Positions 1 through 39,288 of a stretch of 39,288 nucleotides of DNA are shown here, one piece after another. Made by a program: the position numbers and the translations under genes. The stretch spans positions 1 to 39,288 of the IMG/VR virus record IMGVR_UViG_3300023176_005370; one strand, given 5' to 3'. The notes below the pieces were generated by a model. That model was not told where the DNA came from, did not search any database, and saw only the letters and a list, made by a program, of their open reading frames with translations. Source of the stretch: a virus. Position 1 is the stretch's first letter. Every line of letters begins with the position of its first letter.

Positions 1-2
1 AG

Positions 3-308
3 GATCGTCTAGATACTTCAGCTGCGGGATACACTAAGTATCTTAAGATCACTATCGGCGACGGCTTAGGCTTAGTATCTAAGGAAGAAGTTCCTCAGTT
101 TCTAATGCTTATCCTTAGAGAAGATCCTGAGAGCGCTCTGTTCCTACGTGAGATCCTAACGGCTGCGGAAGGCGTATCTTCTGTAATCGATGCAGATCAT
201 ATGTCTGCGCTACGCGGTATCAAAGAGTTCTACGCAGAAGATCCTCGACTAGAGAATCTTCTTAATTTCACAGAGAAATATAACGAAGGGGAGTATCATG
301 GCGACTGA
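3..308 (+). CDS. Unknown protein, 5' end outside window
   Basis: The reading frame is open from the left edge, so this is the C-terminal 101 residues of a longer gene. The internal ATG at 105 has no convincing Shine-Dalgarno site and the coding frame continues upstream of it. The visible part is acidic and predicted helical, without a motif I recognise. Its end overlaps the next gene by 11 nt, so the two are probably translationally coupled in one plus-strand operon running to the terminator at 740. Function unknown. Confidence 0.6.
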   Translation, partial: DRLDTSAAGYTKYLKITIGDGLGLVSKEEVPQFLMLILREDPESALFLREILTAAEGVSSVIDADHMSALRGIKEFYAEDPRLENLLNFTEKYNEGEYHGD

Positions 309-525
309 AGATCATCTATGCGATGATTGTGGTGCAGGTCTTTTGAAAGAAATTTCTGATAATGTCAAGACCTATTACTACGCAATGGATATCTTGTCTT
401 CTCGCTACGCGGACGAGCTCGACGCTATTAAGGATGAAGTCCGAGATGATATAGTGTCCGGAAAACTATCAGTACGTAGCGTGATGGGCATACATAAATC
501 TCTAATGAAGTTGGTGACGTCATGA
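298..525 (+). CDS. Small unknown protein with one CxxC pair
   Basis: A 75-residue acidic protein. Its ATG follows GGGGAG about six bases upstream, inside the end of the preceding gene. A CDDC motif lies near residues 8-11, but there is no second cysteine pair, so a complete zinc finger is not visible unless the protein dimerises. The rest looks helical. It overlaps the next gene by 4 nt (ATGA). It belongs to a short plus-strand operon of small phage genes. Function unknown. Confidence 0.6.
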   Translation: MATEDHLCDDCGAGLLKEISDNVKTYYYAMDILSSRYADELDAIKDEVRDDIVSGKLSVRSVMGIHKSLMKLVTS

Positions 526-731
526 TAGAGCCTCATGAAGTTGAACTTGGCGAGAATCTTCCGGGAGCGCATACTGCGCATGCTCCAGGCCTAGACCAAG
601 CTGTACCAACCGAGCGTTCAAACTCCGATTACCAGGCTGACCACAAAATGGTGGATCAACTCATGGAAATATTCGATCGTTTTCAAAATGGCGAAACTCT
701 TGAGGATATCAAGATTTCGATGCTCGGCTAA
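522..731 (+). CDS. Small unknown protein
   Basis: A 69-residue protein starting in an ATGA overlap with the upstream gene. The N-terminal half is rich in Pro, His and Ala and looks disordered. The C-terminal half, around MVDQLMEIFDRFQNGE, is likely an amphipathic helix. It is the last gene of the operon: a strong hairpin terminator starts 9 nt after its stop. No family recognised. Confidence 0.55.
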   Translation: MIEPHEVELGENLPGAHTAHAPGLDQAVPTERSNSDYQADHKMVDQLMEIFDRFQNGETLEDIKISMLG

Positions 732-739
732 TCCCCAAC

Positions 740-760
740 AGGGCCTTCGGGCCCTTTTTT
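740..760 (+). terminator. Rho-independent terminator
   Basis: The stem AGGGCC / GGGCCC encloses a TTCG tetraloop and is followed by six T. It closes the small-gene operon ending at 731 and insulates it from the promoter at 786. Confidence 0.85.
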
Positions 761-785
761 AGTTTCAACAAGGATCAGTACTTTA

Positions 786-800
786 GGTATAAGTATAGTG
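786..800 (+). promoter_or_regulatory. Early-type promoter (TATAAGTATAGT class)
   Basis: The sequence GGTATAAGTATAGTG matches the motif found upstream of several other plus-strand genes (21033, 35034, 35722), except that the TG of the extended -10 is replaced. It lies about 35 nt upstream of the ATG at 834, directly after a terminator, so it probably drives that single gene. Confidence 0.65.
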
Positions 801-833
801 TAGTAATTATGAATTCTTGTGAGGAGAAATATA

Positions 834-1274
834 ATGAATGCATATAATCTAAGATTAATGAAGATAGCTAGTCTTCTTGAAGATATGAATAATCTAGATG
901 CGGAACCGCATATAGAAGCTATCGAGTCAGAAGTCATCAAGACGGCAGCAGGTACTTCACCCAACGTATGGAGTTTGGTTGGTATGGAGCTTGATAGTCT
1001 TAAATCTCCAGAAGTATCTGTAGGATTCGAATGTATCTATAATTTATTTATGGAGGCTCCGTGGAAAACCGGAGGCATTGAATTCACAGGAGATGATTGG
1101 AAATTCACTCTTAATGTGGAAGGGGAAAGCCTGGAGGTTATATTCCAGCCATGGGATGCGGAGATAGTGGAAGTGAAGTATAACGGAGAGCTCTTTAAGG
1201 CAAATCTTATTGAAGGAGATATTAGCGTGCTCTCAGGATTTTGTGAAATCTACATGGCCTTGAGGCTGATATAA
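834..1274 (+). CDS. Unknown 146-residue protein
   Basis: The start chosen is the ATG at 834, preceded by GAGGAG seven bases upstream; an upstream in-frame GTG at 819 would have no such site. The N-terminus contains LMKIAS and VIKTAA, resembling the K-x-A-S motif that recurs in this phage's head proteins. The C-terminal half looks like mixed beta structure. It is a monocistron between promoter 786 and a bidirectional terminator, opposite in direction to the tail genes. One speculative reading is an internal head protein with an N-terminal targeting peptide; nothing proves this. Confidence 0.65.
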   Translation: MNAYNLRLMKIASLLEDMNNLDAEPHIEAIESEVIKTAAGTSPNVWSLVGMELDSLKSPEVSVGFECIYNLFMEAPWKTGGIEFTGDDWKFTLNVEGESLEVIFQPWDAEIVEVKYNGELFKANLIEGDISVLSGFCEIYMALRLI

Positions 1275-1275
1275 A

Positions 1276-1299
1276 AAGAGGAGCTCTAGGCTCCTTTTT
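1276..1299. terminator. Bidirectional terminator between convergent genes
   Basis: The hairpin GGAGC-TCTAG-GCTCC is flanked by A-rich sequence on the left and T-rich sequence on the right, so it can act in both directions. It separates the plus-strand gene ending at 1274 from the PAAR gene ending at 1298 on the minus strand and probably marks the end of the tail operon. Confidence 0.75.
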
Positions 1300-1588
1300 A
1301 GTTCACGTTAACATTCGTGACTGCGCTCGCTATGATAGCGCCGCATGTTATATTACCTCCGGACTGTGCCATCGGTTTCCCATTGACGAATACTGTCGAA
1401 GATCCTTTAGCTACCGTTCCCGGGTGAGGCGGAGATAAAGGATGTGCATGGGGTTGAATAGAATCGCCTACAACGACTGCGCCCTTTGCATTAACCATAA
1501 CGTCTGTCGAAGAGGCTATTACAGTAGTCGGGGCTGTCGCTCCGCACTCAACCCCTACCTGAGTTCCATCATTAACTGCTGCAGGCAT
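1298..1588 (-). CDS. PAAR-domain spike-tip protein
   Basis: A 96-residue protein of the size and composition of phage and type VI secretion PAAR proteins, which form a sharp zinc-binding cone on the trimeric spike and pierce the host envelope. Visible features are His-rich HAHPLSPPHPGT around residues 47-58 and the VFVNGKPMAQSGGNITCG segment (about residues 66-83) typical of PAAR repeats; these His and Cys residues are likely metal ligands. It is the last gene of the tail module, two genes after the gpV-like spike, as expected for its partner. Confidence 0.85.
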   Translation of the reverse strand: MPAAVNDGTQVGVECGATAPTTVIASSTDVMVNAKGAVVVGDSIQPHAHPLSPPHPGTVAKGSSTVFVNGKPMAQSGGNITCGAIIASAVTNVNVN

Positions 1589-1596
1589 ATACCCTC

Positions 1597-2094
1597 CTAT
1601 AGATTACTGTCTACATCTGCTTTAAGTGCCCAGAAGTCTGGATGAATCGTATCAGTTATCTTAAAAACATCTGTACCTTTAGCTCCAGATACTGTATGAG
1701 TCCAGTCGACTTCTATCGTATAAGTATGCGTACGTTCTTTAATAGTAGGCGGCTTGATATCTATAACAGTGGCATCCTCCGGTACAGGTTCTGTCCTGGC
1801 TGCTTCATATGCTTCTATAGATGCTGCAGTGAATACAGTGCCACCCTTCTCTTCAATCCACTTGACCTCTTCCAGAATCATATCTGCCGAATAAGCATCT
1901 CCTACCGAAGCAGGAGGAGGTGCATCTGGTACGCAACTAGGAGGAGGAGTATAGACCAGGGAGTGAGTAGGAGTTGTATTCTCTGTAACAGGTTTAGGTT
2001 TAAACTCCCCGCCCGCTGCAAGAGCAGGTTCTGCGTCTACTACCGGGTTAGGTCCATAAGATCCGGAAGTTGTTATAGCCATAACTCCTGCCAT
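1597..2094 (-). CDS. Putative tail/baseplate protein, unknown
   Basis: A 165-residue protein between the spike and the PAAR tip, with GGAGG five bases before its ATG. The N-terminal third is rich in Pro, Gly and Ala, including YTPPPSCVPDAPPPA, and looks extended. The C-terminal part, with HTYTIEVDWTHTVSG, is predicted beta. It probably belongs to the central spike or baseplate because of its position. No family recognised. Confidence 0.6.
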   Translation of the reverse strand: MAGVMAITTSGSYGPNPVVDAEPALAAGGEFKPKPVTENTTPTHSLVYTPPPSCVPDAPPPASVGDAYSADMILEEVKWIEEKGGTVFTAASIEAYEAARTEPVPEDATVIDIKPPTIKERTHTYTIEVDWTHTVSGAKGTDVFKITDTIHPDFWALKADVDSNL

Positions 2095-2102
2095 AGTGCC
2101 TC

Positions 2103-3218
2103 CTAGTTCAAGTTGATGGTTGTGGCCGATAGGTTCATATTACCGGAAGCACTCATATTAAGATCTCCTGTAACATCAATCGTCGTCGCTCCACCATATG
2201 TCATATTGCATGCGCCTGCAGTATTCACCGTAAGCGTTCCGTCTGCTGCTATCGTAATAGTCGCCTGACCGTCTGCATCGATAATAACGCCGGTCGCATC
2301 ACCCTTCACTTTAACCTTATCGTCTTTACTCCATTCGAACCCATCCTTATCGGAAGTAAACTTAACGTTCACTGCCGCGTCTGCAGGATCTACTACTTCA
2401 CGATATTCTTTACCGTGTACATCTAGGGTGCGAGTAGAAGTGGTCGCATCGTCATCGTTATGAGTGTACTCTTTTGATATAACGTCTGCATCATCTGCTA
2501 TGCCGGGCGCCGTAGGGAATGCATCGGCAGTAATAGACGCATAGCCTTTACCGATTGTTTCGCCCATAGCGACATTACCCTCTAGACGAGTAAGGCTAGG
2601 TTTTTCAGTTCGAGATCTTTCTGGGTTACGATAAATTTCACGGAGCGTATATACATTGCCGCGAATAGAAGTCTTATAGGTAGAATCAACGTCTGTGAAA
2701 TGTTCAGCGTTGCGAGATACGGTACGGAATAGGTCGCCGAAACGAGATAGGATAATCTGAGAGAGAGAGGAAGCTTTCGCTACGAAGGAACCTCCGCGAA
2801 GTAATCCAAATAGACCACCACCGTCGGAAGTGAAGACTTGGTCTCCTACACGTTGATCGCGTGGAGTACCGGGACCTCTACGGGCATCATTAATGCCTGC
2901 ATCGGTATAGTCGGCTATATCCTCTTCATCCACATCTTGTTTAGCTATGTTCGGCCGTTTAAGTAGTCCAGCTGAATCTGAAAGGATAGAACCTGTAATT
3001 ATAGGGGCTCCGGTGGAAATATCCACCAGAACGTTATCCCCTTCCATAGGAGGTGTACTCTGACCTGTGCCCGAGCTTCCTCCTACAGGTATACCCCATC
3101 GTACATTAGTATAGATTTCATCTTGATAGCCAATGCACTTACAGACGCCACGTACTAAATCTACGGCTGTAACCGTCGCGTACCTAACAGTACCTGTAGG
3201 GTTATAAATGTTTTCCAT
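2103..3218 (-). CDS. Baseplate spike protein, gpV / gp5-C-like
   Basis: A 371-residue protein. The N-terminal region (about residues 8-80) has the OB-fold pattern of gpV/gp5-type hubs, with ATVTAVD, then GIPVGGSSGTGQ, MEGDNVLVDI and GAPIITGSI. The C-terminal 80 residues are short alternating-hydrophobic repeats (DADGQATITI, ADGTLTVNT, DVTGDLNMSASGNMNLSA), the signature of a triple-stranded beta-helix needle. The trimer would pierce the outer membrane and carry the PAAR tip encoded two genes downstream. No lysozyme domain is visible, unlike T4 gp5. Its start overlaps the stop of the tube gene. Confidence 0.85.
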   Translation of the reverse strand: MENIYNPTGTVRYATVTAVDLVRGVCKCIGYQDEIYTNVRWGIPVGGSSGTGQSTPPMEGDNVLVDISTGAPIITGSILSDSAGLLKRPNIAKQDVDEEDIADYTDAGINDARRGPGTPRDQRVGDQVFTSDGGGLFGLLRGGSFVAKASSLSQIILSRFGDLFRTVSRNAEHFTDVDSTYKTSIRGNVYTLREIYRNPERSRTEKPSLTRLEGNVAMGETIGKGYASITADAFPTAPGIADDADVISKEYTHNDDDATTSTRTLDVHGKEYREVVDPADAAVNVKFTSDKDGFEWSKDDKVKVKGDATGVIIDADGQATITIAADGTLTVNTAGACNMTYGGATTIDVTGDLNMSASGNMNLSATTINLN

Positions 3219-3901
3219 TAGCCAATTGCCACTGGTACTGCACGGTCATACATGATGCCTACATTCTCAGAAATGATAGGAGCCTGCGCCTGTACGTTGA
3301 ATTGGAAATTGGTTAACATGCAGTACTCTAAGTAAGCCGCACCTACGATGTTACCGTTAAGGTCGCCGCTTCCAGATTGTCCCTTAGTTTTGAAAACCAT
3401 TAGGATACCGAAAGGTAGGTTGTGAGCTTCAGAGTCTAAGTTCATCCACATATCAGATGCTCCAGGTGCCTTAGTACCTTCTGCATTGATGAAGTAGTTA
3501 GAATCTTTACCCTGACCGGTCTCCATGTCATAAGCTTCGCTAGCGATAGTCTTAAGAAGAGAAGAATGGTCTGCCAACATAGAGTTAAGCATTACTTGTT
3601 GTTGAGATTTACCACGAGTGAAGAACGTACGGTTAGAACCGATTTCATACAGAGGCTGTAAAGAAGCGTTCTGAGAGAAACTTACGTTATCAACAAGGCC
3701 CATTGGATGTAGGCGCTCTACGTCATCCGCTACTGCGGAGAAGCGGGCAGGGCCCGCAAACAATAGAGTGGTATCAGGAGTTACTGACCCCTGGGAAAAG
3801 CGTTCGTAGCCGTCACCGGAAGCAAGACGATCTACATATTCGCCTTTCCAGTCCCAACCAGCAGCTACGCCGCTAACATCAGAAGTTACACCTAATGCCA
3901 T
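3218..3901 (-). CDS. Tail tube protein
   Basis: A 227-residue protein placed immediately downstream of the sheath, the usual location of the contractile tail tube. The ATG follows AGGAGAT. Length and mixed alpha/beta composition fit the gp19-like tube fold: a central alpha segment (QQQVMLNSMLADHSSLLKTI) flanked by beta regions, ending in strands such as YCMLTNFQFNVQAQAP. It would stack as hexamers inside the sheath. Assigned from context and general features rather than a strong motif. Confidence 0.75.
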   Translation of the reverse strand: MALGVTSDVSGVAAGWDWKGEYVDRLASGDGYERFSQGSVTPDTTLLFAGPARFSAVADDVERLHPMGLVDNVSFSQNASLQPLYEIGSNRTFFTRGKSQQQVMLNSMLADHSSLLKTIASEAYDMETGQGKDSNYFINAEGTKAPGASDMWMNLDSEAHNLPFGILMVFKTKGQSGSGDLNGNIVGAAYLEYCMLTNFQFNVQAQAPIISENVGIMYDRAVPVAIG

Positions 3902-3912
3902 TTGTTATCTCC

Positions 3913-5973
3913 TTAGATTACTAGGTAAACGTTAGTGTAGTTGTTAGGATCTGCGATGCCGATACCTAGTTCTACATCAACTGCGTCCTTGCTTGTTGCA
4001 TTCTGTTCGATGCGAACGATATCGCACTTAGTAAGAGGAGCACCAACTTTAGGAAGCTTACGCGCTTTCATTGACTCGCCAGCAGAAAGAACTGTTTGGC
4101 GGATAGTCTGGATAGTATCCGGAGTAATGTTCCAGGTACCGATGAACGGCGCCAGGATATCCTTGAAGTAGTAGGATACATAATCCCAGTTCTTAACCTT
4201 AAGGATCTCACGGTACTCAAGTACAGACATGTCTGTGGTCAGAGCGTGACGGCAGAAAGGAGCAGTTCCTTTGGCGTTCTGTACGTACAAAGTAGTACCA
4301 CCGCCGGCCATCATGTTTAATTGATCTTCAGTAAAGTAGAAGTTACCGTGAACTAAATCGCCGATACCTGCTACTGTAGTGTTGGTGAAACCGGTTTGAG
4401 CCGGTAGACCCGAACCTTGACCAGCTACGCCGCACAATAGGTAGTAACCTGGGATTTCAGTATCAACACCGTTGAACTCTTTCATTACGGTTCCCGGGAA
4501 GTTAACTACACGCTTATTAGCGAATGCCTTAGAAGCGCCTTCGATACGCTGAGCTTGCTCAAGCTTGCTCTGAGAACGTTCGATGTAGAACGTAACACCT
4601 GCTTCACCGGTAGTACCGATGGCACCGATCAATCCGATCTTCTGGTTGTTAACTACAGAACCAACTTGGTAACGACCCGGTGTACCCGCAGTAGAGTCGT
4701 CGGTAATTACCAACCAATCACCTTCATTCACATCTGCGATGAAAGTACCTGAAGTATATACAAGTTCATTGTCTGCTGCTGCATCTACGCTTGCGCCAGT
4801 CATCGGATTATCTTCAGTACCAACTACAGGGATAACCGGTAGTACCTCAGTATTTACCAATGCCATACGCCAGTTACCTGAAGTAGGTAGAGAGCGTGCG
4901 TCAACATGAGCCTTAGCTGCAGTGTGAACTTCAGGATTAGTCGTTAATGGAGTAATCCAGAATAGAGTCTGTGCTTCTGCCAATTCGAATGCTTTAGTAT
5001 AAGCCGCAGCTTCATCTAAAGTAGGATCTAGAGCGATGCAGTATACTGCAGTTCCGCCAGAATTAGCTAGAGCAATACTTACCCCTAAACCTAGAGGGTT
5101 AGATAGATCAGCAGTACCAAGCTTAGAACCTAGGTCAGTCACATCGTTTACTACAGTAACGTTGCTATCTAGGTCACCGCGCTGCGCACGATAGCCTGCG
5201 TGTACAGTGATTTCTGTGTCAGTCGCTGCACCGGCTTCTGCACCTGCCGCCACTACGTAATCGCTAGATACACCGTAAGGGTTGACAGTAGAAGCACCTG
5301 TGATAGTAACGAAGTCAGAACCGGAGGCATTACCTACAGAGTAGTTCGTTCCGTCATCATCTAGTGAGCCAGTTACATCTAAGTAAGCGTACTTACGGAA
5401 TACGCTGATTACTGCATTGCTGATCTCTTGAGAAAGAGGATCTGCTAGAGTGATAGTGTTAGTAGCATAGTCTACTTTATATACACTAGTATACTCGGTT
5501 AGTGTTCCGTTAGAAACTCGAACTAGGTCGCCTGCCTGAACGTGCTCACCTGAACCATCCGGAAGGATAGTACCGATAGCGCCGCTAGTGGCTAATCCGA
5601 AAGTATCTGAAAGAACGAATTCAAAGCTTCCTAGGCTTAGAGTAGCCGGAGTAGTACGATATGTCACTACGTATGGGTTGGCTAGATACGCGTGGATAGG
5701 GTATTCTGTGCCAGCCATTACGCTGTCGATTACCTGTCCAGCAAAAGATGAATTCGGGTTGAATACGATCTGTAGGTTAGTTAGGTCGGCCCAAGATGCA
5801 ATCGGGTCGCCTGCTACAGAATTCGATAGTGAAGTAGAGTCGTTAGGATCTACCGTCACAGTATTGTATAGAGGCCCGATAATACATGCAGGTAGCGATG
5901 GATTCAGCTGAGGTGCGCCCCCAGAATTAGCCAGCTCTTGGTAAACCTGCACTATAGGTTTTACATAAGCCAT
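3913..5973 (-). CDS. Contractile tail sheath protein
   Basis: A 686-residue protein. The N-terminus (PIVQVYQELANSGGAPQL) resembles sheath N-terminal arms. The C-terminal 150 residues carry the conserved sheath core: an NVRR-like region with KVKNWDYVSYYFKDILAPF, then WNITPDTIQTIRQTVLSAGE, a KCDIVRIEQN strand and a terminal VELGIGIADPNNYTNVYLVI arm used for handshake contacts. The middle is a variable surface insertion, common in large phages. It sits between the tail terminator-like gene and the tube. AGGAG lies before the ATG. Confident family call. Confidence 0.92.
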   Translation of the reverse strand: MAYVKPIVQVYQELANSGGAPQLNPSLPACIIGPLYNTVTVDPNDSTSLSNSVAGDPIASWADLTNLQIVFNPNSSFAGQVIDSVMAGTEYPIHAYLANPYVVTYRTTPATLSLGSFEFVLSDTFGLATSGAIGTILPDGSGEHVQAGDLVRVSNGTLTEYTSVYKVDYATNTITLADPLSQEISNAVISVFRKYAYLDVTGSLDDDGTNYSVGNASGSDFVTITGASTVNPYGVSSDYVVAAGAEAGAATDTEITVHAGYRAQRGDLDSNVTVVNDVTDLGSKLGTADLSNPLGLGVSIALANSGGTAVYCIALDPTLDEAAAYTKAFELAEAQTLFWITPLTTNPEVHTAAKAHVDARSLPTSGNWRMALVNTEVLPVIPVVGTEDNPMTGASVDAAADNELVYTSGTFIADVNEGDWLVITDDSTAGTPGRYQVGSVVNNQKIGLIGAIGTTGEAGVTFYIERSQSKLEQAQRIEGASKAFANKRVVNFPGTVMKEFNGVDTEIPGYYLLCGVAGQGSGLPAQTGFTNTTVAGIGDLVHGNFYFTEDQLNMMAGGGTTLYVQNAKGTAPFCRHALTTDMSVLEYREILKVKNWDYVSYYFKDILAPFIGTWNITPDTIQTIRQTVLSAGESMKARKLPKVGAPLTKCDIVRIEQNATSKDAVDVELGIGIADPNNYTNVYLVI

Positions 5974-5981
5974 ATATGCTC

Positions 5982-6560
5982 CTATGTTTTAGTTAACTGA
6001 TTGAAGATATGGTTTATCTTGATTAGATCGCCGGATACCTGCCAATGATCTTCTACAATAAACGGTATGTTAATAGTGATTTTAAACTTCTCAGTGTCCT
6101 CTCGATCCATCATACATTCCGATACGGAAAGCTGTTTCGCGAAGGCCTGGAAGCCGAACTGTTTCTCAATATAAGGTTTGGACCAGCAGATAAATCTACG
6201 AGTAAACTCAGCTACTTCTTCACAAGTACCTTCTTGACGAGCCTCTACAATTATATTGATGGTGCCTTGGATGTCCTGACGGTGCTTACGAGAACCACCG
6301 CGAGCAATTCCTCCATTGATCGTCTCATTCAGATTATCGGATAGAGACAGAGTCTGAGTCATTGCAGCACCTCGTTGTACAAGAACTCTAGCGGTCTTAT
6401 GCCGATCGGAGTCCTTATGAAGGTCATTGACCGTTCCAATATCTATTTTAGATTGTTTCCTGTCCGAATTCCAGGCGAAGTTCTCTCCGCCGTACTCTGC
6501 GAACATGGCCTGTAGTGCATCCCGAATGAATGTCACTACATGCAGCGGTGTGTACATCAT
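5982..6560 (-). CDS. Putative tail terminator / neck protein
   Basis: A 192-residue protein directly upstream of the sheath, where tail completion or terminator proteins usually lie. It starts with two consecutive Met codons; either may be used. The pattern fits such proteins: an N-terminal helix (VVTFIRDALQAMFAEYG), then beta segments with DIQGTINIIVEAR and a C-terminal KFKITINIPFIVEDHW. Its start overlaps the upstream gene's stop by 4 nt. The exact role, terminator or sheath stabiliser, is an inference from order. Confidence 0.6.
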   Translation of the reverse strand: MMYTPLHVVTFIRDALQAMFAEYGGENFAWNSDRKQSKIDIGTVNDLHKDSDRHKTARVLVQRGAAMTQTLSLSDNLNETINGGIARGGSRKHRQDIQGTINIIVEARQEGTCEEVAEFTRRFICWSKPYIEKQFGFQAFAKQLSVSECMMDREDTEKFKITINIPFIVEDHWQVSGDLIKINHIFNQLTKT

Positions 6561-6829
6561 GATTTAGTCCTCGCTTTAGCAGCAAGTTCGCTAGCGATGT
6601 ATCCTCCGGCTCCGATAGCTCCTCCTACTCCTAATCCAAGGAGTACCTTACTCCTCATACCTAGTTTCGGCTTAGGTGCCGGTTTCGGTTTTGGCGCCGC
6701 CTTGGGTGCCGGCTCAGGTTTAGTCTCACGGGCCTTATCGGCAAGCTTTTTCTTCTTGCCAGGAGGATACGCTCCCTTCGAGTTGACCTTCTTCATGACC
6801 GCACCCTTACGTTTTCTATTTGCAGGCAT
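6557..6829 (-). CDS. Small basic Pro/Ala/Lys protein with a hydrophobic segment
   Basis: A 90-residue protein. The N-terminal half is very basic (MPANRKRKG, PPGKKKK), followed by a repetitive PAPKAAPKPKPAPKPK stretch and then a Gly/Ala-rich hydrophobic stretch (VLLGLGVGGAIGAGGYIAS) that could cross a membrane. Several other small proteins in this window (19669, 30198, 13723) also carry a short Gly/Ala hydrophobic segment. It is embedded in the neck genes and so late-expressed. Function unknown; a virion-internal or injected protein is possible. Confidence 0.6.
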   Translation of the reverse strand: MPANRKRKGAVMKKVNSKGAYPPGKKKKLADKARETKPEPAPKAAPKPKPAPKPKLGMRSKVLLGLGVGGAIGAGGYIASELAAKARTKS

Positions 6830-6838
6830 GCGGCCTCC

Positions 6839-7720
6839 TTAATGATGAACGTGTGGTTGTCGGGTTAGTATATCCTTAGTATCTTCTCGATTAGCTAAGG
6901 TCTGCTCGATGGCATCTTTACTCAATTCCTTTAGGACGAACTGCTGTCTTACCGTATTGGTTAGCATCTCAGTCGTACCTTGATGCCCTTCTACTCGATA
7001 CACTTTACGATCAGGAACTCGTACTATCATGGCCCGCGGGGATATACTCGGAAACGAGATAGTCCATGCGGTTATCATGATATTCTCCGATATACCGAAG
7101 TAAGCTGCATCTGCTCGTTTGTCAGTAGGATTATACTGAAGGAGCGTTCGCATTCCTGTATGGTATCCGCCTTCAAATCCTGTACCGTAGCAATGCTCGC
7201 AGTGGTCATTCATGACTTTCTGATGGACGTCGTCCCAGCAGTGCGGGCATCTCGGTCCAAAGGTCTTCGGAATGAATATGATAGATTCTACACCTACGAA
7301 TTTATCCAGAAGGAGGACCTCTCGTCTCTGTATATTACGGAAACGTCTACCCTGCCATGCCGGTATATCATTCTCCGGTGCTTTAGGATAACTTCTAAAG
7401 ATTCGGCCATCTGGATAAGATACTTCTATAGTATAATACTGGTCTGCTACGTTGCTGTCTGAATCCATCCTCTCGGTTGTGTAGAAAGGATCTGTAATAG
7501 GAGATCCTGTAACTGCTCGGAAAGGGCCGAGTTCAGACATGGATGAGTATACCTTAAAGGTAGGTACTTGACCTAAGTCGTCCGGAGGAACGTCCCATTC
7601 TATATATACCGATTTCTTCCAATCAGGGAACAGGCGAACCTCCATAGGTAGATACTCAACCGCGTAAGGCTGGGTATCTACTTCAATGAATCGAGTCCAG
7701 TCAAAATTTAGACTTAACAT
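6839..7720 (-). CDS. Virion structural protein with zinc-ribbon motif
   Basis: A 293-residue protein. The N-terminal 110 residues look beta-rich, fibronectin III-like (VYIEWDVPPDDLG, FKVYSSMSELGPF, YYTIEVSYPDG). The middle contains two pairs, CPHCWDD and CEHCYGTGFEGG, about 17 residues apart, resembling a DnaJ-type zinc knuckle that probably stabilises the fold. The C-terminus ends HVHH. It lies between the connector-like gene and the small basic gene in the neck region, so a head-tail joining role is plausible. No named family recognised. Confidence 0.65.
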   Translation of the reverse strand: MLSLNFDWTRFIEVDTQPYAVEYLPMEVRLFPDWKKSVYIEWDVPPDDLGQVPTFKVYSSMSELGPFRAVTGSPITDPFYTTERMDSDSNVADQYYTIEVSYPDGRIFRSYPKAPENDIPAWQGRRFRNIQRREVLLLDKFVGVESIIFIPKTFGPRCPHCWDDVHQKVMNDHCEHCYGTGFEGGYHTGMRTLLQYNPTDKRADAAYFGISENIMITAWTISFPSISPRAMIVRVPDRKVYRVEGHQGTTEMLTNTVRQQFVLKELSKDAIEQTLANREDTKDILTRQPHVHH

Positions 7721-7729
7721 GTAGACTCC

Positions 7730-8164
7730 TTACCAGGTAGGGAATGTGGCGTAATCCGTACGCACTTCACTCCATGCCGATTCTAAGTTCATAGATACTT
7801 TAAGGTCTTTAGCTGCAGCCCTAAACATAGACTCATATAACTGAGACATCTGAACGTAGAACTGATAACGCTCCTCGATAGGTACAGTTAATCCTCCATC
7901 CGAATAAGACATCTGATTCCTAGCTGCGAGGGCAGTTTGACCTATGTATAGGTGCATTAACGTTCCGTATAACACTACCGCTTTACTTCGTATGTCGGCA
8001 AGCTCAGTAGATGTTAATGGAGGAATCGTATTGAAACTATCTACAGCTAGGGTAATGGCCAAGTTGATTCGAGCATCGGTAAACTCTTCTGCATCCAGAA
8101 GATGGTTGTTCTCGATAGAGTCGGCAAGATACTGCCTGACTTCTTCAGGTGTTAGATCGGCCAT
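7730..8164 (-). CDS. Putative head-tail connector/adaptor protein
   Basis: A 144-residue, mostly helical protein starting MADLTPEEVRQYLADSI, a common opening in head-tail adaptors (gp6/gp15-like). Helical stretches include NLAITLAVDSFNTIPP and SKAVVLYGTLMHLYIG. It lies between the capsid-side genes and the neck/tail-side genes, which matches an adaptor seated under the portal. AGGAG-like sequence precedes the ATG poorly; the start rests on the conserved-looking N-terminus. Assignment by size, helicity and order. Confidence 0.6.
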   Translation of the reverse strand: MADLTPEEVRQYLADSIENNHLLDAEEFTDARINLAITLAVDSFNTIPPLTSTELADIRSKAVVLYGTLMHLYIGQTALAARNQMSYSDGGLTVPIEERYQFYVQMSQLYESMFRAAAKDLKVSMNLESAWSEVRTDYATFPTW

Positions 8165-8171
8165 TTTTAGA

Positions 8172-8762
8172 TTATCCTTCTAGCTTAGACTTAAGCTCTT
8201 TGATCATAGTAGGCTTACTTTTACGGCCATCTAAGATGATACCAATAGATTCTGCATACTCGTCAATCTCTTTCTTAGACATTCCGGCCAACTCTTCGTC
8301 AGACTTCACGTCACCTTCCGGTTTAGCTACAGGCTCTTCCTTCGGCTCTTCAACTTTAGGCTCTTCAACTTTAGGCTCTTCCTTCTGTTCTTCAACTCTA
8401 GGCTCTTCCTTCTGTTCTTTAACTTTAGGCTCTTCCTTTGGTTTCTCGAACTTAACTTCCTCAGCCTTAGCGGCCAGGAATAGAGGCTTACGTAATGCCT
8501 TAACTGCCGCTGCACGCTCATCGATAGATAATTCAGACCATTTCTCGCCGGTCACCGGAGCCGATACATCTACTGGTACGCGGATAATTGATCCTACGCG
8601 ATATACGTTACCGATTACGTCAGTTACCTGCGGAGCGTTAACCTTTAGGTTACGGCTGTCTACTCCAGTTACTAGCGGTAGGGCTACAGGGCCATTGCCG
8701 AAATCAATATTGAATCCGTTAGCCGCCTCTACCCATGCCTTAATACGTTCTACTTTACTCAC
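8172..8762 (-). CDS. Unknown protein with Glu-Pro-Lys repeats and a SAP/HeH-like C-terminus
   Basis: A 196-residue protein in three parts: a beta-rich head of about 95 residues (including VYRVGSIIRVPVDVS); a low-complexity linker of repeating EEPKVEE/EPRVEE units (about residues 105-150); and a C-terminal 36-residue helix-extended-helix segment (MSKKEIDEYAESIGI...MIKELKSKL) typical of SAP/HeH DNA- or protein-binding domains. The next gene upstream has a similar tail. It overlaps that gene by 4 nt. Head-proximal structural role likely; function unknown. Confidence 0.65.
   Translation of the reverse strand: MSKVERIKAWVEAANGFNIDFGNGPVALPLVTGVDSRNLKVNAPQVTDVIGNVYRVGSIIRVPVDVSAPVTGEKWSELSIDERAAAVKALRKPLFLAAKAEEVKFEKPKEEPKVKEQKEEPRVEEQKEEPKVEEPKVEEPKEEPVAKPEGDVKSDEELAGMSKKEIDEYAESIGIILDGRKSKPTMIKELKSKLEG
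8334..8440 (-). repeat. In-frame degenerate repeat encoding EEPKVEE units
   Basis: Read on the plus strand, GGCTCTTC recurs at short intervals with near-identical spacers (CTTCTGTTC, AACTTTA). On the coding strand this gives the Glu/Lys/Pro-rich linker of the 8172-8762 gene. Units of about 15 and 30 bases can be seen, so slippage could change copy number between relatives. Confidence 0.75.
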
Positions 8763-9082
8763 TTTAAATGCTCCTTCAGTTTATCAATCATGACGCCTTT
8801 AGTCCATCCCTTATTAAGGATAAGACCCTTCTCTTTGGCTAGTGATCGAATCTCCGTCTTTGTCATTGCGTTATAGTTAATTGGTGCCGGTTTCGGCTCT
8901 TTCTTGGGCTTAGGCTTTTCGAAAGTCTGCTTGACGTCCTTGCCTAGTACCATACGAGAACCTTTTGGATACTCATGTTTACCGACAGTCATCTTAGAAG
9001 CAATTACTTCAATAAGCGCAGTACGACCATAATCCTCAAGGATCTTGACGCGACCTCTAGCCCAATCAGGTATCTTCCACAT
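8759..9082 (-). CDS. Small protein with SAP/HeH-like C-terminus
   Basis: A 107-residue protein. An N-terminal beta-like domain (residues 1-50) is followed by a KPKPKKEPKPAP linker and a C-terminal helix-extended-helix segment (MTKTEIRSLAKEKGLI...GVMIDKLKEHL). That tail resembles the C-terminus of the downstream 196-residue protein, so the two look like diverged partners. It is first in its operon, just after a late-type promoter at 9101 and beyond the capsid-gene terminator. GGAGAAT-type ribosome site. Function unknown. Confidence 0.65.
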   Translation of the reverse strand: MWKIPDWARGRVKILEDYGRTALIEVIASKMTVGKHEYPKGSRMVLGKDVKQTFEKPKPKKEPKPAPINYNAMTKTEIRSLAKEKGLILNKGWTKGVMIDKLKEHLK

Positions 9083-9100
9083 GATTATTCTCCTGATATG

Positions 9101-9117
9101 CTATAGATATATTTTAG
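9101..9117 (-). promoter_or_regulatory. Late-type promoter (TAAAATA class)
   Basis: On the minus strand the sequence is CTAAAATATATCTATAG, about 20-35 nt upstream of the gene starting at 9082 and immediately after the terminator of the capsid gene. The same TAAAATAnnnnTAT pattern occurs upstream of minus-strand operons at 20002, 30017 and 37342. It would restart transcription for the connector and tail genes. Confidence 0.6.
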
Positions 9118-9121
9118 GCAA

Positions 9122-9144
9122 TAAAAAAGGAGCCCTGAGGCTCC
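9122..9144 (-). terminator. Terminator after the major capsid gene
   Basis: On the minus strand, GGAGCC-TCAG-GGCTCC is followed by six T. It ends the transcript coming from the capsid gene 19 nt upstream and sits next to the late promoter at 9101, so capsid and neck/tail genes can be expressed at different levels. Confidence 0.85.
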
Positions 9145-9162
9145 TTTCTAAATGGCTATCTA

Positions 9163-10122
9163 TTAAAGGGCAGGAGAAATCTGACCGATAACGAAAGCTT
9201 TGGTGTTACCGATACCAACACCTACAGACTCGTAAGTCTTGAAGCTAATCATGTCAGCTTCGGCTTTAAGGTATACAGTAGGCTCTTGTAGGCTGTAGAA
9301 CTGGCCTAGGTAAGCTTCTGGTGCGAACGCAATAGCGATATCGCCTTTAGCAGCTTGTTGAGCCGCTTCGTCACCACCGTCTAACCAGGCAGAGTTCAAG
9401 ATGTCTGACTTGTTAGAAGTAACGATTTCGAAGCCGTAGAAGCTGTCCATAGAACCGCTGTCGAAGTGACGGCTAGCTACTGCATCACCTAGTTGAGTAG
9501 CAGGCTCACGTAATAGAGCTAGGTACAACTGGTGAGAAAGTAAGATCTTGCCAGGCTTCTGGAATTCGTTAACTAGGTTTTGAACAAGCTGCATGATCTT
9601 GTCAGTAACAGTAGCACCGCTTAGTTCAGTAGTTAGGTAACGCTTACCTTTTTCAGTGTTGAAGATTTCAGCTAGAGCAGCAACGAAGTTGCTATCTTCT
9701 TGTTTCTGAATGTCTTTAACGCTGTTTTCTTGTAGAATGTTACGGATGTCAGTCTTGTATGTAGCAAGCTCATACTTAGACTTAGTGAATTCCGCAGATT
9801 CGATTTTGTGGAAACCTACTTCGTAGCGAGCGCCTTTGAAGTAACGAGTTTCGCTTACACCGTTTAGAGCGATTGTAGCAGCTACAGAATCAGGCTCTTT
9901 CTCGATGATTACTCGAGGAGTATCATCTAGACCACGGTCTAGGTCACTAGCAGTAACCATTTGAGGTGTGAAGATCTTACGGGTAAAACCGTCTTCACGT
10001 AACTTTTGGCGAACGAAAGTAGACATGGCAGCGCCAGCTTCTTTAGTTAGGCCTTGATCGATCTTATCGATGAACGCTTGGTTCAAGAACTGAACGTTCA
10101 GAGTCTCAGTTGCGTATTCCAT
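9163..10122 (-). CDS. Major capsid protein
   Basis: A 319-residue protein with the size, composition and location of an HK97-fold capsid subunit: after protease, scaffold-like and decoration-like genes, before connectors. Features include an N-terminal helical arm, an E-loop-like region (VSETRYFKGARYEVGFHKIE), a spine helix (VTDKIMQLVQNLVNEFQKPG) followed by ILLSHQLYLALLR, and A-domain strands at the end. Residues 25-30 read LTKEAG, matching the K-x-A motif repeated in the scaffold and protease, so an N-terminal propeptide of about 27 residues may be removed. The strong terminator downstream suggests high expression. Confidence 0.85.
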   Translation of the reverse strand: MEYATETLNVQFLNQAFIDKIDQGLTKEAGAAMSTFVRQKLREDGFTRKIFTPQMVTASDLDRGLDDTPRVIIEKEPDSVAATIALNGVSETRYFKGARYEVGFHKIESAEFTKSKYELATYKTDIRNILQENSVKDIQKQEDSNFVAALAEIFNTEKGKRYLTTELSGATVTDKIMQLVQNLVNEFQKPGKILLSHQLYLALLREPATQLGDAVASRHFDSGSMDSFYGFEIVTSNKSDILNSAWLDGGDEAAQQAAKGDIAIAFAPEAYLGQFYSLQEPTVYLKAEADMISFKTYESVGVGIGNTKAFVIGQISPAL

Positions 10123-10136
10123 TATATATCTCCCGA

Positions 10137-10598
10137 TTAGCTTACAGCGATAGTTAGAGCAGTAGCAGCAGAGCCGTCTACGTCAGTAACAGTAGCTTTA
10201 GCTACGATTGTGCCGTAAGTACTACCAGCTACAGGAGTAGCAGCAGGTGCGTCCCATTGACCAGCCGCGCCAGAACCAACTACTTGGCCTACGTTTAGAG
10301 CAGCAGCGCCTGCAGTAACGTTAGTAGTACGAACTACGTAGTTACCCATCAATACGATGGCAGGTACTGGGCTTCCGCCAGATTTATAGTCAGCAGAACC
10401 GCGAACTACGATACCTACGCCAGCAGCGTCTGCACCAGAAGTCTGTTCGATTGTGCCGTCAGTTTTAAGAACTACTAGGTCACCGTTAGTAGCAGAGTAG
10501 CCTGCTTCTTCACTAAGGTTCAGTTGACTAGTAGGTTGAGCAACAGGCCATCCGCGTTGGAACTCGGCCTTATACTCCATAGTATTCAATTGAGCCAT
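10137..10598 (-). CDS. Putative capsid decoration/stabilisation protein
   Basis: A 153-residue protein immediately upstream of the major capsid gene. The segment NGDLVVLKTDGTIEQTSGAD followed by GVGIVVRGS is typical of small beta-rich proteins that coat phage capsids, and it is rich in Ala, Gly, Thr and Val. It has no signal peptide or membrane segment. The gene order protease, scaffold, decoration, capsid is common in myoviruses. The decoration role is inferred from composition and position. Confidence 0.65.
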   Translation of the reverse strand: MAQLNTMEYKAEFQRGWPVAQPTSQLNLSEEAGYSATNGDLVVLKTDGTIEQTSGADAAGVGIVVRGSADYKSGGSPVPAIVLMGNYVVRTTNVTAGAAALNVGQVVGSGAAGQWDAPAATPVAGSTYGTIVAKATVTDVDGSAATALTIAVS

Positions 10599-10614
10599 TA
10601 AATTTCTCCGTTAA

Positions 10615-11142
10615 TTAGCTAGTAAGGAATTGAGCCAATGGATCTAGAGTCGAGTCAACTCGATCTGCCGGTCCGCCCATATTCATAGGTATGTTATCTA
10701 GACTATTCGCAACTTTCTGCAGAGTACCTGCATTAAGGCTTTGCAATTCATCTAACTCTTCTTGAGAGAATACTCCCCGACCGTCGATAGCGGCGACAGG
10801 GCCTGATTTCTCAGCCTGACTAGCAGCTTTCTCCATGTCCGAGATGATAACGTCTTTAGTATCTAGTTTAACCTCTAAATCATTTACGTAACTTGCTGTT
10901 TTCTCTAATACTTCAGCTAGTTGCTTATATTCTTCGGCTCGGGCTAGATCTGATTGTAGATTCGGGTTAGCTTCACTGGCTAGTTTCATCAAAAGCGGGG
11001 TAGCTTCTTCAGCTGAGATTCCGCCTTCTACTAGAGCAGCGCTTGCTGACTTCTCGATTTCCATCCAGTCGTCAGCTAAGCCAGAAGCTTTACTTGCCAA
11101 ACCTTGAGATTTTGCCCGAAGCAAATCTACGATATCTGACAT
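10615..11142 (-). CDS. Head-module protein, scaffold/core-like
   Basis: A 175-residue, highly helical acidic protein. It contains repeated K-x-A-S motifs: IEKSAS, LMKLAS, LEKTAS and MEKAAS, the same motif found in the neighbouring scaffold-like protein and protease. The central part (about residues 65-110) has coiled-coil character (KQLAEVLEKTASYVNDLEVK). It probably forms part of the inner core or scaffold and may be cut by the maturation protease. AGGAGT precedes the ATG. No named family recognised. Confidence 0.6.
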   Translation of the reverse strand: MSDIVDLLRAKSQGLASKASGLADDWMEIEKSASAALVEGGISAEEATPLLMKLASEANPNLQSDLARAEEYKQLAEVLEKTASYVNDLEVKLDTKDVIISDMEKAASQAEKSGPVAAIDGRGVFSQEELDELQSLNAGTLQKVANSLDNIPMNMGGPADRVDSTLDPLAQFLTS

Positions 11143-11151
11143 GATTACTCC

Positions 11152-11463
11152 TTACTTCTTATCTTTAGAAGCTTTTTCTTTCTCTTGCTTCTTGGCACGA
11201 GCAATTCCCATATCGCGTACAGGACCCCCTGCCCAGTGAGTGTAGCCTTTAGTAAGCTTATGAGTCGCTAAGCCTCCGGCAGCTGCACCGCCGATACCGC
11301 CAGCTGCAATAAGAGCCTTAGCTGCAGAAGCGGTCTTAGACATCTTCTTACCGTCCTTAACGCCTTTCTTATATTGAGTGGCGTTAGATTCGATAGCCCC
11401 ATCTACAGATCCTGTAAGAGATCCTACCATGGATCCACCTACGGCACCGGCACCTGCTGCCAT
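11152..11463 (-). CDS. Frameshift-encoded C-terminal extension of the scaffold-like protein
   Basis: The frame is open upstream past the ATG at 11463 to the end of the 231-residue gene, and the ATG has only a weak AAAGG far upstream. It is best read as the product of -1 frameshifting at 11538-11544, giving a 359-residue fusion in which 25 residues from 11538-11464 link the two parts. This part is Gly/Ala-rich (GAGAVGGSMVGSLTG, LIAAGGIGGAAAGGLA) with a very basic C-terminus (KKQEKEKASKDKK), and could bind membrane, DNA or portal. Independent translation is possible but less likely. Confidence 0.65.
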   Translation of the reverse strand: MAAGAGAVGGSMVGSLTGSVDGAIESNATQYKKGVKDGKKMSKTASAAKALIAAGGIGGAAAGGLATHKLTKGYTHWAGGPVRDMGIARAKKQEKEKASKDKK

Positions 11464-11504
11464 AGCAGTATTTGCACCAGTACCTTTAGGGAAGGCTTTC
11501 TTAA

Positions 11505-11544
11505 GGGACTCTTTAGCTTTACTAAGAGCGCCTTTTACTTTCCC
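11505..11544 (-). promoter_or_regulatory. Programmed -1 frameshift signal
   Basis: The heptamer G_GGA_AAG (11544-11538, minus strand) is in the correct phase, with the TAA stop of the upstream gene as the next codon. After a 5-nt spacer comes a stem-loop: GGCGCTCTT (11532-11524) pairs with AAGAGTCCC (11513-11505), with one mismatch and a 10-nt loop. The slippery heptamer is the same as in lambda G/GT. After slippage, reading continues as Val-Lys-Gly into the 103-residue frame. Confidence 0.75.
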
Positions 11545-12230
11545 AGGCTGGCAGCTTCCTTAACTAGAGCTACTGCGTCATCAAATGCGATACCGTCTTG
11601 CTCTACAAGTTCACTAACAGCAGCAGCTTTTTCTAATTCAGAATAACTAGCTTCAGAAGCCTGCTTGACTAGAAGTACTGCATCTTCAAAATCAATACCT
11701 TCAGCCATCAATTCATTAACAGCAGCTAATTTCTCTAGCTCTGCTTCTTTCTCAGAAGCCTGCTTCATGATAGCAGCCGCTTCTTCTAGAGTCTTACCTT
11801 CAGCGATAAGCTCAGAAGCTTGCTTAGAGATGTCAGAAGCAACAGCAGCACCAGGAGCGCCTACGTTATCTTCTTTAACTTCGTCAGTGTCAGCATCACC
11901 GCCGCGCTCAACGCTAGCTTTAGCTGCTTCAGTTACAGTCTTACCTTGTACTTGGTTCAACTCTTCTTTCTTGTCGTCATCAGCAACCATTGCAGCAGTT
12001 TCGTCCGCTACGTTGTTTGCTTGCTTAACCATCGCTAGGATGCTTTCTGCTAGTTCTTTACCAGTTAGGTTCATTTCGCTCTCTCCTTGATCGGAAGCTT
12101 CTTTGGTTAGTACAGATTTAAGTTCGTCAGCTACAGAAGTCTCGGATTCTGATGCAGCCTTTTCAATAGTAGTCTCTTCCTCAACAGGAGTCAGACTATC
12201 TAATAGACTATCGATAGATAGTTCACTCAT
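11535..12230 (-). CDS. Scaffold/core-like head protein (zero-frame product)
   Basis: A 231-residue, very acidic, helical protein directly after the prohead protease, where scaffold proteins lie. It contains about nine copies of a hydrophobic-x-K-x-A motif (IEKAAS, LTKEAS, ISKQAS, IMKQAS, LVKQAS, LVKEAAS), often following ELxxEGxxFEDAxxL repeats of about 35 residues. These could be maturation-protease sites or heptad-like packing units. It terminates at TAA within a -1 slippery site, so a minor longer form of 359 residues is predicted. Its ATG directly follows the protease stop. Confidence 0.7.
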   Translation of the reverse strand: MSELSIDSLLDSLTPVEEETTIEKAASESETSVADELKSVLTKEASDQGESEMNLTGKELAESILAMVKQANNVADETAAMVADDDKKEELNQVQGKTVTEAAKASVERGGDADTDEVKEDNVGAPGAAVASDISKQASELIAEGKTLEEAAAIMKQASEKEAELEKLAAVNELMAEGIDFEDAVLLVKQASEASYSELEKAAAVSELVEQDGIAFDDAVALVKEAASLGK

Positions 12231-13676
12231 TTAGATATTCTCCAATTCTTTACGGAGTGATAACTCCATAAGTTTAGTAGTAAGGCCAGCAGATTTTTCC
12301 ACTGTATTACTAGATTTTACTTCGCTTGCAGACTTAGTAAATGATCCAGCAAGGGTATTTATCATAATCTTGGCTACGATAGCGCCCCCTACCAGCTTGA
12401 GTAAGCTGCCTGCATCTCCAATAGAACCCGGGTTAAACAGGGTCCTGGATCGGTCGAAGTACTTCGAGTTCGCTACAGGGGTCCTTCCTACCTGCCAATT
12501 GGCATGGCCTGTTGAAGCACGTTTCTCAACGTATTCTCGTTGGTAACTAGAGCCTTCCATATACTTAGCGAGTACCTTTACAAGCATCTCGTTAGGCTTC
12601 GGATTGCTAACATCAGGAATCAGTCCATGAGCATCTAATGGAATGGCATCTTTGCCGTAGACATTGAGAGCGCTCATAGCTAGACTAGAAATCTGTTCTT
12701 CTTCCTGTCCAACATATTTACCTGCTAATATTTTAATCAAAAATCTCAGCGATGGGTTAATTCCCAAATAGGCGAAACTCGTGATGATATCTTGTAGAGG
12801 GAACTGTTTAAGTACCTCAAGGATATCGCTGTCCGGATCCCCTACCTGGCTAAGGATATCATTAAGATTATCGGATGCGTCCACTGCATCTCCATCTGTC
12901 ATCTTAATGAGGTCGGCCGCCTTATCTATAGCTTCTTTCAGTATAGAGGCTTTCTTATCTATGCCGTAGGATACACCTTCCATTTCGGCAGCCTCTGCTG
13001 AACCGACTACGTCTTCTATCTGATTCGCTACCTTAGTCAATACTGCTGAGGTGATATCGGCAGGGCGGATAACGATAGAGATGTCGAAGAACTTAAGAGG
13101 CCCGGCATTGATAGCCATAACCTTACGGCCATCCGGTAGTACTTTATTAAGCTGAGTCGATAGATGACTGCAGTATTCTGCACGGGAGTGCGCTTTATTA
13201 TTGCATACGCTACATACATCGTACGGCGTATGGCATGCCATAGAGGTAACCGGGAAGTTCCCGTCTTCTATAGCAGCTAACTCTGGAGCACCGAGAGATC
13301 TATCTACTTCGGCGATAAGTTCGACCCTATGCATGCGCGGGTTATAGTACGAATAGATTACCTTACCGATCGCCTTCGCAGGATCCTTATTGACATGATG
13401 TCTGAATACATGGGCCGGACTCGTCTCGAAAGTCTTATGCCATTGTATTAGATTATCCTCTGGGAAATAGTCTCCATTACGATTAGATCCATAGTACTCA
13501 CCGGCACCCATCGCATTGATATGCAGATAGAACTTATCCGGCTGCTTGGAGATTTTCTTAGAGAAATCAATGACCTCCTGGGCGGCGGCTGCCTTCTCTA
13601 GACCTTCAGAGTCTTCACCCAGTAGGGTTACCTCCCAGTCTTCTGAGAAGGATTCGCTATCTAATAGTTTATCCAT
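12231..13676 (-). CDS. Prohead core maturation protease
   Basis: A 481-residue protein. The N-terminal 240 residues carry the prohead serine protease pattern: YYGSNRNGDYFPEDN, then HVFRHHVNKDPAKAIGKV with the likely catalytic His, a VELIAEVDR strand, and FPVTSMACHTPYDVC with the likely nucleophilic Ser. A Cys-rich insertion (CSVCNNKAHSRAEYCSHL) looks like a zinc site. The C-terminal half is helical, larger than needed for the protease, and may be a scaffold-like tail. LEKAAA near residue 27 is a candidate self-processing site. GGAGA precedes the ATG; a terminator lies just upstream. Confidence 0.8.
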   Translation of the reverse strand: MDKLLDSESFSEDWEVTLLGEDSEGLEKAAAAQEVIDFSKKISKQPDKFYLHINAMGAGEYYGSNRNGDYFPEDNLIQWHKTFETSPAHVFRHHVNKDPAKAIGKVIYSYYNPRMHRVELIAEVDRSLGAPELAAIEDGNFPVTSMACHTPYDVCSVCNNKAHSRAEYCSHLSTQLNKVLPDGRKVMAINAGPLKFFDISIVIRPADITSAVLTKVANQIEDVVGSAEAAEMEGVSYGIDKKASILKEAIDKAADLIKMTDGDAVDASDNLNDILSQVGDPDSDILEVLKQFPLQDIITSFAYLGINPSLRFLIKILAGKYVGQEEEQISSLAMSALNVYGKDAIPLDAHGLIPDVSNPKPNEMLVKVLAKYMEGSSYQREYVEKRASTGHANWQVGRTPVANSKYFDRSRTLFNPGSIGDAGSLLKLVGGAIVAKIMINTLAGSFTKSASEVKSSNTVEKSAGLTTKLMELSLRKELENI

Positions 13677-13692
13677 TTAGGTCTCCTAAAAC

Positions 13693-13716
13693 AAAAAGAG
13701 CCCGCATAGCGAGCTC
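13693..13716 (-). terminator. Terminator/attenuator upstream of the protease
   Basis: On the minus strand GAGCTCGC-TAT-GCGGGCTC (8 bp, one G-T pair) is followed by TTTTTG. It lies between the 193-residue gene and the protease in the same direction. With no promoter motif recognised in the short gap, it may act as a partial terminator that lowers downstream expression. Confidence 0.75.
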
Positions 13717-13722
13717 ATATAA

Positions 13723-14304
13723 TTAGCGGATCATAGATGCTGCACTAGGGTTGTTCTTAGAGAACTTCTCTTCTAAGTCAGCTAGAGTCTTCATAGTATG
13801 AAGGTCTAGACTCTCGGAATCTACATAGTGCGCTAATACGTTACTTAAGGTATTAACATCTTGTGCTACAGTAGGAGCTACTCTGAAGATACTGTCTCCG
13901 AAGCTCTTGATACGAGCCAGCTGCTCTCCTTCTAATCCACGTAAGATTTGGTTGCGAGATAGGGCTTGACTCAAGGCTTGCTCATAACGAGAGCGACCTG
14001 CTGCATTACCTGTAGCAGAGAATGCCTTTCGTGCTGCCATAGAACCTAGTACGCCCAGGGCGCCTACGCCTAATCCTGCAATACCAGTGCCGATACCTTT
14101 ACCGAAGCCGTCGGTGATATTCTTGATAGCACCGCTGGAACGTAGGCTATCCATAAAACTGGCTTCTTTATCAAGACCCAGTTCCATAGCCATTACGCCG
14201 AATTCCTCAGCAGCCTTTTCAAGATATTCCTGATAGCCTTCCTGGTCAGATGCCTCTTTTTCTAGCGGCTCAGCCATAAGGGCTTCTAAAATTTGCTCTT
14301 TCAT
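13723..14304 (-). CDS. Head-module protein with Gly-rich hydrophobic segment
   Basis: A 193-residue protein. The N-terminal 50 residues contain three K-x-A motifs (LEKEAS, LEKAAE, LDKEAS). A Gly/Ala-rich stretch (GIGTGIAGLGVGALGVLGSM, about residues 70-90) resembles a membrane-active segment. The rest is helical. These traits fit an internal head protein that is proteolysed and perhaps ejected with DNA. The short gap to the upstream gene indicates one operon with 14306-19983. Function unknown. Confidence 0.6.
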   Translation of the reverse strand: MKEQILEALMAEPLEKEASDQEGYQEYLEKAAEEFGVMAMELGLDKEASFMDSLRSSGAIKNITDGFGKGIGTGIAGLGVGALGVLGSMAARKAFSATGNAAGRSRYEQALSQALSRNQILRGLEGEQLARIKSFGDSIFRVAPTVAQDVNTLSNVLAHYVDSESLDLHTMKTLADLEEKFSKNNPSAASMIR

Positions 14305-14305
14305 A

Positions 14306-15241
14306 TTATCCTCTTAAGCTATTCCAAGCGTCGTATGTACGGTTAGTACCTCGAGATACTTCAGCCGCAGAATCCGTTACGGACCATGCGTTATACATTC
14401 TGCTTGTCGTTTTGTTAGCGGCCATCTTATCCGCTACCTTCTTAACAGAAGCACCTGCACGTTCTACTCCCGGGATCGACTTCATAGTGTTACCTACTAC
14501 TCTAGCTGAGTTAGCTAATAGAGGAGCTAGGAAGGCCTGCTTCACCATCTCTTCTGCATGCTCAACCTTAGGAGTAAGATCCTTGATCTCGGAAACTACT
14601 TGGGCAGCTTTTTCTAATGTGTCTGAAAGAGATTTTACGCCGGCCAGGTCGTCCTGAGAGTATAGAGTAGTAGATTCAACTACCTCTCCGCCTAATAGGT
14701 TAGCCATACGCGCTGATTCAGATACGTGTGCAATCTTCTCGAATACCTTCTCGTCTTTCTTAAGCGCCTCGGCCTGTTTAACGATATCCCACTTCAGGGC
14801 ATCGCCTTGGTGCCAGAGGTCCGTCAATTTGCAACGTCCTTCCGAGGCTACCTTGGTAAGGGCCTTGGTCTTTTCGCTGTCAGATAGATCTCGTACGCTA
14901 GCTTCAGAAGCAACCTTCTCCATAGGCACATCGAATATAGATGCGATGTCAGATAGGTCGGAAGCAGACTTTTCAATAGAGGCCTCTGGAAGCATAGAAT
15001 CTACTATACTGTCATAATCCGCTACGTCAAATTCAAAGGTTCGATCATCGGCAGATTCAAGTTGAGCCAAGTATGCTAATTGGTTAGACATCTCGACTAG
15101 GCGCTTAATCTGCTCTGGGTTTAATTCTAGACTCTCTGCCAGGGCGATAATAGAGTCGTTAAGAGGAGTACCTTCTGCCACTAACGACTTAACGTTATCG
15201 GTAGATAGCTCCTTTAGTCTTTCTGGGGAAAATTCCATCAT
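14306..15241 (-). CDS. Head-module protein with repeated K-x-A motifs
   Basis: A 311-residue helical, acidic protein. It has at least seven motif copies: IEKSAS, MEKVAS, LTKVAS, IVKQAE, FEKIAH, LEKAAQ and MVKQAF, spread from about residue 95 to 240. The C-terminal 70 residues are basic and lack them. The pattern is shared with the scaffold-like protein and protease, suggesting a common processing or assembly role. It overlaps the upstream gene by 4 nt (ATGA). Two Met codons open the frame. No family recognised. Confidence 0.6.
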   Translation of the reverse strand: MMEFSPERLKELSTDNVKSLVAEGTPLNDSIIALAESLELNPEQIKRLVEMSNQLAYLAQLESADDRTFEFDVADYDSIVDSMLPEASIEKSASDLSDIASIFDVPMEKVASEASVRDLSDSEKTKALTKVASEGRCKLTDLWHQGDALKWDIVKQAEALKKDEKVFEKIAHVSESARMANLLGGEVVESTTLYSQDDLAGVKSLSDTLEKAAQVVSEIKDLTPKVEHAEEMVKQAFLAPLLANSARVVGNTMKSIPGVERAGASVKKVADKMAANKTTSRMYNAWSVTDSAAEVSRGTNRTYDAWNSLRG

Positions 15242-15885
15242 GATTCCTCACGTAGATTTGCGATACTAGGAAGCTCTAGGTCATCCTCTGTAATCTTGTT
15301 AAGGGCAAGTTCGAATTCCGCCTTAGCATCATCTTCATCAACTGATATATCACTAAGTAGCTTAGCGAGAGTAGTTGCCTGTCTGGACCATTTAAGTCCT
15401 TCCTGAGATGCTTCTGCAGTATTGCTATTGAAGAATGCCTCTTTGCTTCGGAAGTATGCATCTGCCTGGAGATCAACTAGACTTTCCTGAAGAGAAAGTT
15501 TATGACCTACGCCGAGTCTCCACTTGATGAATCCGATACCGTTCGTCATGGCCCACTGCTTGAGATTACGCTCATCTTCATCTTCTATGCCAGCAAGATG
15601 ATTAACCTTATGTATTCTCGATAGTGAATGCACGTCGTAGTAGATATCGTGATAGAACATCAATACATACTTATCGATTTCAAGTATCTCGGATAGAGTA
15701 TCAAAATCCTCGGAGGCTAAGAGGCCTGCCTCCACGTAGATTCTGACAATCTTATCTAAGAAAATATCTTTGGCCTCTTTAATGATTCGAGAGTCGACGC
15801 AGTCGTTAAGGACTGAATCGACCATACTGTCTTTGCCGGCTACTCTACGAATCATGAGCCAATTTCGGTAACCTGGACTAGACAT
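15238..15885 (-). CDS. Unknown head-module protein
   Basis: A 215-residue, mostly helical protein lacking the K-x-A repeats of its neighbours. The region GFIKWRLGVGHKLSLQESL and the Tyr-rich VLMFYHDIYYDVHSL stretch are the most distinctive parts. It begins on the last base of the upstream stop and overlaps the downstream start by 4 nt, so it is tightly coupled in the operon between the polymerase fragment and the protease. Function unknown; a structural role is inferred from location only. Confidence 0.6.
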   Translation of the reverse strand: MSSPGYRNWLMIRRVAGKDSMVDSVLNDCVDSRIIKEAKDIFLDKIVRIYVEAGLLASEDFDTLSEILEIDKYVLMFYHDIYYDVHSLSRIHKVNHLAGIEDEDERNLKQWAMTNGIGFIKWRLGVGHKLSLQESLVDLQADAYFRSKEAFFNSNTAEASQEGLKWSRQATTLAKLLSDISVDEDDAKAEFELALNKITEDDLELPSIANLREES

Positions 15886-17612
15886 TAACCGTTACTCGAT
15901 AGATTCTCTAGTTCAACATAGTTGTCACCTAATACGCGTAATGAGTTACGGGTAGAAGTGATTAGACTGTTGAGTGCTTCAGAGTCCATGTCATCGGTCA
16001 ACTTGCCTGAATTCAATCGGATTAAGAATAGCGTACGGCCAAGCTTATCGATTGCCTCTTTAATCTCAGGAAGGTATTCTTTAATAGAACCGTGTAGGTC
16101 TGGATTACGCAGCATCTCAGAGATGATAGTCGCTTCCATGATCTCACGATCTTTTACTTCAGCTACTTCACGTACCTTATTAGGTAGATTCGTTTCAGTA
16201 TCCGGTGGTAACTTATCTCCGTAGGATGGAATCTCTGCGGCTTCCTTACTCATACGGAATACTAACTTAGTGCGTTCTTCTGCAGACTTAATTAGAGTCT
16301 CTGCCGTCGGTACGGATAGTGCCCATTCACGAAGTGCATATTCCAGCATCTTAATCTTAGGGCCTACCTCTTTACCATCTACTGCGTACGTTCCGTCACG
16401 CTCCATGATGCTCTTAACTACAGGAAGAATCTTAGATTCACCAGCCTCTAGAGCTGCCTGTGCAGTATTGACATCGGTAATGACATTAACCCTTTCTTCA
16501 CGATTCATAACGATGAATGTAGAAGACAGAGGATTCAAGAAGATCCCTCTACCCGTCTTACCGCCACGGCCGTGTACAGATTCGTGTACATTAACTGCCC
16601 CTTTACTCGTCTCGATCTTGATCCAGTCGCCTGAAAGAACGACATCGTAAACAGATAGAGGACCGATAACTCCGTCTCCGGTATCAATCAGACCGTAGTC
16701 ACCTTTAGATACAGAACCTAGAGGTTTATGAGTCAGCTTATCTAGTACGGCATCCGATGGCTGAGCAGTGGCAAGACCGATAGCATCTCCCGATACTCTG
16801 GCTCCATTCTCTGCTACGAATACGTTATCGGACTGTACTGGAGAATATCCGTCTAGGATTGCTACAGATAGGCTGTCACCGAAAGAGACTAATTGACGAG
16901 CTTCACCGGCTACACCTGCAGAGATCTTCTCGATCGCCTGGTTGTTTCCTGCAATTACTGCAACTCGCCCAGCCTTAGGAGCGTTCTTAACGATATATCC
17001 TTTTTCTAGGATCTCCTGGATCTCTTCTTCAGATAGGCCTTTAGCGGAAGTTACTACCTCTACTTCTCGAGGGGCTGGAAGATTAATCTCCGGGGCAACG
17101 CGGCCTAGACACTCCATAAGAGCCTCTACAGGCATTACACGATTGATCTCTTGAGCTACCTTCTCGATATCGCTCTTCATTTCCTGACGGAGTTCATTAG
17201 AAAGTGAATCGATGAATGAGTGTAAACGACCTTCAGATGCGTATAGGTACTTACCGGTTTTCGGCGGAGTAATTGCATCCTTAAGTGACGGATTACGTAC
17301 AGAATTCTTAGAATCCTTGGCGACACCCATCTTAGGCTTTGTATCGATGAACCACTTGACGTACTTCTTGGTTAGGGGTATGAACATTTTTGACTCGGCA
17401 CAGTATAGAGTCTCGATAGGTTGGATCCTATCTGACTTACTAACTACCGGTACATAAACAGACGCACCTTCAATGTCTAGGATAAACATCCCGACGTGGA
17501 TGCCAGAATCTTCCGGCATCTCATCTGAAAGGTCTCTAAATGCAGTCACGTATTTCGCTAGCTCAGGAGCCTGTTCATTCAGCTTCACTAGAGCATCTTT
17601 AGATAATACCAT
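15885..17612 (-). CDS. Large unknown protein next to polymerase gene
   Basis: A 575-residue protein directly downstream of the beta-prime C-terminal gene, with AGGAG before its ATG. The N-terminal 120 residues include IHVGMFILDIEGASVYVPVV; a central beta-rich region includes GDYGLIDTGDGVIGPLSVYD and GRGGKTGRGIFLNPLSST; the C-terminus is helical. IEKVAQ, LIKSAE and similar motifs appear. It could be a virion protein or a partner of the phage RNA polymerase, but I see no domain that decides. Function unknown. Confidence 0.65.
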   Translation of the reverse strand: MVLSKDALVKLNEQAPELAKYVTAFRDLSDEMPEDSGIHVGMFILDIEGASVYVPVVSKSDRIQPIETLYCAESKMFIPLTKKYVKWFIDTKPKMGVAKDSKNSVRNPSLKDAITPPKTGKYLYASEGRLHSFIDSLSNELRQEMKSDIEKVAQEINRVMPVEALMECLGRVAPEINLPAPREVEVVTSAKGLSEEEIQEILEKGYIVKNAPKAGRVAVIAGNNQAIEKISAGVAGEARQLVSFGDSLSVAILDGYSPVQSDNVFVAENGARVSGDAIGLATAQPSDAVLDKLTHKPLGSVSKGDYGLIDTGDGVIGPLSVYDVVLSGDWIKIETSKGAVNVHESVHGRGGKTGRGIFLNPLSSTFIVMNREERVNVITDVNTAQAALEAGESKILPVVKSIMERDGTYAVDGKEVGPKIKMLEYALREWALSVPTAETLIKSAEERTKLVFRMSKEAAEIPSYGDKLPPDTETNLPNKVREVAEVKDREIMEATIISEMLRNPDLHGSIKEYLPEIKEAIDKLGRTLFLIRLNSGKLTDDMDSEALNSLITSTRNSLRVLGDNYVELENLSSNG

Positions 17613-17623
17613 TGCGTATCTCC

Positions 17624-19450
17624 TTAATATCTACCATTCTGGCCTTCGCCGAAGTCAGAGCCCATTACGTATGCTGCGATAGGGTCTGTTGACGAGACTT
17701 GGGATGTCTGCCCAAGTGCAGCACCATTCTTAAGTGACCTGGCGATATCGCCGGTCGTCAGTTTAGATACCCAATTCTCATCGAATTTCTTAACGGACTT
17801 AAGGCCTGGTACGAAAGGCTCGACCGATAAATTTGTCTTGCTTATCTTGACTTTATCTATACCCTTAGATTTTAGCTCGTCGATGTGATTTCCATCTAGG
17901 ACAGTTCCAGGGGTCATATGGATGATCTGGTGAGACAGCATCTTGCCTGCGGCGTCCTTAACGTCTACTTCTTCATGATCCTCCTCTAAAGTCTTCTGGA
18001 TATCATTCACATTCACTACCTGGCCAGGTAGATATCCTGTATCCCCAGAATCCTGTACGCGTACGTGCTTGATCATATTCTTGGCGATTAGGTCGAAATG
18101 TCGTTTATCTAGACTATTCCCTGCATTCTCATAGATACGATTAAGTTCATCGGCCATATTCTTACGACCTTCGCCTATTCCACGTAGGGGTACTAACTCT
18201 CTAGGAGAGATGGTTCCATTAGAGATAGCCTGTCCGATCTTAATCTTATCACCTACTCGAACCTCTAGGTCTCGCTCTCTAGGTACGAAATGTTCATGGC
18301 CATTGATAATTACTTTATGGTCATTAAGAGGCGTCTTTATGATATCGTCTACTTTACCGTTCAAGGTCGCTATGATAGCCTTATCCTGGAAGGACTCCTT
18401 AGGGCTGATCAATAGATTATTCGCCTGGTCATACGGGTTGGCCGACTTACCGGCTTTCGCATCGTGCTTGGTAGATAGAATCATCTGGGTCAGTACTTCA
18501 GATGCAGATTGAGCTGCTAGGACACCTACGTTCTCACCTATATCGGGTAGGTGGCCTCGAGAATCATGGCCGTAGCACTTCTGACATACACCCTCTCTCG
18601 CCTCGCAGGTTAACGTAGAGCGAACCTTGATGGTCTTCTTACCGCTCGTAACGAGTTCTTTGTAGTAGGCCTCGTCGATGAGTCTGCCTGCAGTATCATA
18701 TCTGTGCATGATCTTACGTTTATCGCTGACAGGTACTACATCACCATTCGTAGTATGGCAGTCAGGGGTTGTCACTACTTCATGGTACAGGTTAGGCGTG
18801 ATTTCTTTAAATAAGGCACCTGGCTTAGACGTCGATAGCTGAGCCTGTACTGTATTGTTACGCCCCCAGTATGACATCGATAGCTGTTCGGCCGGACTTA
18901 GACCCTCGGCATACGACTTAGTGATTGCTACTGGAATCGGGCTACCATCGATACGCTTAGATATAAGCGGAGACGCCGTACCTTGCATAAGTTGGTGCGG
19001 GTTACCTCGAGCACCGGTCTGAGCCATGATGGCTGCAGTGGAGTCTCTATCTACCAAATACTTCAGGTTATGATTCTTGAGCTTTTCTCCGTACTTATTA
19101 GTTAACTCATTGATCTGAGTATTCTTGGTGTGCTCATCTAGCTTCTTATTCAGAGTAATCTGATCTACCTTACTCTTGAACTCCTGAAGCATCGTATTGC
19201 GGTCTTCTGAATCATTCCAGTAATCATCTAGAGGAGTCGAGTATCCATGCTTAGTGGCTACATCGAAGAACTCGCGGCTGATATTAGAGATGGCATCAGG
19301 TGCATGCGATCCTCCTTCAGAGATGATATCTGAGATGAGATTCTTAACCCCATCCTTATCTAACTCCCTAGTGAGGTCGAACTTATCTTTCACGGAGTCC
19401 GGTAAGAGACTCTTGATCTTTAGAGATCCTGCTGCTATTACATCAGGCAT
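17624..19450 (-). CDS. RNA polymerase beta-prime subunit, C-terminal half
   Basis: A 608-residue protein matching the second half of bacterial beta-prime. GARGNPHQLMQG and FKEITPN align with the bridge-helix region (GARGSAAQIRQL in bacteria). Four Cys (one in TTPDCHTTNGD, three in TCEAREGVCQKCYGHD) match the secondary zinc site. RGHLPDIGENVGVLAAQSAS followed by LTQMILSTKHDAKAG matches the conserved GEAIGVIAAQS and trigger-loop region. The N-terminus aligns just after the point where the 22481-25495 product ends, so the two proteins together rebuild beta-prime. AGGAG precedes the ATG. Confidence 0.92.
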   Translation of the reverse strand: MPDVIAAGSLKIKSLLPDSVKDKFDLTRELDKDGVKNLISDIISEGGSHAPDAISNISREFFDVATKHGYSTPLDDYWNDSEDRNTMLQEFKSKVDQITLNKKLDEHTKNTQINELTNKYGEKLKNHNLKYLVDRDSTAAIMAQTGARGNPHQLMQGTASPLISKRIDGSPIPVAITKSYAEGLSPAEQLSMSYWGRNNTVQAQLSTSKPGALFKEITPNLYHEVVTTPDCHTTNGDVVPVSDKRKIMHRYDTAGRLIDEAYYKELVTSGKKTIKVRSTLTCEAREGVCQKCYGHDSRGHLPDIGENVGVLAAQSASEVLTQMILSTKHDAKAGKSANPYDQANNLLISPKESFQDKAIIATLNGKVDDIIKTPLNDHKVIINGHEHFVPRERDLEVRVGDKIKIGQAISNGTISPRELVPLRGIGEGRKNMADELNRIYENAGNSLDKRHFDLIAKNMIKHVRVQDSGDTGYLPGQVVNVNDIQKTLEEDHEEVDVKDAAGKMLSHQIIHMTPGTVLDGNHIDELKSKGIDKVKISKTNLSVEPFVPGLKSVKKFDENWVSKLTTGDIARSLKNGAALGQTSQVSSTDPIAAYVMGSDFGEGQNGRY

Positions 19451-19703
19451 ATCTCCTCCTTTGAATATTGCGTCCTATCTGGGCAAGGGTCTTACTCCTA
19501 GGTGCTTTAATAGGTTCTATTGATATAGGCTTACCATCTCGGGCTACAAAGGCCCGTGAGGCTCCCTTCTTAGTGTCTACGGAAGATAGGTTGTGTCGCC
19601 TAGACATTCTGACCGGGGGTTTAGGCGGATTCATCCGTTGTTTAGGTAAGTATCCAGATGCCCGTATCTTAGTGACTAGTTGAGTCATATTCTTTGACCC
19701 CAT
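19443..19703 (-). CDS. Small very basic protein
   Basis: An 86-residue protein rich in Arg and Lys (MSRRHNLSS, IGRNIQRRRYA), overlapping the beta-prime C-terminal gene downstream and the 104-residue gene upstream. An alternative start is the ATG at 19688 (MTQLVTKI); neither has a strong ribosome site, so coupling to the upstream gene is likely. The composition suggests nucleic acid binding or a polymerase-associated small protein, but there is no recognisable domain. Confidence 0.5.
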   Translation of the reverse strand: MGSKNMTQLVTKIRASGYLPKQRMNPPKPPVRMSRRHNLSSVDTKKGASRAFVARDGKPISIEPIKAPRSKTLAQIGRNIQRRRYA

Positions 19704-19983
19704 TCTTAGTCGTAACGTAAGCTTTGGACTTAATGTAGGCGGCCAGAGTTTTAGGGGATATGCCGTTATTGCCTATCGCCCTGATAAGACTCTTATCTAG
19801 ATGCACTTCTCTCGAAGCCTCTTCGGCTGCCTTGATTAGCCTACGCTTCTCGGCACCTTTACGGCCCCAAAGCTTACGCCTCTCTTTCTGTCTATGCTTC
19901 TCGGTTAAGATTCCTGCTGCTACTCCGGCACCACCTAAGGCTAAACCTCTGGCTATAGTTGATAATTTCGCTGATTTGTCCAT
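19669..19983 (-). CDS. Small protein with hydrophobic N-terminus and basic middle
   Basis: A 104-residue protein. Residues 10-27 (ARGLALGGAGVAAGILTE) are a short Gly/Ala hydrophobic segment, followed by a strongly basic helix (KHRQKERRKLWGRKGAEKRR) and a C-terminal domain. AGGAGG lies shortly before the ATG. It is the first gene after the late-type promoter at 20002 and heads the operon containing the beta-prime C-terminal gene and head genes. Similar architecture is seen at 30198 and 6557. Function unknown. Confidence 0.6.
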   Translation of the reverse strand: MDKSAKLSTIARGLALGGAGVAAGILTEKHRQKERRKLWGRKGAEKRRLIKAAEEASREVHLDKSLIRAIGNNGISPKTLAAYIKSKAYVTTKNGVKEYDSTSH

Positions 19984-20001
19984 GTCAGACCTCCTTAGTG
20001 T

Positions 20002-20018
20002 GCATACCCTATATTTTA
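20002..20018 (-). promoter_or_regulatory. Late-type promoter (TAAAATA class)
   Basis: The minus-strand sequence TAAAATATAGGGTATGC lies about 20-35 nt upstream of the gene starting at 19983 and fits TAAAATAnnnnTAT. It would drive the polymerase fragment and head genes. It sits next to a divergent early-type promoter at 20037 on the plus strand. Confidence 0.55.
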
Positions 20019-20036
20019 CACATTTGGGTTTCGTTT

Positions 20037-20045
20037 TGTTATAAG
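20037..20045 (+). promoter_or_regulatory. Early-type extended -10 promoter
   Basis: TGTTATAAG is an extended -10 (TG, one base, TATAAG) about 45 nt upstream of the HNH gene at 20089. It is the same core as at 21033, 34400, 35034, 35498 and 35722. Confidence 0.65.
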
Positions 20046-20088
20046 AGATTCAGATCTGGGGATAACCCCAAATAAAAGGATATTAAAT

Positions 20089-20943
20089 ATGAATGATAAT
20101 AATGCAAAAATGTCTAGCCTTCAGTTCTCGGAGGCTGTAATAGACGCCTTAGGCGAGAAATTAGAGGTATTAATCGATATCTCTACTGCTCGCAAACTAT
20201 ATCAGGAGATCATCTCCAAACTAGATCGCAATGATCGCTTCGGTTCCGGTTTCATTGGCAGAGGATTAAGCCTAATGAACAAGATCGAAACTGACGGCCA
20301 GAAGGCCTTCAAGATGTCAGCCTACGCTGCCCATCAACTGTCTAGCTTAGCTTATAAGACCAATTCGAATTCCGGATGGGTCCCTAAGGTTGTTAAGCGG
20401 AGAGGAGAGGGTAGCGAACATACTGATAAGTATCTCTTTATCTGGAGCACGGTTAAAGAGGAGTGGATGGAACCACGAGTCAGGGAATGGATCTCTGATA
20501 ATATAGAACGCTTCGAGGTGAAGGATAGCACTCCAGAAGTATTCAATGATGAGCAGGTATACCTGGCTAGAAAATATGTCAGCCTAAGTGTATCTGCACA
20601 AAAACGGGGAGTTGACTTCACGATAACCCTACGTGACCTTGAAGAACTATTGAAAGATAAGCATTGCTACTTTACAGGAGTAGAGTTAGTGCACTTTCAG
20701 CATGATGTATCGACAGTTGTTAATGGTGATGTTGAATTGCCAGATAACTACTTGACTATTGATCGTCTAGATAGTGATAAAGGATATATTCCAGGTAACG
20801 TAGTGTTGGCGTCTCATAAAGCTAATCAATTGAAGGACCGTATGAACACGGAAGATTTCAAGAAAGCGATTGAGGTTAAGAAGCAGCTAGAAGAGAAAGG
20901 TCTTACTAAAGATCAATTACGTCTACTATGTGAGTTATCATGA
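20089..20943 (+). CDS. HNH-family endonuclease (probable free-standing homing endonuclease)
   Basis: A 284-residue protein. The C-terminal domain shows the HNH-type pattern CYFTGVEL ... NYLTIDRLDSDKGYIPGNVV ... KANQLKDRM (about residues 190-260), seen in phage HNH nucleases with a TIDRxDSxKGY core. The N-terminal 180 residues may be a DNA-recognition region. The gene lies, on the opposite strand, between the two halves of the split beta-prime gene, the arrangement expected of a mobile nuclease beside or inside its target. AAAGGAT-type ribosome site; promoter at 20037. Confidence 0.75.
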   Translation: MNDNNAKMSSLQFSEAVIDALGEKLEVLIDISTARKLYQEIISKLDRNDRFGSGFIGRGLSLMNKIETDGQKAFKMSAYAAHQLSSLAYKTNSNSGWVPKVVKRRGEGSEHTDKYLFIWSTVKEEWMEPRVREWISDNIERFEVKDSTPEVFNDEQVYLARKYVSLSVSAQKRGVDFTITLRDLEELLKDKHCYFTGVELVHFQHDVSTVVNGDVELPDNYLTIDRLDSDKGYIPGNVVLASHKANQLKDRMNTEDFKKAIEVKKQLEEKGLTKDQLRLLCELS

Positions 20944-21080
20944 CACCAATAGAGTTCACCAGAAGTGATCAGCATATGGCTGGTCGTAAAGGGTATCGAG
21001 TCTCGCTTTTAGTGAATTCTAGAGGTCACTTATGTTATAAGTATAGTAGGAAAATTATCAAGGTGCAAGGAAATGAATGA
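20940..21080 (+). CDS. Possible 46-residue coupled protein
   Basis: An ATG overlaps the stop of the HNH gene (ATGA) and opens a 46-codon frame that ends inside the start of the next gene. The product begins MTPIEFTRSDQHMAGRKGY and is basic. The early-type promoter at 21033 lies inside it, which argues for caution. Kept as possible because of the coupled start; no homology recognised. Confidence 0.3.
   Translation: MTPIEFTRSDQHMAGRKGYRVSLLVNSRGHLCYKYSRKIIKVQGNE
21033..21047 (+). promoter_or_regulatory. Early-type promoter, consensus copy
   Basis: TGTTATAAGTATAGT is identical over 15 bases to the copies at 35034 and 35722. It lies 26 nt upstream of the ATG at 21073. A short inverted repeat (AGTGA...TCACT, 21011-21030) sits just upstream and could be an operator. 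Confidence 0.75.
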
Positions 21081-21501
21081 AGTTCAGAGTGCCCTTAGAT
21101 CAAGGACTGGATACTTAGTAGAGATACTGGATATCCTTATTACGGAAGATAAAACAGGAAAGGTCTACCTACCTAATAAGATACCTAAGTGTATCGAGGC
21201 AGGGTGTTATAGAGAGGCGGTTCAATTAGAGCTGTCTGCCGGTAGCGTCTTAGTATTCCTCCATAAAGGGCGAATAATAGTGATGATCGGGACCTGTTTT
21301 GGAAACTGCATTCTCATCGATAAAAGTCATGAATATGGCAACGAAGCAGTAGTCGGGTGTTTCCCAAAAGAGATAGAAAAGCTCTACGGAATACTCGTAA
21401 TGGGAAATCTTGATACGAGAGTCATATCGGCTATCGTAGGTAATTCAGTAAATAATAATATCGGCTCTAATCTAGAGAGCATCACGGAGGCCCAGCTATG
21501 A
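21073..21501 (+). CDS. Unknown early-type protein
   Basis: A 142-residue protein after a consensus early-type promoter, with AAGGAA before the ATG. The middle is beta-rich (SAGSVLVFLHKGRIIVMIGT), which could be a small barrel or SH3-like fold; several Cys are scattered without a zinc pattern. It overlaps the next gene by 4 nt. It is first of a three-gene operon ending at the terminator at 22457. Function unknown. Confidence 0.6.
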   Translation: MNEVQSALRSRTGYLVEILDILITEDKTGKVYLPNKIPKCIEAGCYREAVQLELSAGSVLVFLHKGRIIVMIGTCFGNCILIDKSHEYGNEAVVGCFPKEIEKLYGILVMGNLDTRVISAIVGNSVNNNIGSNLESITEAQL

Positions 21502-21926
21502 GCTTACAAAACTTATTTAAACATGTTCAACTAGAAACAATCAAAGTCAAACCTATCGTGTCTGCCAACAAAGACTTCCGCTCTATTATGGAAGCTTCGT
21601 TGAACCGCGACTCTTCTTTAGAGAATATAAAGGACGGTATTGATGACTTTCACTTGAAATACTATGAGGTAGCTTATTCGAATACCATCGATGCCAGTGG
21701 TCTTATTCAAATGACCTCCCTCATAGATTGCATGACAAACCTTATGATGATGGCCCATTCTGACAGACGAGGTGATCGCATCAGTGCAAGAAACTACGGA
21801 GTAGCGTCTATCAAAGACCTAGTAAAGTATCGTCTATGCACCGATCAGTTGACCGACTTTAAAGAAGGGTTTCAATCTGTAGTCCGAGAGTTTGATATGG
21901 GAGGTTTTATACCTAATGGAAATTGA
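21498..21926 (+). CDS. Unknown early-type protein
   Basis: A 142-residue helical protein. A Met-rich helix (DCMTNLMMMAHSDRRGDRIS) is central. It starts in an ATGA overlap and overlaps the following pentapeptide-repeat gene by 11 nt, so the three genes are probably translationally coupled. No signal peptide, membrane segment or catalytic motif is visible. Function unknown. Confidence 0.6.
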   Translation: MSLQNLFKHVQLETIKVKPIVSANKDFRSIMEASLNRDSSLENIKDGIDDFHLKYYEVAYSNTIDASGLIQMTSLIDCMTNLMMMAHSDRRGDRISARNYGVASIKDLVKYRLCTDQLTDFKEGFQSVVREFDMGGFIPNGN

Positions 21927-22455
21927 AGACTTACTTAGTAAAGTTCTCGAGCACGGCTTGTGGATAGCAGACCCTAGCGTAGGAAGTCGCACTATCCTAG
22001 AAGATGTCGACTTCAAACCCTTAGCAGGTAAGATAGAGTTTCATAGAATTTCACTAAGAGGCGCCGCCTTGATACGGTGTAACTTCGATGGATTGATATT
22101 GGATGGAATGGATTTCTTAGGGTCAAACCTAGAGGGATCCTCCTTTAGAGGAGCATCGCTTAAGCGATGCAACTTTATGGGGACTAATATGGAGGGGGTA
22201 GATCTTGATTCATCAGATCTCTCTGGAAGCGTATTAAGTTATTCCAATCTTAACAACTCGAATCTTCGTAAAGCTAAATGCTCGAACTCTACGGCAGACC
22301 ATGCTTCCTTTCACTACGCCAACCTTTATGGTGCAGACTTTTCTGGCGCGAACCTAAGCTTTACCAGCTTTCTGTGCGCGAACATAGAAGATATCGACCT
22401 ACACTGCGCCAACACGAGTCATCTCGACACCACTGGTGTCAGAGGTGGGTCGTAA
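21916..22455 (+). CDS. Pentapeptide-repeat protein
   Basis: The ATG at 21916 (MEIEDLL) follows GGGAGG about ten bases upstream and gives 179 residues. From about residue 45 onward there are tandem A(N/D)LxX-type repeats: RGAALIRCNF, DFLGSNLEGSSFRGASL, SDLSGSVLSYSNL, YANLYGADFSGANL, CANIEDIDLHCANTS. Such proteins fold as right-handed square beta-helices; some (Qnr, MfpA) mimic DNA and bind gyrase, so a phage version might protect or inhibit host topoisomerase. That is an inference from the family only. It ends at a bidirectional terminator. Confidence 0.85.
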   Translation: MEIEDLLSKVLEHGLWIADPSVGSRTILEDVDFKPLAGKIEFHRISLRGAALIRCNFDGLILDGMDFLGSNLEGSSFRGASLKRCNFMGTNMEGVDLDSSDLSGSVLSYSNLNNSNLRKAKCSNSTADHASFHYANLYGADFSGANLSFTSFLCANIEDIDLHCANTSHLDTTGVRGGS

Positions 22456-22456
22456 A

Positions 22457-22476
22457 AAGGGACCCTAAGGTCCCTT
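22457..22476. terminator. Bidirectional terminator between convergent genes
   Basis: AAGGGACC-CTAA-GGTCCCTT is flanked by five A on the left and TTTCTTTT on the right, so it works in both directions. It ends the plus-strand island on one side and the polymerase fusion gene on the other. Confidence 0.85.
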
Positions 22477-22480
22477 TCTT

Positions 22481-25400
22481 TTAGCCTATCGTGATAGGTG
22501 TATTTTCTTGGATCTCTCCGGCCTCCAACGCTCTAAGTGCTTCTGCTTCAGTTTTGAACTTAACAGTTTTCTGCTTAGTGTCAGGTTTGGTCATAGTGAT
22601 CGATCCTAAGATCGCTTCATGACCCGGGGCGTACATCGGTGATCCATATCCTTTACGGGCATCGTGTAGGTGATTAGCTGGCATCAGCTTCTCTTTAGCC
22701 TCACGAATAGCCTCTTCGGTAATAGGAGCATGCATCGACATAGCATCGCCATCGTAGTCCGCTGCGAAGCCTGGTAGATGAAGAATGTTAAGACCGATAG
22801 TCTTTCCTTCGGTAGGAATCGCCTTCATAGCTAGGATGTTGGTCTTCATTAGTGTAGGTGCACGGTTGATGATAATAGGAACTTCGTTAGTCATCTTATT
22901 AAAAGATGCCATCGCCGCCTCCGTCTTATCCTCATATGCCTTCTTGGCTTTAGCAGGGTCGTACCCCTTTTTAGCTAAGTCACGCTTAATGTGCATCTCG
23001 TACATGGTCCATAACTGATCCTTAGGAATCTTAGCTTCGTTAAAGCCTAGATCCGGAGCAGCATAGATAGTACCGCGACCTGACATGTCCTGCTTCTTCT
23101 TAAGAATCTTATCGTGGAAATAACCTGTCTTAGGACCGCCTACACCTCCGATCTGTCGAAGTAAGCCTTTAAGGCCCTGCTTCTTAGTCTTGTAGTTGGT
23201 AGGATCTCCGTTAGCCATTATAGCTTTAACAGAGTTATAGTTATCCATTCGAACTTCTTGAAGAACCGGGTCGAAATCTAACGTCTCATCCTTAAGCTTG
23301 TTTACACCATCATTGATAGTATAGAAGTCGCGATAAAGCTGGTTAACGTCTGTGATATCTAAACTATTACCTCTACGTGCCAATGGACGCATATTAGGTG
23401 GGATAACCGGAAGGTTGTGAAGCATCACTGCTTTACTAGGATCCGAGTAGCCCTGTTTAGATAATCCGTGCAAGTACTTAAGCCTCTTAACGAGAGCATT
23501 TTTCTTACTTACAGATTTCGTTTCAGGAATCATCTTCTTAAGACGATGTACTTCGTCATTCGTATCGATATCAGAAAGCATCTGTTTGAATGCTGCCCCG
23601 GCTACTACCGGTTCAGAGTCATCCGCCTTCTTAGTCATATCTTGAATAGCCGATACATTAATCGTGTCGACGACCTTTTCACTATCAGTATCTATTAGAT
23701 CGAAAAAGCCTTTAGCCTTACGTTTAACAGCAAGCTTACCTGCAGTAATGTCCTCAAACTGTTTCTTCTTCAGACCTAGCATACTTACCACAGGATCTTC
23801 CATAATAGGATTCACCATAGGCTCTGCAAGTTTGAAGTGAGACCATTTAGTCCCGTCTAATCCACCAGTAATGTTTACGTCGAACAGGCCTCCCTTCTCA
23901 GCCTTCATCTGGTTCTGGAATACTGCTTTAGCATTCTGAAGTTCACCACTTGAACGCTTAAGTATCGCTTCATCTGTAAGAGGAGAAATAGATAACTCGC
24001 CGTTACGGTGAGATACGTCTATACCTGATCCTACTAGAGTATCGAAGAACTTCTTGGTTGCGAAGGTAGTCTTAGGTTTCGGTAGAGGGAGTCCTCGTAC
24101 ATATCGATCCCAGTAATCTGCCTGGTCGGTAAGGTTACCACCTTCAGATTTAATCGTACCCATTTCCTTCAAGTTCTTACGAGCATTAGAACCTAATAAA
24201 CCTAAGAATTCCATGTAGCCGATAGACTTGGCACCTTCGTCACCACCCTTAGTTGGCTGGCCGATATTATCATAACCGCCGTTAACGGAGCGTGCAGAGT
24301 AGTTTGCATCCACCGTCTTATCTAACTTAAGGATATATTGAGGCCCTGCAAGAACTTTACTACCGATCGTCTTACCGGTTACTGGATCGTAGATCTCTTC
24401 CGTATCCGATACGCCGTGCTTATCAAGTTCCTGACGAATCTTCTTGATGTTATTCTCTTCTGCGTAGTTCTGTACCAGGTAGGGTTTACCCGTCTTCTGA
24501 GCGATCTTACCCGCTGCAGTTTCTAGTACTTGTCCTAGGTTGATACGAGAAGTTACCGATGCAGGGTTAAGTAGTAGATCTAGAGGCTTACCGGTCTCTC
24601 TCGAGTGAGGCATTAAGTGATCTTCTTGAATCAAAGATACAACACCCTTGTTACCATGCAGGCCAGTGATCTTATCACCCATTTCTAATTGCTTCTCCGA
24701 ACGTACGATGATTCGAATGTTCTTACCAGTGAAGTCGATATCGACAATCTTGCCTACTTCATGGTGATCCCATATCAATGATGCATCCCGATAGGGTGCA
24801 ACCATCGTCTTATGTAATCGGCCAAGAAGTTTATCAGTTTCAGACTGCTGCTTCTCCTCTAAGATCGGCCAGATTATATCCCCATAATGAAGCTCTCTAC
24901 CTTTCTTAGGCATGCCATTAGCTGCAAAACCCTTAAGTTGAGCCGGCTTATATTTACGACCGAATGCACTTTGGAACTTATTAAGGTCTAGTGTAGTCGT
25001 CTTATCGACTTTGTAGTCAAACTTAGATGCATGATTGGATGTCATACTTTCTGCGGCTGAACGGGAGATTACGATACCATCCTCGTGGTTGTAGCCCTTA
25101 TACGGAATGTAACCTACGTGTAAGTTCTTACCGATAGCTAAGTTACCGTTACGAGTATAATTGTTCTCTGCAAGAAGTTGTCCCGCCTCAACTCTATCAC
25201 CGACCTTAAGATTATGCGGCTCGTCATCATGGAAACCTTTCATATTAAACGGAAGGTTATCTACCAGATGCTCGACATGAGTCTGTCCATCGTCGGTCTT
25301 AATCTTGATTGACTTTTCCTTCGCCTCTACTACAGTCCCTGATACAGGGGATGTACTAGAGAATACACCTGCCATTCTCTTAATATATGGCGTACCTGTG

Positions 25401-25495
25401 TGATCTACTGTCTGTACTAAAGGCTCTTCACGCTCTTTTAGAGACAGAGACTGAGGTAAAGCTTTACCTGCCATCGTTAGACGGCCTGGATGATT
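22481..25495 (-). CDS. RNA polymerase beta C-terminus fused to beta-prime N-terminus (exon 2)
   Basis: Exon 2 encodes 1004 residues. Seven of them (NHPGRLT) precede the first Met and align with the conserved NDANRALMG region of beta. The beta part shows GYNHEDGIVIS and GDKITGLHGNKGVVS, with the active-site ED and Lys residues, then SRINLGQVLET and GYMEFLGLLGSNARKNLKEM, the beta C-terminal clamp. Without a break comes beta-prime: GGLFDVNITGG, PVIPPNMRPLARRG, NRAPTLMKTNILAMKA and the catalytic AADYDGDAMSMH (three Asp intact). It stops near GSITMTKPD; the rest of beta-prime is at 17624-19450. The N-terminal beta-prime zinc ribbon is not seen. Confidence 0.92.
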   Translation of the reverse strand, partial: NHPGRLTMAGKALPQSLSLKEREEPLVQTVDHTGTPYIKRMAGVFSSTSPVSGTVVEAKEKSIKIKTDDGQTHVEHLVDNLPFNMKGFHDDEPHNLKVGDRVEAGQLLAENNYTRNGNLAIGKNLHVGYIPYKGYNHEDGIVISRSAAESMTSNHASKFDYKVDKTTTLDLNKFQSAFGRKYKPAQLKGFAANGMPKKGRELHYGDIIWPILEEKQQSETDKLLGRLHKTMVAPYRDASLIWDHHEVGKIVDIDFTGKNIRIIVRSEKQLEMGDKITGLHGNKGVVSLIQEDHLMPHSRETGKPLDLLLNPASVTSRINLGQVLETAAGKIAQKTGKPYLVQNYAEENNIKKIRQELDKHGVSDTEEIYDPVTGKTIGSKVLAGPQYILKLDKTVDANYSARSVNGGYDNIGQPTKGGDEGAKSIGYMEFLGLLGSNARKNLKEMGTIKSEGGNLTDQADYWDRYVRGLPLPKPKTTFATKKFFDTLVGSGIDVSHRNGELSISPLTDEAILKRSSGELQNAKAVFQNQMKAEKGGLFDVNITGGLDGTKWSHFKLAEPMVNPIMEDPVVSMLGLKKKQFEDITAGKLAVKRKAKGFFDLIDTDSEKVVDTINVSAIQDMTKKADDSEPVVAGAAFKQMLSDIDTNDEVHRLKKMIPETKSVSKKNALVKRLKYLHGLSKQGYSDPSKAVMLHNLPVIPPNMRPLARRGNSLDITDVNQLYRDFYTINDGVNKLKDETLDFDPVLQEVRMDNYNSVKAIMANGDPTNYKTKKQGLKGLLRQIGGVGGPKTGYFHDKILKKKQDMSGRGTIYAAPDLGFNEAKIPKDQLWTMYEMHIKRDLAKKGYDPAKAKKAYEDKTEAAMASFNKMTNEVPIIINRAPTLMKTNILAMKAIPTEGKTIGLNILHLPGFAADYDGDAMSMHAPITEEAIREAKEKLMPANHLHDARKGYGSPMYAPGHEAILGSITMTKPDTKQKTVKFKTEAEALRALEAGEIQENTPITIG

Positions 25496-26427
25496 CTTTT
25501 ATATTCGATTAAGGTCGTTACTGCTTAATCCGCGTATTTCCAAACGTATCCCTTATAAGTCTTCCTCTTCCCTTTGCATACTTTTGTTATACAGGAAGGG
25601 TCCATACCTAGAGCTAGTGAAGCTTCTTTTATCGAATCGTATCTCGTAGATATTTCATCTTTTAAGGCTATTACAGGTTTTCTAGTCTTGGCCGTACGTT
25701 TAGCTATTGTAGAAGCAGATTGTACATGACCTAATTTAGAAAGCCTCATCTTATCTCTAGTCTCCGTAGACACTGGAGGTAGTTTACGCCCCCGCCTACT
25801 TATACTCATATTACGTTTGGTCTCTTCGGTATGATTACCCCAGCTCTTACCTGTACGTCTGCGAGAGACTTCCTCCCTAGCGTACTTATACAAGTGGCTA
25901 CTTTGAGTCCGACCTACGCACATCATATTCCATGCATACGTCAGAGAGTCATTGTCTGGGTGCATTTTAGCTAAGAGCCAATGTGCTAAAAAATGTTCAC
26001 GAGCAGTTAATGCTACTAAGTTTGTCGGAGAATCATCTCCTCCTAAGCACCTAGGCTTTATATGATGTATCTCTACATATCCTTGATACTCAGATAGTCT
26101 TGCATTATCTATCAATTCGTTATATATTCTTTCGTAATTCATACTTACTTCGCTGCTTTACGTTACCGTAAAGAATAGACTATATCTTCACCCGTTCTGG
26201 GTGCCCACCACTTCGAGTCACTTGACTCTACTCCGTCTCCGGATAGTCGTTGAACGTTCTCCATAGCAAATGCCTTAGGAGCTTCGCTGCTGATTGTCCC
26301 GCTATGTCCTTATTTTAAAACCTTTGTACCTTCTTTCGAAAATACCGTGGTTAAGAACACCAAGGATATCCCAGCAATTCAATGGGTTTTCACTTATAGA
26401 TTCCTCTATAAGGCAGCTAATCAATTA
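25496..26427 (-). ncRNA. Group I self-splicing intron in the RNA polymerase gene
   Basis: A 932-nt intron. P1 is visible: exon CAGU plus intron UAA pair with UUAGCUG, with a U-G pair at the 5' splice site. Intron GAUU can pair with exon 2 AAUC (P10), and the last intron base is G. Core elements on the minus strand are P (AATTGCTGGGATATCC, 26379-26364), Q (AATCAGCAGCGAAGC, 26295-26281), R (GTTCAACGACTATCCGG, 26255-26239) and S (AAGATATAGTC, 26188-26178); R and S pair as P7 (GACTAT/ATAGTC). Splicing gives PFFNS-NHPGRLTM, aligning without gaps to bacterial PFLEHNDANRALM. An HNH gene lies after S. Confidence 0.93.
25525..26142 (-). CDS. Intron-encoded HNH homing endonuclease with NUMOD-type modules
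   Basis: A 205-residue protein inside the group I intron, starting shortly after the S element. The HNH core is YVEIHHIKPRCLGGDDSPTN followed by LVALTAREHFLAHWLL. Next come Arg/Lys-rich repeated modules (NMSISRRGRKLPPVS, MRLSKLGHVQSAS) typical of NUMOD DNA-binding segments, and a C-terminal helix-turn-helix-like SIKEASLALGMDPSCITKVC ending KGYVWKYAD. It probably cuts intronless alleles of the polymerase gene, causing intron homing. The start lacks a strong ribosome site, as is common for intron genes. Confidence 0.9.
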   Translation of the reverse strand: MNYERIYNELIDNARLSEYQGYVEIHHIKPRCLGGDDSPTNLVALTAREHFLAHWLLAKMHPDNDSLTYAWNMMCVGRTQSSHLYKYAREEVSRRRTGKSWGNHTEETKRNMSISRRGRKLPPVSTETRDKMRLSKLGHVQSASTIAKRTAKTRKPVIALKDEISTRYDSIKEASLALGMDPSCITKVCKGKRKTYKGYVWKYAD

Positions 26428-27972
26428 ACTGTTGAAGAATGGAACCATGTTGGTGGTTACCGTATACATATCAGATCCGGCTGGAATCCAATATTGTACC
26501 TCGCTCTTATTTGCCTCTCTGAACTTACCCTTATATTGGGTCATTGTGGTCTTCTTGCCGTCTTTCCTCATTCCGTCTGGAAATCCTATTACGGAATTCA
26601 TCATCTCGTTAGATGACAGGTAGACTTCTTTGCCGCTTCTATCCAATACTCGAGCATACATATTACCCTCGCTGTCTCGACGTGCTGTCATTGTGAAACG
26701 CTGATCGATACCGGCCATGGCAGATTCAGGGGTACGGGAAGGATCCAATATACCTAAATGCGATGGGTCGACGTTACGCGCTTCGTCCGGTACGCCCTTC
26801 TCAGAAGCGATACCGCCGTAGCCCGGTCCGATTACAGTAGCCTTACCTACGTTCTCGATAGATTCAATAGGATTGGTTTCACTAGGGGGAGACGCTAGAG
26901 TACTGTTGTTGATAAAGTTTGTATATACCTTATTGAAAGGCTTAGCGCCTAGAACAGAACGGATCTTAGGATCGTTCTTATCCACTTTATCCAGCGAGCG
27001 CTGAATGTTTTTGATCGGGCCTGTTACATTCTCATTGCCTTTAGCAAAGTGAGAGCTGATGAAATCAGGTAGGCCTAGTACGCGTTTGAACTGCAGGCTG
27101 TCTCGGTTATCTTCTGCACGCTCACCTCTCTTGATATCGATGATGTTCTTACAAGAAAGAAGAATCGTCTCGGCAGTGATATGAGAGAAGCTTTTACCTA
27201 GAGTAGTCTGGGTCGTATCGACGTCTAATTTAGAATTCTGAAGGGCCTCTTTAAGGGCTTCTGCTTTATCTTCGATAGATAGAGATTTATCCTGAATACG
27301 CTTATTAACCATCTTGCTATATAAGCTATTGATTACTTTAGTGTCTCGACCCTGGGCGTCCTTCATATTCGGCTCTACTATATCCTTAGGGATGTAGCGC
27401 TCGATAGTTGCACGGTCTAATCCGAATACTTTGGTCAGTAATACGAATAGACTTAGACCGCTGGACTTAGATCCACCTGCACGAATCTTGAATAATAAAG
27501 TCTCAGGCTCTAGGATAATCGATAAGCCAGCTCCGCTTCCAGTGTTGAAAGAGGATTCCAGTTCTCCGTTATCGCGACTGCGAGTATATACTCCAGGCTT
27601 AAGAACAACGAGATTAGCGACATTATAATTGTTTCCTTTATAAACCTGCGTATGCTTACCGGTCAATGCATAAGTATCAGCAAGACTGAAGTTCTTAACT
27701 GTATCGATAAGCTTATTAGTTTTCTTGTCGTACATCTTAACTGTACCGCGAACTGGGTACGTTAGAGACTTACTACGAAGAATAGCATCTTTCTCGTCTT
27801 TATGATCGAAAAACTTCTTATCGGCATGAACATCTTCTACTTCAATGCGGTAGTTGGCGTTCTCTATAGGAAATGTCGAAGAGATACCTTCGATCATCGC
27901 CTTGTCCGTTCTATCGTTTATCTCATGAGGACTTGAAAAGATAGGTATTAAATCACTGGCCTTCTTGGGCAT
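26428..27972 (-). CDS. RNA polymerase beta N-terminal part (exon 1)
   Basis: Exon 1 encodes 515 residues of beta. The region TYPVRGTVKMYDKKTN ... ADTYALTGKHTQVYKG ... LVVLKPGVYTRSRDNGELES corresponds to the beta protrusion, where bacteria have [22 protein letters not shown]. Later come DSLQFKRVLGLPDFISSHFA and the fork-loop region NPIESIENVGKATVIGPGYGG, DEARNVDPSHLGILDPSRTPES (bacterial REVHPTHYGRMCPIETPEG). The frame ends at TAA, the first intron codon, just before the conserved NDANRALMG segment. Spliced to exon 2 it gives a 1519-residue fusion. Overlaps the upstream gene by 20 nt. Confidence 0.9.
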
Positions 27973-28270
27973 TGTCCACTCCTTCGCCTCTACGTCTTTC
28001 TAGATATTTGATTACGATTGTATACATACCGGTAGTGGCAGAGATAGATTCTTTCTGATCTAGGATAATGATGTCGCCGGTATTATCGATACCGCGAGTC
28101 AAAAGACCTTCGATCATGTTCTTATCGTCTTCATCACCGGTTCCGCCCATCTGAAAGTAATCTACTCGATACAGATAGTCAGAAGTGTTAGGACCCGTGG
28201 CGGGTCCTATAGGTAGTAGTTCCGGAGTTCCGGTATCGGGCTTCTTGGCGCCCGCTAATAGATCATTCAT
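27953..28270 (-). CDS. Small unknown protein between portal and polymerase
   Basis: A 105-residue protein. A Pro/Gly-rich start (KKPDTGTPELLPIGPATGP) is followed by a compact mixed region (MIEGLLTRGIDNTGDIIILD, MYTIVIKYLERR) and a short acidic tail. It overlaps the portal by 4 nt and the polymerase exon 1 start by 20 nt, so all three are coupled. It could be a small virion or polymerase-associated protein; no family recognised. Confidence 0.6.
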   Translation of the reverse strand: MNDLLAGAKKPDTGTPELLPIGPATGPNTSDYLYRVDYFQMGGTGDEDDKNMIEGLLTRGIDNTGDIIILDQKESISATTGMYTIVIKYLERRRGEGVDNAQEGQ

Positions 28271-29979
28271 TGAGAAGCTCCTTCTTCATCTCCAGGTTGT
28301 TCAGGATCTGGTTGCAAGTATTGCTGTACATACTGCATAACATGGGCGTACTTATTAGGATCAGATGTATGAAGCTGAATCAGCATTTGATTACGCTTCT
28401 CCTCATCTTTTTCTTCTAGAATCTTACGGGCTATTGCCATAACCTCTTCGCGGTAATCTTTATGTCCGTCATCATCTTCACCGTCAGATGTAGTATCTCT
28501 CATAGCCATGAATTCTGCGATCTCGACCTTATGCTTAGTCTTGATGCTCTCACCTGCCTTATTAATGATATCCTGAACGATCTTCTCACGCTCTTTATCG
28601 GGGTCGATATCGAATGCATTAAGAAGCGTATCAGAGGATACAAGCTGGCGCTGGTGTAACTCAAGGTATAATTGCTTCATCTGGTCGTTATCAGTAAGCT
28701 CGAATGGAATCAACTCTACGTCGACATCTTCGATACCTAAGTAGTTAGTTACCTGGTCCATGATCCAGTTCAGAAAGCGCTTAAGCTTACGAGTATACTG
28801 ATTCATGTTGTTCTCTAATAGTCGAAGACCTACTGTAGAGCTCGTCCAGTTAGTCTGTCCGGATAGTAGCTCGCGTGATACACCCATAGACATAAGTAGC
28901 TGCTCTTCTGCAAACTTAAGTTCTTGAGTAACCAGTAGAGACTTGCCTTGCCCGCCTAAATTTCCTACGCCAACCGGTACGGGCGACAATAGGATGTGGT
29001 TCGGATCCTGTTTGAACTTACGGAGTGCATCTCGTACGTTCATTGAGAAATTACTCATTGTCATCATAGACGCCGGATCGCCTGCATTCGTGCCCTGTTG
29101 AGGATATAGGATTCGCATCGGATTAAGATGCTCTAATGCTATCGCCTCGTTCGCCTTCTTCAGACATTCCATATTGAACACAGTAGAGTAATGAGATAGT
29201 AGAGGCGGGACTCCGAATCCTTCTACGATATCGCCCATAGACAGGGACTTCATATGATATAATTGTCCGCGACTGAACTTGAACGCCTTCTGTACCTTAA
29301 CCGCCTCGATGAACTCCCAAGGTAGTGTACAGATGTAGTGCGGATCGCCGGTAATGATCTTACGTTTGGTATCACCTGGGATGTTGTAGTAGTATTCAGT
29401 ATCGCCTGTAATAGGATTATCATTAATAGATATATTGTCAGGCTTCCATTTAACGATATTGATTCGACTTAAGTCTTTACTGGCGACGTCCACGCGCTCA
29501 TACGTCACTTGATGGTTACAGCTGGGACAGGTCCCGTGGAAACCCCACTTCTTCCAGATCGCATACCTACCGTCTAAAGCCTTGTTGGCACTATAAGAGG
29601 TCTCGCAGTACGGACACTTAAGGAATCTATCAATAGGGAAGTAGATAGAGTTGAAGCTATTGCCGTAGGCTTGGTAATCAAAGCCTGAGTCAGACATCTT
29701 CTCGATCAACCTAATCGATTCTATGATGTCTTCGTACTTATCGCGTAGCTTAGAATTAGGGCTATTCACGACGACGTCTGTAATAGGGTAGGTGGCCAGC
29801 TTACGTAGAACTTCAGTTACAGTAGGAGACTTAACTATAATGAATCGGGTCCACTTTAGTAGGTCATGGAAATTCTTAGGTAGGAACTGACCACTTACTG
29901 TATACGACGGGTTTGCATATGTACCCAGGTCGTACCTTCCGTAGGCACCTCCTGGAGTAGTAGGATGTACTCCGATCAT
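28267..29979 (-). CDS. Portal protein with zinc-ribbon insertion
   Basis: A 570-residue protein with portal-like order: an N-terminal region with FHDLLKWTRFIIVKSPTVTE, a middle with SMGDIVEGFGVPPLLSHY, a long helix-rich stem/clip region, LLMSMGVSRELLSGQTNWTS (typical of portals) and an acidic C-terminus. An insertion around residues 122-158 holds two CxxC pairs (KCPYCETS and TCPSCNHQ), likely binding zinc. The dodecamer would form the DNA channel at the capsid vertex. AGAGGAAC precedes the ATG. It heads the late operon driven by the motif at 30017. Confidence 0.82.
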   Translation of the reverse strand: MIGVHPTTPGGAYGRYDLGTYANPSYTVSGQFLPKNFHDLLKWTRFIIVKSPTVTEVLRKLATYPITDVVVNSPNSKLRDKYEDIIESIRLIEKMSDSGFDYQAYGNSFNSIYFPIDRFLKCPYCETSYSANKALDGRYAIWKKWGFHGTCPSCNHQVTYERVDVASKDLSRINIVKWKPDNISINDNPITGDTEYYYNIPGDTKRKIITGDPHYICTLPWEFIEAVKVQKAFKFSRGQLYHMKSLSMGDIVEGFGVPPLLSHYSTVFNMECLKKANEAIALEHLNPMRILYPQQGTNAGDPASMMTMSNFSMNVRDALRKFKQDPNHILLSPVPVGVGNLGGQGKSLLVTQELKFAEEQLLMSMGVSRELLSGQTNWTSSTVGLRLLENNMNQYTRKLKRFLNWIMDQVTNYLGIEDVDVELIPFELTDNDQMKQLYLELHQRQLVSSDTLLNAFDIDPDKEREKIVQDIINKAGESIKTKHKVEIAEFMAMRDTTSDGEDDDGHKDYREEVMAIARKILEEKDEEKRNQMLIQLHTSDPNKYAHVMQYVQQYLQPDPEQPGDEEGASQ

Positions 29980-30016
29980 AATTTAGTTCCTCTGCTTAAT
30001 CTAGTAAGATTTTAGT

Positions 30017-30032
30017 CTATAAACGTATTTTA
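30017..30032 (-). promoter_or_regulatory. Late-type promoter of portal/RNA polymerase operon
   Basis: The minus-strand sequence TAAAATACGTTTATAG lies about 40-55 nt upstream of the portal ATG and fits TAAAATAnnnnTAT. Ten bases further upstream is TGCCCGCCT, shared with the sigma-gene promoter at 37342. Confidence 0.6.
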
Positions 30033-30042
30033 CAATTCTTTC

Positions 30043-30055
30043 AGGCGGGCATTGG
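30043..30055. promoter_or_regulatory. Shared 13-bp control element, copy 1
   Basis: AGGCGGGCATTGG (plus strand) differs by one base from AGGCGGGCACTGG at 37366. Both lie 9-10 nt upstream of a TAAAATA motif on the minus strand and upstream of a plus-strand promoter, so it may be a -35-like element or the operator of a regulator acting on two divergent regions. Confidence 0.5.
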
Positions 30056-30080
30056 GGTTTTTCAACATTAAACTAAGAAG

Positions 30081-30089
30081 TGTTATAAT
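30081..30089 (+). promoter_or_regulatory. Early-type extended -10 promoter
   Basis: TGTTATAAT is a perfect extended -10 (TGnTATAAT). It is followed by AAGGTGTG, and lies 108 nt upstream of the gene at 30198, giving a leader of about 100 nt. Confidence 0.7.
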
Positions 30090-30135
30090 TAAGGTGTGTA
30101 GAGAGTACGCTAATTTCAATATTCATAGTGTATTC

Positions 30136-30150
30136 TGCTATAAGTAATAT
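30136..30150 (+). promoter_or_regulatory. Second early-type promoter
   Basis: TGCTATAAGTAATAT is an extended -10 close to the copy at 34400 (TGTTATAAGTAATAT), 48 nt upstream of 30198. With 30081 it forms a tandem pair. A small hairpin (GGGT...ACCC, 30156-30168) lies just downstream. Confidence 0.6.
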
Positions 30151-30197
30151 GTTATGGGTATTTAACCCTTTTCTATAACCAATGTGAGGAAATAACC

Positions 30198-30422
30198 ATG
30201 TCTAAAGACACTAACAAAACTCAAACTCGTGAAGAAGCACTAGAAAGCGTTGAGCAACAGGCCACGCTTAAGAGTCGTCTAATGACTCCTAAAGGTGCTG
30301 CAGTTGCGTTAGGCGTAACGGCTACAGCGGTAGGTATCGGCTACGGTATCCACAAGTACCGTCAAAGTAAGGCTAAGTCCGATGAGACTGTAATGTCTGA
30401 AACAACTGAAGCTGCCCAGTAG
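30198..30422 (+). CDS. Small protein with one hydrophobic segment
   Basis: A 74-residue protein. A charged N-terminus is followed by one hydrophobic stretch (AAVALGVTATAVGIGYGI, about residues 34-51), a basic patch and an acidic tail. It may sit in the inner membrane as a single-pass protein. GAGGAAATA precedes the ATG. It has two tandem promoters upstream and a terminator 10 nt downstream, so it is probably expressed strongly and alone. Function unknown. Confidence 0.65.
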   Translation: MSKDTNKTQTREEALESVEQQATLKSRLMTPKGAAVALGVTATAVGIGYGIHKYRQSKAKSDETVMSETTEAAQ

Positions 30423-30432
30423 GGTAGCTTCT

Positions 30433-30455
30433 AGAGAACCTCTAGGTTCTCTTTT
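30433..30455 (+). terminator. Rho-independent terminator
   Basis: AGAGAACC-TCTA-GGTTCTCT followed by TTT, directly after the small membrane-protein gene. Confidence 0.8.
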
Positions 30456-30468
30456 AGCAGAGGTAAGG

Positions 30469-31185
30469 ATGCAGAAATTTAGGTATATCAGTGATGTTCA
30501 TAATAGCTATATTGAAGGCGAGGAGGATTGCGTACTGATAGTAGCTGGTGACTGGACGGAGTTCAAGAAGGGCTCTGCAGTAACTCGAGTAGAGGAAACC
30601 TGTAAGCGGTTCAAGGCGGTAGTTCACGTCCCGGGTAATCATGAGTACTACGGAGGGTCTCTTACTAGATCCCTTAAATCGTTCAAAGAACGTACAGAAC
30701 ACATAGAGAACTATCATCTACTCGAAGATGAGACGATCGAATTCGGAGATGTACTCATCGCCGGGTGTACTATGTGGACGGATCTCTGGGGTTATGAACA
30801 ACACGACTTTCCTATGATGAATGACTATAAGTATATTCGTACAGGTCCTCAGGCGGATCCATATAAATGGAAAGCCCGGATCATCGATACTACGGCCAAG
30901 CATTGGGAATCGAAGAAGTTCTTAGAATCGATCGATACTGATAGGAAATGTATATTCGTCACTCATCATGCCCCAAGCGCTAAGAGTATCCACCGAGACT
31001 ATGAAGGCGATCCTTATAATCCATGTTATTTCACTGAGATGACACCTCGCCCGGACGTATGGGTTCACGGGCATGTGCATCAAGTGTGGGATTATCTTTT
31101 AGATGGCACAAGAGTATTGTGTAACCCGGTAGGGTATAACAGCGAGCAGACCTGGTTCGATCCGAACGCTTATTTTGAATTGTGA
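30469..31185 (+). CDS. Calcineurin-like metallophosphoesterase
   Basis: A 238-residue protein with the full motif set of the superfamily: SDVHNS (DxH), VAGDWTEF (GDx), HVPGNHEYY (GNHE), FVTHHAPS (H) and VHGHVHQVWD (GHxH). These residues bind two metal ions for hydrolysis of phosphate esters. Substrate cannot be told: nucleotides, RNA ends or phosphoproteins are all possible for phage members. AGAGGTAAGG precedes the ATG. It heads a short operon with a membrane protein and a small helical protein. Confidence 0.88.
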   Translation: MQKFRYISDVHNSYIEGEEDCVLIVAGDWTEFKKGSAVTRVEETCKRFKAVVHVPGNHEYYGGSLTRSLKSFKERTEHIENYHLLEDETIEFGDVLIAGCTMWTDLWGYEQHDFPMMNDYKYIRTGPQADPYKWKARIIDTTAKHWESKKFLESIDTDRKCIFVTHHAPSAKSIHRDYEGDPYNPCYFTEMTPRPDVWVHGHVHQVWDYLLDGTRVLCNPVGYNSEQTWFDPNAYFEL

Positions 31186-31192
31186 GAGTATT

Positions 31193-31387
31193 ATGTTAAA
31201 GAAGATTCTTTTCTGGCTAGCCATCGCGGCTCTAGCCTTTATTATGATTAGTTATGGGTTCGTTGCGTGGGTAATGCCTGTCGTAATGGCTTTCTATATC
31301 TGGATGGCTAAGTGGTCTATGATCACAGCTGCTATATTAATCGTACTTGTTGTACTTTGGATCTTTTGGAAATTGAGGAAACGATGA
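31193..31387 (+). CDS. Small membrane protein, two transmembrane segments
   Basis: The ATG at 31193 follows GAGAG and gives 64 residues. Two hydrophobic stretches are clear, ILFWLAIAALAFIMISYGFV and ITAAILIVLVVLWIFW, with a basic end (KLRKR). Size and topology resemble class II holins and small phage inner-membrane proteins, but no endolysin lies next to it, so a holin role is only possible. It overlaps the next gene by 4 nt. Confidence 0.65.
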   Translation: MLKKILFWLAIAALAFIMISYGFVAWVMPVVMAFYIWMAKWSMITAAILIVLVVLWIFWKLRKR

Positions 31388-31572
31388 AAGATACGTATTT
31401 TGAAGAGGCCAGGGAGGCCTTAGGATTGGCCGAACGACTAGGCCTACAGATCTCTGAAGTGCAATCACTTCAGAGTATCAATAGGAATGTCCGCGATGCC
31501 AATGAAGATATGAAGCCCTATTGGAAATCCAAAGGGCGTCAGATGATCGAGAGGATTAAAGCGAGAGCGTAA
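31384..31572 (+). CDS. Small helical protein
   Basis: The ATG at 31384 lies in an ATGA overlap and is preceded by TTGAGGAAAC, giving 62 residues. The product is charged and helical (YFEEAREALGLAERLG) with a basic C-terminus (MIERIKARA). A perfect 10-bp inverted repeat lies inside the coding sequence. Its end overlaps the convergent 310-residue gene by 17 nt. Function unknown. Confidence 0.6.
   Translation: MKDTYFEEAREALGLAERLGLQISEVQSLQSINRNVRDANEDMKPYWKSKGRQMIERIKARA
31452..31475 (+). repeat. Perfect 10-bp inverted repeat inside coding sequence
   Basis: CTCTGAAGTG-CAAT-CACTTCAGAG is a perfect stem with a 4-nt loop, about 100 nt before the convergent gene end. No T-run follows. It could slow or pause transcription or fold in the mRNA. 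Confidence 0.8.
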
Positions 31573-32488
31573 GCTGTCGTACGCGTACTTCTACGTCAGA
31601 GCTGATCTGTGCAGGAGTACCGTTCTTATCAGTTACTGTGATAGTGTTCGCGCCAGGACTGTATAGCCAGTAGAACTGGTTAACACCCTGTAGGAATACT
31701 TCACATGCATCGATCTGATTAACATTGATGTCAGAGCCGGCTAGGGGGATGACTAGATCACGAGGAGTACTACCCGTTAGCTCTACTACGTGATGTACGT
31801 AGTCCGCCTTAGCACTGGCTAGTGGGTTAGAGGTCTGCTCGAATGTCTTCATATATCGAAGAGTGATCATATCCTCTGATAAGGCTACAGAACGTTCCGG
31901 TACTACGATATCCATTAAGTGGATGGCTGAAGTACTAGGAGGAGACATGATGTAGCCTGCAGTAGCATCGTAATCAGGAGTGACCTGAGTGATGATATCT
32001 ACTTCTCGGATCTCCGATTCACCGGAAGGAACTCGAGAACTAGTGGTTGCATCAGTCGGGATTGCCCAGATCTCTGTACGACGAACGTAACCGTCCGTAC
32101 CTGGAGATACCGATACGTTGACACGGCGGGCTTCATCGTGCACGCCGATATATGGGACTTGTACATCTACAGAGCCGCTTACGGTAGTGAACCATGTCCC
32201 GAAGCCGTAGCCGATGTCGATATCCAGGCCGCCCGGTAGTTTATATTCACCCACGTATCCACCGCAGGTGGTGCGGGCAGGGTCGCCTACGCCACATAAG
32301 GCTAGGGCGGTAGAAGCAGCTGCCATCTCAGATCGGGCAGAACGTCCAGCAGAGTCATCTGCATTTCGCGCCAACAGGTTAATGTTATTCGCCAGGTTGG
32401 TCAGAGGTCGATTATCAACCTCGAAGTAATAAGGGTCAGAAGGAGTGTAGAACTGTACTACCTCTAACTGTTCAGTAATATTAGGCAT
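31556..32488 (-). CDS. Putative virion structural protein (tail/fibre-associated), isolated
   Basis: A 310-residue protein. The N-terminal 45 residues (QFYTPSDPYYFEVDNRPLTN, then a helix) resemble the start of phage baseplate or fibre-attachment proteins; the rest is beta-rich and Gly/Ser/Thr-rich (GYGFGTWFTTVSGSVDVQV), without an enzyme motif. GGAGG lies five bases before the ATG. It is the only minus-strand gene between 30 and 36 kb, surrounded by early-type genes, so it must have its own promoter; CGTTATAAT at 32542-32534 is a weak candidate. Confidence 0.6.
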   Translation of the reverse strand: MPNITEQLEVVQFYTPSDPYYFEVDNRPLTNLANNINLLARNADDSAGRSARSEMAAASTALALCGVGDPARTTCGGYVGEYKLPGGLDIDIGYGFGTWFTTVSGSVDVQVPYIGVHDEARRVNVSVSPGTDGYVRRTEIWAIPTDATTSSRVPSGESEIREVDIITQVTPDYDATAGYIMSPPSTSAIHLMDIVVPERSVALSEDMITLRYMKTFEQTSNPLASAKADYVHHVVELTGSTPRDLVIPLAGSDINVNQIDACEVFLQGVNQFYWLYSPGANTITVTDKNGTPAQISSDVEVRVRQLTLSL

Positions 32489-32498
32489 GGAGCCTCCT

Positions 32499-32510
32499 TG
32501 TTTGCAAACA
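32499..32510. promoter_or_regulatory. 12-bp perfect palindrome between divergent genes
   Basis: TGTTTGCAAACA is a perfect dyad in the 32-nt gap between the divergent genes starting at 32488 and 32521. Position suggests an operator controlling one or both; nothing shows which protein binds. Confidence 0.45.
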
Positions 32511-32520
32511 TGGTGTAATT

Positions 32521-34386
32521 ATGAGAATTACGGATTATAACGAAGCTAACTTCGAGATAATTCCAGATGGTGCTACGGAAAGCAACATCTTGAAACGTTT
32601 CCCTGCGTTCCTTAGGGTGAAGGGTCACTTCGTGTTCCCTAAAAGGCCTGCGATCGTTCAGGACATAATAGGTCGGCTCAAGAAGGTTTACAAGAAACCG
32701 ATTGATGCCAATAAGCGTCTTGTAGATATTTTACGAGCAAAGGAAGAACTTAAGGAAATACCTGAAGATTTCCCCTGGCTCAATACGCCGTATCCGCATC
32801 AGGAGCTGGCTCTGAGATACCTCTATACGCACGGTTCAGCCGGCTTACTCCTAGAGCCCGGGCTAGGTAAGACCTTCGTGGTTCTGAACTATATCAAGCT
32901 AATGGGGTTCCGGAAGTCCCTCGTAGTCTGCCCCAAGGCTCTTTTGTTCGTCTGGGAAGATGAGGTTAAAGAACACAGGCCGGATAAGAAGGTATACGTT
33001 CTGAAATCTACCAGTTGGAAGGATAGGCTCCTCGGTGCAGAGACACGGGCAACTAAATGGGCTGCCGAACTAGACAAGCATGAAGAAGGTACCGCCGGAT
33101 ACAAGCGGGCTAAGAGCAATCTATCTTCGGCTAGGCGTGACATAAAAAGAATCCCAGAAGAGCATGCTAAAGAACTCGAGGAGATCGAGAACGCAGATAT
33201 CATCGTCTGTAACTATGAGAAAGTGGCGCCTGGGTATGAACAGTTGGCGGCCATCGGTTTCGATTTCATAGCGATAGACGAGGGTTTGATTAAGGATACG
33301 ACTACTTCTCGTACCAAGGCGATAACTAAACTGAGTCAGAAGATAGATTATCGAGTGATCATGTCAGGTACGCTTATCAATAAAGGTGCATTAGATATAT
33401 TTGCTCCTGTACGATTCATCGAGCCTAGTCTAGTGTCCACTGCGTATGGTAGATTTGAAGAGTTCTATGCACATAAGGCTAAGCTTAAGAATGGTAGATC
33501 ATTTGTGACAGGTGTAGCTAAGCATAAGATCAGTGAGATTAGAGATACCCTAGCCGCGTGCTCTATTGTTATGACCAAGGACGAATGGTTAGATCTTCCT
33601 GATAAGCACTTCCATCCAATCTATGTAGATCAAACACCTAGTCAACAAAGGGTTACTGAAGAACTATCAAGTAACCTAATCTGTAAGATCGATGAAGATA
33701 GGTACCTCGAGGTAGATAATGCTCTGACTCTGTCTGGTAAGCTAATGCAGGTCAGTAACGGCTTCGCCTATCGATATGAATCAGATGGCGATATTGATGA
33801 TCTATGGGGGATGCCGACAGAGAAGCCTGATAAAGGTAAACGCGAGACTATATGGCTCGACTCATATAAAGAGCGTGAGTTCAGAAATCTACTCGAAAAT
33901 CAATGTGCAGGACGAAAGACTATCGTCTGGTATAATCTATCTGCAGAATATGAACAGATCTCAGAGACTCTTGATAAGATGGGTATAGAATATATGTCCA
34001 TTAAAGGAGGCTCTAAAGATACTGGAGGAACTGTTCGTTCCTTCAATAAAAGTGGTACGTGCCAGGTTTTGGTATGTCAATCTCAAGCGGTTAACTATGG
34101 CATAACCGTACTGGGCGAAGATCCAGAGAATCTAGATAAAGATGTGGAGATCCTTCCCGATTTCGATACTAGATGTCATACGCAAATCTTCTGGTCTATG
34201 TCCTGGAGTCTAGAGCGATTCCTACAGCAGCAGGATCGGATACACCGGATAGGTCAGGAAGAGGATTGCGACTACTATATACTCATCACAAAGGATTCGA
34301 TAGAGGAATTCGTATGGAGTAGGATAGGAGACCGCAAGGCGATCAACGAACAGATACTTGTAGACTATATTAATCGGTCTAAATAA
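32521..34386 (+). CDS. SWI2/SNF2-family DNA helicase/translocase
   Basis: A 621-residue superfamily 2 ATPase. Motif I is LEPGLGKTF (about residues 112-120), with a PYPHQELALRYL Q-type segment before it; motif Ia SLVVCPKALL; motif II AIDEGLIKD (DEGL in place of DEAH/DEGH); motif III MSGTLINKG; motif VI QQQDRIHRIGQ, the classic SNF2 signature. The C-terminal RecA-like domain is intact. Phage members of this group may remodel replication or recombination complexes. No strong ribosome site precedes the ATG, and the upstream gap holds a palindrome. Confidence 0.88.
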   Translation: MRITDYNEANFEIIPDGATESNILKRFPAFLRVKGHFVFPKRPAIVQDIIGRLKKVYKKPIDANKRLVDILRAKEELKEIPEDFPWLNTPYPHQELALRYLYTHGSAGLLLEPGLGKTFVVLNYIKLMGFRKSLVVCPKALLFVWEDEVKEHRPDKKVYVLKSTSWKDRLLGAETRATKWAAELDKHEEGTAGYKRAKSNLSSARRDIKRIPEEHAKELEEIENADIIVCNYEKVAPGYEQLAAIGFDFIAIDEGLIKDTTTSRTKAITKLSQKIDYRVIMSGTLINKGALDIFAPVRFIEPSLVSTAYGRFEEFYAHKAKLKNGRSFVTGVAKHKISEIRDTLAACSIVMTKDEWLDLPDKHFHPIYVDQTPSQQRVTEELSSNLICKIDEDRYLEVDNALTLSGKLMQVSNGFAYRYESDGDIDDLWGMPTEKPDKGKRETIWLDSYKEREFRNLLENQCAGRKTIVWYNLSAEYEQISETLDKMGIEYMSIKGGSKDTGGTVRSFNKSGTCQVLVCQSQAVNYGITVLGEDPENLDKDVEILPDFDTRCHTQIFWSMSWSLERFLQQQDRIHRIGQEEDCDYYILITKDSIEEFVWSRIGDRKAINEQILVDYINRSK

Positions 34387-34399
34387 GTATTCCCAATTT

Positions 34400-34415
34400 T
34401 GTTATAAGTAATATG
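34400..34415 (+). promoter_or_regulatory. Early-type extended -10 promoter
   Basis: TGTTATAAGTAATATG lies 14 nt after the helicase stop and about 40 nt upstream of the ATG at 34451. Confidence 0.7.
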
Positions 34416-34450
34416 TGAAGGATATTTTTCTTCACCCCGACGAGGATAGA

Positions 34451-34870
34451 ATGGATTTAACGTACGCGCAATTCAAACGTTATGCAGAAGAATTAAACAA
34501 GGCGATAGGAGACGATATCGATTTAGAGAAGATCGACTTAGTAATCGTTAAGACCCTGGTAGCATCTGATACGGTAGATCAGATGTATGAGATCAGGGCA
34601 ATGTCGGATCTAGGAGTATTACTTTCGTTCGTGCAAAGTAACCTGGATGATTTCGGAGAAGAGATCGATTTCTGGGAAGAGTATCTGAAGACAGGCGAGC
34701 GTGTGAGCAACGCCGTCGAGCAGCAGATGCCTCCAGAGATATTAGAAGAGATGGAGAATAATCCACTAGTTAAGTTAACAAAGAAATTGGTAGATAATCC
34801 TGAGTTACTTCTGGATAAGAAGACTCTCGAAGAACACGCAGAAATAATAACGAATATAATGGGTATGTAA
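34451..34870 (+). CDS. Small acidic early-type protein, array member 1
   Basis: The ATG at 34451 follows GAGGATA and makes the start MDLTYAQFKRYAEELNK resemble the start of array member 3 (MNYAQLKNMANTL). An upstream in-frame GTG (34415) lies on the promoter edge and is less likely. The product is 139 residues and acidic. Around residue 75, EEIDFWEEYL matches a K/E-D-F-W motif in the other members (35081, 35777, 36196). It has its own promoter. Function unknown; an early anti-host protein is possible. Confidence 0.6.
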   Translation: MDLTYAQFKRYAEELNKAIGDDIDLEKIDLVIVKTLVASDTVDQMYEIRAMSDLGVLLSFVQSNLDDFGEEIDFWEEYLKTGERVSNAVEQQMPPEILEEMENNPLVKLTKKLVDNPELLLDKKTLEEHAEIITNIMGM

Positions 34871-34994
34871 GTGTCTACATATAACTGGTCTGGATTTCCT
34901 AACGGCGGCGGTAAGCCGGGGAAATAATAAAAATAGTTAATCACATGGACGTAGACGCCAATCGCTAGAAGCCGCACAATGCGGCACACAGCAG

Positions 34995-35014
34995 GAGAGC
35001 TTAGGCTCTCTTTT
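34995..35014 (+). terminator. Rho-independent terminator
   Basis: GAGAGC-TTAG-GCTCTC followed by TTTT. It lies 125 nt after the array member 1 stop; the intervening 34871-34994 holds no clear gene but has other hairpins. Confidence 0.75.
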
Positions 35015-35033
35015 ACATAGCGCAGACCAGTTA

Positions 35034-35048
35034 TGTTATAAGTATAGT
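35034..35048 (+). promoter_or_regulatory. Early-type promoter, consensus copy
   Basis: TGTTATAAGTATAGT, identical to 21033 and 35722, 33 nt upstream of the ATG at 35081 and just after a terminator. Confidence 0.75.
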
Positions 35049-35080
35049 AAGGATCTCAACATAAGCCAAAGGAAACGGAA

Positions 35081-35491
35081 ATGATTGGATACTTTGTTTT
35101 TAAGGACTATGCTAAAGCTTACCGAGAGGAACTAATGGAAGCTAAGCAGAAATACGAGGAGAAGAAGGACGATGCAGGTCCGCTGGCATTATTGTCCAGC
35201 TCTCAGGAGTTCATGATACTGGGGAGTATGAACGACTTCTGTGACTTTGCAAAAGAGAATGAAGGTTTCGTAAGGAATGATAAGGATTTCTGGACCGAAA
35301 TACTTAGGACGTATGAAGCTACATCTAATGATATAGCGAATTACTTAGAAGACTGCAGACCAGGCTCTCAAATGGCTAAAGGTCTACGACATGATCTGAA
35401 CCTTAGTAAGGTACGATATGTCCTGAGTGACTTCGATTCTCTGTTCGATAAGAATAAACTTACATCCCTAGTCACATTGAATAACCTATAA
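35081..35491 (+). CDS. Small early-type protein, array member 2
   Basis: A 136-residue charged, helical protein preceded by AAAGGAAAC. It contains RNDKDFWTEILRTYE (about residues 66-80), matching the D-F-W motif of the neighbouring array proteins, and a coiled-coil-like start (YREELMEAKQKYEEKKDD). It has its own consensus promoter and is followed by the ncRNA promoter. Function unknown. Confidence 0.6.
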   Translation: MIGYFVFKDYAKAYREELMEAKQKYEEKKDDAGPLALLSSSQEFMILGSMNDFCDFAKENEGFVRNDKDFWTEILRTYEATSNDIANYLEDCRPGSQMAKGLRHDLNLSKVRYVLSDFDSLFDKNKLTSLVTLNNL

Positions 35492-35497
35492 GTATAT

Positions 35498-35506
35498 TGT
35501 TATAAG
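35498..35506 (+). promoter_or_regulatory. Early-type promoter of ncRNA
   Basis: TGTTATAAG, an extended -10, starts 7 nt after the array member 2 stop. A start about 7 nt beyond would be near 35513, at the base of the first hairpin of the ncRNA. Confidence 0.7.
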
Positions 35507-35512
35507 AAATAT

Positions 35513-35702
35513 GTGGTACATTAGCCACATCGGACTGGGGCTTGTAGTGTTTGATCTTAACCCCTCGCAAGATCATTCGATCCAGGTTAGGCAGCCTGAA
35601 TCGTCTCCTCACAGCAAGCGCCTCTGACATGAGTTATGGTAGTAGCTCTGTCAGTATTACTACCAATCGGTAGGCCCTCTTAATGTGGCCTGCCGATTTT
35701 TT
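35513..35702 (+). ncRNA. Structured phage ncRNA, about 190 nt
   Basis: No plausible protein gene lies between promoter 35498 and the terminator at 35665. The region folds into a string of stems: ATGTGG/CCACAT (35511-35530), TGATCTT/AAGATCA (35552-35575), CGAT-c-CAGG/CCTG-a-ATCG (35578-35603) and TGGTAGTA/TACTACCA (35637-35665), then a 12-bp terminator. CTGACA (35623-35628) can pair with TGTCAG (35649-35654) in the loop of the fourth stem, giving a pseudoknot or a switch. No tRNA or known RNA family recognised. Exact 5' end is estimated. Confidence 0.75.
35665..35702 (+). terminator. Strong terminator of the ncRNA
   Basis: AATCGGTAGGCC pairs fully with GGCCTGCCGATT (12 bp, one G-T) around a 10-nt loop, followed by a run of six T. 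Confidence 0.9.
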
Positions 35703-35721
35703 ACATACGGTACTCTCTATA

Positions 35722-35736
35722 TGTTATAAGTATAGT
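35722..35736 (+). promoter_or_regulatory. Early-type promoter, consensus copy
   Basis: TGTTATAAGTATAGT, identical to 21033 and 35034, 41 nt upstream of the ATG at 35777. A GCGT-AAAT-ACGC hairpin lies at the expected 5' end of the transcript. Confidence 0.75.
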
Positions 35737-35776
35737 AAGCGTAAATACGCTGTGAGTGAACCTCAGAGGAGGTAAC

Positions 35777-36148
35777 ATGAATTACGCTCAACTTAAAAAT
35801 ATGGCCAATACTCTTAGAGTACTTAGGCAGAGGAATGTAAGCGGGGACGGAAATTTCATCGGACTGGAGTTATTCGAAAGGATGATGGAGAAGAAGCTTG
35901 AGGGGTGTGATCCTCTCCTGCTGAATGTTACATACTTAGGCGGTATAAGAAACATAGCTATGCATTATAATAAAGAGGTGCATAAGGATAGAGAGTTCTG
36001 GACAACATATATAACAGAGGACTTGATTTCGGTGTGCAAAGCTATGTATATAGACTATCCGAAAATAGAAGGTTATTACCTTAGAAGTATTGAGGAGATA
36101 CGATCTGATTTCGGTGCGTTATTCCGACTTTCGAAAGTCAATATCTAG
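35777..36148 (+). CDS. Small early-type protein, array member 3
   Basis: The ATG at 35777 has an excellent AGAGGAGGT site; the in-frame GTG at 35756 lacks one. The product is 123 residues. The N-terminus (MNYAQLKNMANTLRVL) resembles array member 1, and HKDREFWTTYITEDL (about residues 74-88) matches the shared D/E-F-W motif. It has its own consensus promoter. Function unknown. Confidence 0.65.
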   Translation: MNYAQLKNMANTLRVLRQRNVSGDGNFIGLELFERMMEKKLEGCDPLLLNVTYLGGIRNIAMHYNKEVHKDREFWTTYITEDLISVCKAMYIDYPKIEGYYLRSIEEIRSDFGALFRLSKVNI

Positions 36149-36156
36149 TTGAATTT

Positions 36157-36172
36157 CGTTATAAGTCTAATG
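36157..36172 (+). promoter_or_regulatory. Early-type promoter variant
   Basis: CGTTATAAGTCTAATG starts 9 nt after the array member 3 stop and lies about 30 nt upstream of 36196. The TG of the extended -10 is replaced by CG, so it may be weaker. Confidence 0.6.
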
Positions 36173-36195
36173 TAAGGAAACTAAGGAGAATACAT

Positions 36196-36489
36196 ATGAG
36201 TACTTACCGCAAGTTAAAGCAGTTGTATTGTCGCCTGATTAACATCAACCCTAAAGGTGATGTGGTTCAGCAAGCTAAGGATGTAGTTCAAGATCTTGGC
36301 GATGAGAAGCTAGGATACTATCTAACTCTCGAAGGTATGGAGTCTACGGATAAAGTCTTTAAGGACAATCCTGTAGAGTACTCTCAAGATAAAGATCTTT
36401 GGGACGAAGTTCGTAGTTCTAAGGTGATTGAGATTCTAGCAAATGCAAAGCCGGAAGTAGACAGCGTCCCGAACACTGTCGCGGCATAA
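36196..36489 (+). CDS. Small early-type protein, array member 4
   Basis: A 97-residue acidic protein with AAGGAG before its ATG. MSTYRKLKQLYCRL resembles the opening of members 1 and 3, and YSQDKDLWDEVRSS (about residues 62-75) is a variant of the shared D-F-W motif. It is the last of the array, converging on the sigma gene across a terminator. Function unknown. Confidence 0.6.
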   Translation: MSTYRKLKQLYCRLININPKGDVVQQAKDVVQDLGDEKLGYYLTLEGMESTDKVFKDNPVEYSQDKDLWDEVRSSKVIEILANAKPEVDSVPNTVAA

Positions 36490-36495
36490 GCTAAA

Positions 36496-36513
36496 AAGGA
36501 GGCTTAGCCTCCT
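36496..36513 (-). terminator. Terminator of the sigma gene, probably bidirectional
   Basis: AGGAGGC-TTA-GCCTCCT overlaps the last codons of the sigma gene; on the minus strand it is followed by TTTTT. On the plus strand only a weak T-run follows, so it mainly ends the sigma transcript. Confidence 0.75.
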
Positions 36514-37277
36514 AATCTTTCCTTGAGCACGTCCAGTGCTCTTTCTTTTAGATCTTTCAAGTACTGGCGGCTGACACCTGGGTGATCTTGAATGATCTCG
36601 GAGTAGGACAGTCTACGTCCCTCCATCGTAGTGCCGTATAGCTTACGTACCAGATCGGCATCTTCTCCGAATGCATCGATCGCCTCTTCTAGCTTATCCA
36701 GCAGCAGACCATAATCCACTTCTGCTAGACCTTCGAATGTAGGGATCTCATCTTCGTTTACGCAATCTAAATAGAAAGTCAAGAATGCAGTTTGATTCAA
36801 CTCGTGCAGATCCTTTTTATTCGCATCAGGAAATTCCTCTTCCAGCTGCTTCATAGTCGGCGTATATCCTAGCTCTTCTTTATACTTCTTGATCTTCACG
36901 GATAGTTGTTGTTTCTGCGTAGGTAGCGACACCAGGCGGAAATCATTCATAGACTTCATCTGACGCTGGTAGATCCACCATCCGGCATACGTTAAGAATC
37001 TCATGCCTTTGGAGTGGTCGAACTTATCTAGGCCTACAATCAATCCCTCGTTACCTGCGGCAATCAATTCACTGAACTGGTCGATATCACCCTTACTCAG
37101 CGCCTTGGCACGTTTAAAAACAAATCGCATATTACTGGCGATAAGGGTGTTCCGGGCGTTGTCCTTGAGGGACTGCGGCGCCCATTCGTCGAAGTATACA
37201 TCCAGTAGATGCTTCTCTTCTTCGGCTGATAGAATAGGTTGTTTGCAGATCTCTGCATAATATTGACTGATATTCAT
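36504..37277 (-). CDS. Sigma-70-family RNA polymerase sigma factor
   Basis: A 257-residue protein. Region 2 is clear: LIASNMRFVFKRAKAL, then FSELIAAGNEGLIVGLDKFD and MRFLTYAGWWIYQRQM (bacterial FSTYAxWWIRQA), which binds core and melts the -10. A region 3-like segment (LGYTPTMKQLEEEF) and a region 4 HTH (SYSEIIQDHPGVSRQYLKDL) follow. No region 1.1. It probably directs the phage-encoded or host polymerase to late promoters; TAAAATA motifs are candidates. GGAGG lies before the ATG. Promoters of both classes lie upstream. Confidence 0.88.
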   Translation of the reverse strand: MNISQYYAEICKQPILSAEEEKHLLDVYFDEWAPQSLKDNARNTLIASNMRFVFKRAKALSKGDIDQFSELIAAGNEGLIVGLDKFDHSKGMRFLTYAGWWIYQRQMKSMNDFRLVSLPTQKQQLSVKIKKYKEELGYTPTMKQLEEEFPDANKKDLHELNQTAFLTFYLDCVNEDEIPTFEGLAEVDYGLLLDKLEEAIDAFGEDADLVRKLYGTTMEGRRLSYSEIIQDHPGVSRQYLKDLKERALDVLKERLGG

Positions 37278-37309
37278 TAGTCCTCCATTACCGTAATGAT
37301 ACCTACTCC

Positions 37310-37318
37310 ATTATAACA
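37310..37318 (-). promoter_or_regulatory. Extended -10 promoter of the sigma gene
   Basis: On the minus strand TGTTATAAT, a perfect extended -10, lies 33 nt upstream of the sigma ATG. It would let the host polymerase express sigma early. Confidence 0.65.
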
Positions 37319-37341
37319 GTGGGACTAGGTTTATTGAAGTA

Positions 37342-37356
37342 GGTATACTTATTTTA
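37342..37356 (-). promoter_or_regulatory. Late-type promoter of the sigma gene
   Basis: On the minus strand TAAAATAAGTATACC fits TAAAATAnnnnTAT with slightly shifted spacing. TGCCCGCCT lies nine bases further upstream, as at 30043. It could provide positive feedback once sigma is made. Confidence 0.5.
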
Positions 37357-37365
37357 CTTTTTTCT

Positions 37366-37378
37366 AGGCGGGCACTGG
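37366..37378. promoter_or_regulatory. Shared 13-bp control element, copy 2
   Basis: AGGCGGGCACTGG, one base different from the copy at 30043, lies between the divergent promoters of the sigma gene and the 37417 operon. Confidence 0.5.
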
Positions 37379-37388
37379 AAAAATCGTA

Positions 37389-37402
37389 TAAAATAGATAT
37401 AT
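37389..37402 (+). promoter_or_regulatory. TAAAATA-class promoter on the plus strand
   Basis: TAAAATAGATATAT lies 15-28 nt upstream of the ATG at 37417 and fits TAAAATAnnnnTAT. It is the only plus-strand copy I found. TATAAAAT is an alternative -10 reading of the same bases. Confidence 0.5.
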
Positions 37403-37416
37403 CAAAGGAGGAAATC

Positions 37417-37617
37417 ATGATCAAAGTAGACATTGCAGAGCTAGATAATCAGATCAGATTGTCGTTCAATAGCAATAACCCTAAAGTAGACATTGATATT
37501 ATGGATCAGATTGGAGCTGCCCTAACTTCCGGAGAGAAGATCTTAGGCTCCTATAATGGTAATACCATGATAATCGATATCGAGAAGCCGGAGGCCGAGC
37601 GTGGAAAAATCCAGTGA
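37417..37617 (+). CDS. Small unknown protein
   Basis: A 66-residue protein with an AAAGGAGG ribosome site. The pattern (IKVDIAELDNQIRLSF, VDIDIMDQIGAALTSG, TMIIDIEKPE) suggests a small alpha/beta domain. It is divergent from the sigma gene across a shared control region, so the two may be co-regulated. Its end overlaps the next small gene by 17 nt. Function unknown. Confidence 0.65.
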   Translation: MIKVDIAELDNQIRLSFNSNNPKVDIDIMDQIGAALTSGEKILGSYNGNTMIIDIEKPEAERGKIQ

Positions 37618-37720
37618 CATCTTTTTGACGGAAGGTGAGAAAGCTGAAGTAAGAGCGGGTATCCTTCCAGAGAGATTCGAAGGGTGGTACACGCTAGAGG
37701 AACTGCAGGAGTTACTGTAG
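37601..37720 (+). CDS. Small protein, GTG start, 39 residues
   Basis: A GTG at 37601 is preceded by GGAGG six bases upstream and opens a 39-residue frame overlapping the end of the previous gene. The product is acidic and ends WYTLEELQELL, an amphipathic helix. Coupled overlap and a good ribosome site support it; size limits certainty. No family recognised. Confidence 0.5.
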   Translation: MEKSSDIFLTEGEKAEVRAGILPERFEGWYTLEELQELL

Positions 37721-37748
37721 ACCCCCTCTTAAATAACGAAGAGCATGA

Positions 37749-37757
37749 TGTTATAAT
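37749..37757 (+). promoter_or_regulatory. Extended -10 promoter of the ssDNA-binding-protein gene
   Basis: TGTTATAAT, a perfect extended -10, 52 nt upstream of the ATG at 37809. A GCGAG-type inverted repeat (GTTGCATCGCTCGCGC region) lies in the leader. Confidence 0.7.
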
Positions 37758-37808
37758 AAAGACGTGAGCAAGTTGCATCGCTCGCGCATAATTTACAAAG
37801 GAGTATAT

Positions 37809-38423
37809 ATGACTGATCAACCTGAAATGATTACTACCCCGTTCGGTAAGACTGAGTGGGCTCACCTAATTAAGCCTGACACTAAGTTCTCTGAATTAGG
37901 TGATTTCAAGGTTAACCTAAACGTATCCGCAGAAGATGCGAAGGGCCTGGTCGCTAAGATCCAGGAAGTCAAAGAAGCTGCTCTTAAGTATTTCACTGAA
38001 CAGGCAGAAGCTGAGAAGAAGCCAGGTAAGAAGGCTAAGGCAGTTAAGATGTCTGATATCGATCCTTACGAAGAATTAGAGGACGGTTCTATTCAGTTCA
38101 AGCTTAAGCGTAAAGCGGCTTACGTAAAAGAAAACGGTGAAGTAAATCACTTCGAAGTACCATTGGTTGATTCTACTGGTAAGCGTATCGAAGATACTTC
38201 AAACTTAAACATTGGTAACGGCTCTACTGTTCGTTGTCGTGCTCACCTGGTTCCATACAACATGGCTACTTCTGGTGTAGGCGTATCTCTTCGCCTATAT
38301 GACTGCCAGATCAAAACCCTTGTTGCATACGAAGGTGGCTCTAGCGGCTACGACGATGTGTCTGGTGACGACGGTTATGTTAATGACGGTTACTCAGATG
38401 CTGGTGACGGCTACAAGGTTTAA
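37809..38423 (+). CDS. Putative phage single-stranded DNA-binding protein
   Basis: The ATG at 37809 follows AAAGGAG and gives 204 residues. The protein has an OB-fold-like pattern with alternating strands (GDFKVNLNVSAED, FKLKRKAAYVKENGE, STVRCRAHLVPYNMATSGVG, VSLRLYDCQIKTLV) and a flexible, strongly acidic C-terminal tail (DDVSGDDGYVNDGYSDAGDG). It resembles T7 gp2.5-like / DUF2815 phage ssDNA-binding proteins, where the acidic tail contacts replication partners. It has its own promoter and terminator, as expected for an abundant protein. Confidence 0.78.
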   Translation: MTDQPEMITTPFGKTEWAHLIKPDTKFSELGDFKVNLNVSAEDAKGLVAKIQEVKEAALKYFTEQAEAEKKPGKKAKAVKMSDIDPYEELEDGSIQFKLKRKAAYVKENGEVNHFEVPLVDSTGKRIEDTSNLNIGNGSTVRCRAHLVPYNMATSGVGVSLRLYDCQIKTLVAYEGGSSGYDDVSGDDGYVNDGYSDAGDGYKV

Positions 38424-38431
38424 TCCATACG

Positions 38432-38463
38432 GCGGGTACAGAGATGTACCCGCTATTTTTTTG
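38432..38463 (+). terminator. Rho-independent terminator
   Basis: GCGGGTACA-GAGA-TGTACCCGC (9 bp) followed by TATTTTTTT, 8 nt after the ssDNA-binding-protein gene. Confidence 0.88.
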
Positions 38464-38481
38464 TCTGTATGTCGAGGATTT

Positions 38482-38655
38482 ATGGCTACTACAAATGAAA
38501 TCTTAAAGAAAGGTGTAAAAGAGGGAGTAGACCCGCTCGCTATATTACTAGTTGTCGAAGTACTAAAGACACTAGAAGGTGATACGGTTATTCCTGAATT
38601 ACTGAAAGATATCCCACTTAAGTATTTAGAGAGTGTGCATGAAACATTGGACTGA
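38482..38655 (+). CDS. Small unknown protein
   Basis: The ATG at 38482 follows GAGGA and gives 57 residues (MATTNEILKKGVKEGVDPLA). It is helical, with a Leu-rich centre (ILLVVEVLKTLEG). It overlaps the next gene by 17 nt, so the two are likely coupled. Function unknown; perhaps a small partner of the nuclease that follows. Confidence 0.6.
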   Translation: MATTNEILKKGVKEGVDPLAILLVVEVLKTLEGDTVIPELLKDIPLKYLESVHETLD

Positions 38656-39288
38656 CCGGGCGTGGTCGATGTCCGGCATTAAGATGCTGGAGAAGTGTCC
38701 GCTTCAATTCTACCTGAAGTACGTTATTAAGCTGGATCATACGGATCCTGATCAAGATACTGATGCGAGAGACTTAGGTCTTGCTATGCACTACATCCTT
38801 GAGCTCATGCAGGACGGCCGTACTATCGCCGAAGCGTATGAAGAAGCTAAGGTAGAGCATTTCGATATATTAGGTGAAGAACTATGGAAGCGCGTCGAGG
38901 ATGTTCTTCCTCATATCCATAAGTTCAACCGCATGATGCACGATCGTGATGAAGCGGAAGACTTCATCTATGCTGAACCGGAAAAGAAACTGGCTATCGA
39001 TGTGAATTTCGAGCCAGTAGACTTCTTCTCTGAGGATGCATACTTCCGTGGTGTAATAGACTATACCGCCCGAACCCCTAAGCAGAAGAGTATCGTTATC
39101 GACCATAAGAAGGGCGGAGGCGGTTTCTTAACTCGCTATCACTCCCCTCAACTCAGCAGCTATCTCGTCTTAGACTACTTCGCGAACGAAAAGTTCGAAG
39201 TCGGTCATTCCTATATCTATTACATCGAGGCAGGCGAATTGTCTGAAGGCCCGAAGATATACGGCGATCTAATTGAATCCAAGACGAG
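38639..39288 (+). CDS. PD-(D/E)XK nuclease (RecB/Cas4-like), 3' end outside window
   Basis: The frame starts at the ATG at 38639 and runs off the right edge; 216 residues are visible. The N-terminus (SGIKMLEKCPLQFYLKYV) matches the SxS-x-CP-x-FYLKY opening of RecB/AddB-type PD-(D/E)XK nucleases. GLAMHYILEL supplies the His-containing motif. FRGVIDYTA (motif II Asp) is followed by IVIDHKKGGG (D-x-K) and SPQLSSYLVL (motif IV-like QL..Y). Likely a DNA exonuclease in replication, recombination or host DNA breakdown. It overlaps the preceding small gene. Confidence 0.8.
   Translation, partial: MKHWTDRAWSMSGIKMLEKCPLQFYLKYVIKLDHTDPDQDTDARDLGLAMHYILELMQDGRTIAEAYEEAKVEHFDILGEELWKRVEDVLPHIHKFNRMMHDRDEAEDFIYAEPEKKLAIDVNFEPVDFFSEDAYFRGVIDYTARTPKQKSIVIDHKKGGGGFLTRYHSPQLSSYLVLDYFANEKFEVGHSYIYYIEAGELSEGPKIYGDLIESKT

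Follow-up and report, generated by a model that had tools for sequence, protein, structure and literature searches.

Slippery heptamers at the end of a scaffold-like head gene suggest programmed -1 frameshifting in related phages

The head gene region and its products

The window, by which we mean the whole 39,288-nt stretch of viral DNA analyzed (IMG/VR record IMGVR_UViG_3300023176_005370), carries on its minus strand a head gene region in which a protease-like gene is followed by an ORF for a 231-aa protein with an extension in the -1 frame, then by two small genes and the major capsid gene (Table 1). This order bears out the original prediction, which had placed the frameshift site between a prohead protease and a capsid gene: the upstream neighbor is protease-like (phrog_18299) and a capsid gene lies downstream (PF05065). 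Relatives recognized by their capsid and scaffold proteins comprise Vibrio phages D69, D148 and D181, Salmonella phage Arash, and IMG/VR contigs. The D69 group (loci L002 and L003) is represented here by the sequences of D69 and D181, with D148 included by BLAST match only.

Table 1. Features of the head gene region of the window
Feature	Position	Strand	Evidence and remarks
Head-maturation-protease-like upstream neighbor	12231..13676	-	phrog_18299 head maturation protease, E 1.9e-6; best match phrog_2774 (unknown function), E 1.1e-15
Zero-frame ORF, 231-aa scaffold-like or internal head protein	11535..12230	-	ORF and homologs in D69, D148, D181, Arash and IMG/VR contigs
Slippery heptamer G_GGA_AAG	11538..11544	-	Zero-frame phase; abuts TAA at 11535-11537; identical in L007, L008, L002 and L003
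-1 frame extension, 128 codons and stop; basic, Gly/Ala-rich	11152..11538	-	Matching -1 ORFs in L008 and L002
Candidate stimulator stem-loop	11503..11534	-	Outer 4 bp, mismatch, 6 bp, bulge, 3 bp; L002 and L008 have other, stronger stems at this position
Next downstream gene, 175 aa	10615..11142	-	In D69 and L008 an ortholog that has an SD of its own comes after the extension
Major capsid protein	9163..10122	-	PF05065, E 7.9e-8; homolog annotated as major capsid protein in Arash

The 231-aa protein is built of repeated EKAA..GxxFxxAVxLVK modules. Neither this protein nor the extension matched a family in Pfam or PHROGs. Modeling with AlphaFold gave low-confidence structures, with helices only, for the extension (mean pLDDT 45.6) and for a single-ORF relative (mean pLDDT 52.7). 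We infer the label 'scaffold' from the position and character of the protein. Phage scaffolding proteins are required for prohead assembly and are then removed or cleaved during maturation. In Arash virions, the zero-frame protein has its homolog in gp223 (9 unique peptides, 283 spectra), which was detected together with gp224 (8 peptides, 222 spectra), the product of the separate gene downstream (PMC10585845). The occurrence of gp223 in mature virions fits an internal head protein or the leftover of a cleaved core.

Proteins of the head cluster (10618-17612, minus strand) are strongly enriched in a short motif, [LIVM]xK[AQSETVL]A, which is rare elsewhere in the window. It occurs 9 times in 11538-12230, 5 times each in 10618-11142 and 12234-13676, 7 times in 14309-15241 and 3 times in 13726-14304, against shuffled means of 0.14-0.49, and could be a target of the maturation protease or an assembly tag.

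The slippery site and its background frequency

The zero-frame ORF ends ...GCC AGC CTG GGA AAG TAA on the minus strand, so that G_GGA_AAG lies in phase directly 5' of the stop codon, as originally claimed. The -1 frame entered by slippage begins VKGALSKAKES... and stays open for the 128 codons that had been predicted, the last at 11155; the anticipated fused form of 359 residues (231+128) is likewise of the correct length. The original prediction was mistaken in giving this frame a single ATG, since the frame contains four, at codon offsets 25, 36, 65 and 109 after the slip. The first of these is preceded only by GGTG at 11 nt, and the second and third have partial SD matches (AGGTG at 5 nt and TAAGGA at 10 nt, respectively).

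The word GGGAAAG is not itself unusual in the window, where 2 copies were found and 3.9 are expected by chance; what sets this copy apart is its phase and location. Given the residues encoded and the codon usage of each sequence, the chance of the heptamer is 0.029 in the window, 0.011 in L008 and 0.007 in D69. A background count covered ORFs 100 aa or longer from the window and the loci, with L001, L026, L027 and L091-L097 dropped as copies and identical 60-nt gene ends counted once. An open -1 frame means little alone, since 263 of these 1173 distinct ORFs have one of at least 80 codons past the stop. A strong in-phase heptamer near the stop (A_AAA_AAG, G_GGA_AAG, C_CCA_AAG or T_TTA_AAG) combined with at least 60 open -1 codons occurred in only 8 of the 1173, and 7 of the 8 are in the scaffold-like gene, D69 and D181 being counted as two. 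The AAAAAAG 13 nt before a stop in L074 is followed by only 20 further codons and was not counted.

Such a heptamer is not proof in itself, as the eighth case, the T_TTA_AAG directly before the TGA of ORF 8759-9082 (minus strand), makes clear. That TGA overlaps the GTG start of 8172-8762, which is preceded by AAGGAG, and we rejected the heptamer as a frameshift site in favor of ordinary translational coupling. The proteins of these two ORFs carry similar short segments at their C-terminal ends.

Conservation of GGGAAAG and of the -1 frame

The conservation of the heptamer in relatives, proposed with the original prediction as a check, was examined. GGGAAAG-TAA-AA is identical in three diverged lineages, namely the window with its near copy L007 (a twin contig), L008, and the D69 group, and the -1 frame is open past the stop in all of them (127 codons in the window and L007, 166 in L008, 158 in L002 and L003). 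Only these three lineages carry GGGAAAG; a scan with the junction DNA pattern matched contigs of L008 and L007 only, and a scan with the D69 scaffold as query matched no viral contig. Zero-frame dS among the three lineages is about 1.4-1.6, with synonymous sites near saturation, and consequently the identity of the junction is not merely a sign of recent identity.

The protein encoded by the -1 frame is conserved from its first post-slip residue. Of the first 25 residues, 12 are identical between the window and D69 in an ungapped alignment that begins at residue 1, ahead of every ATG in the window frame. None of 10,000 shuffles reached this value, and the next best of 10,676 positions of L002 (the D69 locus) gave 8. 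Differences between the window and L002 in these 25 codons number 11, 11 and 12 by codon position; third-position bias is therefore absent, and the case for selection in this comparison rests on residue identity and not on a synonymous ratio. The extensions of D69 and D181 differ by 7 changes. Six of them affect the third codon position in the -1 frame, among them all 3 that precede the ATG at offset 57.

Possible starts in the -1 frame differ by lineage (ATG 25 in the window, ATG 9 in L008, TTG 4 and ATG 57 in D69), mostly lack a ribosome site, and include no start conserved within the GGGAAAG clade. A weak internal start is possible in some sequences, such as the TTG at offset 9 in L038 of a second clade and the ATG at offset 9 in L008. 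Since there is no conserved start and the protein is conserved from the first post-slip residue, the comparison indicates that the -1 frame is translated as an extension of the upstream gene. Note that the D69 and D181 records begin the downstream ORF at an internal ATG (L002 5924-6232), omitting 57 codons of the -1 frame, and that the beginning of this omitted stretch is conserved with the window.

The stem-loop downstream of the heptamer

The original prediction had described a 5-nt spacer and a 9-bp stem-loop with one mismatch. A stem is indeed present, though it is only modestly unusual and the spacer is not exactly 5 nt: the minimum free energy (MFE) stem of the window begins 3 nt past the heptamer and consists of 4 bp, a 1x1 mismatch, 6 bp, a bulge and 3 bp. 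Its MFE is -11.8 kcal/mol in the 40 nt past the heptamer, with a z of -3.15 against dinucleotide shuffles; the folding z of a 121-nt piece is -1.1, and synonymous recoding gave P values of 0.021 at 42 nt, 0.29 at 51 nt and 0.16 at 60 nt. The stems of the other GGGAAAG lineages are stronger and start 5-6 nt past the heptamer, with an MFE of -22.5 kcal/mol in 50 nt for D69 (z about -4; synonymous-null P 0.022 at 51 nt) and of -18.6 kcal/mol for L008 (z -3; P 0.053 at 51 nt).

A second clade with A_AAA_AAG

In a second clade, the homologous gene carries A_AAA_AAG starting 13 nt before TAA in all seven loci (L037, L038, L039, L040, L042, L044 and L053, which represent three distinct sequences: the L042 type, the L038 type and L044). 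The site is embedded in 47 nt, from -14 to +33, that are invariant in sequences differing elsewhere, and a long stem has its arms preserved (synonymous-null P 0.088, 0.024 and 0.015). The -1 frame of this clade encodes Gly-rich stretches and more modules of the repeat found in the zero-frame protein. Over the first 50 post-slip codons, pN in the -1 frame is 0.11-0.14 and pS 0.48-0.54, a relation reversed in the other two frames, and L044 lacks ATG, GTG and TTG throughout the opening 63 codons of a -1 frame that runs for 273. As judged from these substitution patterns, purifying selection acts on the -1 frame ahead of any codon at which translation could start. Furthermore, the fused products align with the single-ORF proteins of L045 and L046 from residue 1, across the junction (at about residue 285), to residue 389 or beyond, with 56-62% identity and E below 1e-144.

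The capsid tree placed the GGGAAAG and A_AAA_AAG clades in opposite, well supported halves. Consequently, the two frameshift devices most likely arose independently, a single very old device followed by many losses being the formal alternative. L045 and L046, which have identical capsids, nest within the A_AAA_AAG capsid clade and lack the site, which indicates that the site was lost there or that the gene was exchanged.

Other arrangements among relatives

Among 43 loci, the gene has a Gly/Ala-rich stretch in frame in 18 (a rough class, set by an arbitrary threshold of Gly/Ala-richness), no such stretch in the ORF in 13, GGGAAAG in 5, and AAAAAAG in 7. A recognizable scaffold homolog is absent from 28 of the 70 loci scanned. 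L009 and L010 have a short in-frame Gly-rich end, behind which L009 has a standalone gene for a 128-aa protein, with GAGG before its ATG. This protein matches the window extension at 35% over 77 residues (E 3e-8 in a single comparison) and the D69 extension at an E of only 0.5. The scaffold homologs of L023 (4346-6277, 643 residues) and L049 (4276-6033, 585 residues) contain, in a single frame, several modules together with Gly-rich units, an arrangement that looks like a duplication of the extension.

The Arash group has no heptamer; the stop is followed by a hairpin and then by a separate gene with its own start and ribosome site, and fusion is therefore not essential across the family. A proposed correspondence of the window tail with a domain of Arash gp224 was not supported (profile comparison probability 3.6%). 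The original prediction had named, as counting against it, relatives in which the heptamer is lost and the downstream frame has its own ribosome site. Taken literally, the Arash group is of this kind, and it does not refute the window case because it belongs to a separate lineage of the capsid tree and because the GGGAAAG clade has no conserved start.

Frameshifting and its alternatives

We put at roughly 0.87 the probability that programmed -1 frameshifting at G_GGA_AAG gives a minor share of the scaffold-like internal head protein a basic, Gly/Ala-rich extension. The original prediction of a programmed frameshift thus finds support in the heptamer and open frame of three lineages, the site of the A_AAA_AAG clade, the signature of purifying selection, and fused products that match single ORFs. 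As in bacterial-type X_XXY_YYZ frameshifting, a shift-prone heptamer lies in the zero-frame phase upstream of a stop, and in both clades the -1 frame is open and under coding selection.

Could the downstream frame instead be a separate gene, reached by re-initiation or from an internal start? A similar protein does stand alone in L009 behind its GAGG, the Arash group also has a separate gene, the D69 record has the ORF begin at an internal ATG (L002 position 5924), and the window ATGs at offsets 36 and 65 have their partial SD matches. However, in no frameshift lineage is a start conserved, residues ahead of every window ATG are conserved with D69, and L044 is startless for 63 codons, a stretch over which the second clade shows selection in the -1 frame. 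We regard a separate gene as improbable on this evidence.

Slippage of transcription rather than of the ribosome is harder still to credit as the cause of the frame change. The six-A run of the A_AAA_AAG clade could in principle slip, but the runs of GGGAAAG are only three long, and the exact X_XXY_YYZ phase of both sites is not something that such slippage needs. Least credible is an accidental heptamer and open frame, produced by chance or a sequencing indel. Neither the abundance of GGGAAAG in the window nor the length of the open frame, given how common long open -1 frames are (263 of 1173 ORFs with at least 80 codons), speaks against accident; the recurrence of the same junction in three diverged lineages, from isolates as well as metagenomes, does so, as do the separate site of the second clade and the codon-usage probabilities (0.029, 0.011 and 0.007).

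Under programmed frameshifting, most ribosomes would terminate at the TAA after the heptamer and release the 231-aa protein. A minority would slip back one base, their tRNAs re-pairing on GGG-AAA, probably aided by the downstream stem, and would append 128 residues to give the 359-aa form. The short form would dominate, with slippage at a few percent if the site behaves as GGGAAAG is known to do. The 231-aa protein would serve as a prohead scaffold or internal core protein, and the long form may anchor or organize the core (at the shell, the portal, DNA or a membrane) in a set proportion, its basic, Gly/Ala-rich tail being a possible anchor. Because relatives keep this signal or another signal at the same place, slippage appears, from sequence comparison, to set the ratio of short to long scaffold-like protein.

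Comparison with known systems and significance

To our knowledge, frameshifting in structural genes of phages is known from tail chaperones and from capsid and tail subunits. The G/GT tail chaperone genes of lambda, whose heptamer is GGGAAAG, lie between the major tail and tape measure genes. The heptamer and the making of two products with a common N-terminus are shared with the present case, but the lambda genes are tail genes; here the site lies outside such a setting, between protease-like and capsid genes. In TP901-1, heptamer use is described for the same class of tail chaperone gene (PMC4493119). Other accounts term G_GGA_AAG highly shift-prone in E. coli (PMC5009743) and give frameshift efficiencies of about 3.5% for lambda and about 10% for T3/T7 (PMC9965538).

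Nearer to our case are the kuraviruses (phiEco32-like) and Privateer, in which GGGAAAG occurs near the stop of the major capsid gene (PMC9965538, PMC7881722). The likeness extends to the heptamer, its place near the zero-frame stop, and a minor head protein with a C-terminal extension, but the gene is the major capsid gene there and a scaffold-like gene between protease and capsid here. Frameshift-extended capsid proteins are also described for T7/T3 (gene 10A/10B), Lactobacillus phage A2 and Listeria phages (PMC5009743). In these too, frameshifting yields a longer form of a head protein; there, however, it is the capsid subunit, in some cases with Ig-like extensions or +1 shifts, and here a non-capsid protein with a basic, Gly-rich extension. 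Unlike gene 10A/10B, the frameshifted gene of the window (11535-12230) is not the major capsid gene (9163-10122).

The same source describes CsoS2A/CsoS2B of alpha-carboxysomes, in which -1 frameshifting adds the C-terminal part of a repetitive shell scaffold (PMC5009743). The likeness lies in a repetitive, disordered scaffold of an icosahedral shell with a frameshift-added C-terminus; carboxysomes are bacterial organelles and the protein is unrelated, so the analogy is one of working only. The extension of major capsid genes in phages by way of GGGAAAG is known already, and in the literature searched, mostly papers open without subscription, we found no report of frameshifting in a phage scaffold-like gene.

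We lean towards the view that two lineages independently made the C-terminal extension of a prohead scaffold or core protein dependent on frameshifting, with G_GGA_AAG or A_AAA_AAG near the end of the same gene, and that relatives either fuse the extension in frame to every copy of the protein or encode it in a gene of its own. Frameshifting would then set the share of core subunits that bear a Gly-rich anchor, comparable to CsoS2 in carboxysomes. For the Vibrio phage D69 group, the annotation from an internal ATG probably misses the true product. Frameshift dosing of a scaffold or core protein, which apparently arose twice and gives way in relatives to an in-frame fusion or to a gene of its own, would provide a natural experiment on the need of a phage for a fixed ratio of short to long core subunits.

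What the first reader, a model, noticed from the sequence alone, without database searches (positions are those of the whole stretch)
25496..26427. Group I intron with HNH gene interrupts a phage RNA polymerase beta gene
Splice sites can be set to the base. P1 (CAGU+UAA with UUAGCUG, U-G at the splice site), P10 (AAUC with GAUU), the terminal G, the P, Q, R and S elements, and a P7 pairing of R and S all agree. Splicing restores a gap-free match to the conserved NDANRALMG region of bacterial beta. Without splicing, beta stops at residue 515, so polymerase function depends on the ribozyme. Group I introns are known in phage genes, but I do not know of a described one in a phage multisubunit RNA polymerase gene.
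Basis: partly seen in the sequence, partly recalled or inferred. Interest (0 to 1): 0.88.

Follow-up and report, generated by a model that had tools for sequence, protein, structure and literature searches.

The report
Mobile self-splicing intron in phage polymerase
A self-splicing RNA intron that carries its own DNA-cutting enzyme gene sits inside a phage RNA polymerase gene, two codons from where a different intron interrupts the same kind of gene in another phage; the type of element is known, the site and phage group are new.

Summary
Confirmed. Window 26427-25496 (minus strand, 932 nt) is a group I intron (Rfam RF00028, 107.7 bits, E 3e-27) with an HNH-type homing endonuclease gene after P9. 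It interrupts a phage multisubunit RNA polymerase gene. Vibrio phages D181/D148 carry the same intron with identical junctions. D69, Salmonella phage Arash and 45 IMG/VR contigs are uninterrupted there. D181 and D69 are nearly identical genomes but diverge on both sides of the insertion (dS 0.55 against 0.04), as intron homing with co-conversion would leave. In Arash the uninterrupted orthologue is the most detected virion protein (PMC10585845), so this is probably a virion polymerase. The novelty claim fails: a group I intron in a phage multisubunit RNAP beta gene was published for PhiPA3 (PMC11620839). New here: another phage group, and an insertion two codons (6 bp) from the PhiPA3 site with an endonuclease showing no detectable similarity to gp210. 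Splicing and cleavage were not tested.

The parts
26428..27972 (-). Exon 1: residues 1-515 of the beta-beta'N fusion; the unspliced ORF stops at the TAA that begins the intron
   Evidence: aligned without interruption to exon 2 in intronless relatives
25496..26427 (-). Group I intron, 932 nt, ends with G; probably subgroup IA2 (P7.1 and P7.2 present)
   Evidence: whole intron alignable to D181 at 77.9%
26414..26431 (-). P1: exon CAGU plus intron UAA paired with UUAGCUG; the guide also holds GAUU for P10
   Evidence: alignment; fold; sequence
26393..26412 (-). P2 hairpin CUUAUAGA/UCUAUAAG; 1 of 8 pairs compensatory in D181
26367..26379 (-). P element (5' strand of P4) AAUUGCUGGGAUA
   Evidence: element name recalled
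26286..26300 (-). Q element GGGACAAUCAGCAGC
   Evidence: element name recalled
26244..26255 (-). R element GUUCAACGACUA; GACUA is the 5' strand of P7
   Evidence: element name recalled
26177..26188 (-). S element AAGAUAUAGUCU; UAGUC is the 3' strand of P7
   Evidence: element name recalled
26156..26173 (-). P9 hairpin CUUUACG/CGUAAAG; 3 of 7 pairs compensatory in the Salmonella phage GEC_vB_MG intron
25525..26142 (-). HNH-type homing endonuclease gene, 205 aa, with NUMOD3-like and I-HmuI NUMOD-like C-terminus
   Evidence: 74% identical to the D181 copy, pN 0.17 against pS 0.75
25492..25496 (-). 3' splice site: last intron base G (25496) and the first four exon bases AAUC (25495-25492), P10 partner
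22481..25495 (-). Exon 2: rest of beta (Rpb2 domain 6) fused to the beta' N-terminal part including the AADYDGD active-site motif
   Evidence: the motif's role is recalled
17624..19450 (-). Separate gene for the beta' C-terminal part, 608 aa
   Evidence: 57% identical to Arash Gp216, 62% to D181_0271

Best explanation
This is a mobile group I intron in an Arash-like phage multisubunit RNA polymerase gene (beta-beta'N fusion). Inferred mechanism: the transcript folds around P3-P9; free GTP attacks after the U of CAGU (U.G in P1); the freed exon 1 attacks after the terminal G, aligned by P10 (GAUU/AAUC); exons join in frame to give a 1519-aa subunit. Ribosomes on unspliced RNA stop at the UAA at the first intron codon, which may keep them out of the ribozyme. 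The HNH protein then cuts or nicks intronless alleles of the gene in a co-infecting relative, and repair copies the intron plus flanking exon DNA into them. Shown by sequence: ribozyme core, splice sites, reading-frame restoration, presence/absence alleles, a divergent tract around the insertion, a conserved endonuclease frame. Inferred: splicing, cleavage, direction of transfer. By analogy with PhiPA3 gp210 the endonuclease may also handicap co-infecting phages that lack the intron.
For: Rfam match 107.7 bits, E 3e-27, full length. Frame restored, 1519 aa, no internal stop. Identical junctions in D181. Uninterrupted frame at the same codon boundary in D69 and Arash and in 45 IMG/VR contigs, represented by 62 fetched loci, 62 of 62 with one alignment spanning residues 500-530. 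First 285 nt of the intron 263/284 identical between window and D181, the endonuclease part 434/618, the exons 64-73% in bins of 100 nt or more. 21 pairs of P7.1, P7.2, P8 and P9 hold in all 3 sequences compared, 5 with changes on both sides; P2 1 of 8 in two sequences. Window and D181 both have CAGT at -4..-1 and AATC at +1..+4; 0 of 28 intronless loci tabulated have both. D181/D69: dS 0.55 in codons 201-650 against 0.040 in codons 1-180 and 651-end; within 120-170 kb, 10 of 232 aligned 200-bp windows are under 95% identity: 6 flank the intron, 4 flank endonuclease genes annotated in only one of the two phages. Endonuclease pN 0.17, pS 0.75.
Against: No RNA data: splicing is not shown. HNH Pfam models alone fall below their cut-offs (HNH 17.3 bits against 21.4, HNH_4 18.2 against 22), as does NCBIfam's group I intron endonuclease model (27.6 against 56.05); only the NUMOD-like domain passes. 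The window is a 39-kb virus record without a named relative. Distinct intron-bearing alleles number only two, since D148 equals D181 over 6251 bp. D181/D69 also has low-identity windows elsewhere: 9 of 206 in the first 50 kb, 7 of them in the tail-gene region and 2 at 25.0-25.4 kb with no endonuclease annotated beside them; 62 of the 500 windows could not be compared. 3 of 15 bins inside the tract are 96-98% identical. The tract cannot be polarised: D69 might have lost the intron by replacement.
Confidence: 0.93

Rival explanations
1. A dead intron: the ribozyme no longer splices and the two exons are translated as separate subunits, like the split beta genes of jumbo phages.
For: Exon 2 has an internal ATG at 25474 giving a 997-aa ORF, and split RNAP genes are known in jumbo phages (PMC7598289, one passage read). 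Some relatives split this same fusion at another place; the loci scanned show no Rfam intron there.
Against: The internal start drops the segment NHPGRLT, which is invariant in the 10 sequences of alignment A2 and differs only by H to S in 3 of 28 loci. The core is 93% identical to D181 while exons are 64-73% in bins of 100 nt or more, P1, P10 and the terminal G are intact, and 62 of 62 intronless loci read through.
Confidence: 0.04
2. The intron is real and spliced but no longer mobile; its presence in window and D181 is old vertical inheritance with losses elsewhere.
For: Endonuclease and polymerase divergence between window and D181 are similar (pS about 0.75 in both, pN 0.17 and 0.21).
Against: D181/D69 show a divergent tract around the insertion, and the endonuclease frame is intact and under purifying selection. 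Saturated pS cannot date anything.
Confidence: 0.15
3. An assembly chimera placed an intron between unrelated exons.
For: The window is a virus record of 39,288 bases, possibly a fragment.
Against: The separately deposited phage genomes D181 and D148 hold the same arrangement, with junctions identical to the base.
Confidence: 0.005

Closest known systems
PhiPA3 gp210 intron in the virion RNAP beta gene gp211/209 (Birkholz et al. 2024, PMC11620839, passages read; core found)
   Same: Group I intron with an HNH-type endonuclease gene in a phage multisubunit RNAP beta gene, in the same motif (E. coli beta 673-676)
   Different: Insertion two codons downstream (675|676 against 673|674); intron 1352 nt by the junctions I set; endonuclease gene lies 5' of the core, overlapping only the first 44 nt of the Rfam match, rather than after P9; endonuclease 330 aa with HNH_3 and a weak NUMOD1 match, no blastp match to the window protein at E<=1
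HPP-Temi (Pawinskivirus) RNAP beta intron
   Same: Group I core (70.5 bits) in the same beta motif
   Different: At the PhiPA3 site, about 348 nt, no endonuclease annotated in it, only a hypothetical protein of 39 codons
Vibrio phage D181/D148 intron (OZ196140, OZ196545)
   Same: Same gene, same codon boundary, same architecture, 77.9% identical over the whole intron
   Different: No intron feature in the record; the two exon ORFs are called hypothetical proteins
Salmonella phage GEC_vB_MG DNA polymerase intron (SSE121 scores the same but was not opened)
   Same: Closest ribozyme outside this gene among the 40 of 201 records listed: 83% over intron 1-65 and 77% over 176-275
   Different: Sits in a DNA polymerase gene; its HNH_3 endonuclease gene lies between those two stretches, inside the core
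I-HmuI-type nicking homing introns of SPO1-like phages (recalled; titles seen in the reference list)
   Same: Group I intron plus HNH/NUMOD endonuclease; PF22083 match
   Different: DNA polymerase genes of Bacillus phages; endonuclease placement differs (recalled)

Membership tests
Group I intron (RF00028) | Conserved catalytic core recognised by covariance model | tested here: met
   107.7 bits against gathering 50, model 1-253 complete
Group I intron (RF00028) | U.G at the 5' splice site in P1, terminal G, P10 | tested here: met
   same in D181
Group I intron (RF00028) | Precise interruption of a gene that is continuous in relatives | tested here: met
   D69, Arash and 45 IMG/VR contigs continuous
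Group I intron (RF00028) | GTP-dependent splicing | not testable with these tools
   Needs RNA work
Group IA2 subgroup | P7.1 and P7.2 hairpins between the P7 5' strand and the P3 3' strand (definition recalled) | tested here: met
   Both hairpins in the fold and kept in 3 of 3 sequences, P7.2 with a compensatory change; no subgroup model was run
HNH homing endonuclease | HNH catalytic domain | tested here: inconclusive
   Pfam HNH 17.3 bits, HNH_4 18.2, both below cut-off; PHROG 655 homing endonuclease E 2.7e-49
HNH homing endonuclease | NUMOD-type DNA-binding C-terminus | tested here: met
   PF22083 32.8 bits, cut-off 27
HNH homing endonuclease | Cuts or nicks the intronless site | not testable with these tools
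   Needs purified protein; the divergent tract is indirect support
Phage multisubunit RNA polymerase | beta and beta' conserved domains | tested here: met
   PF00562 192.7 bits, PF00623 57.3 bits, beta' C part PF04998 77.3 bits, all above cut-off; PF04997 (37.8 against 39.7) and PF05000 (23.8 against 24.8) just below; exon 1 alone has no Pfam hit
Virion-packaged RNAP | Subunit present in particles | tested here: inconclusive
   Only for the orthologue: Arash Gp206 has the most spectra in purified particles, Gp216 also present; the authors leave carry-over open (PMC10585845, passages)
PhiPA3 gp210-type vRNAP intron as a homologous element | Same insertion site | tested here: not met
   Two codons apart
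PhiPA3 gp210-type vRNAP intron as a homologous element | Related endonuclease | tested here: not met
   No blastp match at E<=1; different best HNH models

The most novel reading that the evidence does not exclude
The short beta motif around E. coli residues 673-676 in virion RNA polymerases is a recurrent homing target: at least two introns with unrelated endonucleases settled 6 bp apart in distant phage groups, and in the Arash-like group the HNH protein acts, as gp210 does for PhiPA3, by attacking the virion polymerase gene of co-infecting phages without the intron.
Probability: 0.4. Interest if true: 0.68.

Novelty: new member of a known kind. Interest (0 to 1): 0.5.

Why it matters
It is a second, separately placed group I intron in a phage multisubunit RNA polymerase beta gene. 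The two intron types have endonucleases with no detectable similarity but lie two codons apart in the same conserved motif, which suggests that homing endonucleases favour it because phages cannot easily change it. Vibrio phages D181 (with intron) and D69 (without) are close relatives, so homing, marker exclusion and competition could be tested in a phage group other than the nucleus-forming phages where the PhiPA3 result was found. It also bears on the published idea that split phage RNAP genes arose through intron mobility (PMC7598289, one passage read): this clade holds intron-interrupted, intact and split versions of one gene, although the split lies at another place than the intron.

Tried and rejected
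Searching for more intron-bearing alleles: the 18-base P1 stretch hit 9 IMG/VR stretches, none with a match to the intron, beta or the endonuclease, so chance matches. Searching IMG/VR for endonuclease relatives gave 20 loci and 80 (the best 80 of 93); none of these 100 holds the beta gene. So the intron is rare in what I could search. These 9 + 20 + 80 loci do not enter the presence/absence count for that reason.

Interruptions near residues 1131-1143 in many relatives looked like a second intron (gaps of 82-3151 nt between aligned pieces). In the three loci whose ORFs I listed (L166, L177, L188) the pieces are separate ORFs. The nine loci scanned gave no Rfam match, and L015, L018-L020, L023-L025, L027 and L029 none; ten of the 19 contigs that one search added were not scanned. 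Rejected as introns.

Polarising the D181/D69 tract: inside it the window is about equally far from both, so I could not say which phage changed. The omega value of 0.034 rests on a near-saturated dS and is not used; only pN and pS are quoted. Intein sites in eukaryotic RNAP lie near the active site too (PMC1635734, passages), but I did not map them to this motif.

AR9: the genome paper is not held; the 2017 paper says gene g190 lies in an intron of late gene g189 (PMC5312081, one passage), which I did not identify as an RNAP gene. I found no paper that describes this intron; searches; only open-licence PMC papers are in that library, and the listings were capped.

Full report
The observation. 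The window (a 39,288-base virus record) has on its minus strand an ORF of 515 aa (27972-26425), then an HNH-type ORF of 205 aa (26142-25525), then an ORF of 997 aa (25474-22481). Rfam's Intron_gpI model matches 26437-26156 over its full length with 107.7 bits, E 3.1e-27, the only family above its gathering score in the window. Leaving out 26427-25496 joins the outer ORFs into one frame of 1519 aa with no internal stop. The intron starts with an in-frame TAA, so unspliced translation ends exactly at the splice site. The free fold of the core is 4.45 standard deviations below shuffles.

What the gene is. Exon 2 matches RNA polymerase Rpb2 domain 6 and, further on, Rpb1 domains 1 (just below cut-off) and 2; NCBIfam's best hit is a beta/beta' fusion model, far below that model's whole-protein cut-off. 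Exon 1 alone has no Pfam or PHROG match; it belongs by alignment to intronless relatives. So the product is beta fused to the first part of beta', up to just past the AADYDGD motif. The rest of beta' is a separate gene at 19450-17624, 57% identical to Arash Gp216. In Arash, Gp206, the uninterrupted orthologue, has the highest spectrum count in purified particles (3516) and Gp216 is fifth (PMC10585845, passages read). The authors offer early transcription or carry-over as explanations. I take a virion polymerase as likely, not shown.

Relatives. Vibrio phages D181 and D148 have the same insertion at the same codon boundary; they are identical over 6251 bp and count once. D69 and Arash have one continuous ORF. 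Two scans of IMG/VR gave 26 and 45 loci, 45 distinct contigs in all, counted by hand from the contig names; 62 of 62 locus records run uninterrupted over the insertion point. Rfam found no group I core at gathering threshold in L006-L031 or in nine of the later loci; ten of the 19 contigs that one search added were not scanned for RNA.

Ribozyme constraint. Between window and D181 the first 285 nt of the intron are 263/284 identical, the endonuclease region 434/618, and the exons 64-73% in bins of 100 nt or more. Against D181 and a Salmonella phage DNA polymerase intron, 21 pairs in P7.1, P7.2, P8 and P9 are standard in all 3 sequences and 5 show changes on both sides; P2 shows 1 of 8 between window and D181; P7 itself does not vary. 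UAUU after P7 could pair with AAUA before the end (a P9.0-like pairing); both are conserved, without covariation. Among 28 intronless loci (L003, L004, L006-L031), 4 have CAGT before the site and 7 have AATC after it, none has both; window and D181 have both. Four of the 28 have TAGT with AATC, which would also fit with a G.U pair.

Mobility. D181 and D69 are nearly identical: of 500 windows of 200 bp in 100 kb of each genome, 438 could be compared, with a median of 100% in both 50-kb blocks. In their polymerase genes identity is 98.5% beyond 1 kb upstream and 95% from 1000 to 600 bp upstream; between 600 bp upstream and 400 bp downstream of the insertion 12 of 15 bins are 72-93% and 3 are 96-98%; beyond that it is 98.5-99.8%. 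dS is 0.55 in codons 201-650 and 0.040 in codons 1-180 and 651 to the end. In the 120-170 kb stretch 10 of 232 windows are below 95%: six flank the intron, one flanks an HNH gene annotated only in D181, three flank one annotated only in D69. In the first 50 kb 9 of 206 are below 95%, seven in the tail-gene region and two at 25.0-25.4 kb without an annotated endonuclease beside them. The pattern around the intron is what homing with co-conversion of flanking exon leaves (recalled; reviews appear in the listing, not read). It does not say which phage changed. The endonuclease frame is conserved, pN 0.17 against pS 0.75.

Precedent. Birkholz et al. 2024 (PMC11620839, passages read) describe a group I intron with the HNH enzyme gp210 in the PhiPA3 virion RNAP beta gene, inserted after two aspartates, the second equivalent to E. 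coli beta D675; gp210 nicks the uninterrupted gene of phiKZ and, when it reaches the phiKZ nucleus, lowers phiKZ progeny. In an alignment with E. coli RpoB, D69, Arash, phiKZ gp178, Phabio, Carin-5 and YerA41, the window's insertion falls between E. coli residues 673 and 674 and PhiPA3's two columns further on, between 675 and 676. HPP-Temi has a core at the PhiPA3 site without an annotated endonuclease. The two endonucleases show no blastp match at E 1 and different best HNH models; the endonuclease gene lies after P9 here and before nearly all of the core in PhiPA3. The ribozyme cores do resemble each other (70% over window intron positions 90-251), as phage cores do more widely (201 phage records match the window's intron). 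So the same motif was hit at least twice, by elements whose endonucleases differ; independent insertion is my inference.

Verdict. The reading of the sequence is right and the splice sites are firmly supported by relatives. The claim that such an intron was undescribed in a phage multisubunit polymerase gene is wrong. What remains new is the phage group, the site, the near-coincidence with the PhiPA3 site, and the D181/D69 pair as a test system. Interest 0.5.

Noticed in passing
L002 (Vibrio phage D181) about 9246-9491, minus strand: A second, short group I intron (about 246 nt between the tblastn pieces, no gene inside) splits the portal gene near codon 21; a GIY-YIG endonuclease gene lies just upstream. 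D69 lacks the intron and has an HNH gene there instead; the window's portal gene is intact.
   Followed up: partly
L166, L177, L188 and other relatives, fusion residues about 1131-1143: In part of the clade the beta-beta'N fusion is broken between aligned pieces by 82-3151 nt; in the three loci looked at it is two ORFs, and no Rfam intron was found in those scanned.
   Followed up: partly
window 20089-20943 (+): HNH/endonuclease VII-like ORF with Srd anti-sigma-like profile matches lies between the beta-beta'N and beta'C genes.
   Followed up: no
L058 (phiKZ) 941-1262: A group I core (92.2 bits) next to gp179, just upstream of the virion RNAP gene gp178; which gene it interrupts was not worked out.
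   Followed up: no
window residues 516-517 of the fusion: The aspartate pair at E. coli beta 674-675 is NH here (NS in 3 of 28 relatives), while the arginine at 678 is kept.
   Followed up: no
L053/L054 25001-25400 of D181/D69: A divergent patch (92.5-94%) between the two near-identical phages without an annotated endonuclease beside it.
   Followed up: no

Follow-up and report, generated by a model that had tools for sequence, protein, structure and literature searches.

The analysed sequence, an IMG/VR contig of 39,288 bases (hereafter the window), encodes a tail sheath and other structural proteins, mostly on the minus strand, together with a multisubunit RNA polymerase with split beta/beta' subunits, a sigma factor, a SNF2-type helicase and a single-stranded DNA-binding protein resembling T7 gp2.5. 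A group I intron (26156-26437, minus strand; Rfam score of 107.7 bits) with an HNH-like ORF (25525-26142, minus strand) interrupts an RNA polymerase gene. Based on the polymerase, the nearest named phages are Vibrio phages D69, D148 and D181 (68% identity) and Salmonella phage Arash (59% identity), and the closest IMG/VR record is the 172-kb G001 (72% identity). The near-complete relatives measure 170-190 kb, so the window represents approximately one fifth of a genome. The phage is a myovirus and encodes its own multisubunit polymerase. The Arash virion contains the polymerase beta, beta' and sigma subunits (PMC10585845), which suggests that genes of the kind described here could be read by either the host or the phage polymerase. 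An alignment of the helicase against bacterial genomes did not recover phages of this group, and therefore gave no clue to the host.

The interval between the helicase and sigma factor genes contains four weakly similar small genes (starting at 34451, 35081, 35777, and 36196), each with its own promoter, and the predicted RNA gene is located between the second and the third (Table 1). The array spans positions 34415-36489, with the ATG at 34451 a more likely start for the first gene than the GTG at 34415, and D69 has a single copy (VPHD69_0249). A profile of the four array proteins and the D69/D181 copy links all five, although it was built from the same five sequences, and independent pairwise support for their kinship is weak (E = 0.012 for the D181 copy against the 34451 gene). 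The AlphaFold model of the 35777 protein is all-helical (pLDDT of 74); its best match among the PDB chains compared had a Z score of 4.9 (an Hsp90 complex), and there was no viral match below an E-value of 3. This protein contains the sequence RNIAMH, which resembles a HEPN motif, and has a sub-threshold match to DUF3644 (E = 0.079). A HEPN identity was not supported, as RNIAMH is missing in the three paralogs and there is no clear fold match.

We scored candidate promoters using a matrix trained on 21 sites from D69 and G001 only, and none from the window. The predicted promoter of the RNA gene, with a -10 region that reads TG-T-TATAAG followed by AAATATG, scored 27.9 bits and ranked third over all window positions on both strands. 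This is inside the range of the training sites (23-40 bits), while five shuffled windows peaked at 5-15.2 bits. The extended -10 promoter proposed in the first-pass annotation is supported by this independent matrix. The 11 best matches in the window are all on the plus strand. Across 27 sites the consensus is tT.AAta-N-TNTGTTATAAGTAATATGTA. The motif GTTATAAG occurs seven times in the window (1.8 expected), always on the plus strand and before non-structural genes, and the D69 and G001 sites repeat it with TTNAATA upstream and AATATGTA downstream. The 18-base spacing of TTGAAT at the RNA gene is identical to that in the relatives, and this -35-like element overlaps the final codons of the preceding gene (stop codon at 35489-35491). 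Within the window this promoter type is found on the plus strand only and always precedes non-structural genes; describing the surroundings of the RNA gene as early is reasonable from the promoter type.

Table 1. Predicted features of the RNA gene and its immediate surroundings (window coordinates).
Feature	Position	Strand	Basis and details
Promoter	35477-35506	+	-35-like TTGAAT (35477-35482), 18-base spacer, extended -10 TGTTATAAG (35498-35506)
Predicted non-coding RNA, about 190 nt	35511-35703	+	Fold statistics, non-coding codon scores
P1, 5' terminal hairpin (AUGUGGU/GCCACAU)	35511-35517/35524-35530	+	Pair probabilities
Three-way junction (P2, P3 and P4)	35537-35622	+	Pair probabilities mostly >0.9
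P2	35537-35549/35610-35622	+	Pair probabilities
P3	35552-35558/35569-35575	+	Pair probabilities; 10-nt loop AACCCCUCGC (35559-35568)
P4	35578-35588/35593-35603	+	Pair probabilities
Unpaired UCUCCU in junction	35604-35609	+	Anti-Shine-Dalgarno-like
P5 hairpin	35624-35637/35642-35654	+	Pair probabilities 0.91-0.96, z = -4.9
Alternative pseudoknot helix (UGGUAGUA/UACUACCA)	35637-35644/35658-35665	+	Exact 8-nt inverted repeat
Intrinsic terminator	35665-35677/35685-35698, then T6 at 35697-35702	+	Stem probabilities mostly >0.95
Promoter of the next gene	35722-35730	+	Motif and matrix; gene starts at 35777

The minimum free energy of positions 35511-35701 is -74.6 kcal/mol (z = -5.4). The z score falls to -3.4 without the terminator and to -2.7 for the core alone (35531-35665); the terminator and small hairpins supply much of the folding energy, and without the terminator the energy is only moderately unusual. 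A coarse scan across the window found a few other stretches with folding scores as low. The strongest folding in that scan (z of approximately -5.4 to -6.5) lies at 31400-31600 on the plus strand, where it overlaps a small ORF (31384-31572) and the end of a converging gene. How well the fold is defined is more telling than its energy. The mean positional entropy is 0.25, compared to 0.99 (sd 0.33) in shuffled sequences, and the base-pair distance is 9.5 compared to 43.8. For the core alone the corresponding values are 0.21 compared to 0.90 and 5.4 compared to 28.3, and none of 200 shuffles matched the RNA or its core in either measure. The first-pass annotation had described four stable stems and a very strong terminator; the stable structure and the terminator stand, and the number of helices is six (P1, three in the junction, P5, and the terminator). 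Segments expected to be unpaired in the nested fold include the P3 loop AACCCCUCGC, the junction UCUCCU, and UAUUACUACC.

P1 is probably an instance of a habit of this phage group, as many predicted transcripts in D69, G001 and the window start with a small hairpin (mean of -6.3 kcal/mol, a modest excess over the -4.4 kcal/mol of downstream pieces). Predicted transcripts from the group promoter often seem to open with such a hairpin at a near-constant distance (e.g., UGGAGAUACGUCUCC), as at the window sites 34400, 35498 and 35722 and at sites in D69 and G001, and these hairpins perhaps protect 5' ends.

CTGACA (35624-35629) and TGTCAG (35649-35654) had been suggested to form a pseudoknot. Instead, they pair with each other at the base of the ordinary hairpin P5 with probabilities of 0.91-0.95. 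A different H-type pseudoknot, abutting the terminator stem, is possible in the model. It requires that the six basal pairs of P5 are kept and that upper P5 is replaced by the UGGUAGUA/UACUACCA helix. Its predicted stacking energy of -24.1 kcal/mol was equalled in 4.75% of shuffles, and it competes with a P5 hairpin of -15.5 kcal/mol.

We did not identify a homolog of the RNA in the collections searched. It matched no Rfam family, either at the gathering level or up to an E-value of 10; a match to the P31 family scored 18.4 bits against a cut-off of 40 and was on the wrong strand of the terminator. BLASTN searches against phages, plasmids and E. coli returned only one 22-base chance match (E = 8). 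An exact 16-mer had 14 matches in IMG/VR, many of them mutually related, which we attribute to chance because none extends into the rest of the RNA. Searches with a stem pattern, a 23-mer and genome patterns did not match the RNA, and nor did a covariance model in 22 whole relative records, although a model built from one sequence detects near relatives only and distant ones could escape it. No relatives were found using the flanking proteins as bait. The RNA is absent from D69, D181, Arash and G001, which have the same helicase and sigma factor genes: in D69, D181 and G001 the interval between these genes contains protein genes only, and in Arash the matching interval shows just the start of a helicase gene. 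This suggests that the RNA is lineage-specific, as far as these collections show. The earlier judgement that it is not a tRNA agrees with the lack of a match in Rfam or in ARAGORN at default settings or -ps80. There was likewise no tmRNA match in Rfam or in ARAGORN at default settings or -ps70, and a tRNA-like reading yielded only low-scoring ARAGORN matches at a 60% threshold. The length is near that of 6S RNA (Rfam RF00013; 180-190 nt), a resemblance raised in the first-pass annotation. However, the Rfam search gave no 6S match at E-values up to 10, and the fold is a three-way junction with further hairpins rather than a long rod with a central bubble.

Two alternatives concern whether this is a stand-alone RNA gene at all. 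The stretch could be a small protein gene or its remnant, for example the 38-codon frame that begins at an ATG close to the predicted transcription start, which we estimate at 35511-35513. However, that ATG (35511) belongs to the promoter consensus, no start is preceded by a Shine-Dalgarno sequence discernible by eye, and frames of this length often arise by chance. The codon scores of the 38-, 40-, 52- and 14-codon ORFs, the 52-codon ORF being on the minus strand, are -0.11, -0.16, -0.06 and -0.23, respectively. All are below the 5th percentile of in-frame pieces of the phage's genes (-0.01; median 0.33), which upholds the earlier claim that approximately 190 nt lack a credible protein gene and makes a coding role highly improbable. 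Only marginally less improbable is that the RNA acts in cis on the 35777 gene, as a leader or attenuator. The RNA precedes that gene on its strand and has a terminator at its end, and CUACC could also pair with GGUAG in the terminator arm, but the 35777 gene has its own promoter at 35722, past the terminator, which argues against a simple leader. The promoter, non-coding scores and fold together give good support to a structured RNA gene that stands alone among non-structural genes, as the first-pass annotation had it. Its further suggestion that the RNA may act on host transcription, translation or defence is speculative. The gene model largely holds for a predicted transcript, and the locus very probably is a stand-alone non-coding RNA gene with the group promoter, its own intrinsic terminator, and a stably folded RNA of approximately 190 nt. 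A scan for promoter-to-terminator units (up to 330 nt with no 60-codon ORF) in the window, two relatives and approximately 37 further loci identified only three including this one, in a search that was not exhaustive and missed a tRNA-like unit in D69. On reading their sequences, the other two have plausible mini-ORFs with Shine-Dalgarno sequences.

Our best reading is that the RNA is a lineage-specific, trans-acting phage small RNA, to which we give a probability of roughly 0.4. The RNA would be transcribed from the promoter type of the phage's non-structural genes and end at its own terminator. Its exposed CU-rich segments, the P3 loop and the junction UCUCCU, may then pair with ribosome-binding sites in phage or host mRNAs, and such pairing might conceivably lower their translation. 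Two or more exposed anti-Shine-Dalgarno-like CU-rich segments occurred in 3% of shuffles. A strong stem followed by a U-rich 3' end, as in this RNA, is also a feature of Hfq-binding small RNAs. Cofolding of the RNA with the 41 translation starts of the window gave a best gain of -9.0 kcal/mol, and the predicted targets were no better than chance: a gain at least as large came from 72.5% of the sets of shuffled starts and from 97.5% of the shuffled RNAs. If anything, the modelled RNA appears closed against window mRNAs; this comparison covered the window alone, approximately one fifth of a 170-190 kb genome. The RNA is complementary at two colinear places to the leader of the gene at 834, over 10 nt at the Shine-Dalgarno sequence (818-827 with 35604-35613) and over 8 nt upstream (800-807 with 35656-35663). 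This leader was rejected as a target because its cofolding energy ranks only fifth of the 41 and is not above chance. Antisense pairing stays our preferred mechanism, since known phage small RNAs commonly act in this way (PMC12197685) and most of the potential phage and host targets lie outside the window.

Shape-based protein binding ranks close behind antisense pairing, and we regard it as somewhat unlikely. Here the junction and P5 (or the pseudoknot) would bind, occupy or scaffold a protein, with a host nuclease, a defence protein, RNA polymerase or a neighbouring phage protein as candidate partners. The very low structural entropy favours this, as does the interaction with window mRNAs, which is weaker than for nearly all shuffled RNAs and fits a closed structure rather than antisense pairing. 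The surrounding array, with its four related small proteins of no clear known fold, is also consistent with this. However, nothing points to a protein partner, the pseudoknot is barely above chance, and the array proteins are tied to the RNA by position only, with D69 having one array gene and no RNA. The fuller proposal of a new class of three-way-junction phage RNA, expressed early from the phage's own promoter class, acting through its shape on a protein of the host or the phage, and gained by one Arash/D69-like branch, is unlikely. Less likely still is that a spurious or weak promoter and a terminator simply separate transcription units and that the RNA has no function. Such a spacer or insulator would suit an RNA that is lineage-specific, lost from, or never acquired by, relatives that share its neighbours, and whose folding energy comes largely from the terminator and small hairpins. 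Against it, the core without the terminator and P1 is better defined than 200 of 200 shuffles, the promoter ranks near the top for the window, and neighbouring genes are separated without a comparable insert.

The small RNA reading has parallels in VpdS of phage VP882 and PreS of phage lambda, phage small RNAs that work with Hfq by such pairing and are likewise small, intergenic, terminator-ended and located among non-structural genes (PMC12197685). Unlike these, the RNA described here is a prediction from sequence; we found no sequence relation to either, and the phage has no known kinship with theirs. Compared to a typical Hfq-dependent small RNA it is larger and more tightly folded. The antitoxin RNAs of type III toxin-antitoxin systems (ToxI-like) also combine a small RNA, a possible pseudoknot and a terminator before a small gene. 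In contrast, a search for tandem repeats in this RNA found no direct repeats, and the 35777 gene has its own promoter and a product with no match to a known family, so the type III reading was rejected. The AbiF-associated RNA, which occurs with a HEPN protein (PMC12373285), is similarly a structured RNA adjoining a small gene. An AbiF-like system is not supported, as the RNA described here has its own promoter, the HEPN-like motif is missing in the paralogs, and the model of the 35777 protein resembles no known fold clearly.

Annotations of lytic phages seldom include structured RNAs, since these often have neither homologs nor a reading frame. The promoter class of this phage group provides an independent handle for locating such an RNA gene in raw sequence. 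If the RNA is made, it would be a compact candidate for controlling gene expression or taking over the host in phages equipped with a multisubunit RNA polymerase of their own. For now, this orphan RNA is an interesting candidate rather than a discovery.

Two further promoter-to-terminator units were observed in relatives. Directly 3' of the helicase gene in a distant relative (locus L054, 2400-2235, minus strand) there is a 166-nt unit with no large ORF (z = -3.9) and no Rfam match, although this could alternatively be a mini-gene of 23 codons that has a Shine-Dalgarno sequence. In D69 (record positions 148048-147905, corresponding to 48048 to about 47905 of locus L019, minus strand) a group-type promoter and an intrinsic terminator enclose an unannotated tRNA-like RNA (approximately 148012-147935), located between two RNA polymerase genes on the opposite strand. 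This RNA has cloverleaf arms, including the T-arm TTTGG-TTCGATT-CCAAA, and an odd anticodon loop, and was detected by ARAGORN at -ps80 only.
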